Assembly (NCBI GenBank): GCA_020432045.1
Contig: JAGQHB010000080.1
Span: 1-42,700, forward strand
Origin: Dehalococcoidia bacterium
GTDB lineage: Bacteria; Chloroflexota; Dehalococcoidia; Tepidiformales; Tepidiformaceae
DNA length: 42,700 nt
Reading direction: 5' to 3'
Each line of letters begins with the position of its first letter. Position 1 is the stretch's first letter. The translations under genes and the position numbers were made by a program. The notes beneath the pieces were generated by a model. That model was not told the origin of the DNA, ran no database searches, and was given only the letters and a program-made list of their open reading frames with translations. Below are positions 1 through 42,700 of this stretch, piece after piece.

Positions 1-40
1 ACCCTCACCCTGCCCTCTCCCCGTGGCCGGGGCGAGGGTT
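1..40 (+). repeat. Interspersed GC-rich repeat A, copy 1
   Basis: A roughly 40-nt unit that starts with CCCTCACCCTGCCCTC and ends with GGGGCGAGGGTT. It is repeated at 138-177, 15924-15963, 16053-16092 and 18703-18742. The outer CCCTC and GAGGG arms and the inner CCCC and GGGG tracts can pair into an imperfect hairpin. This copy has the core CCCCGTGGCCGGGG. The unit lies only between genes and may continue beyond the left edge of the window. Confidence 0.8.
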
Positions 41-137
41 TGGCGTCGTTTCGCATACTCGCTGGTGTGATCGAGGGGCTGAGCTACCGGCAGCGGGTGT
101 GACTGCGGTGAATCGGGGGTGGGTTCGGGCTCGGGCA

Positions 138-177
138 CCCCTCACCCTGCCCTCTCCCCGTGGCCGGGGCGAGGGTT
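138..177 (+). repeat. Interspersed GC-rich repeat A, copy 2
   Basis: Identical to copy 1 over the shared core, about 97 bp of unrelated sequence downstream of it, and 50 bp beyond the 3' end of the minus-strand Fe-S protein gene. The hairpin could act as a transcript end for that gene, but no T-tract follows it. Confidence 0.8.
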
Positions 178-229
178 CCGTGGGCCTCGAGCTGCACTCT
201 CCGGGATACCCGGGGAGTGAGGGTCCGTG

Positions 230-2512
230 TTAGACGACGCCGGCGGGGACTTCGGTGTCTCCATCTTTGCGGGCTGTACGGAGGGGTTGGACGCTGAGTT
301 CGAGGATCTCGGCGATGTCGTAGGCGCGGATGGAGCGCGTTTCTTCGTCGGGCTGCACGGCCGGAATGCCGTCGTCGAACATCTGGATGCAGAACGGACA
401 GGCCGTGGCGACGATACCGGCGCCCGTGTTCGCGGCCTCTGCTGCCCGCAGATGGTTGACGCGCGTGCCGGTCTCTTCCTGCCACATATTTCCGCCACCA
501 GCGCCGCAGCAGAGGCCGCGCTCCTTGTTGCGGGGCATCTCAATGAGGTTCGCTCCGGGGATTGCTGACATGACATCGCGCGGGGCGTCGTAGATGCCGT
601 TGCCGCGACCGATGTAGCAGGAGTCGTGGTAGGTGATCGTTTCGCCGGCACTCTCGGTGGGCTTGAGCTTGCCCTGGTTGAGCAGCAGCTGAAGGAATTC
701 AGCGTGGTGGGTAACTTCGTACGTACCGCCGAAATCGGGGTACTCGTTCCTAAAGGTGTTGAAGCAGTGGGGACAGGCGGTGATGATCCGCTTGACGCCC
801 ATATCGTTCATTGTGGAGCTGTTGGCTTCGGCCATGGTGGCGTAGAGGAATTCGTTGCCGAGGCGGCGTGCCGGGTCGCCGGTGCAGGTTTCGTTCTGAC
901 CGAGAACGCCGAACGAGACGTTCGCTTCCATCATGAGCTTGGCGACGGCCTGGGTGATGGGGACATTGCGTTCGACGAGGGCGCCGGAGCAGCCAACCCA
1001 GTAGAGATACTCCTGGGTGCCGTCGTATTCGGGTACTTCGATGCCGTGGTCGGCGAGCTGTTCTATCCATGCGGTACGTGTGAGCTGGGTGCCGCGCCAC
1101 GGATGGCCACGCTGTTCGAGGTTCTGGAGGGCAGCCTGGGCGGTCGCGGGGACCTCCGCCTTTTCCATGACGAGGTAGCGGCGCATGTCCACGATCGAAG
1201 GGACGTGCTCGATCATGACGGGGCATTCCTGGACACAGGCCATGCAGGTGCGGCAGGCCCAGAGGGATTCGGGCTTGATGTAATCGCCGACAAGTTCGCC
1301 CTGGAGGTGCTCGGCCGGGTCTTTGCCCGCGATGAGCAGTGGGCCGGCATGGTTCATATAGGTCTTCATGTCCTGGACGATCGCCATCGGTGAGAGGGGT
1401 TGGCCGGCGTTCCAGGCGGGGCAGGCGTCGGTGCAGCGGCCGCAGCGGACGCAGGTGTCGGCATCGAAGAGCTGCTTCCAGGTGAAGTCCTGGAGCTTAC
1501 CGGCGCCGAGGCTCTTGCCCTCTTCCATGAGCTTTTCGAAGTCGCCCATTGGCGCGAGATAGGCCGGGCCGGCGCCCGGGCGCTTGAAGAAGGCGTTCAT
1601 CGGGGCGAAGAGGATGTGGCGGAACTTGGTGGCGGCCATGATGGTGAGAAGCCCAAAGGCCGTGACGATATGGAACCACCAGAAGCCGCGATGAAGGTCG
1701 AGGAGCATCGAATCGCTGAGCGGGGAGAGGATCTTGGCGAGAAGCCAGCCGGCGGGCGACCAGTAGGACCAGGATTCCTTTCCAGCAGGAATCTCGTCGC
1801 CACCGATGCGGAGGCCTTCCACGAGGAGGCCGCCGAAGAGGACAACGGCGAGAAGGCCGACGACGAGGGCGTCTTCGCTGGCGCGCCGATCCCATGTGAG
1901 TTTGGCCGGGGGCGCGAGGTAACGGCGACGCACGGCCATGGCGACGCCGAGGAGGCCGATGACGCCGAAGGCATCGCCGATGAGGCTGTAGCCGAGGTAG
2001 ATGGGGCCTTTTAGGAAGGCGTGTTCCGCATCCGAACCGAAGATCAGCGGCAGGTAGTCATCGACGGCGAGCGTGATGGTGACGAGTGTGAGGACGAGGA
2101 AGCTGGAGTAGATCGCACCGTGCATGATGCCGGCGTAGCGATCGTTCTTGACGCGACTGGTGCCGGCGCCAAGGGTGAGTGCCTGGGTGATGCGCGCGCC
2201 GAGGTTATCGAGCACACCCTGGGGGCGGCCAAGCCGCCACACGCGCGCACGCTGTATGAACGCGCCGACGATGATCGCCACCGAGAGCGCGAAGATGAAG
2301 TACATGATGACCGGGAGTTCGATGTTGAAGAAGACTTCGCGCTGCGCGGTTTCGTGGTCTGCGGTGCGGCCGATCTCGAGGGCGGAAATGCCGCCGAGGA
2401 TGGCAACAGGGATCAGCAGCCCACCGAGTGAGACATGGAAGCGGCCTGGCCTGGAGGAGCGCGGATCCTGAGTTGCCGAAGTTTCCGGCACAATTCCCTG
2501 CTGACGCAACAT
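230..2512 (-). CDS. Membrane Fe-S/CCG-domain oxidoreductase (EtfD-like, probable ETF:quinone oxidoreductase)
   Basis: The 760-residue product has three parts. Residues 27-300 hold about six hydrophobic helices (near 30-48, 66-87, 131-150, 174-194, 215-235, 277-295) resembling a nitrate-reductase-gamma-like haem b domain. Residues 354-364 (CVRCGRCTDAC) and 420-430 (CRTCMACVQEC) are two 4Fe-4S ligand sets. The C-terminal half has two CCG-type cysteine domains (Cys580/583, Cys632, Cys668-669, Cys705/708). This order matches the fused HdrD/GlpC-like proteins that include mycobacterial EtfD (Rv0338c), which passes ETF electrons to menaquinone. The neighbouring acyl-CoA ligase, enoyl-CoA hydratase and acyl-CoA dehydrogenase support that role, but no etfAB is in view, so it is an inference. 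A lactate- or heterodisulfide-type role is the alternative. Confidence 0.85.
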   Translation of the reverse strand: MLRQQGIVPETSATQDPRSSRPGRFHVSLGGLLIPVAILGGISALEIGRTADHETAQREVFFNIELPVIMYFIFALSVAIIVGAFIQRARVWRLGRPQGVLDNLGARITQALTLGAGTSRVKNDRYAGIMHGAIYSSFLVLTLVTITLAVDDYLPLIFGSDAEHAFLKGPIYLGYSLIGDAFGVIGLLGVAMAVRRRYLAPPAKLTWDRRASEDALVVGLLAVVLFGGLLVEGLRIGGDEIPAGKESWSYWSPAGWLLAKILSPLSDSMLLDLHRGFWWFHIVTAFGLLTIMAATKFRHILFAPMNAFFKRPGAGPAYLAPMGDFEKLMEEGKSLGAGKLQDFTWKQLFDADTCVRCGRCTDACPAWNAGQPLSPMAIVQDMKTYMNHAGPLLIAGKDPAEHLQGELVGDYIKPESLWACRTCMACVQECPVMIEHVPSIVDMRRYLVMEKAEVPATAQAALQNLEQRGHPWRGTQLTRTAWIEQLADHGIEVPEYDGTQEYLYWVGCSGALVERNVPITQAVAKLMMEANVSFGVLGQNETCTGDPARRLGNEFLYATMAEANSSTMNDMGVKRIITACPHCFNTFRNEYPDFGGTYEVTHHAEFLQLLLNQGKLKPTESAGETITYHDSCYIGRGNGIYDAPRDVMSAIPGANLIEMPRNKERGLCCGAGGGNMWQEETGTRVNHLRAAEAANTGAGIVATACPFCIQMFDDGIPAVQPDEETRSIRAYDIAEILELSVQPLRTARKDGDTEVPAGVV

Positions 2513-2597
2513 CTTGAGATGCCTCCCGCGAAGCCTTCGTTTGTCGCGAGAACACTACCCGACACCCGTGTTGGGCGCGAGCGACGCCGGAACGCGG

Positions 2598-2621
2598 AGA
2601 GGCCGCCCGGAGGCGGCCTCT
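2598..2621 (-). terminator. Hairpin between two minus-strand genes
   Basis: A perfect 10-bp stem (AGAGGCCGCC / GGCGGCCTCT) closes a CGGA loop. It lies just downstream of the minus-strand 186-residue gene and upstream of the Fe-S gene, so it most likely ends the former transcript. No clear U-tract follows on the minus strand. Confidence 0.55.
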
Positions 2622-2642
2622 TCGCGTATCAACTGTGGCTGC

Positions 2643-3203
2643 CTAGGGTGCGGCCTGAACCATTTGCGGAGCGTGCTGCCCTACAGCAGCTCCAAGGATG
2701 TCGCCCGTGCCGTCGTCCATGATGATAGTGACCTGTACGACAGCAGGCGTGTCCCACCCGGGCGGTGTGACACCGGTCAATTCCCAGGCTGCGACCCAGA
2801 CGTTCTTTGGCGAGCCATAGGCGCCACCAGTGCCGATGGACGTGCGCACCTCCCGGGTGTTCGGGACGAAGCGGAAGTCCTTGAGCTCAAGGTCGTCGAG
2901 CGAGATGGCCTGGCCGTCGACCGTGGTTGCCAAGACGATGACTTCGCCGTCTTCGTCATGGGCCACGTGATCGCTCCCCAGGCTTGTCGACAGCCGGGAC
3001 GCAGCGTCGAACGATATGGCAGCTAGAGCTTCTTGCTCGGACATGCGCGCGGCCGCCGTCGATGCGGACGACCCGGCGATGGCATCGCTAAAGGGGATCG
3101 CTTCGACAATGTCGCCGATTCGGACACCGAACATCGCCGCGGCGATCATAACGGGGCCGAGAAGCCACATGGCCCAGACCGAAACACGTATCTTCGTTCT
3201 CAT
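2643..3203 (-). CDS. Unrecognised N-terminally anchored protein
   Basis: The 186-residue product starts MRTKIRVSVWAM and has one hydrophobic segment (about residues 8-27), then a soluble, probably extracytoplasmic region. The start at 3203 is chosen because GAGGTT lies about 8 nt upstream and it leaves 8 bp after the upstream gene; the longer start at 3242 would overlap that gene. The mature part has no cysteines and no motif I recognise; it is rich in beta-prone stretches such as VWVAAWELTG and VVQVTIIMDD. It is probably co-transcribed with the exported protein at 3212-3715 and may act with it on the outer face of the membrane. Function unknown. Confidence 0.65.
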   Translation of the reverse strand: MRTKIRVSVWAMWLLGPVMIAAAMFGVRIGDIVEAIPFSDAIAGSSASTAAARMSEQEALAAISFDAASRLSTSLGSDHVAHDEDGEVIVLATTVDGQAISLDDLELKDFRFVPNTREVRTSIGTGGAYGSPKNVWVAAWELTGVTPPGWDTPAVVQVTIIMDDGTGDILGAAVGQHAPQMVQAAP

Positions 3204-3211
3204 CGTGAACC

Positions 3212-3715
3212 TCAGCTGCTGTTCTCGTTGACGTAGGCCCAAGCGTCGATAACGCCGGACTTATAGTAGTGCGAATGATGATCGGATTGCGGCCCACACG
3301 ATGGTGAGTAGCCCGAGATCCAGCTGATCCAGGTGTTGCGCGACGATGTATTTTGGCCGGGGTTTGGGCCATCGCTCTGGTAGTAGACCAACGTTCCGCA
3401 TCGCCAGGCGCGGGCATAGTTGAGGTAGATATTCACTACCACACCACCGTTCATTGTGTCGTAGTGATCGTACGCAAAGTAGTGCGTTACCCCTGAGCAT
3501 GCCGGGTCTGCATAGGACACGACACGTGACGACCAGCTACTGCCGTTCACGATCCCATCGTCGCACCATACCGACGCGGCCTCGGCCGAGCGCGGCCAGC
3601 CCAATGCCGCGAGTCCCGTGGCAACGCCGATGATGGCGACGCCAATCGATACGAACGCCCATCTGCCCTGCAAATGGGCTATTTCCGGGATCACTCTCGC
3701 GATCCGTCCGGTCAT
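3212..3715 (-). CDS. Unrecognised exported small protein with four cysteines
   Basis: The 167-residue product has a hydrophobic helix at about residues 21-40 followed by a plausible signal-peptidase site (RSAEAA), then about 120 residues rich in Ser, Tyr, Trp and Asn. The mature region has four cysteines (in WCDDG, PACSG, WRCGT, PSCGPQ), enough for two disulfides. A strong ribosome site, AAAGGAGG, lies just before the start. About 50 bp upstream is an uninterrupted run of 11 G (C on the coding strand), and upstream of that a terminator hairpin isolates the gene from its neighbour. It appears to be the first gene of a two-gene operon. I recognise no family; a small secreted effector, bacteriocin-like or surface protein is possible but unproven. 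Confidence 0.65.
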   Translation of the reverse strand: MTGRIARVIPEIAHLQGRWAFVSIGVAIIGVATGLAALGWPRSAEAASVWCDDGIVNGSSWSSRVVSYADPACSGVTHYFAYDHYDTMNGGVVVNIYLNYARAWRCGTLVYYQSDGPNPGQNTSSRNTWISWISGYSPSCGPQSDHHSHYYKSGVIDAWAYVNENSS

Positions 3716-3762
3716 GTCATCGCCTCCTTTGTATGACCGGGAGCGCCTACAACCACGTTATC

Positions 3763-3773
3763 GGGGGGGGGGG
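3763..3773. repeat. Homopolymeric G(11) tract upstream of an exported-protein gene
   Basis: Eleven consecutive G residues sit about 48-58 bp upstream of the start of the minus-strand exported protein, in the expected promoter zone. Tracts of this kind can change length by slippage. The length could also be affected by sequencing error. Confidence 0.85.
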
Positions 3774-3791
3774 ATGGCAACAGAAAAGTGA

Positions 3792-3824
3792 AGGGGTCGC
3801 AACATTTTACAATGTGCGACCCCT
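3792..3824 (-). terminator. Terminator hairpin after the acyl-CoA ligase gene
   Basis: The arms AGGGGTCGC and GCGACCCCT pair over 9 bp and extend inward through ACATT/AATGT around a TTAC loop with a one-base bulge. Reading the minus strand, the stem is followed by a short T-rich stretch (CACTTTTC). It begins 33 bp past the stop of the acyl-CoA ligase gene. Confidence 0.75.
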
Positions 3825-3856
3825 GGAGGCAGACGATCGGCCTACGGGCGAGGGGA

Positions 3857-5434
3857 CTAGGCCTCGACGTTGTCGTTGGTTGGGGTGCCGTAGAGCTTGC
3901 GGAGGTCGTTCTTGAGGATCTTGCCCATGACGTTGCGGGGCATGTCGTCGATGACGGCGACGTACTGGGGCGCCTTGAAGGAGGCGAGCCGAGACTTCGA
4001 GAAATCGACGAGTTCCTTGACGGTGACTTTGCTGCCCGGATTGAGGACGAGAATGGCCTTCACGACCTCGCCCCATTCGACATCTTCGACACCGATCACG
4101 GCAGCCTGGTCGATAGCAGGATGGTCTTCGAGGACATTTTCGATTTCGCCGGGGGAGATGTTCTCGCCGCCGCGAATGATGAGGTCCTTTTTGCGGCCCG
4201 TGATGAAGAGGTAGCCCCCCTCGTCGATCTTGCCCACGTCGCCGGTGTGCAGCCAGCCATCGATGATGGCGGTGCTGGTGGCGTCTTCCTGCTTGTAGTA
4301 GCCCTTCATGACGCGGCTGGAGCGGACACAGATCTCGCCCTCCTGGCCATCGGGAAGACGGTTATTGCGCTCATCCATGATCCCGATCTCGACGTCCGGC
4401 ATGGGGCGGCCGACCGAGCGGAGGCGCGCGAGTTTCTTCTCGCGGTCGGTGCTGAGGTCATGATCCTCGGGCGCCAGGAAGGTAAGCGTGGCAGTCGATT
4501 CGGTCTGACCGTAGGCGTTGATGAGGCCAATACCCCTGGGGGGGAAGACGTCACAGGCTTTGGTGACGACTTCGTACGGCATTGGCGCTGCGCCGTAGGT
4601 GATTTGCTGCATGGTCGAGATGTCGTGCTTGTCGAAGTCCGGGACTTCCATGATGCGCTTGAGCATGGTGGGGACGAGGAACGCGTGCGTCGCGCCCTCC
4701 TGTTCAACGGCCTTGAGCCATGCATCGGGGCTGAAGGCGGGAAGGATAACGAGGGTCCGGCCACTCCAGATGGACATCATCATGGTGGTGGCGCCAGCGA
4801 CGTGGAAGAACGGCGCGGAGACAAGAACTTTTTCGTGCAGGTCGGGGTCAGCCGGGTTCTGGTTGGTGACGTAGGCGGTCATGTCGAGGTAGGTGAGCTG
4901 GACGCCCTTGGGCATCGCCGTGGTTCCCGACGTGAAGATGATGATAGTGGCGTCGGAGTCGTCGATTTCGACCCAGGGTTCGTCGTCGCCTGCGTTGTCC
5001 AACAATGCCTGGTAGGTGTGGTAGCCGGTGGCGCGCGCATCGTAGGCGATGAAGTGCTGGGTGAATTCGAGGGTCGGGCGGATGCGTTCAACGATGTCCA
5101 TGTAGCGTTCGGAGACGAAGAGCGCGGCCGCCTGGCTGGCGTTGAGCATGTAGGTGAGCTCTTCGTCTTTGGCCCGGTAGTTCAGGGGGACGTAAGTGAC
5201 GCCGATCATGGCGCAGGCGTAGTAGGAGATGACGAAGTCGGCGCTGTTGACGGCCATGGCGGCGACTTTTTGGCCGCGTTCAATGCCGAGGCCTTGGAGG
5301 GCGTTGGCGAGGCGGACGACAGCGGGATACATGTCGGCATAGGTGTAGCGTTTGCCAGCGCCGCCGAAGTCGACCAGTGCCTCACGGTCGGGCACGACGG
5401 CGGAGGAGATTTGAAGAAATTCGATCGTGTTCAC
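3857..5434 (-). CDS. Class I adenylate-forming acyl-CoA ligase (FadD-like)
   Basis: The roughly 525-residue product probably activates a fatty or aromatic acid to its CoA thioester through an acyl-adenylate. Visible motifs in order: the phosphate loop FTSGTTAMPKG (near 167-178), the substrate motif YGAAPMP (about 280), the adenine motif NAYGQTES (about 307-313), the TGD motif in GWLHTGDVGK (about 393-402), the hinge GRKKDLIIRGGENISP, and the C-terminal catalytic Lys in NVMGKILKNDLRK (about 505). The GTG at 5434 is preferred over the TTG two codons earlier because GGAG then sits 6 nt upstream. It lies next to an enoyl-CoA hydratase and near an acyl-CoA dehydrogenase, which supports beta-oxidation. 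Chain length cannot be read from the sequence. Confidence 0.92.
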   Translation of the reverse strand: MNTIEFLQISSAVVPDREALVDFGGAGKRYTYADMYPAVVRLANALQGLGIERGQKVAAMAVNSADFVISYYACAMIGVTYVPLNYRAKDEELTYMLNASQAAALFVSERYMDIVERIRPTLEFTQHFIAYDARATGYHTYQALLDNAGDDEPWVEIDDSDATIIIFTSGTTAMPKGVQLTYLDMTAYVTNQNPADPDLHEKVLVSAPFFHVAGATTMMMSIWSGRTLVILPAFSPDAWLKAVEQEGATHAFLVPTMLKRIMEVPDFDKHDISTMQQITYGAAPMPYEVVTKACDVFPPRGIGLINAYGQTESTATLTFLAPEDHDLSTDREKKLARLRSVGRPMPDVEIGIMDERNNRLPDGQEGEICVRSSRVMKGYYKQEDATSTAIIDGWLHTGDVGKIDEGGYLFITGRKKDLIIRGGENISPGEIENVLEDHPAIDQAAVIGVEDVEWGEVVKAILVLNPGSKVTVKELVDFSKSRLASFKAPQYVAVIDDMPRNVMGKILKNDLRKLYGTPTNDNVEA

Positions 5435-5584
5435 GGGCAACTCCGATGAGCCCCTTGGGGCAGGTGGCGTTCAGTGCGGGGATTGTAGCGAGGGTGGCGT
5501 GTAGAGGCACACGCGAGGGGGATGTGCGGCGGGAGGAAACACCGTGCCGGGCGATGTGGCACCCGAATCGCATCGGTTTCGCGT

Positions 5585-6379
5585 CTATTTCCCTTTGAAT
5601 ACAGGCTCACGCTTTTCGAGAAACGCGCTCCTCGCCTCGCGCCCATCCTCGCTGCCGAAGGCCTTGCCGATCATCTGGACCTCGTACCGGACCTGTGCTT
5701 CGAGGTCCATGTTGATGGTGGCCTGGCGCAGGACGCGCTTTGTGAGACGGGCCGTGATTGGCGAGAGCTTCGTGAGCGACTGGCAGTACTCTTTGAAGCG
5801 AGCATCGAACAGTTCGTCGTCGACGACTTCGCCGACCAGGCCCAGAGCGAGGGCCTCGTCGCCTTCGACAGTCCGGTTTTCAAGGAGGAATCGTGCGGCC
5901 TGTTCGTAGTTCATGGCCTGCGGCAGAGTGTAGCTGAGGCCGCCATCGGGGGAGCCACCGATGCGGGGGTAGCCGGCCATGAGACGGGCGGACCGCTTCA
6001 TGATGCGGATGTCGGCGGACATCGCCATCGCCAGGCCGCCACCGACGGCAACGCCATTGATGCCGGCCACGACGGGCTTGTCGCAGTCACGGCGGGCGCC
6101 CAGGAGCATGCGGCTGACCCAGCCGAGGTCATCGAGCTGCTGGGTAAGGGGGCCGAGAGGCGTTTCCGTGCCACCCGCCGGGGTGAGGTCGAGGCCTGCA
6201 CAGAAGGCACGGCCTGAGCCAGTGATGGCAATGACCCAGACGTCGTCGTCGCGAGCAGCTTCCTGGAGGGCAGTGATGAAGCCCCATGCGAGTTCGTTGT
6301 TGAGCGCGTTCATCTTTTCCGGCCGGTTGAGGGTGATGTAGCGGACGCGGCCTTCGTCGTGGGTAGTGACGGCGGACAT
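5585..6379 (-). CDS. Enoyl-CoA hydratase/isomerase family protein (crotonase fold)
   Basis: The 264-residue product starting MSAVTTHDEGRVRYITLNRPEKMNAL has the usual crotonase length. The oxyanion-hole segments are seen in GSGRAFCAGLDL and in NGVAVGGGLAMAMSADIRI. The region that usually carries the second acidic catalytic residue reads GGSPDGGLSYTLP, with Asp rather than Glu, a variant common in isomerase-like or side-branch members, so strict hydratase activity is not certain. The start at 6379 is chosen over 6454 because the extra 25 residues are unlike the family and GGGAG lies about 9 nt upstream. It probably belongs with the acyl-CoA ligase on the same strand, about 150 bp away. Confidence 0.9.
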   Translation of the reverse strand: MSAVTTHDEGRVRYITLNRPEKMNALNNELAWGFITALQEAARDDDVWVIAITGSGRAFCAGLDLTPAGGTETPLGPLTQQLDDLGWVSRMLLGARRDCDKPVVAGINGVAVGGGLAMAMSADIRIMKRSARLMAGYPRIGGSPDGGLSYTLPQAMNYEQAARFLLENRTVEGDEALALGLVGEVVDDELFDARFKEYCQSLTKLSPITARLTKRVLRQATINMDLEAQVRYEVQMIGKAFGSEDGREARSAFLEKREPVFKGK

Positions 6380-6538
6380 GGCGAATGTTCTCCCGTGAGG
6401 TATGGCCGGGAGAGTATGGGGCAAGGCGAAGGAGGGGTCACGGGAGCACGGCATCTGTAGACTGCGGCCGCAGGCAGATGCGGAGTGCTTCCGGCCGGCG
6501 CCGGAGAAACGAGTGCGCGCACCTCGCCGGGAGGGTCC

Positions 6539-7696
6539 ATGAGTGAGCAGGCCCGGGCCGCGCGCATAGAGGCGGCAGACAGAATGGCCGAGGCGGCTGA
6601 TCGTTGGCTGGCCTCGCTGGGCGGCGAGCAGCTAACGAAGGCAGCGTTGCCTTTCGGAGACAGCGAACGGCGCGCATGGTTCTATACGCCGACCTACCAG
6701 GCGGGCCTGCCGCTGGCGGAGATGGACCAGCGGCAGCAGGCGCTCGCGCACCGGGTGGTGTGGACGGGGCTGAGCCGGAACGCGTACATGACGGCCAGCG
6801 TGATCATGGGCCTGGAAAATGCGCTGGAGCGGGTTGAGGAAGGAGCTCTCGGTTCTCTCGCAATCGGGAGCGGGTATGTGCGTTGGCGGGACCCTTCGAT
6901 GTACTTCCTGTCGATGTTCGGCACACCGGAGAGCCGGACGTGGGGCTGGCGATTCGGCGGTCATCATGTGTCATTGAATTACACGATCCACGACGGCGCG
7001 CTTGTTTCACCCACGCCGACGTTTTTCGGCGCGAATCCCGCTGAAACTGGCGCGTCTGGGATGGGGGTACTTCGGCCGCTCGCTCGGGAAGAGGACCTCG
7101 CACGGGAACTGCTGCACAGCCTCGACGCGGAGCAGCTGGCGGTCGCACTGATCGCGGCGGAGGCGCCGGCGGACATTGTCCAGGGAAACCGTCCGCAGGT
7201 GACGGATGGCGCATGGCCACTAACGTTGACGGAGATCTCGCGGGGGAACTACGACGAGGGATTCCGGACACGTTTGAAGGCCCGCAACGACGAGTTACGA
7301 GCAGCGTACGGGGAGGATGAGCGCGAACGGATTCGCTACCGGTCCGCCGCAAGCGGGCTGCGTTCCGAGAGGATGCGAGGCGGGCAGATGGATGTGCTGC
7401 GGGCATTGCTTCGCCAGTACGTGGACCGGCTCCCGGACGATGTGGCTGCCGCAGAGTGGGAGGCGATCGAGGGTCGCGGTCTGGAGGCGATCCATTTCGC
7501 GTGGGCAGGGGGCGGAGGACGGCATCAGCCACATTACTACCGGATACAGGGGCCGCGGTTTCTTGTTGAATACGATCAGGTCCAGAACAACGCGAACCAC
7601 GTGCACACGGTCTGGCGTGATCCGGAGGGCGACTTCGGGGGCGACCCGCTCGCGGAACACCGGGCGGTGACGCACGGCCAGGGCAGGAGCGGCTGA
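6539..7696 (+). CDS. DUF3500 domain protein
   Basis: The 385-residue product begins MSEQARAARIEAADRM after a good ribosome site (GGGAGG, 5-6 nt). The C-terminal third has the pattern I associate with DUF3500: WAGGGGRHQPHYYRIQGP, then a core of Glu-Tyr-Asp and Asn-Asn-Ala-Asn-His, then WRDPEGDFGGDPL and a terminal histidine. The repeated His, Asp and Asn residues would suit a metal or substrate site, but no reaction is established for the family. No signal peptide or membrane segment is seen. It diverges from the enoyl-CoA hydratase gene and is followed by a small membrane protein. The family call rests on the C-terminal pattern only. Confidence 0.75.
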   Translation: MSEQARAARIEAADRMAEAADRWLASLGGEQLTKAALPFGDSERRAWFYTPTYQAGLPLAEMDQRQQALAHRVVWTGLSRNAYMTASVIMGLENALERVEEGALGSLAIGSGYVRWRDPSMYFLSMFGTPESRTWGWRFGGHHVSLNYTIHDGALVSPTPTFFGANPAETGASGMGVLRPLAREEDLARELLHSLDAEQLAVALIAAEAPADIVQGNRPQVTDGAWPLTLTEISRGNYDEGFRTRLKARNDELRAAYGEDERERIRYRSAASGLRSERMRGGQMDVLRALLRQYVDRLPDDVAAAEWEAIEGRGLEAIHFAWAGGGGRHQPHYYRIQGPRFLVEYDQVQNNANHVHTVWRDPEGDFGGDPLAEHRAVTHGQGRSG

Positions 7697-7801
7697 TCCA
7701 CCCAATCGTCACCGTTTCTCAACCGTCCGCGCCCTGTTTCGAGTGGCGATGCGACCGACATGGCCGCTAGGATCGGAGACGCCCAGGGAAAGGAACGGTG
7801 G

Positions 7802-8002
7802 ATGATCGGTTTCAGTTGGGGAGCGTTTCTCGTTTACCTGGTCGCGGTGTCGTTCATGACCACCGGAGGGCTCTGGGGCCTTTTTGAAAGCAAGAACCCG
7901 GCATTCCTGGCGCCGATCTTGATGGGCCTGTTCTTTTTCTACCTATTGTGGGAAGCGGTGGTAGGAAAAGAAGTGGACCCGGCGGAGAAGAAGCGGCGTT
8001 AG
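7802..8002 (+). CDS. Small membrane protein, unknown
   Basis: A 66-residue product (MIGFSWGAFLVYLV...) with two hydrophobic helices (about residues 5-24 and 34-52) joined by a short loop and ending in a charged tail (VDPAEKKRR). The ATG at 7802 is preferred to 7760 because AAAGGA lies 7-8 nt upstream. It lies between the DUF3500 gene and the M50 protease gene on the same strand. I recognise no family. Confidence 0.65.
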   Translation: MIGFSWGAFLVYLVAVSFMTTGGLWGLFESKNPAFLAPILMGLFFFYLLWEAVVGKEVDPAEKKRR

Positions 8003-8044
8003 AGAGCGCGGTCAAGCGCGTTTCCGATGGCGGCGAGGTAGCCC

Positions 8045-8061
8045 GTGTACACTTGATACAC
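8045..8061 (+). promoter_or_regulatory. Inverted repeat abutting the M50 protease start
   Basis: GTGTA and TACAC arms separated by 7 nt end two bases before the ATG at 8063. No Shine-Dalgarno sequence is seen there. It could be an operator covering the start, or a hairpin acting on translation. This is inference from position only. Confidence 0.3.
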
Positions 8062-8062
8062 G

Positions 8063-9202
8063 ATGCGTCCACTCAAGATTGGTTCGTTGGCCGGGATCCC
8101 GATACTTGTACATCCGAGCTGGTTCCTGCTGCTCGGCCTGGTCACGTGGTTGTTGGCCACAAACGTGTTCCCTTCATGGCTGGAGGACCGAAGCACTTCC
8201 GTCTACATGATGATGGCCGGGTCTACGGTGGTGTTTTTCTTCGGCTCGATCATCCTGCATGAGCTGGCACACAGCCTGGTAGCGCGACAGTACCGCATCC
8301 CGGTGAAGAGCATCACGCTGTTCGCCTTCGGGGGCGTTGCGCAGATCACACGAGAGGCCAAGCGCCCGCTGGCGGAGCTGTTGGTCGCGGTTGTCGGCCC
8401 GCTGACGAGCCTTGTGCTTGGATTCGCGTTCCTGGGGGCATGGTTCCTGGTGGGCGCGCAGGACAATCATTCGCTCGACGTGATGCTGTTGTGGCTGAGC
8501 ATCACGAACTTTGCGCTGGCCATTTTCAACATGATCCCGGCATTCCCGATGGACGGGGGCCGCGTCTTTCGCTCACTGCTCTGGATGGTGACGGGCAAGT
8601 ACGAGACGTCAACCAGCATTGCAGCGTGGACGGGGCGTGGGTTCGGCTGGCTGATGATGGCGTTCGGGCTGCTGCTGGCACTCGGGGCGAGCGGGCTTGC
8701 GGCAAACCCGGTGCAGGGGCTGTGGCTGATCTTCATTGGGTTCTTCCTGGAGACGACGGCGCGGCAAAACCTTGTGCAGGGGAAGGCAATCCGGATCCTC
8801 GACAAGTACAACGCGGCAGACCTGATGATGACGAATCCGCCGGTGGTCGAGGCAGATGCGGCGGTGGGCCGGCTGGCCAGGGGCGTGATCGAGTACAACC
8901 CACGAGTTTGCTACTTCGTCGAAGATCACGGCGCGTTAGCGGGGATCTTGAGCGCTTACCAGATGCTTTTGATCCCCGAGGCCCTCTGGGACGTGACGAC
9001 GGCGAGGGAAGCGATGGTGCCGAGCAAGAGGCTCCACGCGGTCGCACCGGATCGCAAGGCGTCGGAAGTGCTGATGGAGATGGAAGAGGGCGACCTCACT
9101 CACCTGCCGGTAGTCGACGACGGGCGCGTCCTCGGCGTGGTGGGCCGTGATCGTTTGTTGGGCGTGCTGCAGCGCGAGGGGATGATCGCCGCGAGGGCGT
9201 AG
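8063..9202 (+). CDS. M50 family site-2 protease with C-terminal CBS pair
   Basis: The 379-residue integral membrane zinc protease should cleave substrates within the membrane, as in regulated proteolysis of anti-sigma or signalling proteins. Zinc ligands are in LHELAH (His66, Glu67, His70), with the third ligand Asp164 in AFPMDGG. About six hydrophobic segments cover residues 10-240. Residues about 260-379 resemble two CBS domains (ADLMMTNPPVVEADAAV... and AREAMVPSKRL...LTHLPVVDDGRVLGVVGRDRLLGVL), which commonly bind adenine nucleotides and could gate the protease. The layout is that of the Rip3-like, MJ0392-like branch. No partner substrate is visible nearby. Confidence 0.92.
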   Translation: MRPLKIGSLAGIPILVHPSWFLLLGLVTWLLATNVFPSWLEDRSTSVYMMMAGSTVVFFFGSIILHELAHSLVARQYRIPVKSITLFAFGGVAQITREAKRPLAELLVAVVGPLTSLVLGFAFLGAWFLVGAQDNHSLDVMLLWLSITNFALAIFNMIPAFPMDGGRVFRSLLWMVTGKYETSTSIAAWTGRGFGWLMMAFGLLLALGASGLAANPVQGLWLIFIGFFLETTARQNLVQGKAIRILDKYNAADLMMTNPPVVEADAAVGRLARGVIEYNPRVCYFVEDHGALAGILSAYQMLLIPEALWDVTTAREAMVPSKRLHAVAPDRKASEVLMEMEEGDLTHLPVVDDGRVLGVVGRDRLLGVLQREGMIAARA

Positions 9203-9212
9203 CAGCGGTGGC

Positions 9213-9219
9213 TATAGAA
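9213..9219 (+). promoter_or_regulatory. Possible -10 element for the MDR oxidoreductase gene
   Basis: TATAGAA lies 31 bp before the ATG at 9250, leaving room for a short leader that contains GGAGG. No convincing -35 element is seen. Confidence 0.35.
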
Positions 9220-9249
9220 TGGGCCTCCCAACGAAGTCGGAGGTCGACT

Positions 9250-10218
9250 ATGAAGGCAGCGGTTTACTACGAGACGGGTGCTCCGGACGTATTTTCGTAT
9301 GAGGATGTGCCGGACCCGCGGCTCCGCCCGAAGAGTGTGCTGATCCGCGTGGGGGCGGTCGCCATCCAGGGCGGAGACGTGTTGCACCGGGCCGGCGGGG
9401 ACCTGGCGACGCACCCGCACATCGTGGGCTACCAGGCGGCGGGCATCATCGAGGCCGTGGGAGAGGCGGTGACGGGGCTGCATCCAGGCCAGAAGGCCGT
9501 AGCGACGATGCCGTTCGGATCGCACGCGGAACTGGTGAGCGTCCCGCCACAGGCCGTCTACGTTGTTCCCGATTCGATGGACGTCAAGGTGGCGGCGTGC
9601 ATCCCGGTTGAGTTCGGGACGGCGCACGACTGCCTGTTCGAATTCGGCGGACTGCGTGCCGGGGAGACGGTGCTGGTGCAGGCGGGAGCGAGCGGCGTTG
9701 GGCTGGCAGCTGTACAGCTGGCGAAGCGGGCGGGAGCGACGGTGCTGGCAACGGCATCGAGCGACGAACGAGTGGAGCGGCTGGCGGAGTTTGGCTGCGA
9801 CCATGGGATCAACTACCTGAAACATGACCTCGCGGCGGAAACCTTCCGGTTCACGAAGGGCCACGGGGCAGACCTCGTCGTCGATTCGGTCGGGGGGAAG
9901 ACGCTGGAGGCGAGCGTTGCGGCACTGGCCTACCGCGGCCGGATCGCCTGGGTGGGCAGTGCCGGGCGCGAGAGCGACCCGCCGCAGCTCTCCGGGATCA
10001 TGCAGAAGAACGCCTCGATCCACGGGGTGTTCCTCGGCGCGGAGTTCGCGGCGCAGCCAGATCGGACGCGACGGATCCTCGGGGAGGTCATCGAACGCGT
10101 GGCGACGGGGGACCTGCGCGTCGTGGTCGACCGGGCGTTCCCGTTGAGCGAGGCAGCCGAGGCCCACCGGTATATCGAGAGCCGGCAGGCGTTCGGGCGG
10201 GTGGTGCTGGTGCCGTAG
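9250..10218 (+). CDS. Zinc-independent MDR oxidoreductase (quinone reductase/alkene reductase-like)
   Basis: The 322-residue product begins MKAAVYYETG after GGAGG six nt upstream, so the 14-residue longer start is rejected. It has the N-terminal GroES-like domain (to about residue 120) and a Rossmann domain with the NADP-binding stretch ETVLVQAGASGVGLAAVQLAKRAGATV, followed by the typical SS-DERVERL region. The cysteine ligands for structural and catalytic zinc are absent, placing it with quinone oxidoreductases (QOR/zeta-crystallin) rather than alcohol dehydrogenases. Likely reaction: NADPH-dependent reduction of a quinone or enone. It is the last gene of the plus-strand run before the toxin-antitoxin remnant. 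Confidence 0.88.
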   Translation: MKAAVYYETGAPDVFSYEDVPDPRLRPKSVLIRVGAVAIQGGDVLHRAGGDLATHPHIVGYQAAGIIEAVGEAVTGLHPGQKAVATMPFGSHAELVSVPPQAVYVVPDSMDVKVAACIPVEFGTAHDCLFEFGGLRAGETVLVQAGASGVGLAAVQLAKRAGATVLATASSDERVERLAEFGCDHGINYLKHDLAAETFRFTKGHGADLVVDSVGGKTLEASVAALAYRGRIAWVGSAGRESDPPQLSGIMQKNASIHGVFLGAEFAAQPDRTRRILGEVIERVATGDLRVVVDRAFPLSEAAEAHRYIESRQAFGRVVLVP

Positions 10219-10244
10219 GGGGCCAGCGAAGTTGCTGCGTACCG

Positions 10245-10630
10245 TCACGCACTCGTCACATCCGTCCTGGAAAAGTCTTCACCCACAAAGAGGAGTGGTA
10301 CTCCCAGTCTCCGGGCGAGCGCATACGAGAAGGTATCTCCGAAGTTGAGGGCGGTAACATGGCGTCCTTTGGTTCATCGGCGCCATGCCACGAGTGCTTC
10401 AATGGCGAGGGCTTCGTCGACCGGCACTACTTCAATCGAAACACGAGACAGGAGTCATCGAGTAGCTGCGCGCCCGCTGCGCCCGCCAGGGCTTCAATGA
10501 CTACGCCGAGCCCGACGCGCGTCGCCGCCGACATCGCAACCGGCTCCGACAGCAACCGCCGTTTGAGTTCGAGCCCGCCCGGTTCCTAGAACGGCACGGC
10601 GAGAACGGCGGATGTATCCACCACGATCAA
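10245..10630 (-). pseudogene. Broken VapC-type PIN toxin
   Basis: The minus strand read from the TTG at 10630 gives LIVVDTSAVLAVPF, the normal VapC N-terminus with its catalytic Asp, and then a TAG where the family continues 'GEPG'. Reading on gives EPGGLELKRRLLSEPVAM, a degraded middle part with another stop, and after a frame change VEALAIEALVAW-like sequence. A TGA then precedes KGRH...LNFGDTFSYALARRLGVPLLFVGEDF, the canonical PIN C-terminus with the conserved Asp residues. Two or more stops and a frame change make it inactive. The start overlaps the antitoxin stop (TTGA), as in intact vapBC operons. Confidence 0.8.
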
Positions 10631-10878
10631 GAGGACAAGCCATCACGATCGTATCCGAGAATCTCATCGGCACTGCGATCATCGACCACAGGCAAGGCCC
10701 GGAACCGCCCGATGATATCGCCGAGGCTCCGAGCGCGGCACCGGCGTCGTTCGGTGTCGAGGCGGGCTTCGAGCGCCGACTCAACTGCCTGGCTGATCGA
10801 CTCACCGGGGAGACTGGCGAGTTCGCGGGCCAGCTGGTCGACCTTTGCGCTCTTAATGGTCAGCACCACAGGAACCAC
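10627..10878 (-). CDS. VapB-type antitoxin (Rv0623/PSK-type)
   Basis: The 83-residue product has the N-terminal pattern LTIKSAKVDQLARELASL and then GESISQAVESALEARL, typical of the Rv0623-like antitoxin family that binds DNA as a ribbon-helix-helix type dimer and neutralises a VapC PIN toxin. Three GTG codons (10878, 10869, 10866) could serve as start; the conserved part begins near the last one. It is intact, while its toxin partner immediately downstream, overlapping by four bases, is broken. It sits 26 bp from the acyl-CoA dehydrogenase remnant, within the disrupted region at 10.2-11.8 kb. Confidence 0.8.
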   Translation of the reverse strand: MVPVVLTIKSAKVDQLARELASLPGESISQAVESALEARLDTERRRCRARSLGDIIGRFRALPVVDDRSADEILGYDRDGLSS

Positions 10879-10903
10879 GTTGCGTGCTCAGGTGGCCCAC
10901 TGC

Positions 10904-11017
10904 CTATCCGTAGACGAGGCGGCGGTCGAGCATGGCACGGCCGATGACGAAACGCTGCACCTGACTCGTGCCTTCGACGATTATGAGTTGGCAGGCGTCG
11001 CGGTAGTGGCGTTCAAG
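10904..11017 (-). pseudogene. 3' fragment of an acyl-CoA dehydrogenase gene (114 nt)
   Basis: Reading the minus strand gives LERHYRDACQLIIVEGT followed by SQVQRFVIGRAMLDRRLVYG and a stop: the last 37 codons of an acyl-CoA dehydrogenase. It aligns without gaps to 11743-11856, the 3' end of the intact gene upstream, with about 12 differences in 114 nt by eye (about 89% identity). The similarity stops sharply at 11017, next to the methyltransferase gene. It is either a partial duplication or the stump of a paralogue. Confidence 0.85.
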
Positions 11018-11709
11018 TTGGCGCGTTCGACGACAAATGACATTCCGTGCCACCCAAACGACTTGTAGGGGAGAAACCGCCAGTCTGACATCCCCTCGGA
11101 GAATTCTACGAAAGCCTGACGCTCGCCTGACACGGACTCTGACGACCAACGGAAGTAGTCGTCAAACGCAAGGATCATCCCATGCTTTAGGCGGGGTGAG
11201 AGGAACCGAAGCACGTCCCTGGTGCTACTCAACAGATCGCAGTCGATGTATGCGAGAGCAACATCTACCGGTTGAGCTGCGGGGTCCATACCGGCAAGCG
11301 ATTGTTCGTAGTAGCCGGCGATCACGGAATACTGGCCGCGCGGCACACCAGACGCACGACATATGGCGTGAAATTCATCCAGCCCGGTGGCCATCGATCG
11401 TTGGACCCACTGAGGGTGTTCGTCGCCGGGACGACTCTTCGGAAGTCCTTCGAACGAATCGAATGACCACAGATGGCGTGCATATTTGTATCTCGTTATG
11501 GATTGGTGGGCCAGTGAAAATGTCCGCCCACCATGAGAGCCAAATTCGAGGTAGTCGCCTCCAATGCCGTTGAAGGCCAGAACCCGAAACGCCGCATCGA
11601 GGAAGAATGCGCGCGGGGCGAGCTCACGGATGCTCGGCGCCCAGAAGAGACGCATCGCAGCACGGTAGCACCAGACCTTAATGCGTATCTGCAGCATCCG
11701 GAAGTTCAC
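10981..11709 (-). CDS. TylF/macrocin-type class I SAM O-methyltransferase
   Basis: The 242-residue product has SAM motif I in DYLEFGSHGGRTFS (about residues 51-64), a WSFDSFEGLP motif, the acidic region AYIDCDLLSSTRDVLRFL, and a metal-site-like AFDDYF. This matches the TylF/macrocin-3-O-methyltransferase family, which methylates hydroxyls of sugars on natural products or cell-surface glycans. It begins with GTG. Its last 12 codons run out of frame into the acyl-CoA dehydrogenase fragment, so the native C-terminus was probably lost. Base composition is visibly less GC-rich than its neighbours and no sugar-biosynthesis genes accompany it, which suggests transfer. The acceptor is unknown. Confidence 0.8.
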   Translation of the reverse strand: MNFRMLQIRIKVWCYRAAMRLFWAPSIRELAPRAFFLDAAFRVLAFNGIGGDYLEFGSHGGRTFSLAHQSITRYKYARHLWSFDSFEGLPKSRPGDEHPQWVQRSMATGLDEFHAICRASGVPRGQYSVIAGYYEQSLAGMDPAAQPVDVALAYIDCDLLSSTRDVLRFLSPRLKHGMILAFDDYFRWSSESVSGERQAFVEFSEGMSDWRFLPYKSFGWHGMSFVVERANLNATTATPANS

Positions 11710-11742
11710 GAGTTGCGGACCAGCCGGCGTCTAGCCATCGAG

Positions 11743-12906
11743 CTATCCGTAGACGAGGCTGCGGTCGAGCATGGCGCGGCTGATGACGACGCGCTGCACC
11801 TGGCTGGTGCCTTCGACGATCATGAGCTGGCGAGCATCGCGGTAGTGGCGTTCAAGGGGATGGTCCTTCATATACCCCTGGGCACCGAGGACCTGGAGCG
11901 CGTTGAACGCGACGCGGTTGGCCATCTCGGTGGCGTATGCCTTGGCGATTGAGAGGTTGTGGGCGTATTCGCGACCATACTTGCCCTGGTCGACGAGCCA
12001 CGCGGCTTTGTAGACGAGGTTGCGGGCGGCTTCGATTTCAATGGCCATGTCGGCGAACATGAACTGGATGGCCTGGAAGTCGACAACGCTGGAGCCAAAC
12101 GCGCTCCGGTCGCGGGCCCATTCGAGAGCGTAGGCGGCGGCACCTTCGGCGAGGCCGACGCCACGCGCACCGACAGTTGGACGCATGCTATTGAGCGTGA
12201 TCATGGCGTGGTTGAAGCCGTTGCCCTCTGCGCCACCAAGGAGGTTTTCGGCGGGGACGCGCACGTCCTGGAAGCTGAAGTGGGCCGTGGGCACGCTGCG
12301 GACGCCCATCTTGTCGTCGGTGCGGTCGATGTTGATGCCGGGCGCGTGGGCATCGACAACGAAGGCCGAGATGCCCTTCGCGCCGGGACCGCCCGTGCGC
12401 GCGAAGACCGTCAGGTAGTCGGCGACAGTGCCGCCGGAGATGTAGACCTTGTTGCCGTTGAGGACATAGTCGTCGCCGTCGCGGACAGCGCGGGTTTCGA
12501 GAGCGGCCGCATCGGAGCCGTGGTCAGGCTCGGTGAGGCAGAAGGCTGCTTTGGTGTCGCCGTTGGCGAGGCCGGGCAGGTACTGCTGTTGTTGCGCCGC
12601 GTTGCCCCCGAAGACGATGGGCCGGGTAGGGAGGCCGCTGAGGACGAGCATGAGGCCGGCGCCGCATTCGTACTTTGCCACTTCTTCGATGGCGAGGCAG
12701 ATGGGGAGAATGCCGTTTCCCGTGCCGCCCATGGATTCCGGGATGGCCATACCGAGGAGGCCGGCCTTCTTGAAGGCGTCGAAGAAATCGTGGGGATATT
12801 CGCCAGTCTCATCGACCTCCTTGGCGCGAGGGGCGATGACATCGCGGGCGATGCGGCGGGCAGTGTCTTTGATGAGGCGATGCTCTTCAGAAAGTTCGAA
12901 ATCCAT
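11743..12906 (-). CDS. Acyl-CoA dehydrogenase
   Basis: The 387-residue product has normal family length and oxidises an acyl-CoA to the 2-enoyl-CoA with FAD, passing electrons to ETF. It begins MDFELSEEHRLIKDTARR. The FAD/substrate signature FCLTEPDHGSDAAALETRA (about 125-143) and the second signature QVLGAQGYMKDHPLERHYRDARQ (about 332-354) are present, and the catalytic-base region reads VEGTSQVQR with the Glu retained. The products of nearby genes (acyl-CoA ligase, enoyl-CoA hydratase, EtfD-like protein) fit the same pathway. The gene overlaps nothing essential downstream; its last 114 nt are repeated at 10904-11017. Chain-length preference cannot be judged from sequence. Confidence 0.93.
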   Translation of the reverse strand: MDFELSEEHRLIKDTARRIARDVIAPRAKEVDETGEYPHDFFDAFKKAGLLGMAIPESMGGTGNGILPICLAIEEVAKYECGAGLMLVLSGLPTRPIVFGGNAAQQQQYLPGLANGDTKAAFCLTEPDHGSDAAALETRAVRDGDDYVLNGNKVYISGGTVADYLTVFARTGGPGAKGISAFVVDAHAPGINIDRTDDKMGVRSVPTAHFSFQDVRVPAENLLGGAEGNGFNHAMITLNSMRPTVGARGVGLAEGAAAYALEWARDRSAFGSSVVDFQAIQFMFADMAIEIEAARNLVYKAAWLVDQGKYGREYAHNLSIAKAYATEMANRVAFNALQVLGAQGYMKDHPLERHYRDARQLMIVEGTSQVQRVVISRAMLDRSLVYG

Positions 12907-12942
12907 GCCGCGGAGGATAGCAGGGCGTGGTGGCGCGGTCGC

Positions 12943-13257
12943 TCAGACGCGCGCGGTCGCGAGAGGGAGCCAGCAGGCACTGCGAGGATCGCGCAGGCGC
13001 GAACGTCGGCCACGCAGCGGGCGCGATTCCCAGGCGCGGAGGGCGTTGGCCGAACGCAGTCCGAGGATCTCAATTCCGGCCGTCTCGAGGTAGGCGACGA
13101 GGTCGCCGAGGGAACCGGCGAGTTCGACGTAGAGCCCTTCGACGGTGCGGCTGGCAAGCGTCGCGACCTCGTCTCGCTCGAGGAGGGCGCCGAGAGCCGA
13201 GGGGGCGCGTTCAACCTGGAGGATGTAGCCGCGGGATGGTTTGGACTTCGTGCTCAT
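12943..13257 (-). CDS. Unrecognised 104-residue protein
   Basis: The product begins MSTKSKPSRGYILQVERAP, preceded by GAGG 7 nt upstream. Residues 10-65 alternate beta-prone and helix-prone stretches (YILQVERAP, DEVATLAS, LYVELAGSLGDLVAYLETAGIEILGLRS), which vaguely suggests an ACT-like or other small ligand-binding fold. The C-terminal 30 residues are Arg-rich and low in complexity. It ends 36 bp before the acyl-CoA dehydrogenase start and could be co-transcribed with it. Two inverted repeats lie 50-90 bp upstream. Function unknown. Confidence 0.5.
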   Translation of the reverse strand: MSTKSKPSRGYILQVERAPSALGALLERDEVATLASRTVEGLYVELAGSLGDLVAYLETAGIEILGLRSANALRAWESRPLRGRRSRLRDPRSACWLPLATARV

Positions 13258-13308
13258 AGCAAGGCCTCGGATTGTTGCTGCCCGTTGTATGGAGAGAATC
13301 GACGCACA

Positions 13309-13345
13309 GGTGACGGGAATTCACCAAGTGACACGTGGTTGTCAC
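13309..13345. promoter_or_regulatory. Two adjacent inverted repeats (GTGA/TCAC type), possible operator
   Basis: GGTGA...TCACC at 13309-13325 is followed at once by GTGAC...GTCAC at 13328-13345. The four half-sites lie 52-88 bp upstream of the minus-strand 104-residue gene that leads into the acyl-CoA dehydrogenase. Their spacing suits a dimeric repressor such as a TetR- or GntR-type fatty-acid regulator. This is inference; no cognate regulator is adjacent. Confidence 0.4.
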
Positions 13346-13360
13346 CGTGCATCCACCGCG

Positions 13361-13528
13361 TCATGAGTGATTGGTCTCCCGGGCGAAGGTTGGAAGCCAG
13401 ACGCCGCCGCGGACGTTGGTGAGGCGCCCAGAGGAGCGGGGGGGTGGGACGAAACGGGGCGGGGCCTGGGAAGGCTGTGTCTCGACGCGCTCGAACAGGT
13501 AGGCGGTGACGGGGTCTTCAGTCGTCAT
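13361..13528 (-). CDS. Small hypothetical protein
   Basis: A 55-residue product starting MTTEDPVTAYLFERVETQP with GGGAGG about 5 nt upstream, a strong ribosome site that favours this start over 13618. It is rich in Pro and Arg after residue 20 and has no recognised motif. It lies upstream of the paired inverted repeats. It may be a genuine small gene. Confidence 0.4.
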   Translation of the reverse strand: MTTEDPVTAYLFERVETQPSQAPPRFVPPPRSSGRLTNVRGGVWLPTFARETNHS

Positions 13529-13900
13529 GCCGTCCTCCCTGTTTCGATCGGGTAGCGCATCCACAGGGTTGTCACCTTCCTGCATCATTGCCGGGCCCTT
13601 CTCTGTGAAGTACGACACAGACGGAAATCCCTACAGCGTTCCGCGAAACAATTCACCGGGGAATTACGCCCGCGATACATTCGCGGCTCAATGGCCACCG
13701 GGCGGCCACTGTCGGCAGCACAGCGTGACCAGAACCTGCGGAAGCACCCTGATCGAGGAATGCGAACCCAGGAGCCGTTGTGACCTGGGAGACAAGTGGC
13801 GGCCGTACGTGGGCTTGTTCGAACGGTGGAGCATGCCGCTGGCGCCATACCCATAGTGCGGGTGCCAACGCATCCGCCGGTGGGGGACGGGGTTCCGTCT
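13529..13900. other. Gene-poor stretch
   Basis: No open frame here shows a convincing start, ribosome site and composition. I see no strong hairpin, tRNA or repeat. It separates the small hypothetical gene from the 3' end of the ABC permease gene. Confidence 0.5.
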
Positions 13901-14731
13901 CTACCTACGGTCACCCTCCCTGGTCCAACGGAAGAAGACGAGCGCGAGTACTACGCTGATGACCATCCAGGCGGCAAGGGCGACAGTCGGGATTTCCCAG
14001 CCCCAGGAGGAGCCGTACTCGGTTTCGCCGAACCAATCGGGGAGGAAGGCGTAGCGGAAGCCCTGGGCCATCCAGCGCAGGGGGAACGCCGTGGCGATCC
14101 ACTGGAGCCACGATGGCAGCTGGTTCCACTGGAAGAAAATGCCGGAGATGAACTGGAGGACGAGGAAGGGCGCCTGGATGATAGGTCCGGCGGCACGGGC
14201 GTTGGGGACCATGCGGGTGGCAGCGATGCCCAGTGCGCTCCCGAGGGCGGCAGAGATCCCGAGGAGATAGATGAAGAAGAGCCAGCGTCCGGGACCGTCG
14301 GGCAAGTCGATGCCGAAGAGCAGAACACCGATGGCGAGCAGCACCGCCGTTTGGATGACGGTGATGATCACGGAACTCGTGAGCCTCCCGGCGAAGAACG
14401 CGGACTTTGGCAGCGGCGTGCCGGCGAGGCGCTTGAGGAGGCCTTCGTGCTGTTCCGTCGAGATCGACATGGCGAGGTTGGCAAAGGTGGAGCTGGCAAC
14501 GCCAAGGGCGATGATGCCGGGGAGGAAGTACTGGACGAATTTGACGCTGCGCCCCGGAGGCCCGTCGACGTCGCCGCTAAAGACAGCAGAGAACAGCACA
14601 AGAAAGAGGACGGGCAGGAGAAACGTGAAGAAGACCTGCTCAGGGATTCGGAAGAACTGCTTGAGGTCGACGATGGTGCGCGACCAGGCGAGGCGGGTGA
14701 GGGACGGCATCGAGATAGACGAGCTGGTCAC
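13901..14731 (-). CDS. ABC-2 type transporter permease
   Basis: The 276-residue product starts with GTG and has an N-terminal amphipathic region, then six hydrophobic segments: FFTFLLPVLFLVLFSAVF, YFLPGIIALGVASSTFANL, VIITVIQTAVLLAIGVLLF, WLFFIYLLGISAALGSALGI, an APFLVLQFISGIFF-type segment, and VALAAWMVISVVLALVFF at the C-terminus. This is the ABC2_membrane layout of drug, lipid or polysaccharide exporters. The start overlaps the stop of the ATPase gene by four bases (GTGA), showing translational coupling. The substrate is unknown. Confidence 0.9.
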   Translation of the reverse strand: MTSSSISMPSLTRLAWSRTIVDLKQFFRIPEQVFFTFLLPVLFLVLFSAVFSGDVDGPPGRSVKFVQYFLPGIIALGVASSTFANLAMSISTEQHEGLLKRLAGTPLPKSAFFAGRLTSSVIITVIQTAVLLAIGVLLFGIDLPDGPGRWLFFIYLLGISAALGSALGIAATRMVPNARAAGPIIQAPFLVLQFISGIFFQWNQLPSWLQWIATAFPLRWMAQGFRYAFLPDWFGETEYGSSWGWEIPTVALAAWMVISVVLALVFFRWTREGDRR

Positions 14732-15672
14732 GCAGCGGCTCCGGTCTCTGTGGACTCCGTGCCTCCACGGGCGGCGACCATCATGAGGTAGGTGTCTTCG
14801 AGAGAGGGGTGCGATACGGACAGCGCGGGGATCTCGGCAACACCCGCATCGGCTGCCCAGGCGATGAGCGTCGCGACCGCGGCGGTGGGCGTCGCGGTGC
14901 GGAGGGAGACGTGCGGTCCAGACCGCGTGAGTTCGCCATCGAGTGGCGGGATGGCTCGCTCAGTCAGGGCGCCGTCAGGGCGGAATGAGACGGTTGCGAT
15001 GAACCGGCTCTCGCCGCCAATCTCATCGGGCGGTCCGATGTCGACGATTTCGCCGCCAATGATGATACCGACGCGGTTGGCCAGGGCTTCGGCTTCATCA
15101 AGGTAGTGGGTCGTGAGGATGACGGTCTTGCCGAGCGCTGTGAAGGAGCGGATGACGTCCCAAAGTTGACGGCGACCCTCGGGATCAAGGCCAGTCGTTG
15201 GTTCATCCAGGAAGACTAGATCGGGGTTTCCGACGAGGCCGAGGGCGAGGTCGACGCGACGCTTCTGGCCGCCGGAGAGGGTCGAGCAGCGCGCCTTTCG
15301 CTTGTCGCCCAGGCCTACGAGGTCGATGACATGGCCGGAATCGAGCGGCGACGGGTAGAAGCCAGCGAAATGGACGACGGTCTCTTCGACAGAAAGAAAG
15401 TCGAAGACGGTGGTGTTCTGGAGGACGATGCCGAGACGGCTGCGCCAGCGGGCGTCGCCGCGGCCGGGATCGGCGCCGAGGACGTCGACCTCGCCGGAAG
15501 AACGGCCGCGGTAGCCCTCGAGGATTTCGACGAGGGTCGTCTTACCGGCGCCGTTGGGGCCGAGCAGAGCAAAGACTTCGCCCGCATAGATGTCGAGGTC
15601 GACGTGGCGGAGGGCCATTACGGCGCCGTAGGACTTGCTGACTCCACGGATCGTTACGACTGGTGATGGCAT
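14728..15672 (-). CDS. ABC transporter ATP-binding protein (DrrA/CcmA-like)
   Basis: The 314-residue product starts MPSPVVTIRGVSKSYGAV after AAGGAG 7 nt upstream, which displaces the longer start at 15741. Walker A GPNGAGKT (38-45), signature LSGGQKRRVDLA (132-143), Walker B LVFLDEPTTGLD (152-163) and an H-loop in ILTTHYLDEA are all present. The C-terminal 80 residues form the accessory domain seen in DrrA-type exporter ATPases. It drives the ABC-2 permease encoded immediately downstream. Exported substrate unknown; antibiotic, lipid or glycan export are family possibilities. Confidence 0.93.
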   Translation of the reverse strand: MPSPVVTIRGVSKSYGAVMALRHVDLDIYAGEVFALLGPNGAGKTTLVEILEGYRGRSSGEVDVLGADPGRGDARWRSRLGIVLQNTTVFDFLSVEETVVHFAGFYPSPLDSGHVIDLVGLGDKRKARCSTLSGGQKRRVDLALGLVGNPDLVFLDEPTTGLDPEGRRQLWDVIRSFTALGKTVILTTHYLDEAEALANRVGIIIGGEIVDIGPPDEIGGESRFIATVSFRPDGALTERAIPPLDGELTRSGPHVSLRTATPTAAVATLIAWAADAGVAEIPALSVSHPSLEDTYLMMVAARGGTESTETGAAA

Positions 15673-15923
15673 CGTCAGACTCCTTGGATAGTCACCATAT
15701 CCGACATTGAGACTCGGCACTGGCGCACCCGGCCGACGCATTGAATACGCTGCGAACAGCGTTCATCGCGGATGTGCCAGTGGAATCAATTGGCTGGCAC
15801 GCGGACGCGATGGAGCCGGCGGCGAGAATGGAAATCTCGGCCATGAGCGGCTGAACAAGAGGGTAGTGCCGGGGTCGGAGGCTGACGGCACCGAAGCGGG
15901 GAAGCCGGGAGCGTGCTTTGGCG

Positions 15924-15963
15924 CCTCTCACCCTGCCCTCTCCCCCTGGCGGGGGCGAGGGTT
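15924..15963 (+). repeat. Interspersed GC-rich repeat A, copy 3
   Basis: The core CCCCCTGGCGGGGG replaces CCCCGTGGCCGGGG of copies 1 and 2: paired changes that keep the inner arms complementary. Such covariation suggests that the hairpin, rather than the linear sequence, is maintained. Confidence 0.8.
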
Positions 15964-16052
15964 GTGCGGGGGTGGTCTGGCGGGATTCGCGCTTGGCGAC
16001 GGGCGTAATTATGAGGGCAAACGGCGGGCTGCGTGTTTGGAGAGCTTTGGCG

Positions 16053-16092
16053 CCCCTCACCCTGCCCTCTCCCCCTGGCGGGGGCGAGGGTT
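16053..16092 (+). repeat. Interspersed GC-rich repeat A, copy 4
   Basis: Nearly identical to copy 3, including flanks. It ends 12 bp beyond the 3' end of the minus-strand UGSC gene, so its hairpin may form the end of that transcript. Confidence 0.8.
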
Positions 16093-16104
16093 GTGGGTGG
16101 TTCG

Positions 16105-16623
16105 TTAGTCGACGAGGGACTCGAGGATTCTGTCGACGATGGCGTCGGCTTTGTCCCGCATTTCGCTGTCGGTGGCGTCCTGGATGGGGTGGGGGACGAA
16201 GATGCGCTGCACCTCGGGGAGTCCCAGCATCTCAGACTGCTTTTCGGCAGCGTCGATGAATTCAGAGGAGGCGATGAAGACGGCGGGGATGCCCTGGATT
16301 TCGAACCATGTCGTGTCGTGCACACTGCACGTCGTGCAGGATCCTCAGTCGGCGAGGGCTTCGATGACGAAGCCGCACTCCTCCTTGATCTTCTGACGGA
16401 GGTCCTCCGGGGCCGGCTTGGTAAAGGTGGGCTTGGCGTAGCGCCTGAATTCGACGCCGGGGAGGCGCTCTCGAAGGCGCGCTTCGAGCCTGTCGATCAG
16501 GACGTTGCCGCGTGGCTTCGAAATATCGAGCAGGCCAACGACGCCGCTGACTGCCTCCGGCCGGGCCGCGAGCGACCGCCTGACGGGGACGCGTTCATCG
16601 GTTGGATCGAGGATGGTGACCAT
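16105..16623 (-). CDS. UGSC-family selenoprotein (in-frame UGA read as selenocysteine)
   Basis: Read through the UGA at 16345-16347, the frame encodes 172 residues with Sec at position 93. The segment is ECGFVIEALAD-Sec-GSC-TTCSVHDTTWFE, followed by IQGIPAVFIASSEFIDAAE, an unbroken match to the UGSC family named for its Sec-Gly-Ser-Cys motif and found as selenoproteins in metagenomes. A normal stop would leave a 92-residue N-terminal half and an orphan C-terminal half in the same frame; both halves carry family sequence. Sec93 and Cys96 form a CxxC-like selenylsulfide motif, suggesting a redox role, but the substrate is unknown. The start ATG has no Shine-Dalgarno but TATACT lies 6 nt upstream, so the mRNA may be leaderless. 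SelA, SelB, SelC and SelD are not in this window and must be elsewhere. Confidence 0.88.
16319..16344 (-). promoter_or_regulatory. Candidate bacterial SECIS hairpin just after the UGA
   Basis: On the coding strand, five bases after the UGA, CTGCAC-GAC-GTGCAG forms a 6-bp stem with a GAC loop that starts with G. An alternative pairing of TGCAC with GTGCA further on encloses a larger loop that also starts with G. Bacterial SelB-binding elements sit in this place and favour G early in the apical loop. This is a by-eye fold. Confidence 0.5.
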
Positions 16624-16629
16624 TGGCGA

Positions 16630-16635
16630 AGTATA
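16630..16635 (-). promoter_or_regulatory. TATACT -10 element for the UGSC gene
   Basis: TATACT on the minus strand ends 6 nt before the ATG at 16623, the spacing expected when transcription starts at or next to the start codon. No ribosome site is seen, so a leaderless mRNA is likely. The -35 match is weak. Confidence 0.45.
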
Positions 16636-16668
16636 GCGGAGCGGATGGGCGCTGGATCACACGGAGCA

Positions 16669-17037
16669 CTATTCGCCGGAAGCGTGTTCCACAGCAGCGC
16701 GGGCCTCGGCGAGGCATTGTTCGAAGCGAAGGCGGTGGCCGGCGATATCGACGGGGGCGCCGCTGGTGGCCTTGTTCATCGCTTCCCAGAGGATACGCAG
16801 GGCCATGGCGGCACGGTACATGGGGCGAAGTCGCACGTCGGCGGTCTCGGGGGGCTCGAGCAGGATGGCGAGCCGCTGGCGCTCGCCCCGGAGCCGCTGA
16901 TTAAAGCGCACGGACCAACCGCCCCAGGTGGACGGGTCTTGGCGCGCGGACTCCCGGGCAGCAAGGAGTTCGTCGCGCAGGAGGGCTAACGTCGCGAGCC
17001 CGTCAGCGAACCGCTCGTCGAGTGCCATCGAGGCCAT
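16669..17037 (-). CDS. Unrecognised helical protein upstream of the UGSC gene
   Basis: The 122-residue product (MASMALDERFADGL...) is predicted by eye to be almost wholly alpha-helical, with amphipathic stretches (LRDELLAARESARQ, RAAMALRILWEAMN, FEQCLAEARAAVEH). It has no membrane segment and one cysteine. It ends 45 bp before the UGSC start, with a promoter-like element in between, so the two may not share a transcript. I recognise no family. Confidence 0.5.
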   Translation of the reverse strand: MASMALDERFADGLATLALLRDELLAARESARQDPSTWGGWSVRFNQRLRGERQRLAILLEPPETADVRLRPMYRAAMALRILWEAMNKATSGAPVDIAGHRLRFEQCLAEARAAVEHASGE

Positions 17038-17070
17038 GATAACCGCGAGCCGGAAGGCGGAGACGGACGG

Positions 17071-17316
17071 TTACTGCTTCTTTTCCAGCGCATCGAGTCG
17101 CTTGTAAACGTCGTAGTCGATGCCGATGTGGCGAAGCACATCCCAAGCGAGGTAGCCGAGGGCACCGATGATGCCGCCGGTGATGGTAAGCCAGCCGGTG
17201 TCGCTGTTGGCACCGATCGCAAGCATCAGGACGCCGGCGGCAGAGATGAGGATACCCGGGAAGGAGTGGACGTGCCCCTCCTCGGACTGGTGGATGGAGC
17301 GAAGGATGTTGCGCAT
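17071..17316 (-). CDS. Small two-helix membrane protein
   Basis: The 81-residue product (MRNILRSIHQSEEG...) has two hydrophobic helices (about 20-38 and 44-61), then a charged amphipathic tail (YDVYKRLDALEKKQ). CGGAG lies about 7 nt before the start. It is probably an inner-membrane protein of unknown role. Confidence 0.6.
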   Translation of the reverse strand: MRNILRSIHQSEEGHVHSFPGILISAAGVLMLAIGANSDTGWLTITGGIIGALGYLAWDVLRHIGIDYDVYKRLDALEKKQ

Positions 17317-17440
17317 GGAACGGCTCCGGTCTGAGTTGGGGCGGAGTGTAGAGGGTTGGGACAGGGAGCGTAAACGATGTCTAACGTAGTGCCCTGGCGA
17401 GCGTCGTTGCGGTGGGTCTGCAATGCCCTGGCGTGATTCA

Positions 17441-17472
17441 GAGTCCCGCGGCCAGGGGCGGCCGCGACTACG
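17441..17472 (+). repeat. Interspersed repeat B, copy 1
   Basis: The unit starts GAGTCCCGCGGCCAGG and ends CGACTACG, and recurs with two substitutions and a one-base indel at 18774-18804. This copy spans the mrfB stop codon (TAG at 17470-17468 on the minus strand), so the last codons of that gene derive from the repeat. Confidence 0.7.
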
Positions 17473-18697
17473 GGGAACGCGGGGTCACGCGAACTTCGAG
17501 GCGATCTCGGCGGCGTTGAAGGGCGGGGAGGGTGGCTTCAGAGTTGGGGTTGCCCTGCGGGAGAAGTCCGCGTTGGACGAGGGCGATGGCCTGTTCGACG
17601 GTGGCGAGGGCGGCAACGGGATCGTGGATGCGGTGTTCGTAGAGTTTCGAGAGTTCGATGTAGGGGGTGAGGCGGCGGGCGCGGGGTTCGTCGATGGCGC
17701 GCTGCCACCACTCGGCGGCTTCCTGGTCACGACCGAGGCGGCGGCAGGCGCGGGCGGCACGTTCAATGGTTTCGATGCGAGCGGCGCGGCCGGGGCCGGA
17801 GGCAAGGGCGGCTTCGGCGTACTGGACGACGGCTTCAAGGTCGCCGGCGTATCCAGCCGCGCGGCTGGCCTGGAGTGGAAACTGCTCGACGTCGCAGGCA
17901 GCGCCGAGGTGGGCGGCGAGTGCGACGAGGGAAAGGATGTCCCAGGCGTTGTGGCGGAGGACGGGGAGGATATGGGTGGGGTCGCTGGTGCGGGCGAAAC
18001 GGAAGTAACGCTCCGGGACTTCGGCCGAGGGGCAGTCGTCGTCACGTTCGAAATCCAGGAGTTCTCGTTCAATGTTGGGAAGGCGATGGGATTCGACAGC
18101 GCCTTTGAAGAGGCGGCGATTGGGGTGCAGCAGGTCGAGATGGGGGAGTTGGCGGAAGCTGGGGCGAGCGCGGGAGAGGATGTAGCGGGCTTCGAGCATG
18201 GGGAGGTCGAAGGACTTGCCGTTGTAGCTAACGAGTGCGCCGGCGGTGCCGAGCTCGCCCGCGAGCCCCCCGAGGAGGCCACGTTCGAAGGCGGGGGAGG
18301 GCAGGAGATACTGGCGGAGGTGGAGGGTGGCGCCTTCGAACCGGGCGACGCCAGCAAGGAAGACCATAGCTCCAGCACCACCGAGGCCGGTGGTCTCAGT
18401 GTCGACGTAGACGAGGGCCGCGGGGTCGCAGGCGGCGAGGCGCTCGTCGCGCGCCTGTGGTGCGATGCGGGCCATGTCGAGCGAGAGGGCGCGATGGAGG
18501 ACGACGGAGCCGTGGGCGTGCCCGGCATCGTAGACGCTCTCGATGACGTAGCCGGGGCCTTCGGGCGAATCGAACCAGCGGCCGCCGAGGCCGGCAAGGT
18601 CTTCGTTCTCGGTGACGGACTCGACGCGCGGGAAGGGCGTGGCACGGGAGGGCTGGTTGAGGGCAGCGCGGAGGCGATCGCGGAGGTCAGCGGTCAT
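17468..18697 (-). CDS. mrfB: MrfB-like DEDD exonuclease with TPR tail
   Basis: The 409-residue product is close to the 413 residues of Bacillus subtilis MrfB (YprB), an exonuclease that acts with the helicase MrfA in a UvrABC-independent repair of mitomycin C damage. A ribonuclease H-like fold is evident: VYVDTETTGL supplies Asp99 and Glu101, SYNGKSFDLP supplies Asp164, and RHNAWDILSL supplies His249 and Asp253, completing a DEDDh set. Residues about 285-385 form two or three TPR-like helical repeats (AAEWWQRAIDE, LYEHRIHDPVAAL). The partner helicase gene lies about 0.9 kb away in the divergent direction, which strengthens the call. The ATG overlaps no neighbour. Confidence 0.85.
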   Translation of the reverse strand: MTADLRDRLRAALNQPSRATPFPRVESVTENEDLAGLGGRWFDSPEGPGYVIESVYDAGHAHGSVVLHRALSLDMARIAPQARDERLAACDPAALVYVDTETTGLGGAGAMVFLAGVARFEGATLHLRQYLLPSPAFERGLLGGLAGELGTAGALVSYNGKSFDLPMLEARYILSRARPSFRQLPHLDLLHPNRRLFKGAVESHRLPNIERELLDFERDDDCPSAEVPERYFRFARTSDPTHILPVLRHNAWDILSLVALAAHLGAACDVEQFPLQASRAAGYAGDLEAVVQYAEAALASGPGRAARIETIERAARACRRLGRDQEAAEWWQRAIDEPRARRLTPYIELSKLYEHRIHDPVAALATVEQAIALVQRGLLPQGNPNSEATLPALQRRRDRLEVRVTPRSP

Positions 18698-18702
18698 GGG
18701 TG

Positions 18703-18742
18703 CCCCTCACCCTGCCCTCTCCCCCTGACGGGGGCGAGGGTT
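18703..18742 (+). repeat. Interspersed GC-rich repeat A, copy 5
   Basis: Core variant CCCCCTGACGGGGG. It begins 5 bp upstream of the mrfB start codon, leaving no room for a normal ribosome site outside the repeat itself. Confidence 0.8.
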
Positions 18743-18773
18743 TTGGGACAGTTGGCTGTTGGGTGCTGTTTAG

Positions 18774-18804
18774 GAGCCCGCGGCCAGGAGCGGCGGCGAC
18801 TACG
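18774..18804 (+). repeat. Interspersed repeat B, copy 2
   Basis: Second copy of the unit at 17441-17472. With copy 1 it brackets mrfB, in the same orientation, about 1.3 kb apart. Confidence 0.7.
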
Positions 18805-18930
18805 GAGAGGCACGCTCGTTCCTTAACGAACATTTGTGCGACATGGTAGAGGCGACGGAGGGGAAGTGGAAGTCTGGATGCAGGAGGCATCGGCTTGCGC
18901 CGCTGGGATGGGGCGTCGAACAATTCAACG

Positions 18931-19506
18931 ATGTGGGACGAGCGGCACGCTGATTTGCTAATGCGGGCAGCGGAACTCCACGAGGCCAATCGACAGCTCA
19001 ATGAATTGTTCGAATTTCGGCCCGCTGGGCCTCCCGGTCTCACAGCCGCGGTGATAAAGGCGTCTGTGCAGTACAAGGAGCGGTTGAATGCGTACCGCAT
19101 GGCGATGGAGCGGTTCTACTCGCCGACACTGTTGGACGCAGTAGAAACACTTAGTGCGCATGATCGCTCCGGCGTCGCGGAAGCGCTTGTATTCCTTGAA
19201 GCTGATCCTTGGTGCTTCCGGTCTGGGTACCTCAAACAGCGAATCTTGCGGCTGCTGCGCGGCGTTCAACTCGATCCCGATGAACAGGCGCGTCTACGAG
19301 ACGCCCTTCTGGCGACACTCAGCGCCGGGCCCCGGATCGAATTTCGCGAAGCGTGCCGTACGGCGAAGGTCTGCGATTCAGCCGGCTTCCGGGATCGACT
19401 TCGTCAGATCCGAGATGAACACCCAGACCGGGGGACGCGACAGCGAACAGGCTGGATGCTCGAAGCGCTGGCCGTGCCTCGGACAAACGGAAGCGGCCAC
19501 CCGTGA
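18931..19506 (+). CDS. Unrecognised 191-residue protein between mrfB and mrfA
   Basis: The product starts MWDERHADLLMRAAELHEA (a TTG at 18895 would add 12 residues). The first 70 residues are strongly helical and may form a coiled coil. The remainder is a helical array with paired Cys residues (PWCFRS, REACRTAKVCDS). It has no membrane segment. Base composition is less GC-rich than mrfA. It sits in the divergent gap between the two mrf genes and ends 133 bp before mrfA on the same strand, so a shared transcript with mrfA is possible. No family recognised. Confidence 0.6.
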   Translation: MWDERHADLLMRAAELHEANRQLNELFEFRPAGPPGLTAAVIKASVQYKERLNAYRMAMERFYSPTLLDAVETLSAHDRSGVAEALVFLEADPWCFRSGYLKQRILRLLRGVQLDPDEQARLRDALLATLSAGPRIEFREACRTAKVCDSAGFRDRLRQIRDEHPDRGTRQRTGWMLEALAVPRTNGSGHP

Positions 19507-19639
19507 GCCGCTCTCATCGGCCCGGCGGAAGACCGCAGACCCCATCGTACACCGAGTTCATTGATTGACGATTCGCGCACTGTTACGGATACTGCCGAAC
19601 ATTCGTGCCGAACGTGTGTTCGGGATCGGAGCGTCGCGC

Positions 19640-21937
19640 ATGGCCAAACCGCCGCCTGCTTACCCGGTGTCCGCGGTGCGGCCGATCCCGCCGGACCTCG
19701 TGGCCGCTTCGATGGTGGCGGAGCTTGGCGACCGGTCGAGCGACACGGTGGTGCGGCGGATCGAGGCGCGGGAGGCGCGCTACGCGGAGTGGCCGGAAGC
19801 GTTGGAGCCACGGCTGCGTGAAGCGTTGGAGCGACGCGGAATCCGGCGGCCGTTCACGCACCAGGCGCAGGCGATGGAATCGGCACTGGCGGGGGCGAAC
19901 GTGGTGGTGGTGACGCCAACGGCGAGCGGCAAGACGCTCTGCTACAACGGCCCGGTCCTGAACACCATCCTCAAGGATCCATCGAGCCGGGCGCTGTACC
20001 TGTTCCCAACGAAGGCGCTGGCGCAGGACCAGATGCAGGAGTTGCACGGGCTGATCGGCGAGATGGGCGCGACGATCGGGACGTTCACGTACGACGGGGA
20101 TACGCCAGCGGACGCGCGGCGGGCGGTGCGGCAGGCGGGCCACATCGTGCTGACGAACCCGGACATGCTGCACACGGCGGTGATGCCGCATCACACGAAG
20201 TGGGTGAAGCTGTTCGAGAGTCTGGATTATGTCGTCATCGACGAGATGCACAGCTACCGGGGCGTGCTGGGTAGCCACCTGGCGAACGTCATCCGGCGGC
20301 TGCGGCGGATCTGCCAGTTCTACAAGTCGGACCCGACGTTCATCTTCTGCTCGGCGACGATCGGGAACCCGAAGGAGCTGGCGACGGCACTGCTCGGGGA
20401 CGAGGTGGAGCTTGTGGACGACAACGGGGCGCCGTCCGGCGAGCGGGTGGTGGTGGTACACAACCCGCCGGTGGTGAACCGGGAACTTGGTATCCGGCAG
20501 TCCTCACTGAATGCAACGAAAGACATCGCGGCCCGGCTGATCCGGTCCGGGGTGCAGACGATCGCGTTTGCGCCGAGCCGGATGCGTGTAGAGATCCTGC
20601 TGACCTATCTACGGGAGACGCTGCGAAACAAGCCAGGCGACGCGGAGCGAATCGCGGGCTATCGCGGTGGCTACCTGCCGAACGAACGGCGGCGGATTGA
20701 GCGCGGGTTACGGGACGGGACGGTGCGCGGGGTGGTAGCGACGAACGCGCTGGAGCTGGGCATCGACATCGGGGGACTGGGCGCGAGCGTGGTGATGGGG
20801 TACCCGGGGTCGCTTTCGAGCCTGTGGCAACAGTTTGGGCGGGCAGGACGGCGGCAGGAGACGGCGCTTTCCGTACTCGTCGCGTCTTCGAACCCGCTGG
20901 ACCAGTACGTTGCAGCGAACCCGGACTTCGTCTTCGAGCGGCCACCGGAGAAGGGGCTGATCGACCCGGACAACCTGTTCATCCTTGGCAGCCACCTGAA
21001 GTGCGCGGCGTTCGAACTGCCGTTCCACGACGGCGAGGTGTTCGGCGCGCACACGGGAGAACTGCTGGACATCCTGGCAGAGGAGGGCGTGTTGCAGCAC
21101 GCGGGCGGGCGCTACTTCTGGATGACTGAGGCGTACCCGGCAGAACAGGTGAGCCTGCGGGCGGCGAGCACAGACAACTTCGTAATTATTGAACAGGGGC
21201 CGAACCCGAAGGTGATCGGCGAGTGCGATACGCCGAGCGCTCCGCTACTGATCCACGAGGACGCTATCTATATCCACCGGGGCCAGCAGTACCAGGTGGA
21301 GTACCTGGATTGGGATGACAAGAAGGCGTACGTGACACCGGTGGCGGTGGACTACTACACGGACGCGATGCTGGCCGTGGACCTGAAGGTGCTGGATTCG
21401 TTCGTGAGCGAGCCGGCACGTGGCGGACTGCACGAGCAGGGCGAGGTCGCGATCACGTTCCTGGCGACGATCTTCAAGAAGGTGAAGTTACATACGCACG
21501 AGAACGTGGGCTGGGGGAAGATCGCGATCCCGGAGGCGAGCGTGCATACGAGTGCGTACTGGCTGAGCTTCGACTCACGAGCGACGGGCGGGATGCGACG
21601 GGACGAGATCGCGGCGGGCCTGAATGGTATCGCCCACCTGATGCGGAACCTCGCGCCGATCTACTGCCTTTGCGATGCGCGGGATATCGGCAGCGAAGCG
21701 CAGGTGCGGGCGCCACACAGCGAGCTGCCGACGGTCTACCTGTATGACACGGCGCCTGCGGGTGTTGGGCTGGCGGAGCGGCTGTTTGAGGTGCGCGACG
21801 AGTTGCTGCGGACATCGCGCGAATTGGTCGAACAGTGCACGTGTGAGGACGGCTGCCCGGGGTGCGTCGGGCCACAGGTGGAAAAGGGCGGTATGGCGAA
21901 GAAGGCTGCACGCCAGCTACTGGCAGCGGTGGCGTAA
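19640..21937 (+). CDS. mrfA: MrfA-like DEXH helicase with C-terminal DUF1998/zinc module
   Basis: The 765-residue product matches the layout of MrfA (YprA, 749 residues in B. subtilis), a 3'-5' DNA helicase for excision of mitomycin lesions. Motif I TPTASGKT, motif II DEMH, motif III CSATIGNP, motif V NALELGIDIGGL and motif VI QQFGRAGRRQ lie in order. The last 180 residues form DUF1998, ending in CTCEDGCPGCVGP, the four-cysteine cluster that binds zinc in this family. The start MAKPPPAYPV at 19640 has GGAG 8 nt upstream; the in-frame 19565 start would add 25 atypical residues. The divergent mrfB gene completes the pair. Confidence 0.88.
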   Translation: MAKPPPAYPVSAVRPIPPDLVAASMVAELGDRSSDTVVRRIEAREARYAEWPEALEPRLREALERRGIRRPFTHQAQAMESALAGANVVVVTPTASGKTLCYNGPVLNTILKDPSSRALYLFPTKALAQDQMQELHGLIGEMGATIGTFTYDGDTPADARRAVRQAGHIVLTNPDMLHTAVMPHHTKWVKLFESLDYVVIDEMHSYRGVLGSHLANVIRRLRRICQFYKSDPTFIFCSATIGNPKELATALLGDEVELVDDNGAPSGERVVVVHNPPVVNRELGIRQSSLNATKDIAARLIRSGVQTIAFAPSRMRVEILLTYLRETLRNKPGDAERIAGYRGGYLPNERRRIERGLRDGTVRGVVATNALELGIDIGGLGASVVMGYPGSLSSLWQQFGRAGRRQETALSVLVASSNPLDQYVAANPDFVFERPPEKGLIDPDNLFILGSHLKCAAFELPFHDGEVFGAHTGELLDILAEEGVLQHAGGRYFWMTEAYPAEQVSLRAASTDNFVIIEQGPNPKVIGECDTPSAPLLIHEDAIYIHRGQQYQVEYLDWDDKKAYVTPVAVDYYTDAMLAVDLKVLDSFVSEPARGGLHEQGEVAITFLATIFKKVKLHTHENVGWGKIAIPEASVHTSAYWLSFDSRATGGMRRDEIAAGLNGIAHLMRNLAPIYCLCDARDIGSEAQVRAPHSELPTVYLYDTAPAGVGLAERLFEVRDELLRTSRELVEQCTCEDGCPGCVGPQVEKGGMAKKAARQLLAAVA

Positions 21938-21943
21938 GGACAA

Positions 21944-21975
21944 ATGCCCGCCTCCGCGAAAGCGAAGACGGGCAT
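21944..21975. terminator. Bidirectional terminator-like hairpin
   Basis: Outer arms ATGCCCG and CGGGCAT enclose an inner CGC-GAAA-GCG stem with a GNRA tetraloop. It lies between the converging mrfA and PCuAC genes. No strong T-tract is present on either side. Confidence 0.6.
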
Positions 21976-21995
21976 CGGGTGCGGCGGACGGGATT

Positions 21996-22514
21996 CTAGT
22001 TGTGGCTCGTGGCGCCCATGTCCTGTCCGGGCTTGCCCACGGTGGCCTTGACGGTGACCGGGTCGGCGTTCTCGAAGTTGAGCTTCACTTCAAGTTCATC
22101 GCCCTCGGCGAGGGGTGGGTCCACGTTCATGAGCATGATGTGGTAGCTGCCTGTCTTGAGCTGGAGCTCTCCCTTCGCCGGGATCTCGACTTTTTCGACC
22201 TCCTGCATCTTGGAGGTAGCACCTTCCGTGACGACTTCGTGGATCTGGACCATGCCAACTTGCCCGGCTCTTTCGCCGAGGATTTCGGCAGAGATGAGAT
22301 AGTCGGGGGCATCGGCGTGATTGGTGAGGGTGACGTAGACGGAAGCGACATCGTTGCCGGGAGACTTCACGCTGGCGTTCGTCGCTTCAACGTGAGCACC
22401 GGAGGCCTGATCGCCGCCACCGTTGGTGGTGTCGTCGTCATCGTCGCCACAGGCCGAGATCAGGAGCATCGCGGGCAGAGCGACGGCAGCCATCAGAATT
22501 GCTACGCGTTTCAT
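21996..22514 (-). CDS. PCuAC-type copper chaperone lipoprotein
   Basis: The 172-residue product starts MKRVAILMAAVALPAMLLISAC, a signal peptide with lipobox LISAC, so it is a lipoprotein outside the membrane. An acidic Asp/Asn-Gly linker precedes a PCuAC domain (YVTLTNHADAPDYLI...). Copper ligands fit the family H/M pattern: His in VQIHEV, Met in KMQEVEK, and the His-x-Met region YHIMLMNV. It delivers Cu(I) to cytochrome oxidase CuA together with SCO1. The ATG overlaps the SCO1 stop as ATGA. The longer start at 22523 places the ribosome site wrongly. Confidence 0.88.
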   Translation of the reverse strand: MKRVAILMAAVALPAMLLISACGDDDDDTTNGGGDQASGAHVEATNASVKSPGNDVASVYVTLTNHADAPDYLISAEILGERAGQVGMVQIHEVVTEGATSKMQEVEKVEIPAKGELQLKTGSYHIMLMNVDPPLAEGDELEVKLNFENADPVTVKATVGKPGQDMGATSHN

Positions 22515-23173
22515 TGTTTCCATCCTTCTTTAACGAGGATCGTGAGGTCGTTCACCCAGGTTTCCTGGGTGACGCCGAGGGGGTAGACCAGGTGTGCCAG
22601 GTTGTCCTGGCTGTAGGCCATCACGTAGGCCGCGTGGTTTACGGTGTAGTTGCCGCCGCCGATGTCAGCCTTATCGGCCGGGCTTATGGACAGGCTGCGC
22701 TGGAAGGCGTCGACCTGTTCTTGCGTGCCCGTGAGCCCGATGAAGTCCTTGCTGAAGATGTCGAGCCACTTACGGAGGACTTCGGGCGTGTCACGGTCAG
22801 GATCGGCGGTAACGAAGACGACCTTGATCTGGCTGCTGACATCGGCCGGCAGCTTGTCGAGCACGGTCATGATGTCGGCCATATGGGTTGGGCAGACATC
22901 CGGGCAATGCGTGTACCCGACATAAAGGAGCGTGACGACGCCATCCGTTTCCTTGCGGAGGTCAAACGGCTGACCGGAGGTGTCGGTGAGGACAGCGTCG
23001 GGCTTGGGAAGGGCAGGAGTGACGAACACACCCATGAAGTCAGTCTCGGGCGTGTAAGCCGTGGGGTTCGCGCCAGTGGTCGCGTCGCTGCTGCCATCGT
23101 CGCCGCTGCATGCGGCGCCAAGGACGAGGCCCGCTATCGCCAGGAGGGCGAGCGGAATGGGTTTCCAATTCAT
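22511..23173 (-). CDS. SCO1/SenC family copper-insertion protein
   Basis: The 220-residue lipoprotein has signal MNWKPIPLALLAIAGLVLGAAC with lipobox Cys22. The thioredoxin-like domain carries the copper-binding CPDVC (Cys90, Cys94) in YVGYTHCPDVCPTHM and the third ligand His180 in NYTVNHAAYVM. These are the three ligands of SCO proteins, which deliver copper to, or reduce, the CuA site of cytochrome c oxidase. The start at 23173 follows GGAAA by about 6 nt; longer frames upstream are Arg-rich and lack family sequence. It is translationally coupled to the PCuAC gene downstream. No oxidase genes are in the window. Confidence 0.93.
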   Translation of the reverse strand: MNWKPIPLALLAIAGLVLGAACSGDDGSSDATTGANPTAYTPETDFMGVFVTPALPKPDAVLTDTSGQPFDLRKETDGVVTLLYVGYTHCPDVCPTHMADIMTVLDKLPADVSSQIKVVFVTADPDRDTPEVLRKWLDIFSKDFIGLTGTQEQVDAFQRSLSISPADKADIGGGNYTVNHAAYVMAYSQDNLAHLVYPLGVTQETWVNDLTILVKEGWKQ

Positions 23174-23237
23174 GGTCATTTCCAATCTTTGTGCGGGTGG
23201 CCCCACCATGGGCCAACGTCGCAGGTGCGATCCTGGT

Positions 23238-23615
23238 TCAGGAGGCGCGCGGTGGCGGGATATCGGGCGACGTGGCCGCACCTTCCGGGAGCAGCACCCG
23301 TGAGGGTTGAAACCCCCGCACCTCGTCCACCGACGCCGCCAGGGCAATCATCTGGCCAAGGTTCGCGACCTGCGCCCCGGCAACCAGCGGTTGGTCGCTG
23401 CAGCCGGAAGCGTCCGCGTGGCAGTGGTCGCGATGGCCCGAGGGCGAATCCCCGGACTCACCAGCGGCGTGGACGTGTGCGGACGTGAAGCCCAGGGAGA
23501 AGCTGGCGCCCGGGACGGCGAGTTCGATATCCCAGTGCCCGGCGAATGAGATCGACGGGAGAAACGCGAGGAACAGGATCCACGCGAAGGGTAGGCGATG
23601 GGCGTAAAACGTCAT
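23238..23615 (-). CDS. His-rich exported protein of the copper operon
   Basis: The 125-residue product starts MTFYAHRLPFAWILFLAFLPSISFAGHW, with a signal/anchor ending SISFA, and carries a His/Cys cluster (SGHRDHCHADASGC) and HVHAAGES, suitable for metal binding outside the membrane. AAAGG precedes the ATG closely. It lies 64 bp upstream of the SCO1 gene on the same strand, so it is probably the first gene of the copper operon. No family recognised; a copper-handling role is inferred from the residues and neighbours. Confidence 0.6.
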   Translation of the reverse strand: MTFYAHRLPFAWILFLAFLPSISFAGHWDIELAVPGASFSLGFTSAHVHAAGESGDSPSGHRDHCHADASGCSDQPLVAGAQVANLGQMIALAASVDEVRGFQPSRVLLPEGAATSPDIPPPRAS

Positions 23616-23735
23616 CCACCTTTGATCTGACCCCCGCGTGACGGCCCGCGCAAGCGGCGGAGCGGAACGATTGTGGCACCCAATCGACGGATAGGTACGG
23701 AGCAGGGAACTGGTGACACCGGTAAACTGCCGGCG

Positions 23736-24581
23736 ATGCCTGAACTCGAGACCAACGACGGGACGACGCTCTGGTACGACGAGCGCGGACCGGACGACGC
23801 CCCGCCGGTCGTCCTGCTGCATGGCTTCACGTCATCGCACCGGATGTGGCACGCACAGAGGGCGGAGCTTGAAGACAGGTACCGGCTTATCGTGCCGGAC
23901 CTGCGGGGCCATGGCCGTTCGGGGGCTCCAGAAGACCTGGGGACATACTCGATCGAACGATACGCGACCGATGTTCACGAACTATTGGACCACCTGAAGA
24001 TCGGGGTCTGCGCATTGGTTGGGTGCAGCTTCGGGGGCATGATCGCGTTGCAGTTCGCCGTGACATGGCCGGAGCGGCTCGCCTGCCTCGTAGCCTCCGA
24101 TGCTTCGCCCGCATACGAGCACGTGTCCTACGACGAGCGTTTCCGGGAGCGCGAGGAAGCGATGCGAGCGAACGAGGCGTTCGCTGAAGAACGCGGGATG
24201 GCGGGGCTGGGGAAGCGGCTGGCGGCAAATGTTCATGACCCGTTCTTGGCGGATGGGATCCGGAAGCGGTACGCGGCGATGGCGCCGGCAGGCTACCTCG
24301 GTGCGGCCAGGACCCGCCGGGAGCGCCCTGATGTCACTCCATTGCTGCGGGAACGGCTGACGATGCCGGTGCTGCTCTGTGACGGCGACGCCGACCCCGT
24401 GTTCTGCGCGTTGGACGTGATGGCGAGGGAATTGCCGGAGGCGCGGGTGGCCATTTTCGAAGGCGCGGACCACGGGCTGCCGTCACAGCGGCCAGAGGCA
24501 TTCACGGCAGTGTTGCGTGAGTTCCTGGAGGATGTGGAAGCCGGGACAGCGGTGGCTGGACGGATCGTGATCGCTACGTAG
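23736..24581 (+). CDS. Alpha/beta hydrolase
   Basis: The 281-residue product starts MPELETNDGTTLWYDERG. Visible are the oxyanion HGFTSS loop, LRGHGRSG, the nucleophile elbow GCSFGG with Ser in the G-x-S-x-G position, the acid Asp in CDGDADPVF and the catalytic His in GADHGLP. Size and motifs fit esterases, lactonases or haloperoxidase-like enzymes; the substrate is unknown. TAAACT lies 7 nt before the ATG and no ribosome site is seen, so translation may be leaderless. Confidence 0.88.
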   Translation: MPELETNDGTTLWYDERGPDDAPPVVLLHGFTSSHRMWHAQRAELEDRYRLIVPDLRGHGRSGAPEDLGTYSIERYATDVHELLDHLKIGVCALVGCSFGGMIALQFAVTWPERLACLVASDASPAYEHVSYDERFREREEAMRANEAFAEERGMAGLGKRLAANVHDPFLADGIRKRYAAMAPAGYLGAARTRRERPDVTPLLRERLTMPVLLCDGDADPVFCALDVMARELPEARVAIFEGADHGLPSQRPEAFTAVLREFLEDVEAGTAVAGRIVIAT

Positions 24582-24584
24582 CGG

Positions 24585-24613
24585 CTGGCAATGGAGGCCA
24601 CGTGGCCTATACT
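24585..24613 (+). promoter_or_regulatory. Sigma70-type promoter for the small peptide/KS-like operon
   Basis: A -35-like CTGGCA at 24585-24590, a 17-nt spacer and a -10 TATACT at 24608-24613. Transcription would start near 24620, giving a leader of about 48 nt with a GAGGA ribosome site before 24668. Confidence 0.55.
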
Positions 24614-24667
24614 CGGGGATAAGCGATACCGTCCGTTGCCGCACTGGCGGACACGAGGAAGATGACT

Positions 24668-24778
24668 ATGAAGAAGCTGCTGGGGATTTTCGCGCTCGCT
24701 GGGGCCGCATTTGCTGCGCTCACGTTCTGGCGCAACAAGAAGACGGATGATGATTTCCTCGATGAGGAGTTGGACTAG
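24668..24778 (+). CDS. 36-residue single-helix membrane peptide (DLW-39-like)
   Basis: The product MKKLLGIFALAGAAFAALTF followed by WRNKKTDDDFLDEELD has one transmembrane helix and an acidic cytoplasmic tail. It resembles in plan the actinobacterial DLW-39 small proteins. GAGGA lies 8 nt before the ATG at 24668; the ATG at 24662 is too close to that site. Its TAG stop directly abuts the next gene's start in the same frame. Confidence 0.7.
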   Translation: MKKLLGIFALAGAAFAALTFWRNKKTDDDFLDEELD

Positions 24779-25933
24779 CTGTCCACGGAACCTTCACTCT
24801 CACGCCGTCCGGTAGTCACGGGCTATGGGATCGTCAGCCACGCCGGGAGCGGGGCAGATGCGGCCTGGGCGGCGCTTGCTGACGGTCTGACCGCGGGAAG
24901 AGCCTGGAGCCCGGACGACGACGAGGCGACGTTCCAGTGCGCGCCGTTGCCGGATGACTACCGTCCGCATGCGCGGATCCCGCGAAACGTGGTGCACTTC
25001 CTCGATCGAGGGTCAGCGATAGCGCTGGACGCGGCGCTGCAAGCTGTTGAGATGGCCGGGCTCGAATCGAATAGTGATGCGCGACGGATCGCGATTGCCG
25101 ACGGACTTCCGTACCGGGCACCGGGGCAAGCGACGATGTTCGCGCCAAATGGGCACCTGATCGCAAGGGTGGCCGGTGCACGTGGCGCAGCAGTGATCAC
25201 CGGCGGCGCGGAAGCGAGCGGTATGGCGGCTCTCGCGGCGGGTATCCGGCTGATCACCTCCGGTGACGCAGATGCAGTTGTGGCGGGCGCTGCGCAAACA
25301 TTGCAGCGGCCGCTGTTAGACCACCTTCTCGGGGCCGGGCTCGCGACGCGTGGCGAGGCGAAGCCGTTCGACCGCGCACATGACGGGCTGTTGCCGGCTG
25401 AAGGCGCTGCATACGTGACGATTGAGGCTGAGGGAACCGCACGGGAACGCGGGGCTACGGTGCTCGCGCGGCTGACCGCGTACGCCGAGCACTTCGATTC
25501 GTCGGTGGAACCACTGGCGGTGAGCGAGGCCGCCGAAGCTGGACGCGTGCAACAGGACGCGCTAACGCGGGCCGGCTACCTGCAAGGGCAGGTCGACCTG
25601 CTGGTGTCGTGCGCGGACGGGCGCCCCGCCGTGGACTTCGCGGAGGGCTTCGGGACGATGCGGACGTTCGGGCGGCATGCGTTTTTTGCGGGGGTTACTT
25701 CGGCGGCTGGCGCGCTCGGGAACACCCTGGCTGCCTCGGGACCTGTGGCAGTGGTCTCGGCATTGATGGCACTGGAGCGCCAATCGTCCTTTCCGGTGGC
25801 CGGGCTTTCGGACCCGGAAGAGGGCGTGGAGCTGGCATATGTGCGCCAAACGAGGGCCGAGCGCTTGAACTGCGTAATGGTGACATCGACGGGCCTCGGC
25901 GGGACACTGATCAGCCTGCTAATCGAGCGGTAG
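24779..25933 (+). CDS. Ketosynthase-fold protein lacking the catalytic triad (chain-length-factor-like)
   Basis: The 384-residue product keeps the whole FabF-type thiolase fold, from the N-terminal RRPVVTGYGIVSHAGSG to the C-terminal TSTGLGGTLISLLIER. However, by eye alignment the active-site Cys of ACTSG is Glu (about 145) in GAEASG, the first His motif (NAHGTS) reads SCADGRPA, and the Lys...GH motif reads VTSAAGALGN. It should not condense acyl chains, but could act like a polyketide chain-length factor or bind acyl groups. The conserved N-terminus requires translation from codon CTG at 24779, with GAGGAG 9 nt upstream; the next standard start (TTG 24947) would remove the first strand-helix region. 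No ACP or partner ketosynthase is adjacent. Confidence 0.75.
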   Translation: MSTEPSLSRRPVVTGYGIVSHAGSGADAAWAALADGLTAGRAWSPDDDEATFQCAPLPDDYRPHARIPRNVVHFLDRGSAIALDAALQAVEMAGLESNSDARRIAIADGLPYRAPGQATMFAPNGHLIARVAGARGAAVITGGAEASGMAALAAGIRLITSGDADAVVAGAAQTLQRPLLDHLLGAGLATRGEAKPFDRAHDGLLPAEGAAYVTIEAEGTARERGATVLARLTAYAEHFDSSVEPLAVSEAAEAGRVQQDALTRAGYLQGQVDLLVSCADGRPAVDFAEGFGTMRTFGRHAFFAGVTSAAGALGNTLAASGPVAVVSALMALERQSSFPVAGLSDPEEGVELAYVRQTRAERLNCVMVTSTGLGGTLISLLIER

Positions 25934-25997
25934 CGTATTCGATCACTGGTCCAGCGGTTTAGTTCCCCGGTGGGAACGGGCCGCGTAGGATTGGAAC

Positions 25998-26627
25998 ATG
26001 GCGCTGGAAATCACCTGGTTCGGCCGGACCTGCTTCCGGATGCGTGGACGCGAAGGGGCGGTAGTTTGTGACCCGTGTCCTCCGGCGAGCGGCTACAAGA
26101 TCGGCAAGCTGGAAGCGAACGTGGTGACGCTGAGCCTTCGGGATGACCCGGGGTTCAGCTATGTCGATGCGATGAAGGGCGATTACAAGCGCCTCGATGC
26201 ACCGGGCGAGTACGAGGTTGGCGGCATCCTGGTGACGGGTATCGCTCTGAAGCGGGCCGACGGCGGGCGGGCGGTGGCGTTCATCATCGAGCTGGATGGA
26301 ATCCGCGTGGCAACGCTGGGCGCCGGGGCAGAGACGATCGGCGAGGCGGAACGGAACCTTCTGGAAGGTGTGGACATTCTGTTGCTGCCGGTGGGAGGAC
26401 ACGGGACGTTGCCGCCCGCCGTAGCAGCGGACGTGATGACGGGACTCGACCCTCGAATTGCCGTGCCGATGCTGTTCAAGAACGACGTTGAAACAGGAGA
26501 CTATGAGCCGCTGGAGCGGTTCTTGAAGGAGACAGGCGCCAAGCCGGCACCGCAACCCCGAATCAGCGTGACGCGGTCGCAACTGCCGGGTGAGTTATCG
26601 GTCGTGGTGTTGGAGCCGAAGGCCTAG
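25998..26627 (+). CDS. Metallo-beta-lactamase-fold protein with degraded metal site
   Basis: The 209-residue product (MALEITWFGRTCFRMRGREGAVVCDP) has the beginning of the Lactamase_B_3/UPF0173-like fold, including GEYEVGGILVTGIAL and GVDILLLPVGGHGTLPP. In place of the HxHxDH ligand motif it reads VVTLSLRDDPGFSYV, so the metal site appears lost; some relatives in this branch share this. A structural or regulatory role is possible. GGA lies 6-7 nt before the ATG. It is followed after 13 bp by the YkvA-like gene. Confidence 0.75.
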   Translation: MALEITWFGRTCFRMRGREGAVVCDPCPPASGYKIGKLEANVVTLSLRDDPGFSYVDAMKGDYKRLDAPGEYEVGGILVTGIALKRADGGRAVAFIIELDGIRVATLGAGAETIGEAERNLLEGVDILLLPVGGHGTLPPAVAADVMTGLDPRIAVPMLFKNDVETGDYEPLERFLKETGAKPAPQPRISVTRSQLPGELSVVVLEPKA

Positions 26628-26640
26628 CGAGGGGATCGGG

Positions 26641-27018
26641 ATGCCCTGGTGGGCCTGGCTGGCGATAACGGCCGCTTTCGCGGTACTCGCCGGGGTCTCC
26701 GGCTATGCCGCATTGCGGAGAAGCATCCGGGGGCGGGAATTCCTGGCGCTTCGGAATCGGCAGAAGCTCCGGTTTGCACGGGCACTGCTGACCGGTCACG
26801 CGACGCCCCTGCCCGTGCGCGCGCTGTTGGCGTTCCTGATCGCGTACATACTCCTACCATTCGACATCATCCCGGACTTCATACCGGTTGCCGGCCAGAT
26901 GGACGACCTGGCTGTCGTTATGGTCGTATTCGCGCTCGTGCTGCTATTGGTGAAGGCAGACCAAATTGATGTCGCAATGGCAGCGGCCCGAGGCGATGAT
27001 CGAGAGCCAGTCGCCTGA
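26641..27018 (+). CDS. YkvA family (DUF1232) membrane protein
   Basis: A 125-residue product (MPWWAWLAITAAFAVL) with an N-terminal transmembrane helix and the DUF1232 signature LIAYILLPFDIIPDFIPVAG, followed by a hydrophobic segment DDLAVVMVVFALVLLLVKAD. Ribosome site GAGGGG is 6 nt upstream. Function of the family is not established. It converges on the following minus-strand gene, leaving 6 bp. Confidence 0.85.
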   Translation: MPWWAWLAITAAFAVLAGVSGYAALRRSIRGREFLALRNRQKLRFARALLTGHATPLPVRALLAFLIAYILLPFDIIPDFIPVAGQMDDLAVVMVVFALVLLLVKADQIDVAMAAARGDDREPVA

Positions 27019-27024
27019 CTGGCT

Positions 27025-27909
27025 TTATGCCGGGGCGAACCAGAGGCAGGTTGGGCTGTTATTGCACCATTCGCCATCGGAATCGGCAGCCAGAGGCACA
27101 AGCACCGGGATCGCAGCCCGTTCCATGATGATGAGCTGGATCGATGCGCCGGGATTCGATGGGCAGAGCGTATGAACGAGTACTGGATCCGCCATTGGCA
27201 GGCCGAGACCGGAAGGGACTTCCCAAATAGGGGACTCGGCGAGGCCGCAGCTGCGACTTGATGACCGGCCGCCAGGAGGGGCCTGGACGTGCCGGCCGTC
27301 CTCCAGCGTGAAAACAACCAGGTCGCCGGCAATGCGAATCGAGGCGATGGCGTCTTGCTTTCCGCCCGGGAGAGCGATGCGTTCGAAGTCGCCGGAAGCG
27401 TCAACGCCCGACGAGAGCAACAAACAGGGCTCGGCGGCAAGGCAGGCCACACCCGGGCCGCGTTCGCCGGCGTCGTACTGCTTCAGCGTGATGACGGGGC
27501 TGCCGTCGAAGCTACCGGGCCAGATCACAGGGTCAGGGATCTCGAGGTTACCAAGGACGAGCGGCTCGCCGAGTAACAACACTTCCTTCCGGGCCTTGAG
27601 GGGCCCGGAGCCTTCGCGATCCGTGACCGAACGGCGCTCGACGACGGAGCGTGATATGGACGGGCCATCGTCGAGCGTGAACGTGAGCAGGTCGCCGTCC
27701 ACGCGGAGATCAACTCGCCGGGTCCCAGCCTGGTGTAACGTGACGAAACCGCCGGGGATGTCCCGCGCCATTTCGGTGGAGAATTGTGCGGTCGATGGGA
27801 CGAGCGCGGCGTATGTGCCGGGCACGACCCGGTTTGTCACGGGCCCGCTTCCGCAGCCGGCTCCGAGAAGACTGAACGCGGCAACAGCAACCGGGAGCCA
27901 CTTCCTCAT
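27025..27909 (-). CDS. Hypothetical lipoprotein, beta-rich
   Basis: The 294-residue product starts MRKWLPVAVAAFSLLGAGC, a lipoprotein signal peptide with Cys19. The mature part contains two similar segments built on DGDLLTFTLDDG and AGDLVVFTLEDGRHV, suggesting an internal duplication of a beta-rich domain. There are four further cysteines (ACLAAEPC and others) that may form disulfides. No family is recognised. Its start at 27909 is preferred over 27921, which is two codons earlier in Met terms. Confidence 0.7.
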   Translation of the reverse strand: MRKWLPVAVAAFSLLGAGCGSGPVTNRVVPGTYAALVPSTAQFSTEMARDIPGGFVTLHQAGTRRVDLRVDGDLLTFTLDDGPSISRSVVERRSVTDREGSGPLKARKEVLLLGEPLVLGNLEIPDPVIWPGSFDGSPVITLKQYDAGERGPGVACLAAEPCLLLSSGVDASGDFERIALPGGKQDAIASIRIAGDLVVFTLEDGRHVQAPPGGRSSSRSCGLAESPIWEVPSGLGLPMADPVLVHTLCPSNPGASIQLIIMERAAIPVLVPLAADSDGEWCNNSPTCLWFAPA

Positions 27910-28224
27910 CCCCATCCTCATCCGCCCTAAGCAATCCTACCAGTGCGGGACAGGCGGGCGGACGGGTGTAGACCGGGCCAAGCCGCGCGCGGAAAGCAAG
28001 CATGGTCGGCTCCTCAAGATCATGCGGGACAGGGCGGACGCCGCCGGCCGTAGATGATCTATGGCGATGCGGCTCTGGATGCGAGGGCGTCCTCGTCCGA
28101 TGGGCACCCGAGGCTGGTGGACCGGATCTGCAGCCGGGCTGTACGAGAATCAGGCACCCAAAAAGAGAGAGGAGGCGGCCAAAGGCCGCCTCCTCTCTTC
28201 GCGTCCGAACGGCGACGACGGGGA
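27910..28224. other. Intergenic interval with a strong terminator
   Basis: This 315-bp gap lies between divergently oriented transcripts' ends and the lipoprotein gene's promoter zone. Apart from the terminator at 28166-28198, I see no credible gene, repeat or RNA. Confidence 0.5.
28166..28198 (-). terminator. Rho-independent terminator of glnA
   Basis: A perfect 15-bp stem with an AAA-opposite (TTT) loop. On the minus strand it is followed by CTTTTT. It begins 27 bp past the glnA stop, ending its transcript. Confidence 0.9.
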
Positions 28225-29670
28225 TCAGGCGTCGAAGTAGAGGTTGAATTCGTAAGGGTGAGGGCGCATACGGATGGGGTCGCAGTCGTTCTCGTATTTC
28301 CAGGAGATCCACATGTCGAGGAGGTCTGGTGTGAATACGCCGCCCTTGAGGAGGAAGTCATGGTCCTCTTCGAGCGCCTTGAGGGAACCTTCGAGGGAGG
28401 TAGCGACGGTGGGGACCTTTTCGAGTTCGGCAGGGCTGAGTTCGAAGAGGTTCGTGCGGTCGAGCGCTTCGCCCGGGTCCCATTCGTTGAGGATCCCGTC
28501 CATGCCTGCCATGAAGACAGCGGCAAATGTGAGGTAGGGGTTGCCGGCGGGATCGGGCGGGCGAAATTCGACGCGCTTCGAGGCCGGGCTGAGGCTAACA
28601 AGGGGAATGCGGCAGGCGGCGGAGCGGTTACGTGCACTGTAGACGAGGTTCACGGGTGCTTCGTAACCGGGAACAAGCCGCTTGTAGCTGTTAGTGGTGG
28701 GGGCGGCGATGGCCATGAGTGCCTTGCCATGGCGGATGAGGCCGGCGATGTAGTGCAGGCACATCTTGGAGATGCCCGCGTATTCGTCGCCAGCGAAGAG
28801 GTTGGCGCCGTCCTTCCAGATGGAAAGGTGAGTGTGCATGCCGGAGCCGTTGTCCTGGTAGAGGGGCTTGGGCATGAACGTGGCGACTTTGCCGTGGCGC
28901 TTGGCGACGTTCTTGACGATGTACTTATAGAGCATCGACTTGTCGCCCATCTTCGTGAGCGTGTCGAAGCGCATGTCAATCTCAGCCTGGCCGGCGGTCG
29001 CGACTTCATGATGGTGGAGTTCGATCTGGATGCCGGCGGCTTCCATGAGTTCGACCATCTCGTTGCGGATATCGGTTTGGGTATCGTGCGGCGATACGGG
29101 GAAGTAGCCTTCCTTATAGCCGGGCCGGTTGGCGAGGTTGAGGTCGCCGCGGAGCGTGGCCTCGGCGCCGCTATTCCAGATGCCTTCGTCGGAATCGATG
29201 CTGTAGAAGGACGAGTGCTGGTCGCTGGCGAAGCGGGCTTCATCGAAAATGAAGAACTCGAGTTCGGGGCCGATGTAGACGGTATCGCCAACGCCGGATT
29301 CCTTGACGTAGGCCTCGGCCTTTTGGGCAACGTAGCGGGCGTCGCGGGAGTAGCGCTCGCGGGTGACGGGGTCTTCGACGTTAGCGATCAGGGAGATCGT
29401 GGGCGACTGGATGAAGGGATCGATGATAGCGGTGTCTGGATCCGGGATGAGGAGCATGTCGGACTCCTCGATCTTCTGGAATCCACGGATTGAGGAGCCA
29501 TCGAACCCGTAACCAGCAGCCCACGGGGAGCTATCGAAGGCTTCCCAACCGTTGAGCTCATGGATGGGGCGGGTGATGTGCTGCCAGCGCCCGAACAGGT
29601 CGACAAATTTCACGTCGACGAAGCGGATGTCGTTGGCGGCACAGAAGCTCTTGATTTCGTCTGGAGTCAA
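28225..29670 (-). CDS. glnA: Glutamine synthetase type I (GSI-alpha-like)
   Basis: The 481-residue product condenses ammonia with glutamate using ATP, and should form a dodecamer. It has the family's usual length. Motifs: GYGFDGSSIRGF (about 56-67), GPELEFFIFDEARF, GSGMHTHLSIWKDG, NRSAACRIP, and the RVEFRPPDPAGNPYL segment near the active site. The stretch that carries the adenylylated Tyr in GSI-beta enzymes reads TNLFELSPAELEK, with no Tyr, so adenylylation control is unlikely. The TTG at 29670 is chosen because GGAGG is 7-8 nt upstream; the 30021 start would overlap panC. A strong terminator follows the stop. Confidence 0.96.
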   Translation of the reverse strand: MTPDEIKSFCAANDIRFVDVKFVDLFGRWQHITRPIHELNGWEAFDSSPWAAGYGFDGSSIRGFQKIEESDMLLIPDPDTAIIDPFIQSPTISLIANVEDPVTRERYSRDARYVAQKAEAYVKESGVGDTVYIGPELEFFIFDEARFASDQHSSFYSIDSDEGIWNSGAEATLRGDLNLANRPGYKEGYFPVSPHDTQTDIRNEMVELMEAAGIQIELHHHEVATAGQAEIDMRFDTLTKMGDKSMLYKYIVKNVAKRHGKVATFMPKPLYQDNGSGMHTHLSIWKDGANLFAGDEYAGISKMCLHYIAGLIRHGKALMAIAAPTTNSYKRLVPGYEAPVNLVYSARNRSAACRIPLVSLSPASKRVEFRPPDPAGNPYLTFAAVFMAGMDGILNEWDPGEALDRTNLFELSPAELEKVPTVATSLEGSLKALEEDHDFLLKGGVFTPDLLDMWISWKYENDCDPIRMRPHPYEFNLYFDA

Positions 29671-29794
29671 AGGAACAGCCTCCCTGGAGGTCGTCGGGGT
29701 GAGGCTATTGTGATTGGAAACACGTTTCGGGCGAGCGACAACGGGATGAAGTTCTTGTTTCGCGGGACCTCGGCCTGAATCCGAGTGCGGGAAC

Positions 29795-30631
29795 CTAACC
29801 CAGTTCGATGTTGTCAAGGAGGCGGGTGTGGCCGAAGCGGACGACGGTGGAGAGGAGTGCCGGGCCGGAGACGAAGCCATACAGCTCGTCGAGGGTGTCA
29901 TCATCCGCGAGGCTGACGTATTCGAGGTTGGCACGAGACTGGGCGGTGATCCCACGGATTGCCAGGGTACGCAGGGCGTCGGCGTCGCGTGTGCCGGAGT
30001 CCCAGGCGGCCTTGCTGGCAAGGAGCGACTTCCGGATGACGGGAGCGGCGGCGCGGTCCTCAGGCGAGAGGTAGACGTTGCGGCTGCTCATGGCGAGGCC
30101 GTCGGGTTCGCGGACTATGGCGCAGGGGACGATCTCAAGGCCGAGATCGAGGTCGCGGACCATGCGGCGGATGACCCGGAGCTGCTGGGCGTCCTTGCGG
30201 CCGAAGTAGGCACGCGTGGGGGTCGTGGCATTGAACAGCTTGAGGACGATAGTTGCGACGCCACGGAAGTGCCCCGGGCGGGCTTCCCCTTCGAGGCGCC
30301 GGGTGACCTCTTCGACGGTGACGTAGGTCTGGAAGCCGGGAGGGTAGACGGCTGACGGAGGCGGCAGATAGACGGCATCGACGCCGGCATCGCGCAGGAG
30401 GCGAAGATCACGGTCTTCGTCGCGAGGGTAGCGCTCAAAATCTTCACCGGGGCCAAACTGGGTCGGGTTTACGAAGATACTGGCGATGGTGTGGGTGTCC
30501 TGGCGGCGGGAGGCGGCGACAAGAGAAAGGTGGCCCTCGTGGAGGAAGCCCATGGTGGGGATGAGCCCGACGGCGCCCGGACAGCCTGCTCGCCAGGCAC
30601 GCATTGCTTCGGGCGATTCGAGGATATCCAC
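29795..30631 (-). CDS. panC: Pantothenate synthetase
   Basis: The 278-residue product joins pantoate and beta-alanine with ATP. It shows PTMGFLHEGHLSL (about 25-37), FVNPTQFGPGEDFERYPRD, FGRKDAQQLRVIRRM (about 144-158) and the KMSKS-like MSSRNVYLS (about 181-189). The GTG start is preceded by GGAG about 6 nt upstream. Together with panB immediately upstream on the same strand it forms a two-step pantothenate operon. The gap of 56 bp holds no sign of a promoter. Confidence 0.97.
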   Translation of the reverse strand: MDILESPEAMRAWRAGCPGAVGLIPTMGFLHEGHLSLVAASRRQDTHTIASIFVNPTQFGPGEDFERYPRDEDRDLRLLRDAGVDAVYLPPPSAVYPPGFQTYVTVEEVTRRLEGEARPGHFRGVATIVLKLFNATTPTRAYFGRKDAQQLRVIRRMVRDLDLGLEIVPCAIVREPDGLAMSSRNVYLSPEDRAAAPVIRKSLLASKAAWDSGTRDADALRTLAIRGITAQSRANLEYVSLADDDTLDELYGFVSGPALLSTVVRFGHTRLLDNIELG

Positions 30632-30687
30632 GCGGATCTCCAGGCGGCTGCCGGGCCGAAACCCGGCTGGCTCCCAGGTGTTGTTGG

Positions 30688-31575
30688 CTAGATCGTGCCG
30701 ATCTCGGCGAGGACGACGGCGTCGAGCAGGTGCGGGTTCGCGGCGGTAAGTTCGGCGAGAGATCCGGGCGACATGCTCACGGCGTGTTCCATGGTTGGGA
30801 ACGCGCCACCCTCGACTTCGGCGGCGTAGTCGGCGAGCGCATTGCGGATAACCTCACCAACAACCGCGTAACGCTTCGCGTGGCGGAGCTTGCGCTGGTC
30901 GTCGTAGAAGCCGAGAAGGTCGTGGAAGACCTGCACCTGAGCGTCGCAGTGGGGTCCGGCGCCGATGCCGATGGTGGGGACGCTGACGCGCTCGGAGACC
31001 ATGCGGGCGAGTTCGGCAGGGATGGTTTCAAGGACGAGCGCGAAGGCTCCGGCTTCTTCGAGGGCGCGGGCATCGTGGAGAAGCTTCGCGGCGGCGGCGG
31101 GGGTCTTGCCCTGGACGCGGTGGCCGCCGAACTGGTTTACGGACTGAGGGGTGAGGCCGAGGTGGCCCATGACGGGGATGCCAACCTGCACCATGCGGCT
31201 GACGAGCGGGATGATATGCGAGCCACCTTCGAGCTTTACCGCGGTGGCGCCACCTTCCTGGAGGAGGCGGCCGGCGTTGCGGACGGCTTCGTCGGCGTTC
31301 CACTGGTACGACATGAAGGGCATGTCGGCGACGATGATGGACTTCGATGTGGCGCGGACGACGGAGCGGGTGTGGTAGAGGATGTCGTCCATGGTGACGG
31401 GGACAGTGCTCTCGTAGCCGAGGACGACGCTGCCGACGGAATCGCCGACGAGAATGATCGGGATGCCGGCCTGCTCGACCAGCCGGGCGGATGGGTAGTC
31501 GTAGGCGGTGACCATGGCGAAACGCCGGCCTTCTGCCTTCCATTCGCGGAGCTTGTGGATCGAGTGGCGCGTCAT
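30688..31575 (-). CDS. panB: Ketopantoate hydroxymethyltransferase
   Basis: The 295-residue product transfers a hydroxymethyl group to alpha-ketoisovalerate. Motifs: TAYDYPSARLVEQAGIPIILVGDSVGSVVLGYEST (about 21-55), VTMDDILYHTRSV, VADMPFMSY, VKLEGGSH and MGHLGLTPQSVNQFGG. All usual metal and catalytic residues are seen. The ATG at 31575 follows GGGGGAG 6 nt upstream and gives the standard length plus about 20 residues; a second in-frame ATG at 31731 with its own good ribosome site would add 52 Arg/Ser-rich residues not seen in the family. Confidence 0.96.
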   Translation of the reverse strand: MTRHSIHKLREWKAEGRRFAMVTAYDYPSARLVEQAGIPIILVGDSVGSVVLGYESTVPVTMDDILYHTRSVVRATSKSIIVADMPFMSYQWNADEAVRNAGRLLQEGGATAVKLEGGSHIIPLVSRMVQVGIPVMGHLGLTPQSVNQFGGHRVQGKTPAAAAKLLHDARALEEAGAFALVLETIPAELARMVSERVSVPTIGIGAGPHCDAQVQVFHDLLGFYDDQRKLRHAKRYAVVGEVIRNALADYAAEVEGGAFPTMEHAVSMSPGSLAELTAANPHLLDAVVLAEIGTI

Positions 31576-31799
31576 CGGAGTCTCCCCCGCCATCGGGTGG
31601 GCGAACGTTCCACCGGGGAGGGGATTCTTGGGAGACGAGCGCGGATCGCGTGATCGCGATCGAGCGTTGTGTCTGCCGTCCCGGCCCGCAGGTCCAGGCG
31701 GAACTTCACTCGACGAGATGGCCCTTTTCATTGGCTCGCCTCCCTCGCGGGTAGACGGCAAGTCGATCATTCACCCGTGACGAACGGCCCGTCAAGGGG

Positions 31800-32426
31800 T
31801 TATTCCACGACGATCGAGCCAGACATCCCAACCGATTGGTGAATGGAGCAGTAGTAGCTAAAGGTGCCGGGCGTGGAGAACGTGATTGAGAACGAACCCT
31901 TGGTTTGGAGGCCCGAGGTGCCGAAGGACCCGGTCACGTCATGGATGGCGTTGCCGGTCCATGTCCAGGTGACGGTGCCGCCCACACCAACCGGCGCATT
32001 GCGCGGCGAAAAGAAGTTGTCGCCCACGCTGACTGAGGCGGAGAGGGGACCGGCGGGCGTCGTCGGAGTGGGGGCCGGAGGCGGTTCGGTTGGGGTGGGC
32101 GTTGGGGGCGGCTGGGTGGCTGGTGGGCTGGTGGGCGTGGGGGGCGGCGGAGTTGGCGTGGCAGTGGAGGCCGCGGTTGTTGGGGTTGGTGTGGGGGAGG
32201 CGGGCACGGTGGTGGGTGACGCGGAAGGGGTGGCAGGGGAAGGGGATGGGCTGGCGGTGGACGTCGACGGGGTCGCACTGGTGGCGGCTACGGACGGCGT
32301 TGTCCTGGTCGCCGCGGCTGAGAGTGATGCCGTCGCGGTCGATTCTGAGCTGCTGCTGCCACCGCAGGAGCCCAGGAGGGATGCGGCGACGAGGGCCGCG
32401 GCCAGGACCAGCGTGAGTCGCTTCAC
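31800..32426 (-). CDS. Cupredoxin lipoprotein with long Pro/Thr/Ser linker
   Basis: The 208-residue product starts at a GTG with lipoprotein signal (V/M)KRLTLVLAAALVAASLLGSC. About 100 residues of Pro, Thr, Ser and Ala form a flexible spacer. The C-terminal 85 residues are a plastocyanin-like domain (VSVGDNFFSPRNAPVGVGGTVTWTW) with type-1 copper ligands: His in NAIHDVTG, then Cys, His and Met in YYCSIHQSVGMSG. It is thus a membrane-anchored blue-copper electron carrier on a stalk. Starts upstream of GTG 32426 lack the signal. It may form a unit with the tandem cupredoxin gene 91 bp upstream on the same strand. Confidence 0.85.
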   Translation of the reverse strand: MKRLTLVLAAALVAASLLGSCGGSSSSESTATASLSAAATRTTPSVAATSATPSTSTASPSPSPATPSASPTTVPASPTPTPTTAASTATPTPPPPTPTSPPATQPPPTPTPTEPPPAPTPTTPAGPLSASVSVGDNFFSPRNAPVGVGGTVTWTWTGNAIHDVTGSFGTSGLQTKGSFSITFSTPGTFSYYCSIHQSVGMSGSIVVE

Positions 32427-32517
32427 AACACCACCTTCGCCAGACAAAAGTACTGGGTGGCGCTCCAGCATTGGCGGAGGGCCACCCAGTGTGGGAGAGA
32501 TTGCGTCTACCCGAGGG

Positions 32518-33594
32518 CTACGAGCGGCGGGCCGCTACGACGACGGTGGCTGAGGCTGCCATGGCGAGCAGGACAGACCCAAAGACGAGGGAGAGGCCGA
32601 GCATACTGGCACGATTCGCGGCTTCAATGCCCGACCCGGTGTTCGGCGGGAGCGGTGCACCCGCCGCAGAGACCGTGATGGTGCCCGTCATTTCTGGATG
32701 GAGGATGCAGGCGTACTGGTAGGTTCCTGCCTTGGGGAAGTTCAGGACGAACTCCGTCGGGGAGGTTGGGTCGGGAATGGCGAGGAGGATGCCCGTGTGG
32801 ACAAAGCCTGTGCCGTCGACAGCAGCACCGGCCTTACTGGCCGGAACCGTGAACGGGTCGGCCGGAGGAGGAGCGCCAAAGGTGGCGGAATGGGGGACGG
32901 CGACTTCGTTCTTGAATTTCACGGAATCCCCGGCGCGGAGGTTGAGCTGCGACGGGTACATGATGTTCTGCTGGCTCAGCTTCGTCTCGCCGCCAAGGAT
33001 GACGGTGTATTCGCGCTGGCCGCCGGCTTTCGGCGTCACCTGCAGGGGCCGGGCGAGGAGCGCGGCGTTGTTGGCGTTGGCTTCGAACGAGGCTGAGTAG
33101 GCTTCAGCAGCGCCACGAGCAGCAGCTGACTCGTTGTTGTCAACGCCGGCGGCGCCGGCGGAGCCGGGATCAACGACGGTGACGGTGCCGGTCATGTTCG
33201 GATGAATGATGCAGAAGTACTGGTATTCGCCGGGAGCGGTAAATGTGACGTCGTAGGTAGCGCCCGGGGGAATGAGGTCAGAGTTGACGAAGGTCTCATC
33301 GGGGATGCTGCCGCCCGATGGAGTCGCGACGGGTTCGGCAGGTGGCTGACCAAGGATGAAGGTGATTGAGTGGACCTCGCCGGACTTGATAGTCCATTGG
33401 ACCGTTGTACCGGTCTCAACGGTGACGGAAGAAGGTAGATAGAGGTTTGTCCAGTTGCCATCCTGGCCCGCTCCCGCGTCCACGTTCAGGGTGGGCGCCT
33501 GGGCGTTGGCGACAGGCTGGCCAGCGAGGCCGGCCAACCCCAACAGGCCCAGAGCCGCAGCCGGCAAAAACAGCAATCGTCTCGATTTCCGCAC
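32518..33594 (-). CDS. Exported tandem two-domain cupredoxin with C-terminal anchor
   Basis: The 358-residue product starts at GTG 33594 with AGGAG 7 nt upstream. Signal peptide (FLPAAALGLLGLAGLAGQPVANA) is followed by cupredoxin domain 1 (ligands in EVHSITF and YFCIIHPNMTG), a linker (about residues 145-175), domain 2 (VPHSATF and YACILHPEMTG), and a C-terminal transmembrane helix with Arg-Arg end (SLVFGSVLLAMAASATVVVAARRS). Each domain holds the His...Cys-x4-His-x-x-Met-type copper site. Possible roles: extracytoplasmic electron transfer or copper storage. Confidence 0.88.
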   Translation of the reverse strand: MRKSRRLLFLPAAALGLLGLAGLAGQPVANAQAPTLNVDAGAGQDGNWTNLYLPSSVTVETGTTVQWTIKSGEVHSITFILGQPPAEPVATPSGGSIPDETFVNSDLIPPGATYDVTFTAPGEYQYFCIIHPNMTGTVTVVDPGSAGAAGVDNNESAAARGAAEAYSASFEANANNAALLARPLQVTPKAGGQREYTVILGGETKLSQQNIMYPSQLNLRAGDSVKFKNEVAVPHSATFGAPPPADPFTVPASKAGAAVDGTGFVHTGILLAIPDPTSPTEFVLNFPKAGTYQYACILHPEMTGTITVSAAGAPLPPNTGSGIEAANRASMLGLSLVFGSVLLAMAASATVVVAARRS

Positions 33595-33814
33595 AGTTCT
33601 TCTCCTCTTGCCTGGACGCATCCCGCGGCAGACTTTGCGCATTCTTCACCTGTCGAATGTGCCTGACAATCGGTCTTTCGATGGAGGCGCCCACGAATCG
33701 GCTAGAATCTATTCCGGTGATTAGGCAATGGTCAACTGCTCGACGGTCGATGGCACCACACAAACGCGCCGTTCGGCCGTGGCAGGGCGGCGGGCGGAGG
33801 ACGAGACTCGACCG

Positions 33815-34486
33815 ATGACGAATCTCCGGGCCATCACGACGGGGCCAAGCGAGGCGTCGAGACGCCGGTACCACTCGCCCGTCCGCCGGGCGCAGGCGGC
33901 GGCCACCCGAGCGGCAATCGTCGCTGCGGCCGCCCATGCATTTCGAACGCGTGGGTTCGCAAGGACGGCGGTCGGGGTAATCGCGCGGGACGCGGGCGTT
34001 TCGGTTCAGACGCTGTATGACTCAGTCGGCGGTAAGCACGAGGTGCTGCTGGCAGTGCTGAACCAGATTGATGGCTCGCACTTTCCAACCGTAATGACTG
34101 CCGTTGCAGAATCTCGAGGCCCATCCGAGGCGATCGATGCGTGGGTGGGCGGACTTCGCACGTACATGGAGACAAATGCACCGCTGGTGCGGGCCGCGCT
34201 GGAGGCGGGGGACGTTGCGGCGCGCGGCATGGTCGCGGAGGGCCATGCCCGGCACCTCGATGGGGCCGTGCGCCTCGTACGGTGCATTGGTGAACTCGGG
34301 GGGCTCCCCAACGGTGTTGATGAGGACGAAGCAGCACTCGCGGTGGCAATCGCAACGGTCGATTCTTCGTGGTATTTCGCGGTGGATACGGGCGGGAAGA
34401 CATGGGACGAGGCAGAAGTGATTTTCGCGAACACCGTTGCGCGCATTCTCCTTGGGCCACGGGCGATCTCAGCTAACTGCGCGTGA
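33815..34486 (+). CDS. TetR family transcriptional regulator
   Basis: The 223-residue product has an N-terminal helix-turn-helix: AATRAAIVAAAAHAFRTRG then FARTAVGVIARDAGVSVQTLYDSVGGKHEVLLAVL. The C-terminal helical domain probably binds a ligand. The start MTNLRAITTG has only a distant GGAGG. The divergent cupredoxin operon, 220 bp away, is a possible target, as is the MutM operon whose end it overlaps by 14 bp (34473-34486). The ligand is unknown. Confidence 0.85.
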   Translation: MTNLRAITTGPSEASRRRYHSPVRRAQAAATRAAIVAAAAHAFRTRGFARTAVGVIARDAGVSVQTLYDSVGGKHEVLLAVLNQIDGSHFPTVMTAVAESRGPSEAIDAWVGGLRTYMETNAPLVRAALEAGDVAARGMVAEGHARHLDGAVRLVRCIGELGGLPNGVDEDEAALAVAIATVDSSWYFAVDTGGKTWDEAEVIFANTVARILLGPRAISANCA

Positions 34487-35477
34487 GGGCGGGAACGCCG
34501 CCGAGGGGCTTCGCGAGACGGACACTGTTCAGGATGGCACGCTCGACGGCGCGAACTGTCATGGCTCCCGCTACGAGCGCGTCGCCGGGTTCGGGAGCAA
34601 GGGCGCCGGTCGCAACGGCGAAGGAAACATCGCCATCAGCCAGGGTATGACACGGGACAATGGTGCGGGCCAGGCCATCGTGTGCCTGGTAGGCGATGCG
34701 CTGGAGTTCGTGGTGGGCGAGCGCGGCATTCGTGGCGACGACGACGAGCGTAGTGTTCTCGGCAGGATTGGCGACCAGTGTCTCCATACCCGCGGCGCGC
34801 CGATCGAGGACTTCGGGGAGTGGGATCATGCGGCCATCGGCCCGTGGTCCGGCGACAAGGGCTCCGGAATCGGGATCGACGATGTTGCCGACGGCATTGG
34901 TAACGGCGAGGGCACCAACGATGATTCCGCGCGGGCCGGCGACGCTGGCAGTGCCAATGCCGCCTTTCCAACGGCCATCAGTGCCGAGGATCTTGGCAAC
35001 GGAAGCGCCTGTCCCAGCTCCGACGGAGCCCTGTGCGACCTGGCCACCGCGGGCACGCGCGGCGGCCGTGTAGCCGTCGTCGTCCGTGGGGAAGGCGCGA
35101 GGGTCGCCAACTCCGAGGTCGAAGATGATGGCTGAGGAGACGATGGGAACCGTGCCGACGGTTGTCTCGAAGCCAATGTTGCGCTCCGAAAGGAACCGCA
35201 TCACTCCGTTCGCCGCTGCAAGGCCAAACGCGGAGCCACCGGCGAAGACGATTGCGTGACAGCGACGGACGACGTTCGCAGGGTTGAGAACATCGGTTTC
35301 GCGGGTTCCCGGGGCGCCGCCGCGAACATCGGCGGCAGCGGCGGTAGCCGTCTCGCAGAGGATGGCCGTGCAGCCAGTGGCACGGCGGCGGTCGGTCCAG
35401 TGACCGACACGAATGCCCGGGACATCAGTGATAGCATCGCGCGGGCCGATGACCCATCCGGCGGCATCGCGGTTCAC
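34473..35477 (-). CDS. P1 family peptidase (NylC/DmpA-like N-terminal nucleophile hydrolase)
   Basis: The 334-residue product starts VNRDAAGWVIGPRDAITDVPGIRVGHW, typical of family S58/P1. The self-cleavage site is visible at Asn241-Thr242 in ENTTLVVVATNA, making Thr242 the nucleophile of the mature small subunit, as in NylC oligoamide hydrolase. Other conserved parts: HAIVFAGGSAFGLAAANGVMRFL and GSVGAGTGASVAKILG. Relatives cleave aminopeptidase substrates, oligomeric nylon or beta-peptides; the natural substrate is not known. GTG at 35477 overlaps the upstream stop as GTGA, so it is coupled to the preceding gene. Confidence 0.88.
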   Translation of the reverse strand: MNRDAAGWVIGPRDAITDVPGIRVGHWTDRRRATGCTAILCETATAAAADVRGGAPGTRETDVLNPANVVRRCHAIVFAGGSAFGLAAANGVMRFLSERNIGFETTVGTVPIVSSAIIFDLGVGDPRAFPTDDDGYTAAARARGGQVAQGSVGAGTGASVAKILGTDGRWKGGIGTASVAGPRGIIVGALAVTNAVGNIVDPDSGALVAGPRADGRMIPLPEVLDRRAAGMETLVANPAENTTLVVVATNAALAHHELQRIAYQAHDGLARTIVPCHTLADGDVSFAVATGALAPEPGDALVAGAMTVRAVERAILNSVRLAKPLGGVPALTRS

Positions 35478-36118
35478 GGGTCGCCCTGCCAGCCCGCGCC
35501 GCGGCGGGTCCGAACGTAATCGAGCAGGAAACGGCGGGCAATGCGGCAGAGGTCCGCCGTCAGATCGGTGAGGTTCGCGGCAGCGCCCTCGTCGGCGGCG
35601 AATACGCTGGTGAAGATCTGGCCTGAGGCGTCTGTCCCGGAGAACCAGCATTCGCTGGCAATGCCGCCCGGCGTCGCGTTCGGGATGATGAGCATGGGGT
35701 TGGCACTGGCAGCGGCAGCGATGAGGCCATCGAGGTCCGGAAGGGAAGGCTGTGAACGAAGGTCCTGTGCGGCCCCCAGGGCCCCTTCGGAGAGCGCGAG
35801 GTCACGAACGAGCTGTTCCGGGGCAGTGGTTGCGACGCGGTGGGTGAACTCGCGCCATTCAGCGAGGCCGGGGAGCGGGCTGCTCAGCGTGCGGGCGACG
35901 GGGTAGGTCCGGTCGAAGAGTGCGCGGTGAACCGCGACGAGGCGGCGGCACGCTTCAGCAAGTTCGAGGCCGATGAGGCCGCCGAGGATGGCGCGGTCGC
36001 CCGCTTCGGCAAATACAAGCCGGCCGAGGGCGGCATCGGCTGCCATCTCCGGTTTGCGGAGGGTGGAACGCGCATACGCCTCGACGAAATCGAGCTCGGA
36101 GAGGTCACCGGGAAACAC
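35474..36118 (-). CDS. Unrecognised 214-residue protein
   Basis: The product begins (V/M)FPGDLSELDFVEAYARSTL, probably from GTG with no clear ribosome site. It is helical in the first 120 residues and alternates strands and helices afterwards (PNATPGGIASECWFSGTDASGQIFTSVFAADEG), with no signal peptide or membrane segment. It is coupled to the P1 peptidase downstream by a four-base overlap and follows the pseudokinase-like gene by 45 bp. It may act with one of these. Function unknown. Confidence 0.6.
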   Translation of the reverse strand: MFPGDLSELDFVEAYARSTLRKPEMAADAALGRLVFAEAGDRAILGGLIGLELAEACRRLVAVHRALFDRTYPVARTLSSPLPGLAEWREFTHRVATTAPEQLVRDLALSEGALGAAQDLRSQPSLPDLDGLIAAAASANPMLIIPNATPGGIASECWFSGTDASGQIFTSVFAADEGAAANLTDLTADLCRIARRFLLDYVRTRRGAGWQGDP

Positions 36119-36163
36119 AGGGCAAGCGTGACGACCTGGAGAGCAAAGGGAAAGGGGTCTCGT

Positions 36164-37087
36164 TCAGCCCCAGAGGGCAGAACGAAGGCGGGAGGCGGTG
36201 GCGTGTTCTCCAGCCGGTAGGCGCATGGACTCCTCGATGCGGCTGGCAAGGACGCGGATGCTGGTGATGGCGGGGTCGTCGCCCATATTTTCGATAAGGC
36301 GTCGCGGCAGTTCGAGCTGCCATTGGAACGCCCAGACAAGGCCGGCGAGGTCGACAAGATCGGCAGTTGTTGGCGGATCGAGCGCGCGCCGGCGGGCGTA
36401 GCGAAGGGCAAGGTCGCGGCGGGCCGCCGGCGGGAGGCCAAGCGAGAGAAGCAACCCGGCAACATCAAACAGCTGTGGCCCGAAGCCGGAGGATTCAAAA
36501 TCGAAGACAAACGCTTCAGATTCGGTCAGCAGCATGTGGGCGGCGGTGAGGCCCCCTTGGACAAAACCGAATGGAGAGCCGGAAATGTGTTGCTGCGCCG
36601 CGGCGAGGAAAGGATCGGCAGCCAAACGTTCTTCGGAAGTGAACCCGAGACGGAAAAGCGGAACGCCCGCACCGGGGACCACATCGAGAGGATCCTGGCC
36701 CCAGCGCAGGCCCTCACGGACAGGGAGCGTGTGCAGCGTAGCGAGGCAGTCGATAGCGGCGGCGAGAAGCTCGTGTGGCGGATCGAGGACGAGAGCGGGG
36801 AGGCCGCCGGGGTAGGTCTCGACAGCAGCACCATCGACGACGGCGGCAAGCCGGGGGCTGTTGTTGAAGCCGGCGCGTTCGAGTGCCTCGAGCACAGCGA
36901 TATTGTTTTCGGAGCGTTCGCGATCGGGGGAGCGGCGGACAACAAAGCGGACAGCCGGCGGCTGACCGGATTGGATGACGACGACCTGTTCGGGCGAGCC
37001 CGGGAGGAGGCCAAGGGGCTCGACCTCGATGGAAGCACCAGAAGGAAGGGGGAGCACCGCGAGTAGACGGGCAGGGTCAACGAGCAC
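36164..37087 (-). CDS. APH-type phosphotransferase-fold protein lacking catalytic Asp (pseudokinase-like)
   Basis: The 307-residue product starts at GTG 37087 with GGAGG 7 nt upstream, overlapping the mutM stop by 11 bp. The C-lobe pattern is that of aminoglycoside phosphotransferase/choline kinase-like proteins. However, the Brenner motif HGDLxxxN reads VQGGLTAAHM, replacing the catalytic Asp by Gly179, His by Gln177 and Asn by His184. A DFE-type metal motif survives (VFDFESSGFGPQLFDVAGLL, Asp196). The N-lobe has ...AVRFVVRRS where the ATP-binding Lys is usual. It is therefore probably unable to transfer phosphate and may be a pseudokinase or ligand-binding relative. It is encoded in the mutM operon. 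Confidence 0.72.
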   Translation of the reverse strand: MLVDPARLLAVLPLPSGASIEVEPLGLLPGSPEQVVVIQSGQPPAVRFVVRRSPDRERSENNIAVLEALERAGFNNSPRLAAVVDGAAVETYPGGLPALVLDPPHELLAAAIDCLATLHTLPVREGLRWGQDPLDVVPGAGVPLFRLGFTSEERLAADPFLAAAQQHISGSPFGFVQGGLTAAHMLLTESEAFVFDFESSGFGPQLFDVAGLLLSLGLPPAARRDLALRYARRRALDPPTTADLVDLAGLVWAFQWQLELPRRLIENMGDDPAITSIRVLASRIEESMRLPAGEHATASRLRSALWG

Positions 37088-37928
37088 GGGCCGGCCTCCG
37101 TCGTGGTGTGCGCTGGCAGCGTGGACAGAAATGCGTACTGCGGCCGCCGATGACAACCCGCTCGATCATGGAGCCACAGGCGTAGCACGGTTTACCGGTA
37201 CGGCGAAAGACCTGGACGAACATCTGCTGGTGGCCCTGTTGCCCGGCGCCATCGACGTAGTCCTTGAAGCTCGCGCCGCGATTTGCGATACCGCGTTCGA
37301 GGACGGAGCGGACGGCGGCGTGGAGCCGCTTCGCAGATGCAGGGCCGATCTGTCCGGCGGCTGTGGAAGGCGCAATACGAGCCTCATAGAGGGCTTCGTC
37401 CGCGTAAATGTTGCCGATGCCGGCGACGCGGCGCTGGTCGAGTAGGACGGATTTAATGGGTGCTGAGCGTCCCTTGAGGGCGGTACGGAATCCAGGGAGG
37501 GTAAAGCCGTCATCGACCGGTTCGGGGCCGAGCTTGCCGACAGCATCGTTGGGGTCGGCGACGAGGCGCCACGTGCCAAACTTGCGGAGGTCAGACCAGC
37601 GAAGGTCATGGCCGTCGTCGAGCTCCAGCATTGCGCGCTGGTAGGGCTCGGGGGGAGCGGCGTGGCGGCGCCAGACGAGGCGGCCGGTCATCCGGAGGTG
37701 AGCGACGAGGGTGTTGCCGTCGTCCAGCTCAAAAAGGAGGTACTTGCCCCGGCGGCCGATGCCCAGGAACCGCCTCCCGACGAGGGCTGCGCGAAACGCA
37801 TCGATGCCCGTATTGCCAAGGAGGAGCGGCGCCGAGGCAGGGTCGACTTCGACGGCTTCGATGCGGCGGCCAGCGACGAGAGGAGCGAGGTCGCGGCGAA
37901 CAGTTTCGACTTCTGGAAGTTCGGGCAC
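37077..37928 (-). CDS. mutM: Formamidopyrimidine-DNA glycosylase
   Basis: The 283-residue product removes oxidised purines such as 8-oxoguanine and nicks the DNA. It starts MPELPEVETVRRDL; after Met removal Pro2 is the nucleophile and Glu3 the acid. Lys in RRGKYLLFELDDG, the helix-two-turns-helix around GIGNIYADEALY, and the zinc finger CYACGSMIERVVIGGRSTHFCPRC are all present. Length is normal. It is the first gene of the four-gene minus-strand operon through the P1 peptidase. Confidence 0.97.
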   Translation of the reverse strand: MPELPEVETVRRDLAPLVAGRRIEAVEVDPASAPLLLGNTGIDAFRAALVGRRFLGIGRRGKYLLFELDDGNTLVAHLRMTGRLVWRRHAAPPEPYQRAMLELDDGHDLRWSDLRKFGTWRLVADPNDAVGKLGPEPVDDGFTLPGFRTALKGRSAPIKSVLLDQRRVAGIGNIYADEALYEARIAPSTAAGQIGPASAKRLHAAVRSVLERGIANRGASFKDYVDGAGQQGHQQMFVQVFRRTGKPCYACGSMIERVVIGGRSTHFCPRCQRTPRRRPARAR

Positions 37929-38024
37929 ACGTCAAGCGTGACGAGCGGAGGCGGAAGGGGGAAGGGGCAGGGGACAGGGGTTTGCTCGCCGCACCGGCCG
38001 TGAGCGGCGATACTGGCTCCCCGG

Positions 38025-39050
38025 ATGCGACGACGTTTCCAACGCTTGCTGCTCGGCGCCCACACGCGCCGGATGATCACCGTCCCGACCTATGTCGGGC
38101 TATGGCTCGCCGGGACGTTGCTGCTGCCGATCGTAATCCCAATTGCGGCCGTGACGGACATCATCGCGCGGCGAAACTTCGCGATTACGCGGACGATGCT
38201 GCAGGCGTATGTGTACGTCTCGGTCGAATTCGTTGGACTGCTCGTGATCCTCTACCTGGGGATGAACCGGTGGCGGTATTCAAAGGAAGAATGGCACCGG
38301 AAGCATGTGCGGCTCGAAGGCTGGTGGGCGCAGGTGCAGTTTACGTGGGCCGTCCGCATCTTCCGCCTGAAACTCCAGGTGGAAGGCGACGACGAGCTCG
38401 CCGTGGGACCGTACCTCCTGTTCATCCGGCACGTGAGCATCGTGGACAACCTGATCCCGGCGGTGTTCGCGGTGCAGCGGCGCAACATCGCACTGCGCTG
38501 GGTGTTGAACTGGTACCTGATGCGGGACCCCTGCATCGATATCGTTGGGCACCGCGTGGGCTGCACATTCGTACGCGGCGGCACGGACCATTCGCAGCGG
38601 GAGATTCACCGGATCCGGGAGATGGCGGACAACCTTGGGCCAGGCGAGGGCGTGATTATCTACCCGGAAGGGACGCTGTTCAGCCCATCGAAGCAGGAGA
38701 AGGTGGTGTCACGGCTGGTGGAGCGGAGTGACGCGGAAGTGGCGGAATTCGCGCGCGGGCTTCGCAACGTCCTGCCTCCCCGGCTCGGGGGCACCATCGC
38801 TCTGCTGGAGACTCATCCAGATGTCGACGTCGTGTTCTGCGCGCACTCGGGGTTGGAGGCAGCGCTGGACAAGGCAAGCATCCTCGGCGGGGGACTCGTC
38901 GGCAAAGAGCTGCGGATCAAGTTCTGGCGAGTACCGGCCGCGGAGATCCCCAAGCACAGGGACGAGCTCCGACGCTGGCTGTTTGATGAGTGGAACAAGG
39001 TCGATGACTTCGTAACCGCAGGTGTTGATGGAGCTTCGCGCGATTCCTGA
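38025..39050 (+). CDS. 1-acyl-sn-glycerol-3-phosphate acyltransferase family protein (PlsC-like)
   Basis: The 341-residue membrane protein has two N-terminal hydrophobic segments (about 20-47 and 60-80). The catalytic HX4D reads His136...Asp141 (RHVSIVD), then DPCIDIVGHRVGCTFVRGG supplies the phosphate-binding region and YPEGT (213-217) the glycerol-binding motif. The acyl acceptor is not determinable; it could serve membrane lipid synthesis or an atypical lipid. The first ATG (38025) has no strong ribosome site. It is followed, after 61 bp, by a membrane protein gene on the same strand. Confidence 0.85.
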   Translation: MRRRFQRLLLGAHTRRMITVPTYVGLWLAGTLLLPIVIPIAAVTDIIARRNFAITRTMLQAYVYVSVEFVGLLVILYLGMNRWRYSKEEWHRKHVRLEGWWAQVQFTWAVRIFRLKLQVEGDDELAVGPYLLFIRHVSIVDNLIPAVFAVQRRNIALRWVLNWYLMRDPCIDIVGHRVGCTFVRGGTDHSQREIHRIREMADNLGPGEGVIIYPEGTLFSPSKQEKVVSRLVERSDAEVAEFARGLRNVLPPRLGGTIALLETHPDVDVVFCAHSGLEAALDKASILGGGLVGKELRIKFWRVPAAEIPKHRDELRRWLFDEWNKVDDFVTAGVDGASRDS

Positions 39051-39111
39051 CCCGACCGAACGATGACTGTCCCGGATGCACGGGATCGAGAGGCCAGCGA
39101 GGAGGCGATTC

Positions 39112-39636
39112 ATGCGCGGAGTGACAGCGAAGCACTCGTTCACGGAGCGGGTGATCCTCGCGGCAAAGCTGGACCCGGGCGTTTACGAAGAGGTGGAGCA
39201 CGATACCGGCGCGACCGGGCAGGCGCTCCTGGTGGTGCTGCTAAGCAGTATCGCGTCCGGTGTGGGGGTGCTCGCGCTCGGCCCACTAGCGATCCCGGCG
39301 TTTGCCCTCTTTTCCCTGGTCATCTGGGGCGTTTACCTGGGCGTCATATACCTCGTCGGCGCGACCCTCTTTGCCGCCGCGGATACGCGCTGCGACTGGG
39401 GCGAACTGACACGGACGCTGGGGTTTGCCCGCGCGCCCGGGTTTCTGCTGGTATTCGCCTTCATCCCGATTGCGGGGGTGGTGATCGGCGTAGTCGTTTC
39501 ACTCTGGGGGCTGGCAGCGACCGTGATTGCGATTCGGCAAGCGCTGGACTTCAGCACAGGGCGAGCGATCGCGACAGCGCTTGTAGCGGCCGTGGTGCAC
39601 GCGGCGCTCCAGCTCATCCTGTTCGTGGCGTTGTAG
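39112..39636 (+). CDS. Integral membrane protein (Yip1-like)
   Basis: The 174-residue product starts MRGVTAKHSFTERVILAAKLDPGVYEEVEHD after GAGGAGG 6 nt upstream. Five hydrophobic segments follow, with a short ARAP loop in the middle, the pattern of bacterial Yip1/YIF1-domain proteins. No catalytic motif is seen. Function unknown. It converges on the minus-strand TPR gene. Confidence 0.75.
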   Translation: MRGVTAKHSFTERVILAAKLDPGVYEEVEHDTGATGQALLVVLLSSIASGVGVLALGPLAIPAFALFSLVIWGVYLGVIYLVGATLFAAADTRCDWGELTRTLGFARAPGFLLVFAFIPIAGVVIGVVVSLWGLAATVIAIRQALDFSTGRAIATALVAAVVHAALQLILFVAL

Positions 39637-39646
39637 CAGGGCCCGA

Positions 39647-40978
39647 CTACTTCGGGGTAGCAGCAGCGACGACCCGGCCGAGCATCGTCTGATCGCTGGC
39701 CGAAGGGCGGCGCTCAAGGCGTTCGCGAAGGACGGGTTCCGCCTGTTCGAAACGGCCGGCCCGCATGCAGGCTTCGAGGAGGGTGTCTTCGAAGACCTCG
39801 CGCTGGGCATTGGAACCACCGATGCGGACGACCATCTCTCGCACTGGATAGAGGGCGTCGACTGCACCGGCGTAGTCACGGTTGGCAAAGCGACGGATGG
39901 CCTCGGCGGTGGCGGCGACGATTGGGCCTGCGGGCTGCTTTCCTTCGGCCTCACGCTGACGAAGTCCGCCGACAAGGTGTTCGAGTGACTCGCCATCACC
40001 AGCCGCCGCGTAGGCGAGGGCGCAGTGGAGGTCGGCGAAGGTGATGCCGGGCTTCGGGAAGGTCTTTGCGGCGAAATCGCGGAGTTCGGCGCGTGAGGCC
40101 TCGGGACGGTCTACGCCGTAGAGGTCGCAGCGCCACATGAACGAGGCAGCATCGGCGATGGAGATCACCGCGGAGCCGGGATAGACGTCAGGCGCGAGGT
40201 CCTTCGCATAGATAGCGAGGGCGCCGGCAGCGCGACCTTCTTTCAACAAGAAGAGCGCATGGTGCCAGGCGAGGTGCGAGTAGATCGTGGCGTTGCGCTC
40301 GTAGCCGGGGAGCCAGCCCGCGAGGAAGGCGTCGCCGCCGGAGGCATCGCCAGCTTCGAAGAGGACGTGGGACATGGTATGGGCGCCGCTGCCCTGGCGG
40401 ACGAAGAGATCGAGCGAGCGTTGGGCGAGCGTTCGGGCCACCTCGAAGTGGTTGAGTTCGTTGTGGACGAAGGCATGGGTATTGAGGAACCACCAGTCAT
40501 CGCCGTAGGACTTCGCGAGCGGGTCGATGATAGCGAAGGTCTCGGCACGCCAGTCCGGTGATCCGTTGAAGGCGATGAGGCCGAAGGGGCCGGAGACCTG
40601 CAGCAGGAGGTAGGCGTCGCGGGGGTATTCGGCCAGGTGTTCGCGGGCGAATTCGGTGGCGCCGGAGCCATCGCCGTCCATGGCGCGGACAATGGCGGCA
40701 ACGTGCTGTTGTTCACGGCGAGTGGCGCTGGAGGCGGCCGTGAGGGCCGCTTCTTTTTCGCGCGTGGCCTCAGGGATGTTTCCGGTGACCTGGAGCTGGC
40801 GCGCGAGGGTGATATGCGCGAGCGCGAAGGCGGGGTCGTGCCGAAGTGCTTCGCGGAGGGCGTCTTCGGCGCCGCTGTTGTAGGCGAGGATGGCATCGAT
40901 GGCATGGACAAAGGCATCGGCAGTGGCAGCCGAGCCGGTGGTGAGTTCATAGCCGTAACGGTCGGTGAACGTGGTCAT
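39647..40978 (-). CDS. TTC38-like tetratricopeptide repeat protein
   Basis: The 443-residue product starts MTTFTDRYGYELTTGSAATADAF after GGAGG about 7 nt upstream. It has an array of paired helices of TPR type (e.g. ALREALRHDPAFALAHITLARQL), then the TTC38 family's HAFVHNELNHFEVARTLAQRSLDL, TMSHVLFEAGD and HLAWHHALFLL motifs. The repeated His residues may bind a metal or ligand, but no activity is established. The longer start upstream (41812) overlaps the serine hydrolase gene and is rejected. It is divergent from that gene. Confidence 0.88.
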   Translation of the reverse strand: MTTFTDRYGYELTTGSAATADAFVHAIDAILAYNSGAEDALREALRHDPAFALAHITLARQLQVTGNIPEATREKEAALTAASSATRREQQHVAAIVRAMDGDGSGATEFAREHLAEYPRDAYLLLQVSGPFGLIAFNGSPDWRAETFAIIDPLAKSYGDDWWFLNTHAFVHNELNHFEVARTLAQRSLDLFVRQGSGAHTMSHVLFEAGDASGGDAFLAGWLPGYERNATIYSHLAWHHALFLLKEGRAAGALAIYAKDLAPDVYPGSAVISIADAASFMWRCDLYGVDRPEASRAELRDFAAKTFPKPGITFADLHCALAYAAAGDGESLEHLVGGLRQREAEGKQPAGPIVAATAEAIRRFANRDYAGAVDALYPVREMVVRIGGSNAQREVFEDTLLEACMRAGRFEQAEPVLRERLERRPSASDQTMLGRVVAAATPK

Positions 40979-41074
40979 GCAGCGGCCTCCGGAAAAGGCG
41001 AGTGTAGCGCAGGAGGCAAGGATTCCGGTCGACATGCTTCCGGCAGGGGCGAGGTTTCCGTAGCATCCGCTGGC

Positions 41075-42424
41075 ATGAAATACGAGGCTATCCCGGGGCA
41101 TATCGGACTGTTCGCGCGCGGCGAGATGGAGCGCACGGGTGTGCCGGGCGTGGCCGTTGGCGTGATCGCGGGCGGGCGTTGGTACGCGACGGGGTACGGG
41201 GTGACGAGCCTGCGGAACCCGTTGAGCGTGACACCTGAGACGCTGTTCCAGGTGGGTTCGACGTCGAAGACGTACGCGGCGACGGCAATCATGGCGCTGG
41301 CGGAGGAAGGCAGGCTCGATATCGAGGAGCGGGTGCGGACGTACCTGCCCGAGTTTCGGCTGAAGAGCGAGGCGGACGCGGCGATAGTGACCGTGCGGCA
41401 CCTGCTGACGCACCACGGCGGTTGGGTTGGCGACTACTTCAAAGACATGGGCGACAACGACGACGCACTGGCGTTGATGGTCGAAAAGATGGCGGACGCG
41501 CCGCAGGTCACTCCGGCGGGTTTCGCATTCGCGTATAGCAATGCGGCGTTCAACGTGCTGGCGCGCATTGTCGAAGTGGTGAGCGGCGAGGGGTACGAGG
41601 CGTACATCGGGCGGCGATTCCTCGAACCGCTCGGGATGAAGCAGACGACGTACTTCGCAAACGAAGCGATCGTGCACCGGGTGGCGATGGGGCACCTTGA
41701 GACTGCCGAAGGGCCGCGGGTTTCGGGGCACTGGCGGATCAACCGGAGCATCGCGGGGAGCAGCGGCGTGGTCTCGAGCGTGCTGGATCAGCTTGGCTGG
41801 GCGGCGTTTCACATGGGCGGCGGCAGTGGCGTGCTAAAGGACGAGACGCTCCGCGCTATGCAGTCGAAGCAGGCGGAAGCGGGGAGCATGTGCGAGGCCT
41901 TCGGGTTCGGGTGGATGCTGGACACGGTGGGCGGTGAGCAGCTGGCGAAGCACGGTGGTTCGATCAACGGGCAACTTTCGAGCTTCGAGTTCATCCCGGC
42001 GCTGGGGTACGCGTGCACGGTGCTGACGAACTGCGATACGGGCCGCGAGGTGCGTGACACGGTGGCCGCCGCGTGTATGGAGCATTTCACGGGCATGAAG
42101 CGGACGTTGCCCGCACCCGACGCCTCGTTGACGGGGACGCTCCGGGAGTTCGTGGGCCGATACAAACAGCGGATGGTTGAGCTGGAAGTGAAGGCGGAGG
42201 GGGACACCCTCTGGGTACATGACCGGCAGGCGGCGTGGATCGCGGCGTTGGAGCCGCGGGCGGTCGACCCCCCGCCAGCGCCGATGCAGCTGTTCGCTCC
42301 GGATCGAGCAGTTGTAACGGAGGGCGCGCACCGGGGCGAGACGGCCGAGTTCATCCGGGCCGGCAGCGGACAGGTGGCGTGGATGCGCTGGGACGGACGG
42401 CTCTCCGCCCGCATCCAATCCTGA
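41075..42424 (+). CDS. Serine hydrolase of the beta-lactamase/PBP4-like (class C) family
   Basis: The 449-residue product starts MKYEAIPGHIGLFARGEME. Catalytic motifs: SxxK at Ser62-Thr-Ser-Lys65 (GSTSKTYAA), YxN at Tyr154-Ser-Asn156 (AYSNAAFN), and the HxG motif His293-Gly-Gly (AKHGGSING). No signal peptide is seen, so it may be cytoplasmic, and it may be an esterase or peptidase rather than a penicillin-degrading enzyme. A C-terminal extension of about 100 residues (after 340) resembles a lipocalin-like beta domain found in such hydrolases. The divergent neighbour is the TTC38-like gene. Confidence 0.9.
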   Translation: MKYEAIPGHIGLFARGEMERTGVPGVAVGVIAGGRWYATGYGVTSLRNPLSVTPETLFQVGSTSKTYAATAIMALAEEGRLDIEERVRTYLPEFRLKSEADAAIVTVRHLLTHHGGWVGDYFKDMGDNDDALALMVEKMADAPQVTPAGFAFAYSNAAFNVLARIVEVVSGEGYEAYIGRRFLEPLGMKQTTYFANEAIVHRVAMGHLETAEGPRVSGHWRINRSIAGSSGVVSSVLDQLGWAAFHMGGGSGVLKDETLRAMQSKQAEAGSMCEAFGFGWMLDTVGGEQLAKHGGSINGQLSSFEFIPALGYACTVLTNCDTGREVRDTVAAACMEHFTGMKRTLPAPDASLTGTLREFVGRYKQRMVELEVKAEGDTLWVHDRQAAWIAALEPRAVDPPPAPMQLFAPDRAVVTEGAHRGETAEFIRAGSGQVAWMRWDGRLSARIQS

Positions 42425-42700
42425 GCGCGCTTTCACCGGCGGCCAACGAACAGCGCCTGCTGCTGGCGGCGGACGGGGCGATCGCGTGCATCGGGCTCTA
42501 CGTGGGCGCGATCGGTCCCTCGCTGGAGGCGATCGCGGGGGACTCGGGGGTATCGCTGGGGACGGCCGGGCTCGTACTGACGGCGCTGGCGACCGGGTCG
42601 GTGACGGGATCTGCGACCGTGACCGCATGGCTGCACCGGCGACGGCAACGGCTGGTGGCAGCCGGGGGGATGCTGTTGATGGCGGCCGGGCTCGTGGGAC
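42379..42700 (+). CDS. MFS transporter, partial (runs off the window)
   Basis: The frame continues to the window end without a stop. After a start that is uncertain (GTG 42379 is the only standard codon; it overlaps the previous gene by 46 bp), the product reads RLLLAADGAIACIGLYVGAI and GPSLEAIAGDSGVSLGTAGLVLTALATGS, then HRRRQRLVAAGGMLLMAAGLVG: an N-terminal helix, a loop and second and third helices of the major facilitator type. Only the first quarter is present. Confidence 0.7.
   Translation, partial: MDALGRTALRPHPILSALSPAANEQRLLLAADGAIACIGLYVGAIGPSLEAIAGDSGVSLGTAGLVLTALATGSVTGSATVTAWLHRRRQRLVAAGGMLLMAAGLVG

Follow-up and report, generated by a model that had tools for sequence, protein, structure and literature searches.

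The stretch of DNA analysed here (the window, 42,700 nucleotides from a Dehalococcoidia bacterium) carries on its minus strand a single reading frame of 172 codons, running from 16623 to 16105 and closed by a TAA terminator at 16107-16105. Its sole internal stop is a TGA at 16347-16345. The following features were assigned to the locus:

16105..16623, minus strand: predicted UGSC-family selenoprotein gene, 172 codons plus TAA, with UGA as selenocysteine (Sec) U93; from family matches, alignment and selection
16345..16347, minus strand: in-frame TGA, predicted Sec codon U93 of the D-U-G-S-C motif, which is invariant in a 32-sequence alignment
16317..16331, minus strand: predicted bacterial SECIS-type hairpin CGUGCA-GUG-UGCACG; from conservation, covariation and a Cys-gene control
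16324..16326, minus strand: AGT (Ser codon) that straddles the loop of the hairpin; used by 42/42 distinct Sec genes and by 0/37 Cys genes
16630..16635, minus strand: TATACT, -10-like, ending 6 nt before the ATG; a weak candidate for a leaderless start, read from the sequence

The product of the coding part (16623-16108, minus strand) reads MVTILDPTDER...FVIEALAD-U-GSCTTCSVHDTTW...ESLVD, with EALAD-U-GSCTTCSVHD around the UGA. A sequence-only reading of this DNA had taken two minus-strand frames to be one frame split by a TGA in the context EALAD-UGA-Gly-Ser-Cys-Thr-Thr-Cys-Ser-Val-His-Asp, had placed the product in the UGSC family and had proposed aligning it with family members. Translation confirms the single frame and its codons, the family matches span the TGA in both Pfam and NCBIfam, and 31 family sequences align across the TGA without a break. 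A scan around the gene for sigma-70-type promoters and for terminators returned none, and no full sigma-70-type match. A GC-rich repeat of 75 nt is present in three copies in the window (15910-15984, 16039-16113 and 18689-18763), one of which overlaps the 3′ end of the gene including its stop codon.

The Pfam model PF24696 (UGSC) matches residues 3-171 with 157.3 bits against a cutoff of 25, and the NCBIfam model NF041046 (UGSC_fam) matches residues 28-170 with 168.9 bits against a cutoff of 125. The protein carries U93-G-S-C96, the U/C-G-S-C signature of the family. Judged by sequence, the window gene is thus a typical representative of a selenoprotein family that already has a name: it matches full-length, has the invariant motif in its Sec form and shows no difference of its own. 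UGSC was already listed in 2008 as a major family of the Global Ocean Sampling survey (PMC2398784). We found it in 94 of the 294 sampled genomes of the class. Forms with Cys in place of Sec, whose search had also been proposed, were recovered at 40 loci in Bacteroidota, Pseudomonadota, Actinomycetota and others, with TGT or TGC at the Sec site, and annotated members occur in haloarchaea too. The earlier suggestion of a function particular to this lineage does not fit this distribution, which is wide within the class and extends to other phyla. No relatives of UGSC, or of the partner protein described below, were found in the viral contigs searched. Two class members, G051 and G052, each hold at least 11 scored UGSC matches and at least seven partner matches in one genome. 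These counts suggest an expansion into many paralogous UGSC-partner pairs, and several pairs per genome in turn suggest several substrates.

The machinery for Sec insertion is complete in the host genome (G000; 3.48 Mb, 97% complete), where selA (520 bits), selB (310 bits, above cutoff), selC encoding tRNA-Sec (70 bits) and selD (355 bits) were all detected, as the sequence-only reading had proposed to check. Among the 41 relatives screened for Sec machinery, SelB scored over the cutoff in every UGSC-positive genome. The host SelD is itself a selenoprotein, with an in-frame UGA at the usual place (MTSCGG-U-ASKAG; G000:C2, L188:3649 onward). Identity to the nearest orthologues is 0.70-0.73 before the TGA and 0.73-0.76 after it, and dN/dS is about 0.2-0.3 on both sides. 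To judge from these values, both halves of the gene are under equal purifying selection. This agrees with the earlier remark that both halves look family-like; a diverged and unselected downstream half, or a different stop codon in the relatives, had been named as grounds against Sec, and neither was found. Indeed, each of the 150 class homologues among the matches listed contains a single TGA and is free of other stops. Standard gene-calling programs would break this gene in two, which would fit a TGA that truly terminates translation, a pseudogene or an assembly error. Such a reading conflicts with the constant TGA, the equal selection on both sides, the intact Sec machinery and the hairpin covariation described below; we give it practically no credence and regard it as already refuted by the comparative sequence data. 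A genome-wide reassignment of UGA, for example to Trp, would likewise account for the translation of an in-frame UGA. It is at odds with the presence of tRNA-Sec, SelA, SelB and SelD, with a second UGSC copy in the same genome that terminates at TGA, and with the homologues of other phyla, which carry Cys and not Trp at the site. Its probability is negligible, and the Cys homologues can be taken to have refuted it already.

Bacterial SECIS elements are hairpins that lie shortly 3′ of the UGA and have a G in the apical loop. The spacing and loop of the hairpin in the window gene fit this rule, as its apical GU(N) loop starts 20 nt past the UGA's final base. Among 43 distinct Sec genes, 40 have the complete set of six pairs, compared with 1 of 38 Cys genes. 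When synonymous codons were shuffled within columns, the observed paired count was reached in 0 of 2000 trials. Overall, 98.8% of hairpin cells are paired, and three pairs show changes on both sides. The clearest compensation involves the Cys/Trp codon four residues after C96: where it changes from TGC to TGG, the third base of the codon after the next Ser also changes (GTG to GTC, for instance), so that a C-G pair becomes G-C. Over the 60 nt after the UGA, stability is not beyond chance in a free-energy test (z +0.5), and the 60-mer taken alone has another fold as its minimum-energy structure; what supports the hairpin is instead its conservation, its covariation and the contrast with the Cys genes. 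An Rfam search of the window gave no match. Altogether, the comparative evidence shows, at the level of sequence, that the UGA of the window gene is read as Sec and that the hairpin at 16331-16317 assists in this.

We next consider the fold of the protein. An AF2 model built from the 32-sequence alignment A1, with Cys replacing Sec, reached a pLDDT of 94.8. It consists of five strands alternating with five helices (E-H-E-H-E-H-E-H-E-H), with U93 directly preceding the helix 94-109, and a structure search with it retrieved only generic flavodoxin- or Rossmann-like neighbours. As modelled, the fold of UGSC is flavodoxin-like and not thioredoxin-like. A thioredoxin-like fold had been proposed in the 2008 paper (PMC2398784), and the UxxC motif and the thioredoxin genes or domains found in the neighbourhood speak for this published suggestion. 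The high-confidence model, however, lacks the beta-alpha-beta-alpha-beta-beta-alpha topology of thioredoxins. Moreover, the sequence signal points towards the selenoproteins of glycine and D-proline reductase (GrdB/PrdB), the family has a near-obligate partner protein and catabolic neighbours, and the thioredoxin-like domain sits on the partner rather than on UGSC. We therefore consider a thioredoxin-like UGSC improbable. Sequence searches of solved structures with UGSC, the UGSC profile, the partner profile and a GrdB returned nothing useful.

The signal towards GrdB/PrdB comes from two kinds of comparison. The model of glycine reductase selenoprotein B is weakly matched by 24 of 32 UGSC members (best E 2.8e-6), and other members match GrdF, GrdH or PrdB. 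When UGSC was compared by hhalign with the GrdB/PrdB-type selenoproteins of the class, the probability was 81% and E 1.2e-5, values that refer to one comparison and not to a database search. In this alignment Sec falls on Sec within UxxC, and HP-(I/L)-G of UGSC falls on (F/H)P-(L/F)-G of GrdB. Control comparisons among UGSC, GrdE, GrdB and the partner gave probabilities of 0.0-0.2%. PF07355 (GrdB/PrdB) did not match UGSC, and the NCBIfam GrdB models reached only 13-17 bits, below the membership cutoff. By the weak model matches and the hhalign alignment, UGSC is thus distantly related to the Sec domain of GrdB/PrdB, but lies outside PF07355 by the cutoffs. UGSC resembles GrdB/F/H and PrdB in having UxxC(xxC) in the same place followed by a conserved (H/F)P motif, in its remote profile similarity, in having a second subunit and, as regards glycine reductase, in its supply of thioredoxin. 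It differs from them in being short (172 aa), without the N-terminal part of GrdB, in having a partner whose sequence shows no relation to that of the pyruvoyl subunit GrdE/PrdA, and in being borne by taxa that include aerobes. No match to the pyruvoyl subunit model PF09338 was found in the host genome. Short GrdB/PrdB-like selenoproteins also occur in the host genome (G000:C81, locus L093) and elsewhere in the class (L142-L163). Their frames stop at the Sec-site TGA in every locus read, that of the host included, so that gene callers would truncate them; nine loci (L146, L147, L154-L156, L158, L159, L162 and L163) have some 150 aa of additional conserved sequence in the C-terminal part.

To find proteins associated with UGSC, we compared the ORFs around 81 UGSC loci (the window, 40 Cys loci and 40 Sec regions), using a crude caller of the longest or most conserved non-overlapping ORFs, with which neighbour counts are approximate. 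UGSC itself aside, one family stands out, whose core measures about 350 aa and whose members lie near UGSC in 69 of the 81 loci, mostly directly adjacent and on the same strand. Its consensus begins GWTDGLPVVPPT...VEKxAINAVMAGCxPEYxPVV...GNRANATIGRA; C83 and R150 of the partner are invariant and C181 is near-invariant. In the class it was detected in 88 of 294 genomes, 87 of which also have UGSC (Fisher p 5e-65, shared ancestry being ignored). Seven UGSC genomes have no detected partner, some of them being weak UGSC matches; this is not the case for G206 (E 1.8e-23), nor for G004 and G008 (82-86% complete, E below 1e-42). The two proteins are sometimes fused in a single frame, for example in Variovorax boronicumulans and, in one Sec case, at L133. 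Co-occurrence, adjacency and fusion show a partnership between UGSC and this protein. The 2008 survey noted UGSC fused to a domain, "Unknown_1", that had not been described (PMC2398784); it may be the same partner.

None of 55 partner members had a Pfam match at E 0.01, and an NCBIfam search gave one stray match only. The partner model has a pLDDT of 93.4. A structure search with it returned insignificant matches to cyclic amide hydrolases and class I fumarases (E 3e-3, probability 0.3), and the best structural comparison reached Z 5.4 over 88 residues, with no clear relative among solved structures. A homology of the partner with GrdE/PrdA was considered and rejected, as the hhalign signal is absent.

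UGSC and the partner are each encoded twice in the host genome. The second UGSC gene (contig C50) directly abuts a partner gene; the window copy has no partner alongside. In close relatives with a linked partner (L094, L095, L098 and L102), the latter is of a thioredoxin-fused type, and a matching thioredoxin-fused partner of 522 aa lies in the host genome at G000:C83:29193-30761, downstream of secA. In sister genera, the orthologous UGSC gene has a secA homologue close by in the same orientation (L100, L101, L103, L108 and L111; secA recognised by visual inspection). Most simply, a rearrangement would have separated the window gene from its partner gene. Other neighbours of UGSC loci are catabolic, including family III CoA-transferases, amidohydrolases, DUF6282, BKACE and the isocitrate lyase/PEP mutase family, or serve transport and regulation (TRAP and tripartite transporters, GntR and LysR regulators). 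A gene annotated as phosphosulfolactate synthase lies near the UGSC-partner pair on a Natrinema plasmid (L191) and on an Arthrobacter plasmid (L192); this neighbour, shared by an archaeon and an actinobacterium, is a possible clue to the substrate.

The neighbourhoods also show that the UGSC-partner system is linked to thioredoxin. On 30 partner ORFs, an N-terminal CxxC domain precedes the core. Pfam reads this domain as AhpC-TSA/Redoxin (best 4.7e-7; the host copy, at 2.1e-4, is below cutoff), and the fused domains score mostly near or below the Pfam cutoffs. Elsewhere, free thioredoxin genes replace the fused domain: the order is trxB-trxA-partner-UGSC in Arthrobacter and partner-UGSC-trxB in Roseovarius, and trxB lies a few genes upstream in Variovorax SRS16.

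We propose, with a probability of about 60%, that UGSC and its partner form a two-component, thioredoxin-dependent selenol reductase acting in the manner of GrdB/PrdB. UGSC would be the Sec subunit, working like protein B of glycine reductase or like D-proline reductase. The partner (here G000:C83:29193-30761) would bind a small organic substrate and polarise or activate it. Placed where a helix begins in the flavodoxin-like fold, U93 would then attack this substrate with its selenolate, breaking a polarised bond (C-N, C-O or C-X). C96 would resolve the intermediate by forming an Se-S bond with release of the product, and thioredoxin would reduce this bond and reset UGSC. This division of labour and the chemistry of the pair are inferred by analogy. 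In glycine reductase, a thiol cleaves the Se-C bond, leaving an Se-S bond, and thioredoxin supplies the electrons (PMC10298544). A GrdB-like complex, FarEB, has been proposed to cleave the C-F bond of fluoroacetate in dehalorespiration (PMC10838667). FarEB is alike in that its GrdB-type Sec subunit is proposed to attack a substrate that is not an amino acid and that its FarE partner lacks pyruvoyl processing (PMC10838667); it differs in that FarE is a homologue of GrdE, whereas no such homology is detectable for the UGSC partner.

Several observations stand against the two-component reductase. The link to GrdB is remote, the fused thioredoxin domains mostly score near or below the Pfam cutoffs, and seven UGSC genomes have no detected partner. 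The window copy is not beside its presumed partner, and no relation of the partner to GrdE/PrdA is detectable. In the known enzymes, the pyruvoyl group of GrdE/PrdA is thought to activate the substrate. The pair could instead be an enzyme, for instance a lyase or an isomerase, in which Sec or Cys serves in metal ligation or in covalent catalysis without net reduction, thioredoxin only keeping the residue reduced. The conserved C83 and C181 of the partner would suit such an enzyme, as would the class I fumarase, an Fe-S enzyme, among its weak fold matches. Yet these matches are insignificant, and the closest sequence relatives of UGSC are reductases, so that we hold a non-reductive enzyme to be unlikely, if less so than a thioredoxin-like UGSC.

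The earlier statement that the role of the family is unknown stands in so far as the UGSC literature examined assigns the family no function; nor was a description of its kinship with GrdB, of the partner family or of the tie to thioredoxin found there. The role can nevertheless be narrowed by the relation to GrdB/PrdB, the constant partner and the link to thioredoxin. These three points and the fold are new here, with the reservation that the published Unknown_1 fusion may concern the partner. Beyond the reductase itself, we see roughly even odds that UGSC and its unnamed partner constitute a new class of thioredoxin-dependent two-component reductases in aerobes, archaea and this bacterial class, with a substrate-activating subunit without clear fold match among solved structures, duplicated in some genomes into many paralogous pairs for different substrates. 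The family is probably under-annotated, because gene callers split its Sec genes. A tie to the glycine/proline reductase superfamily, to a constant partner and to thioredoxin would turn an unknown selenoprotein into a testable enzyme, and the Cys forms open its biochemistry without selenium expression. Should the proposal hold, aerobic microbes of soils and seas would commonly use a selenium-carbon chemistry that is best known from anaerobes fermenting amino acids.
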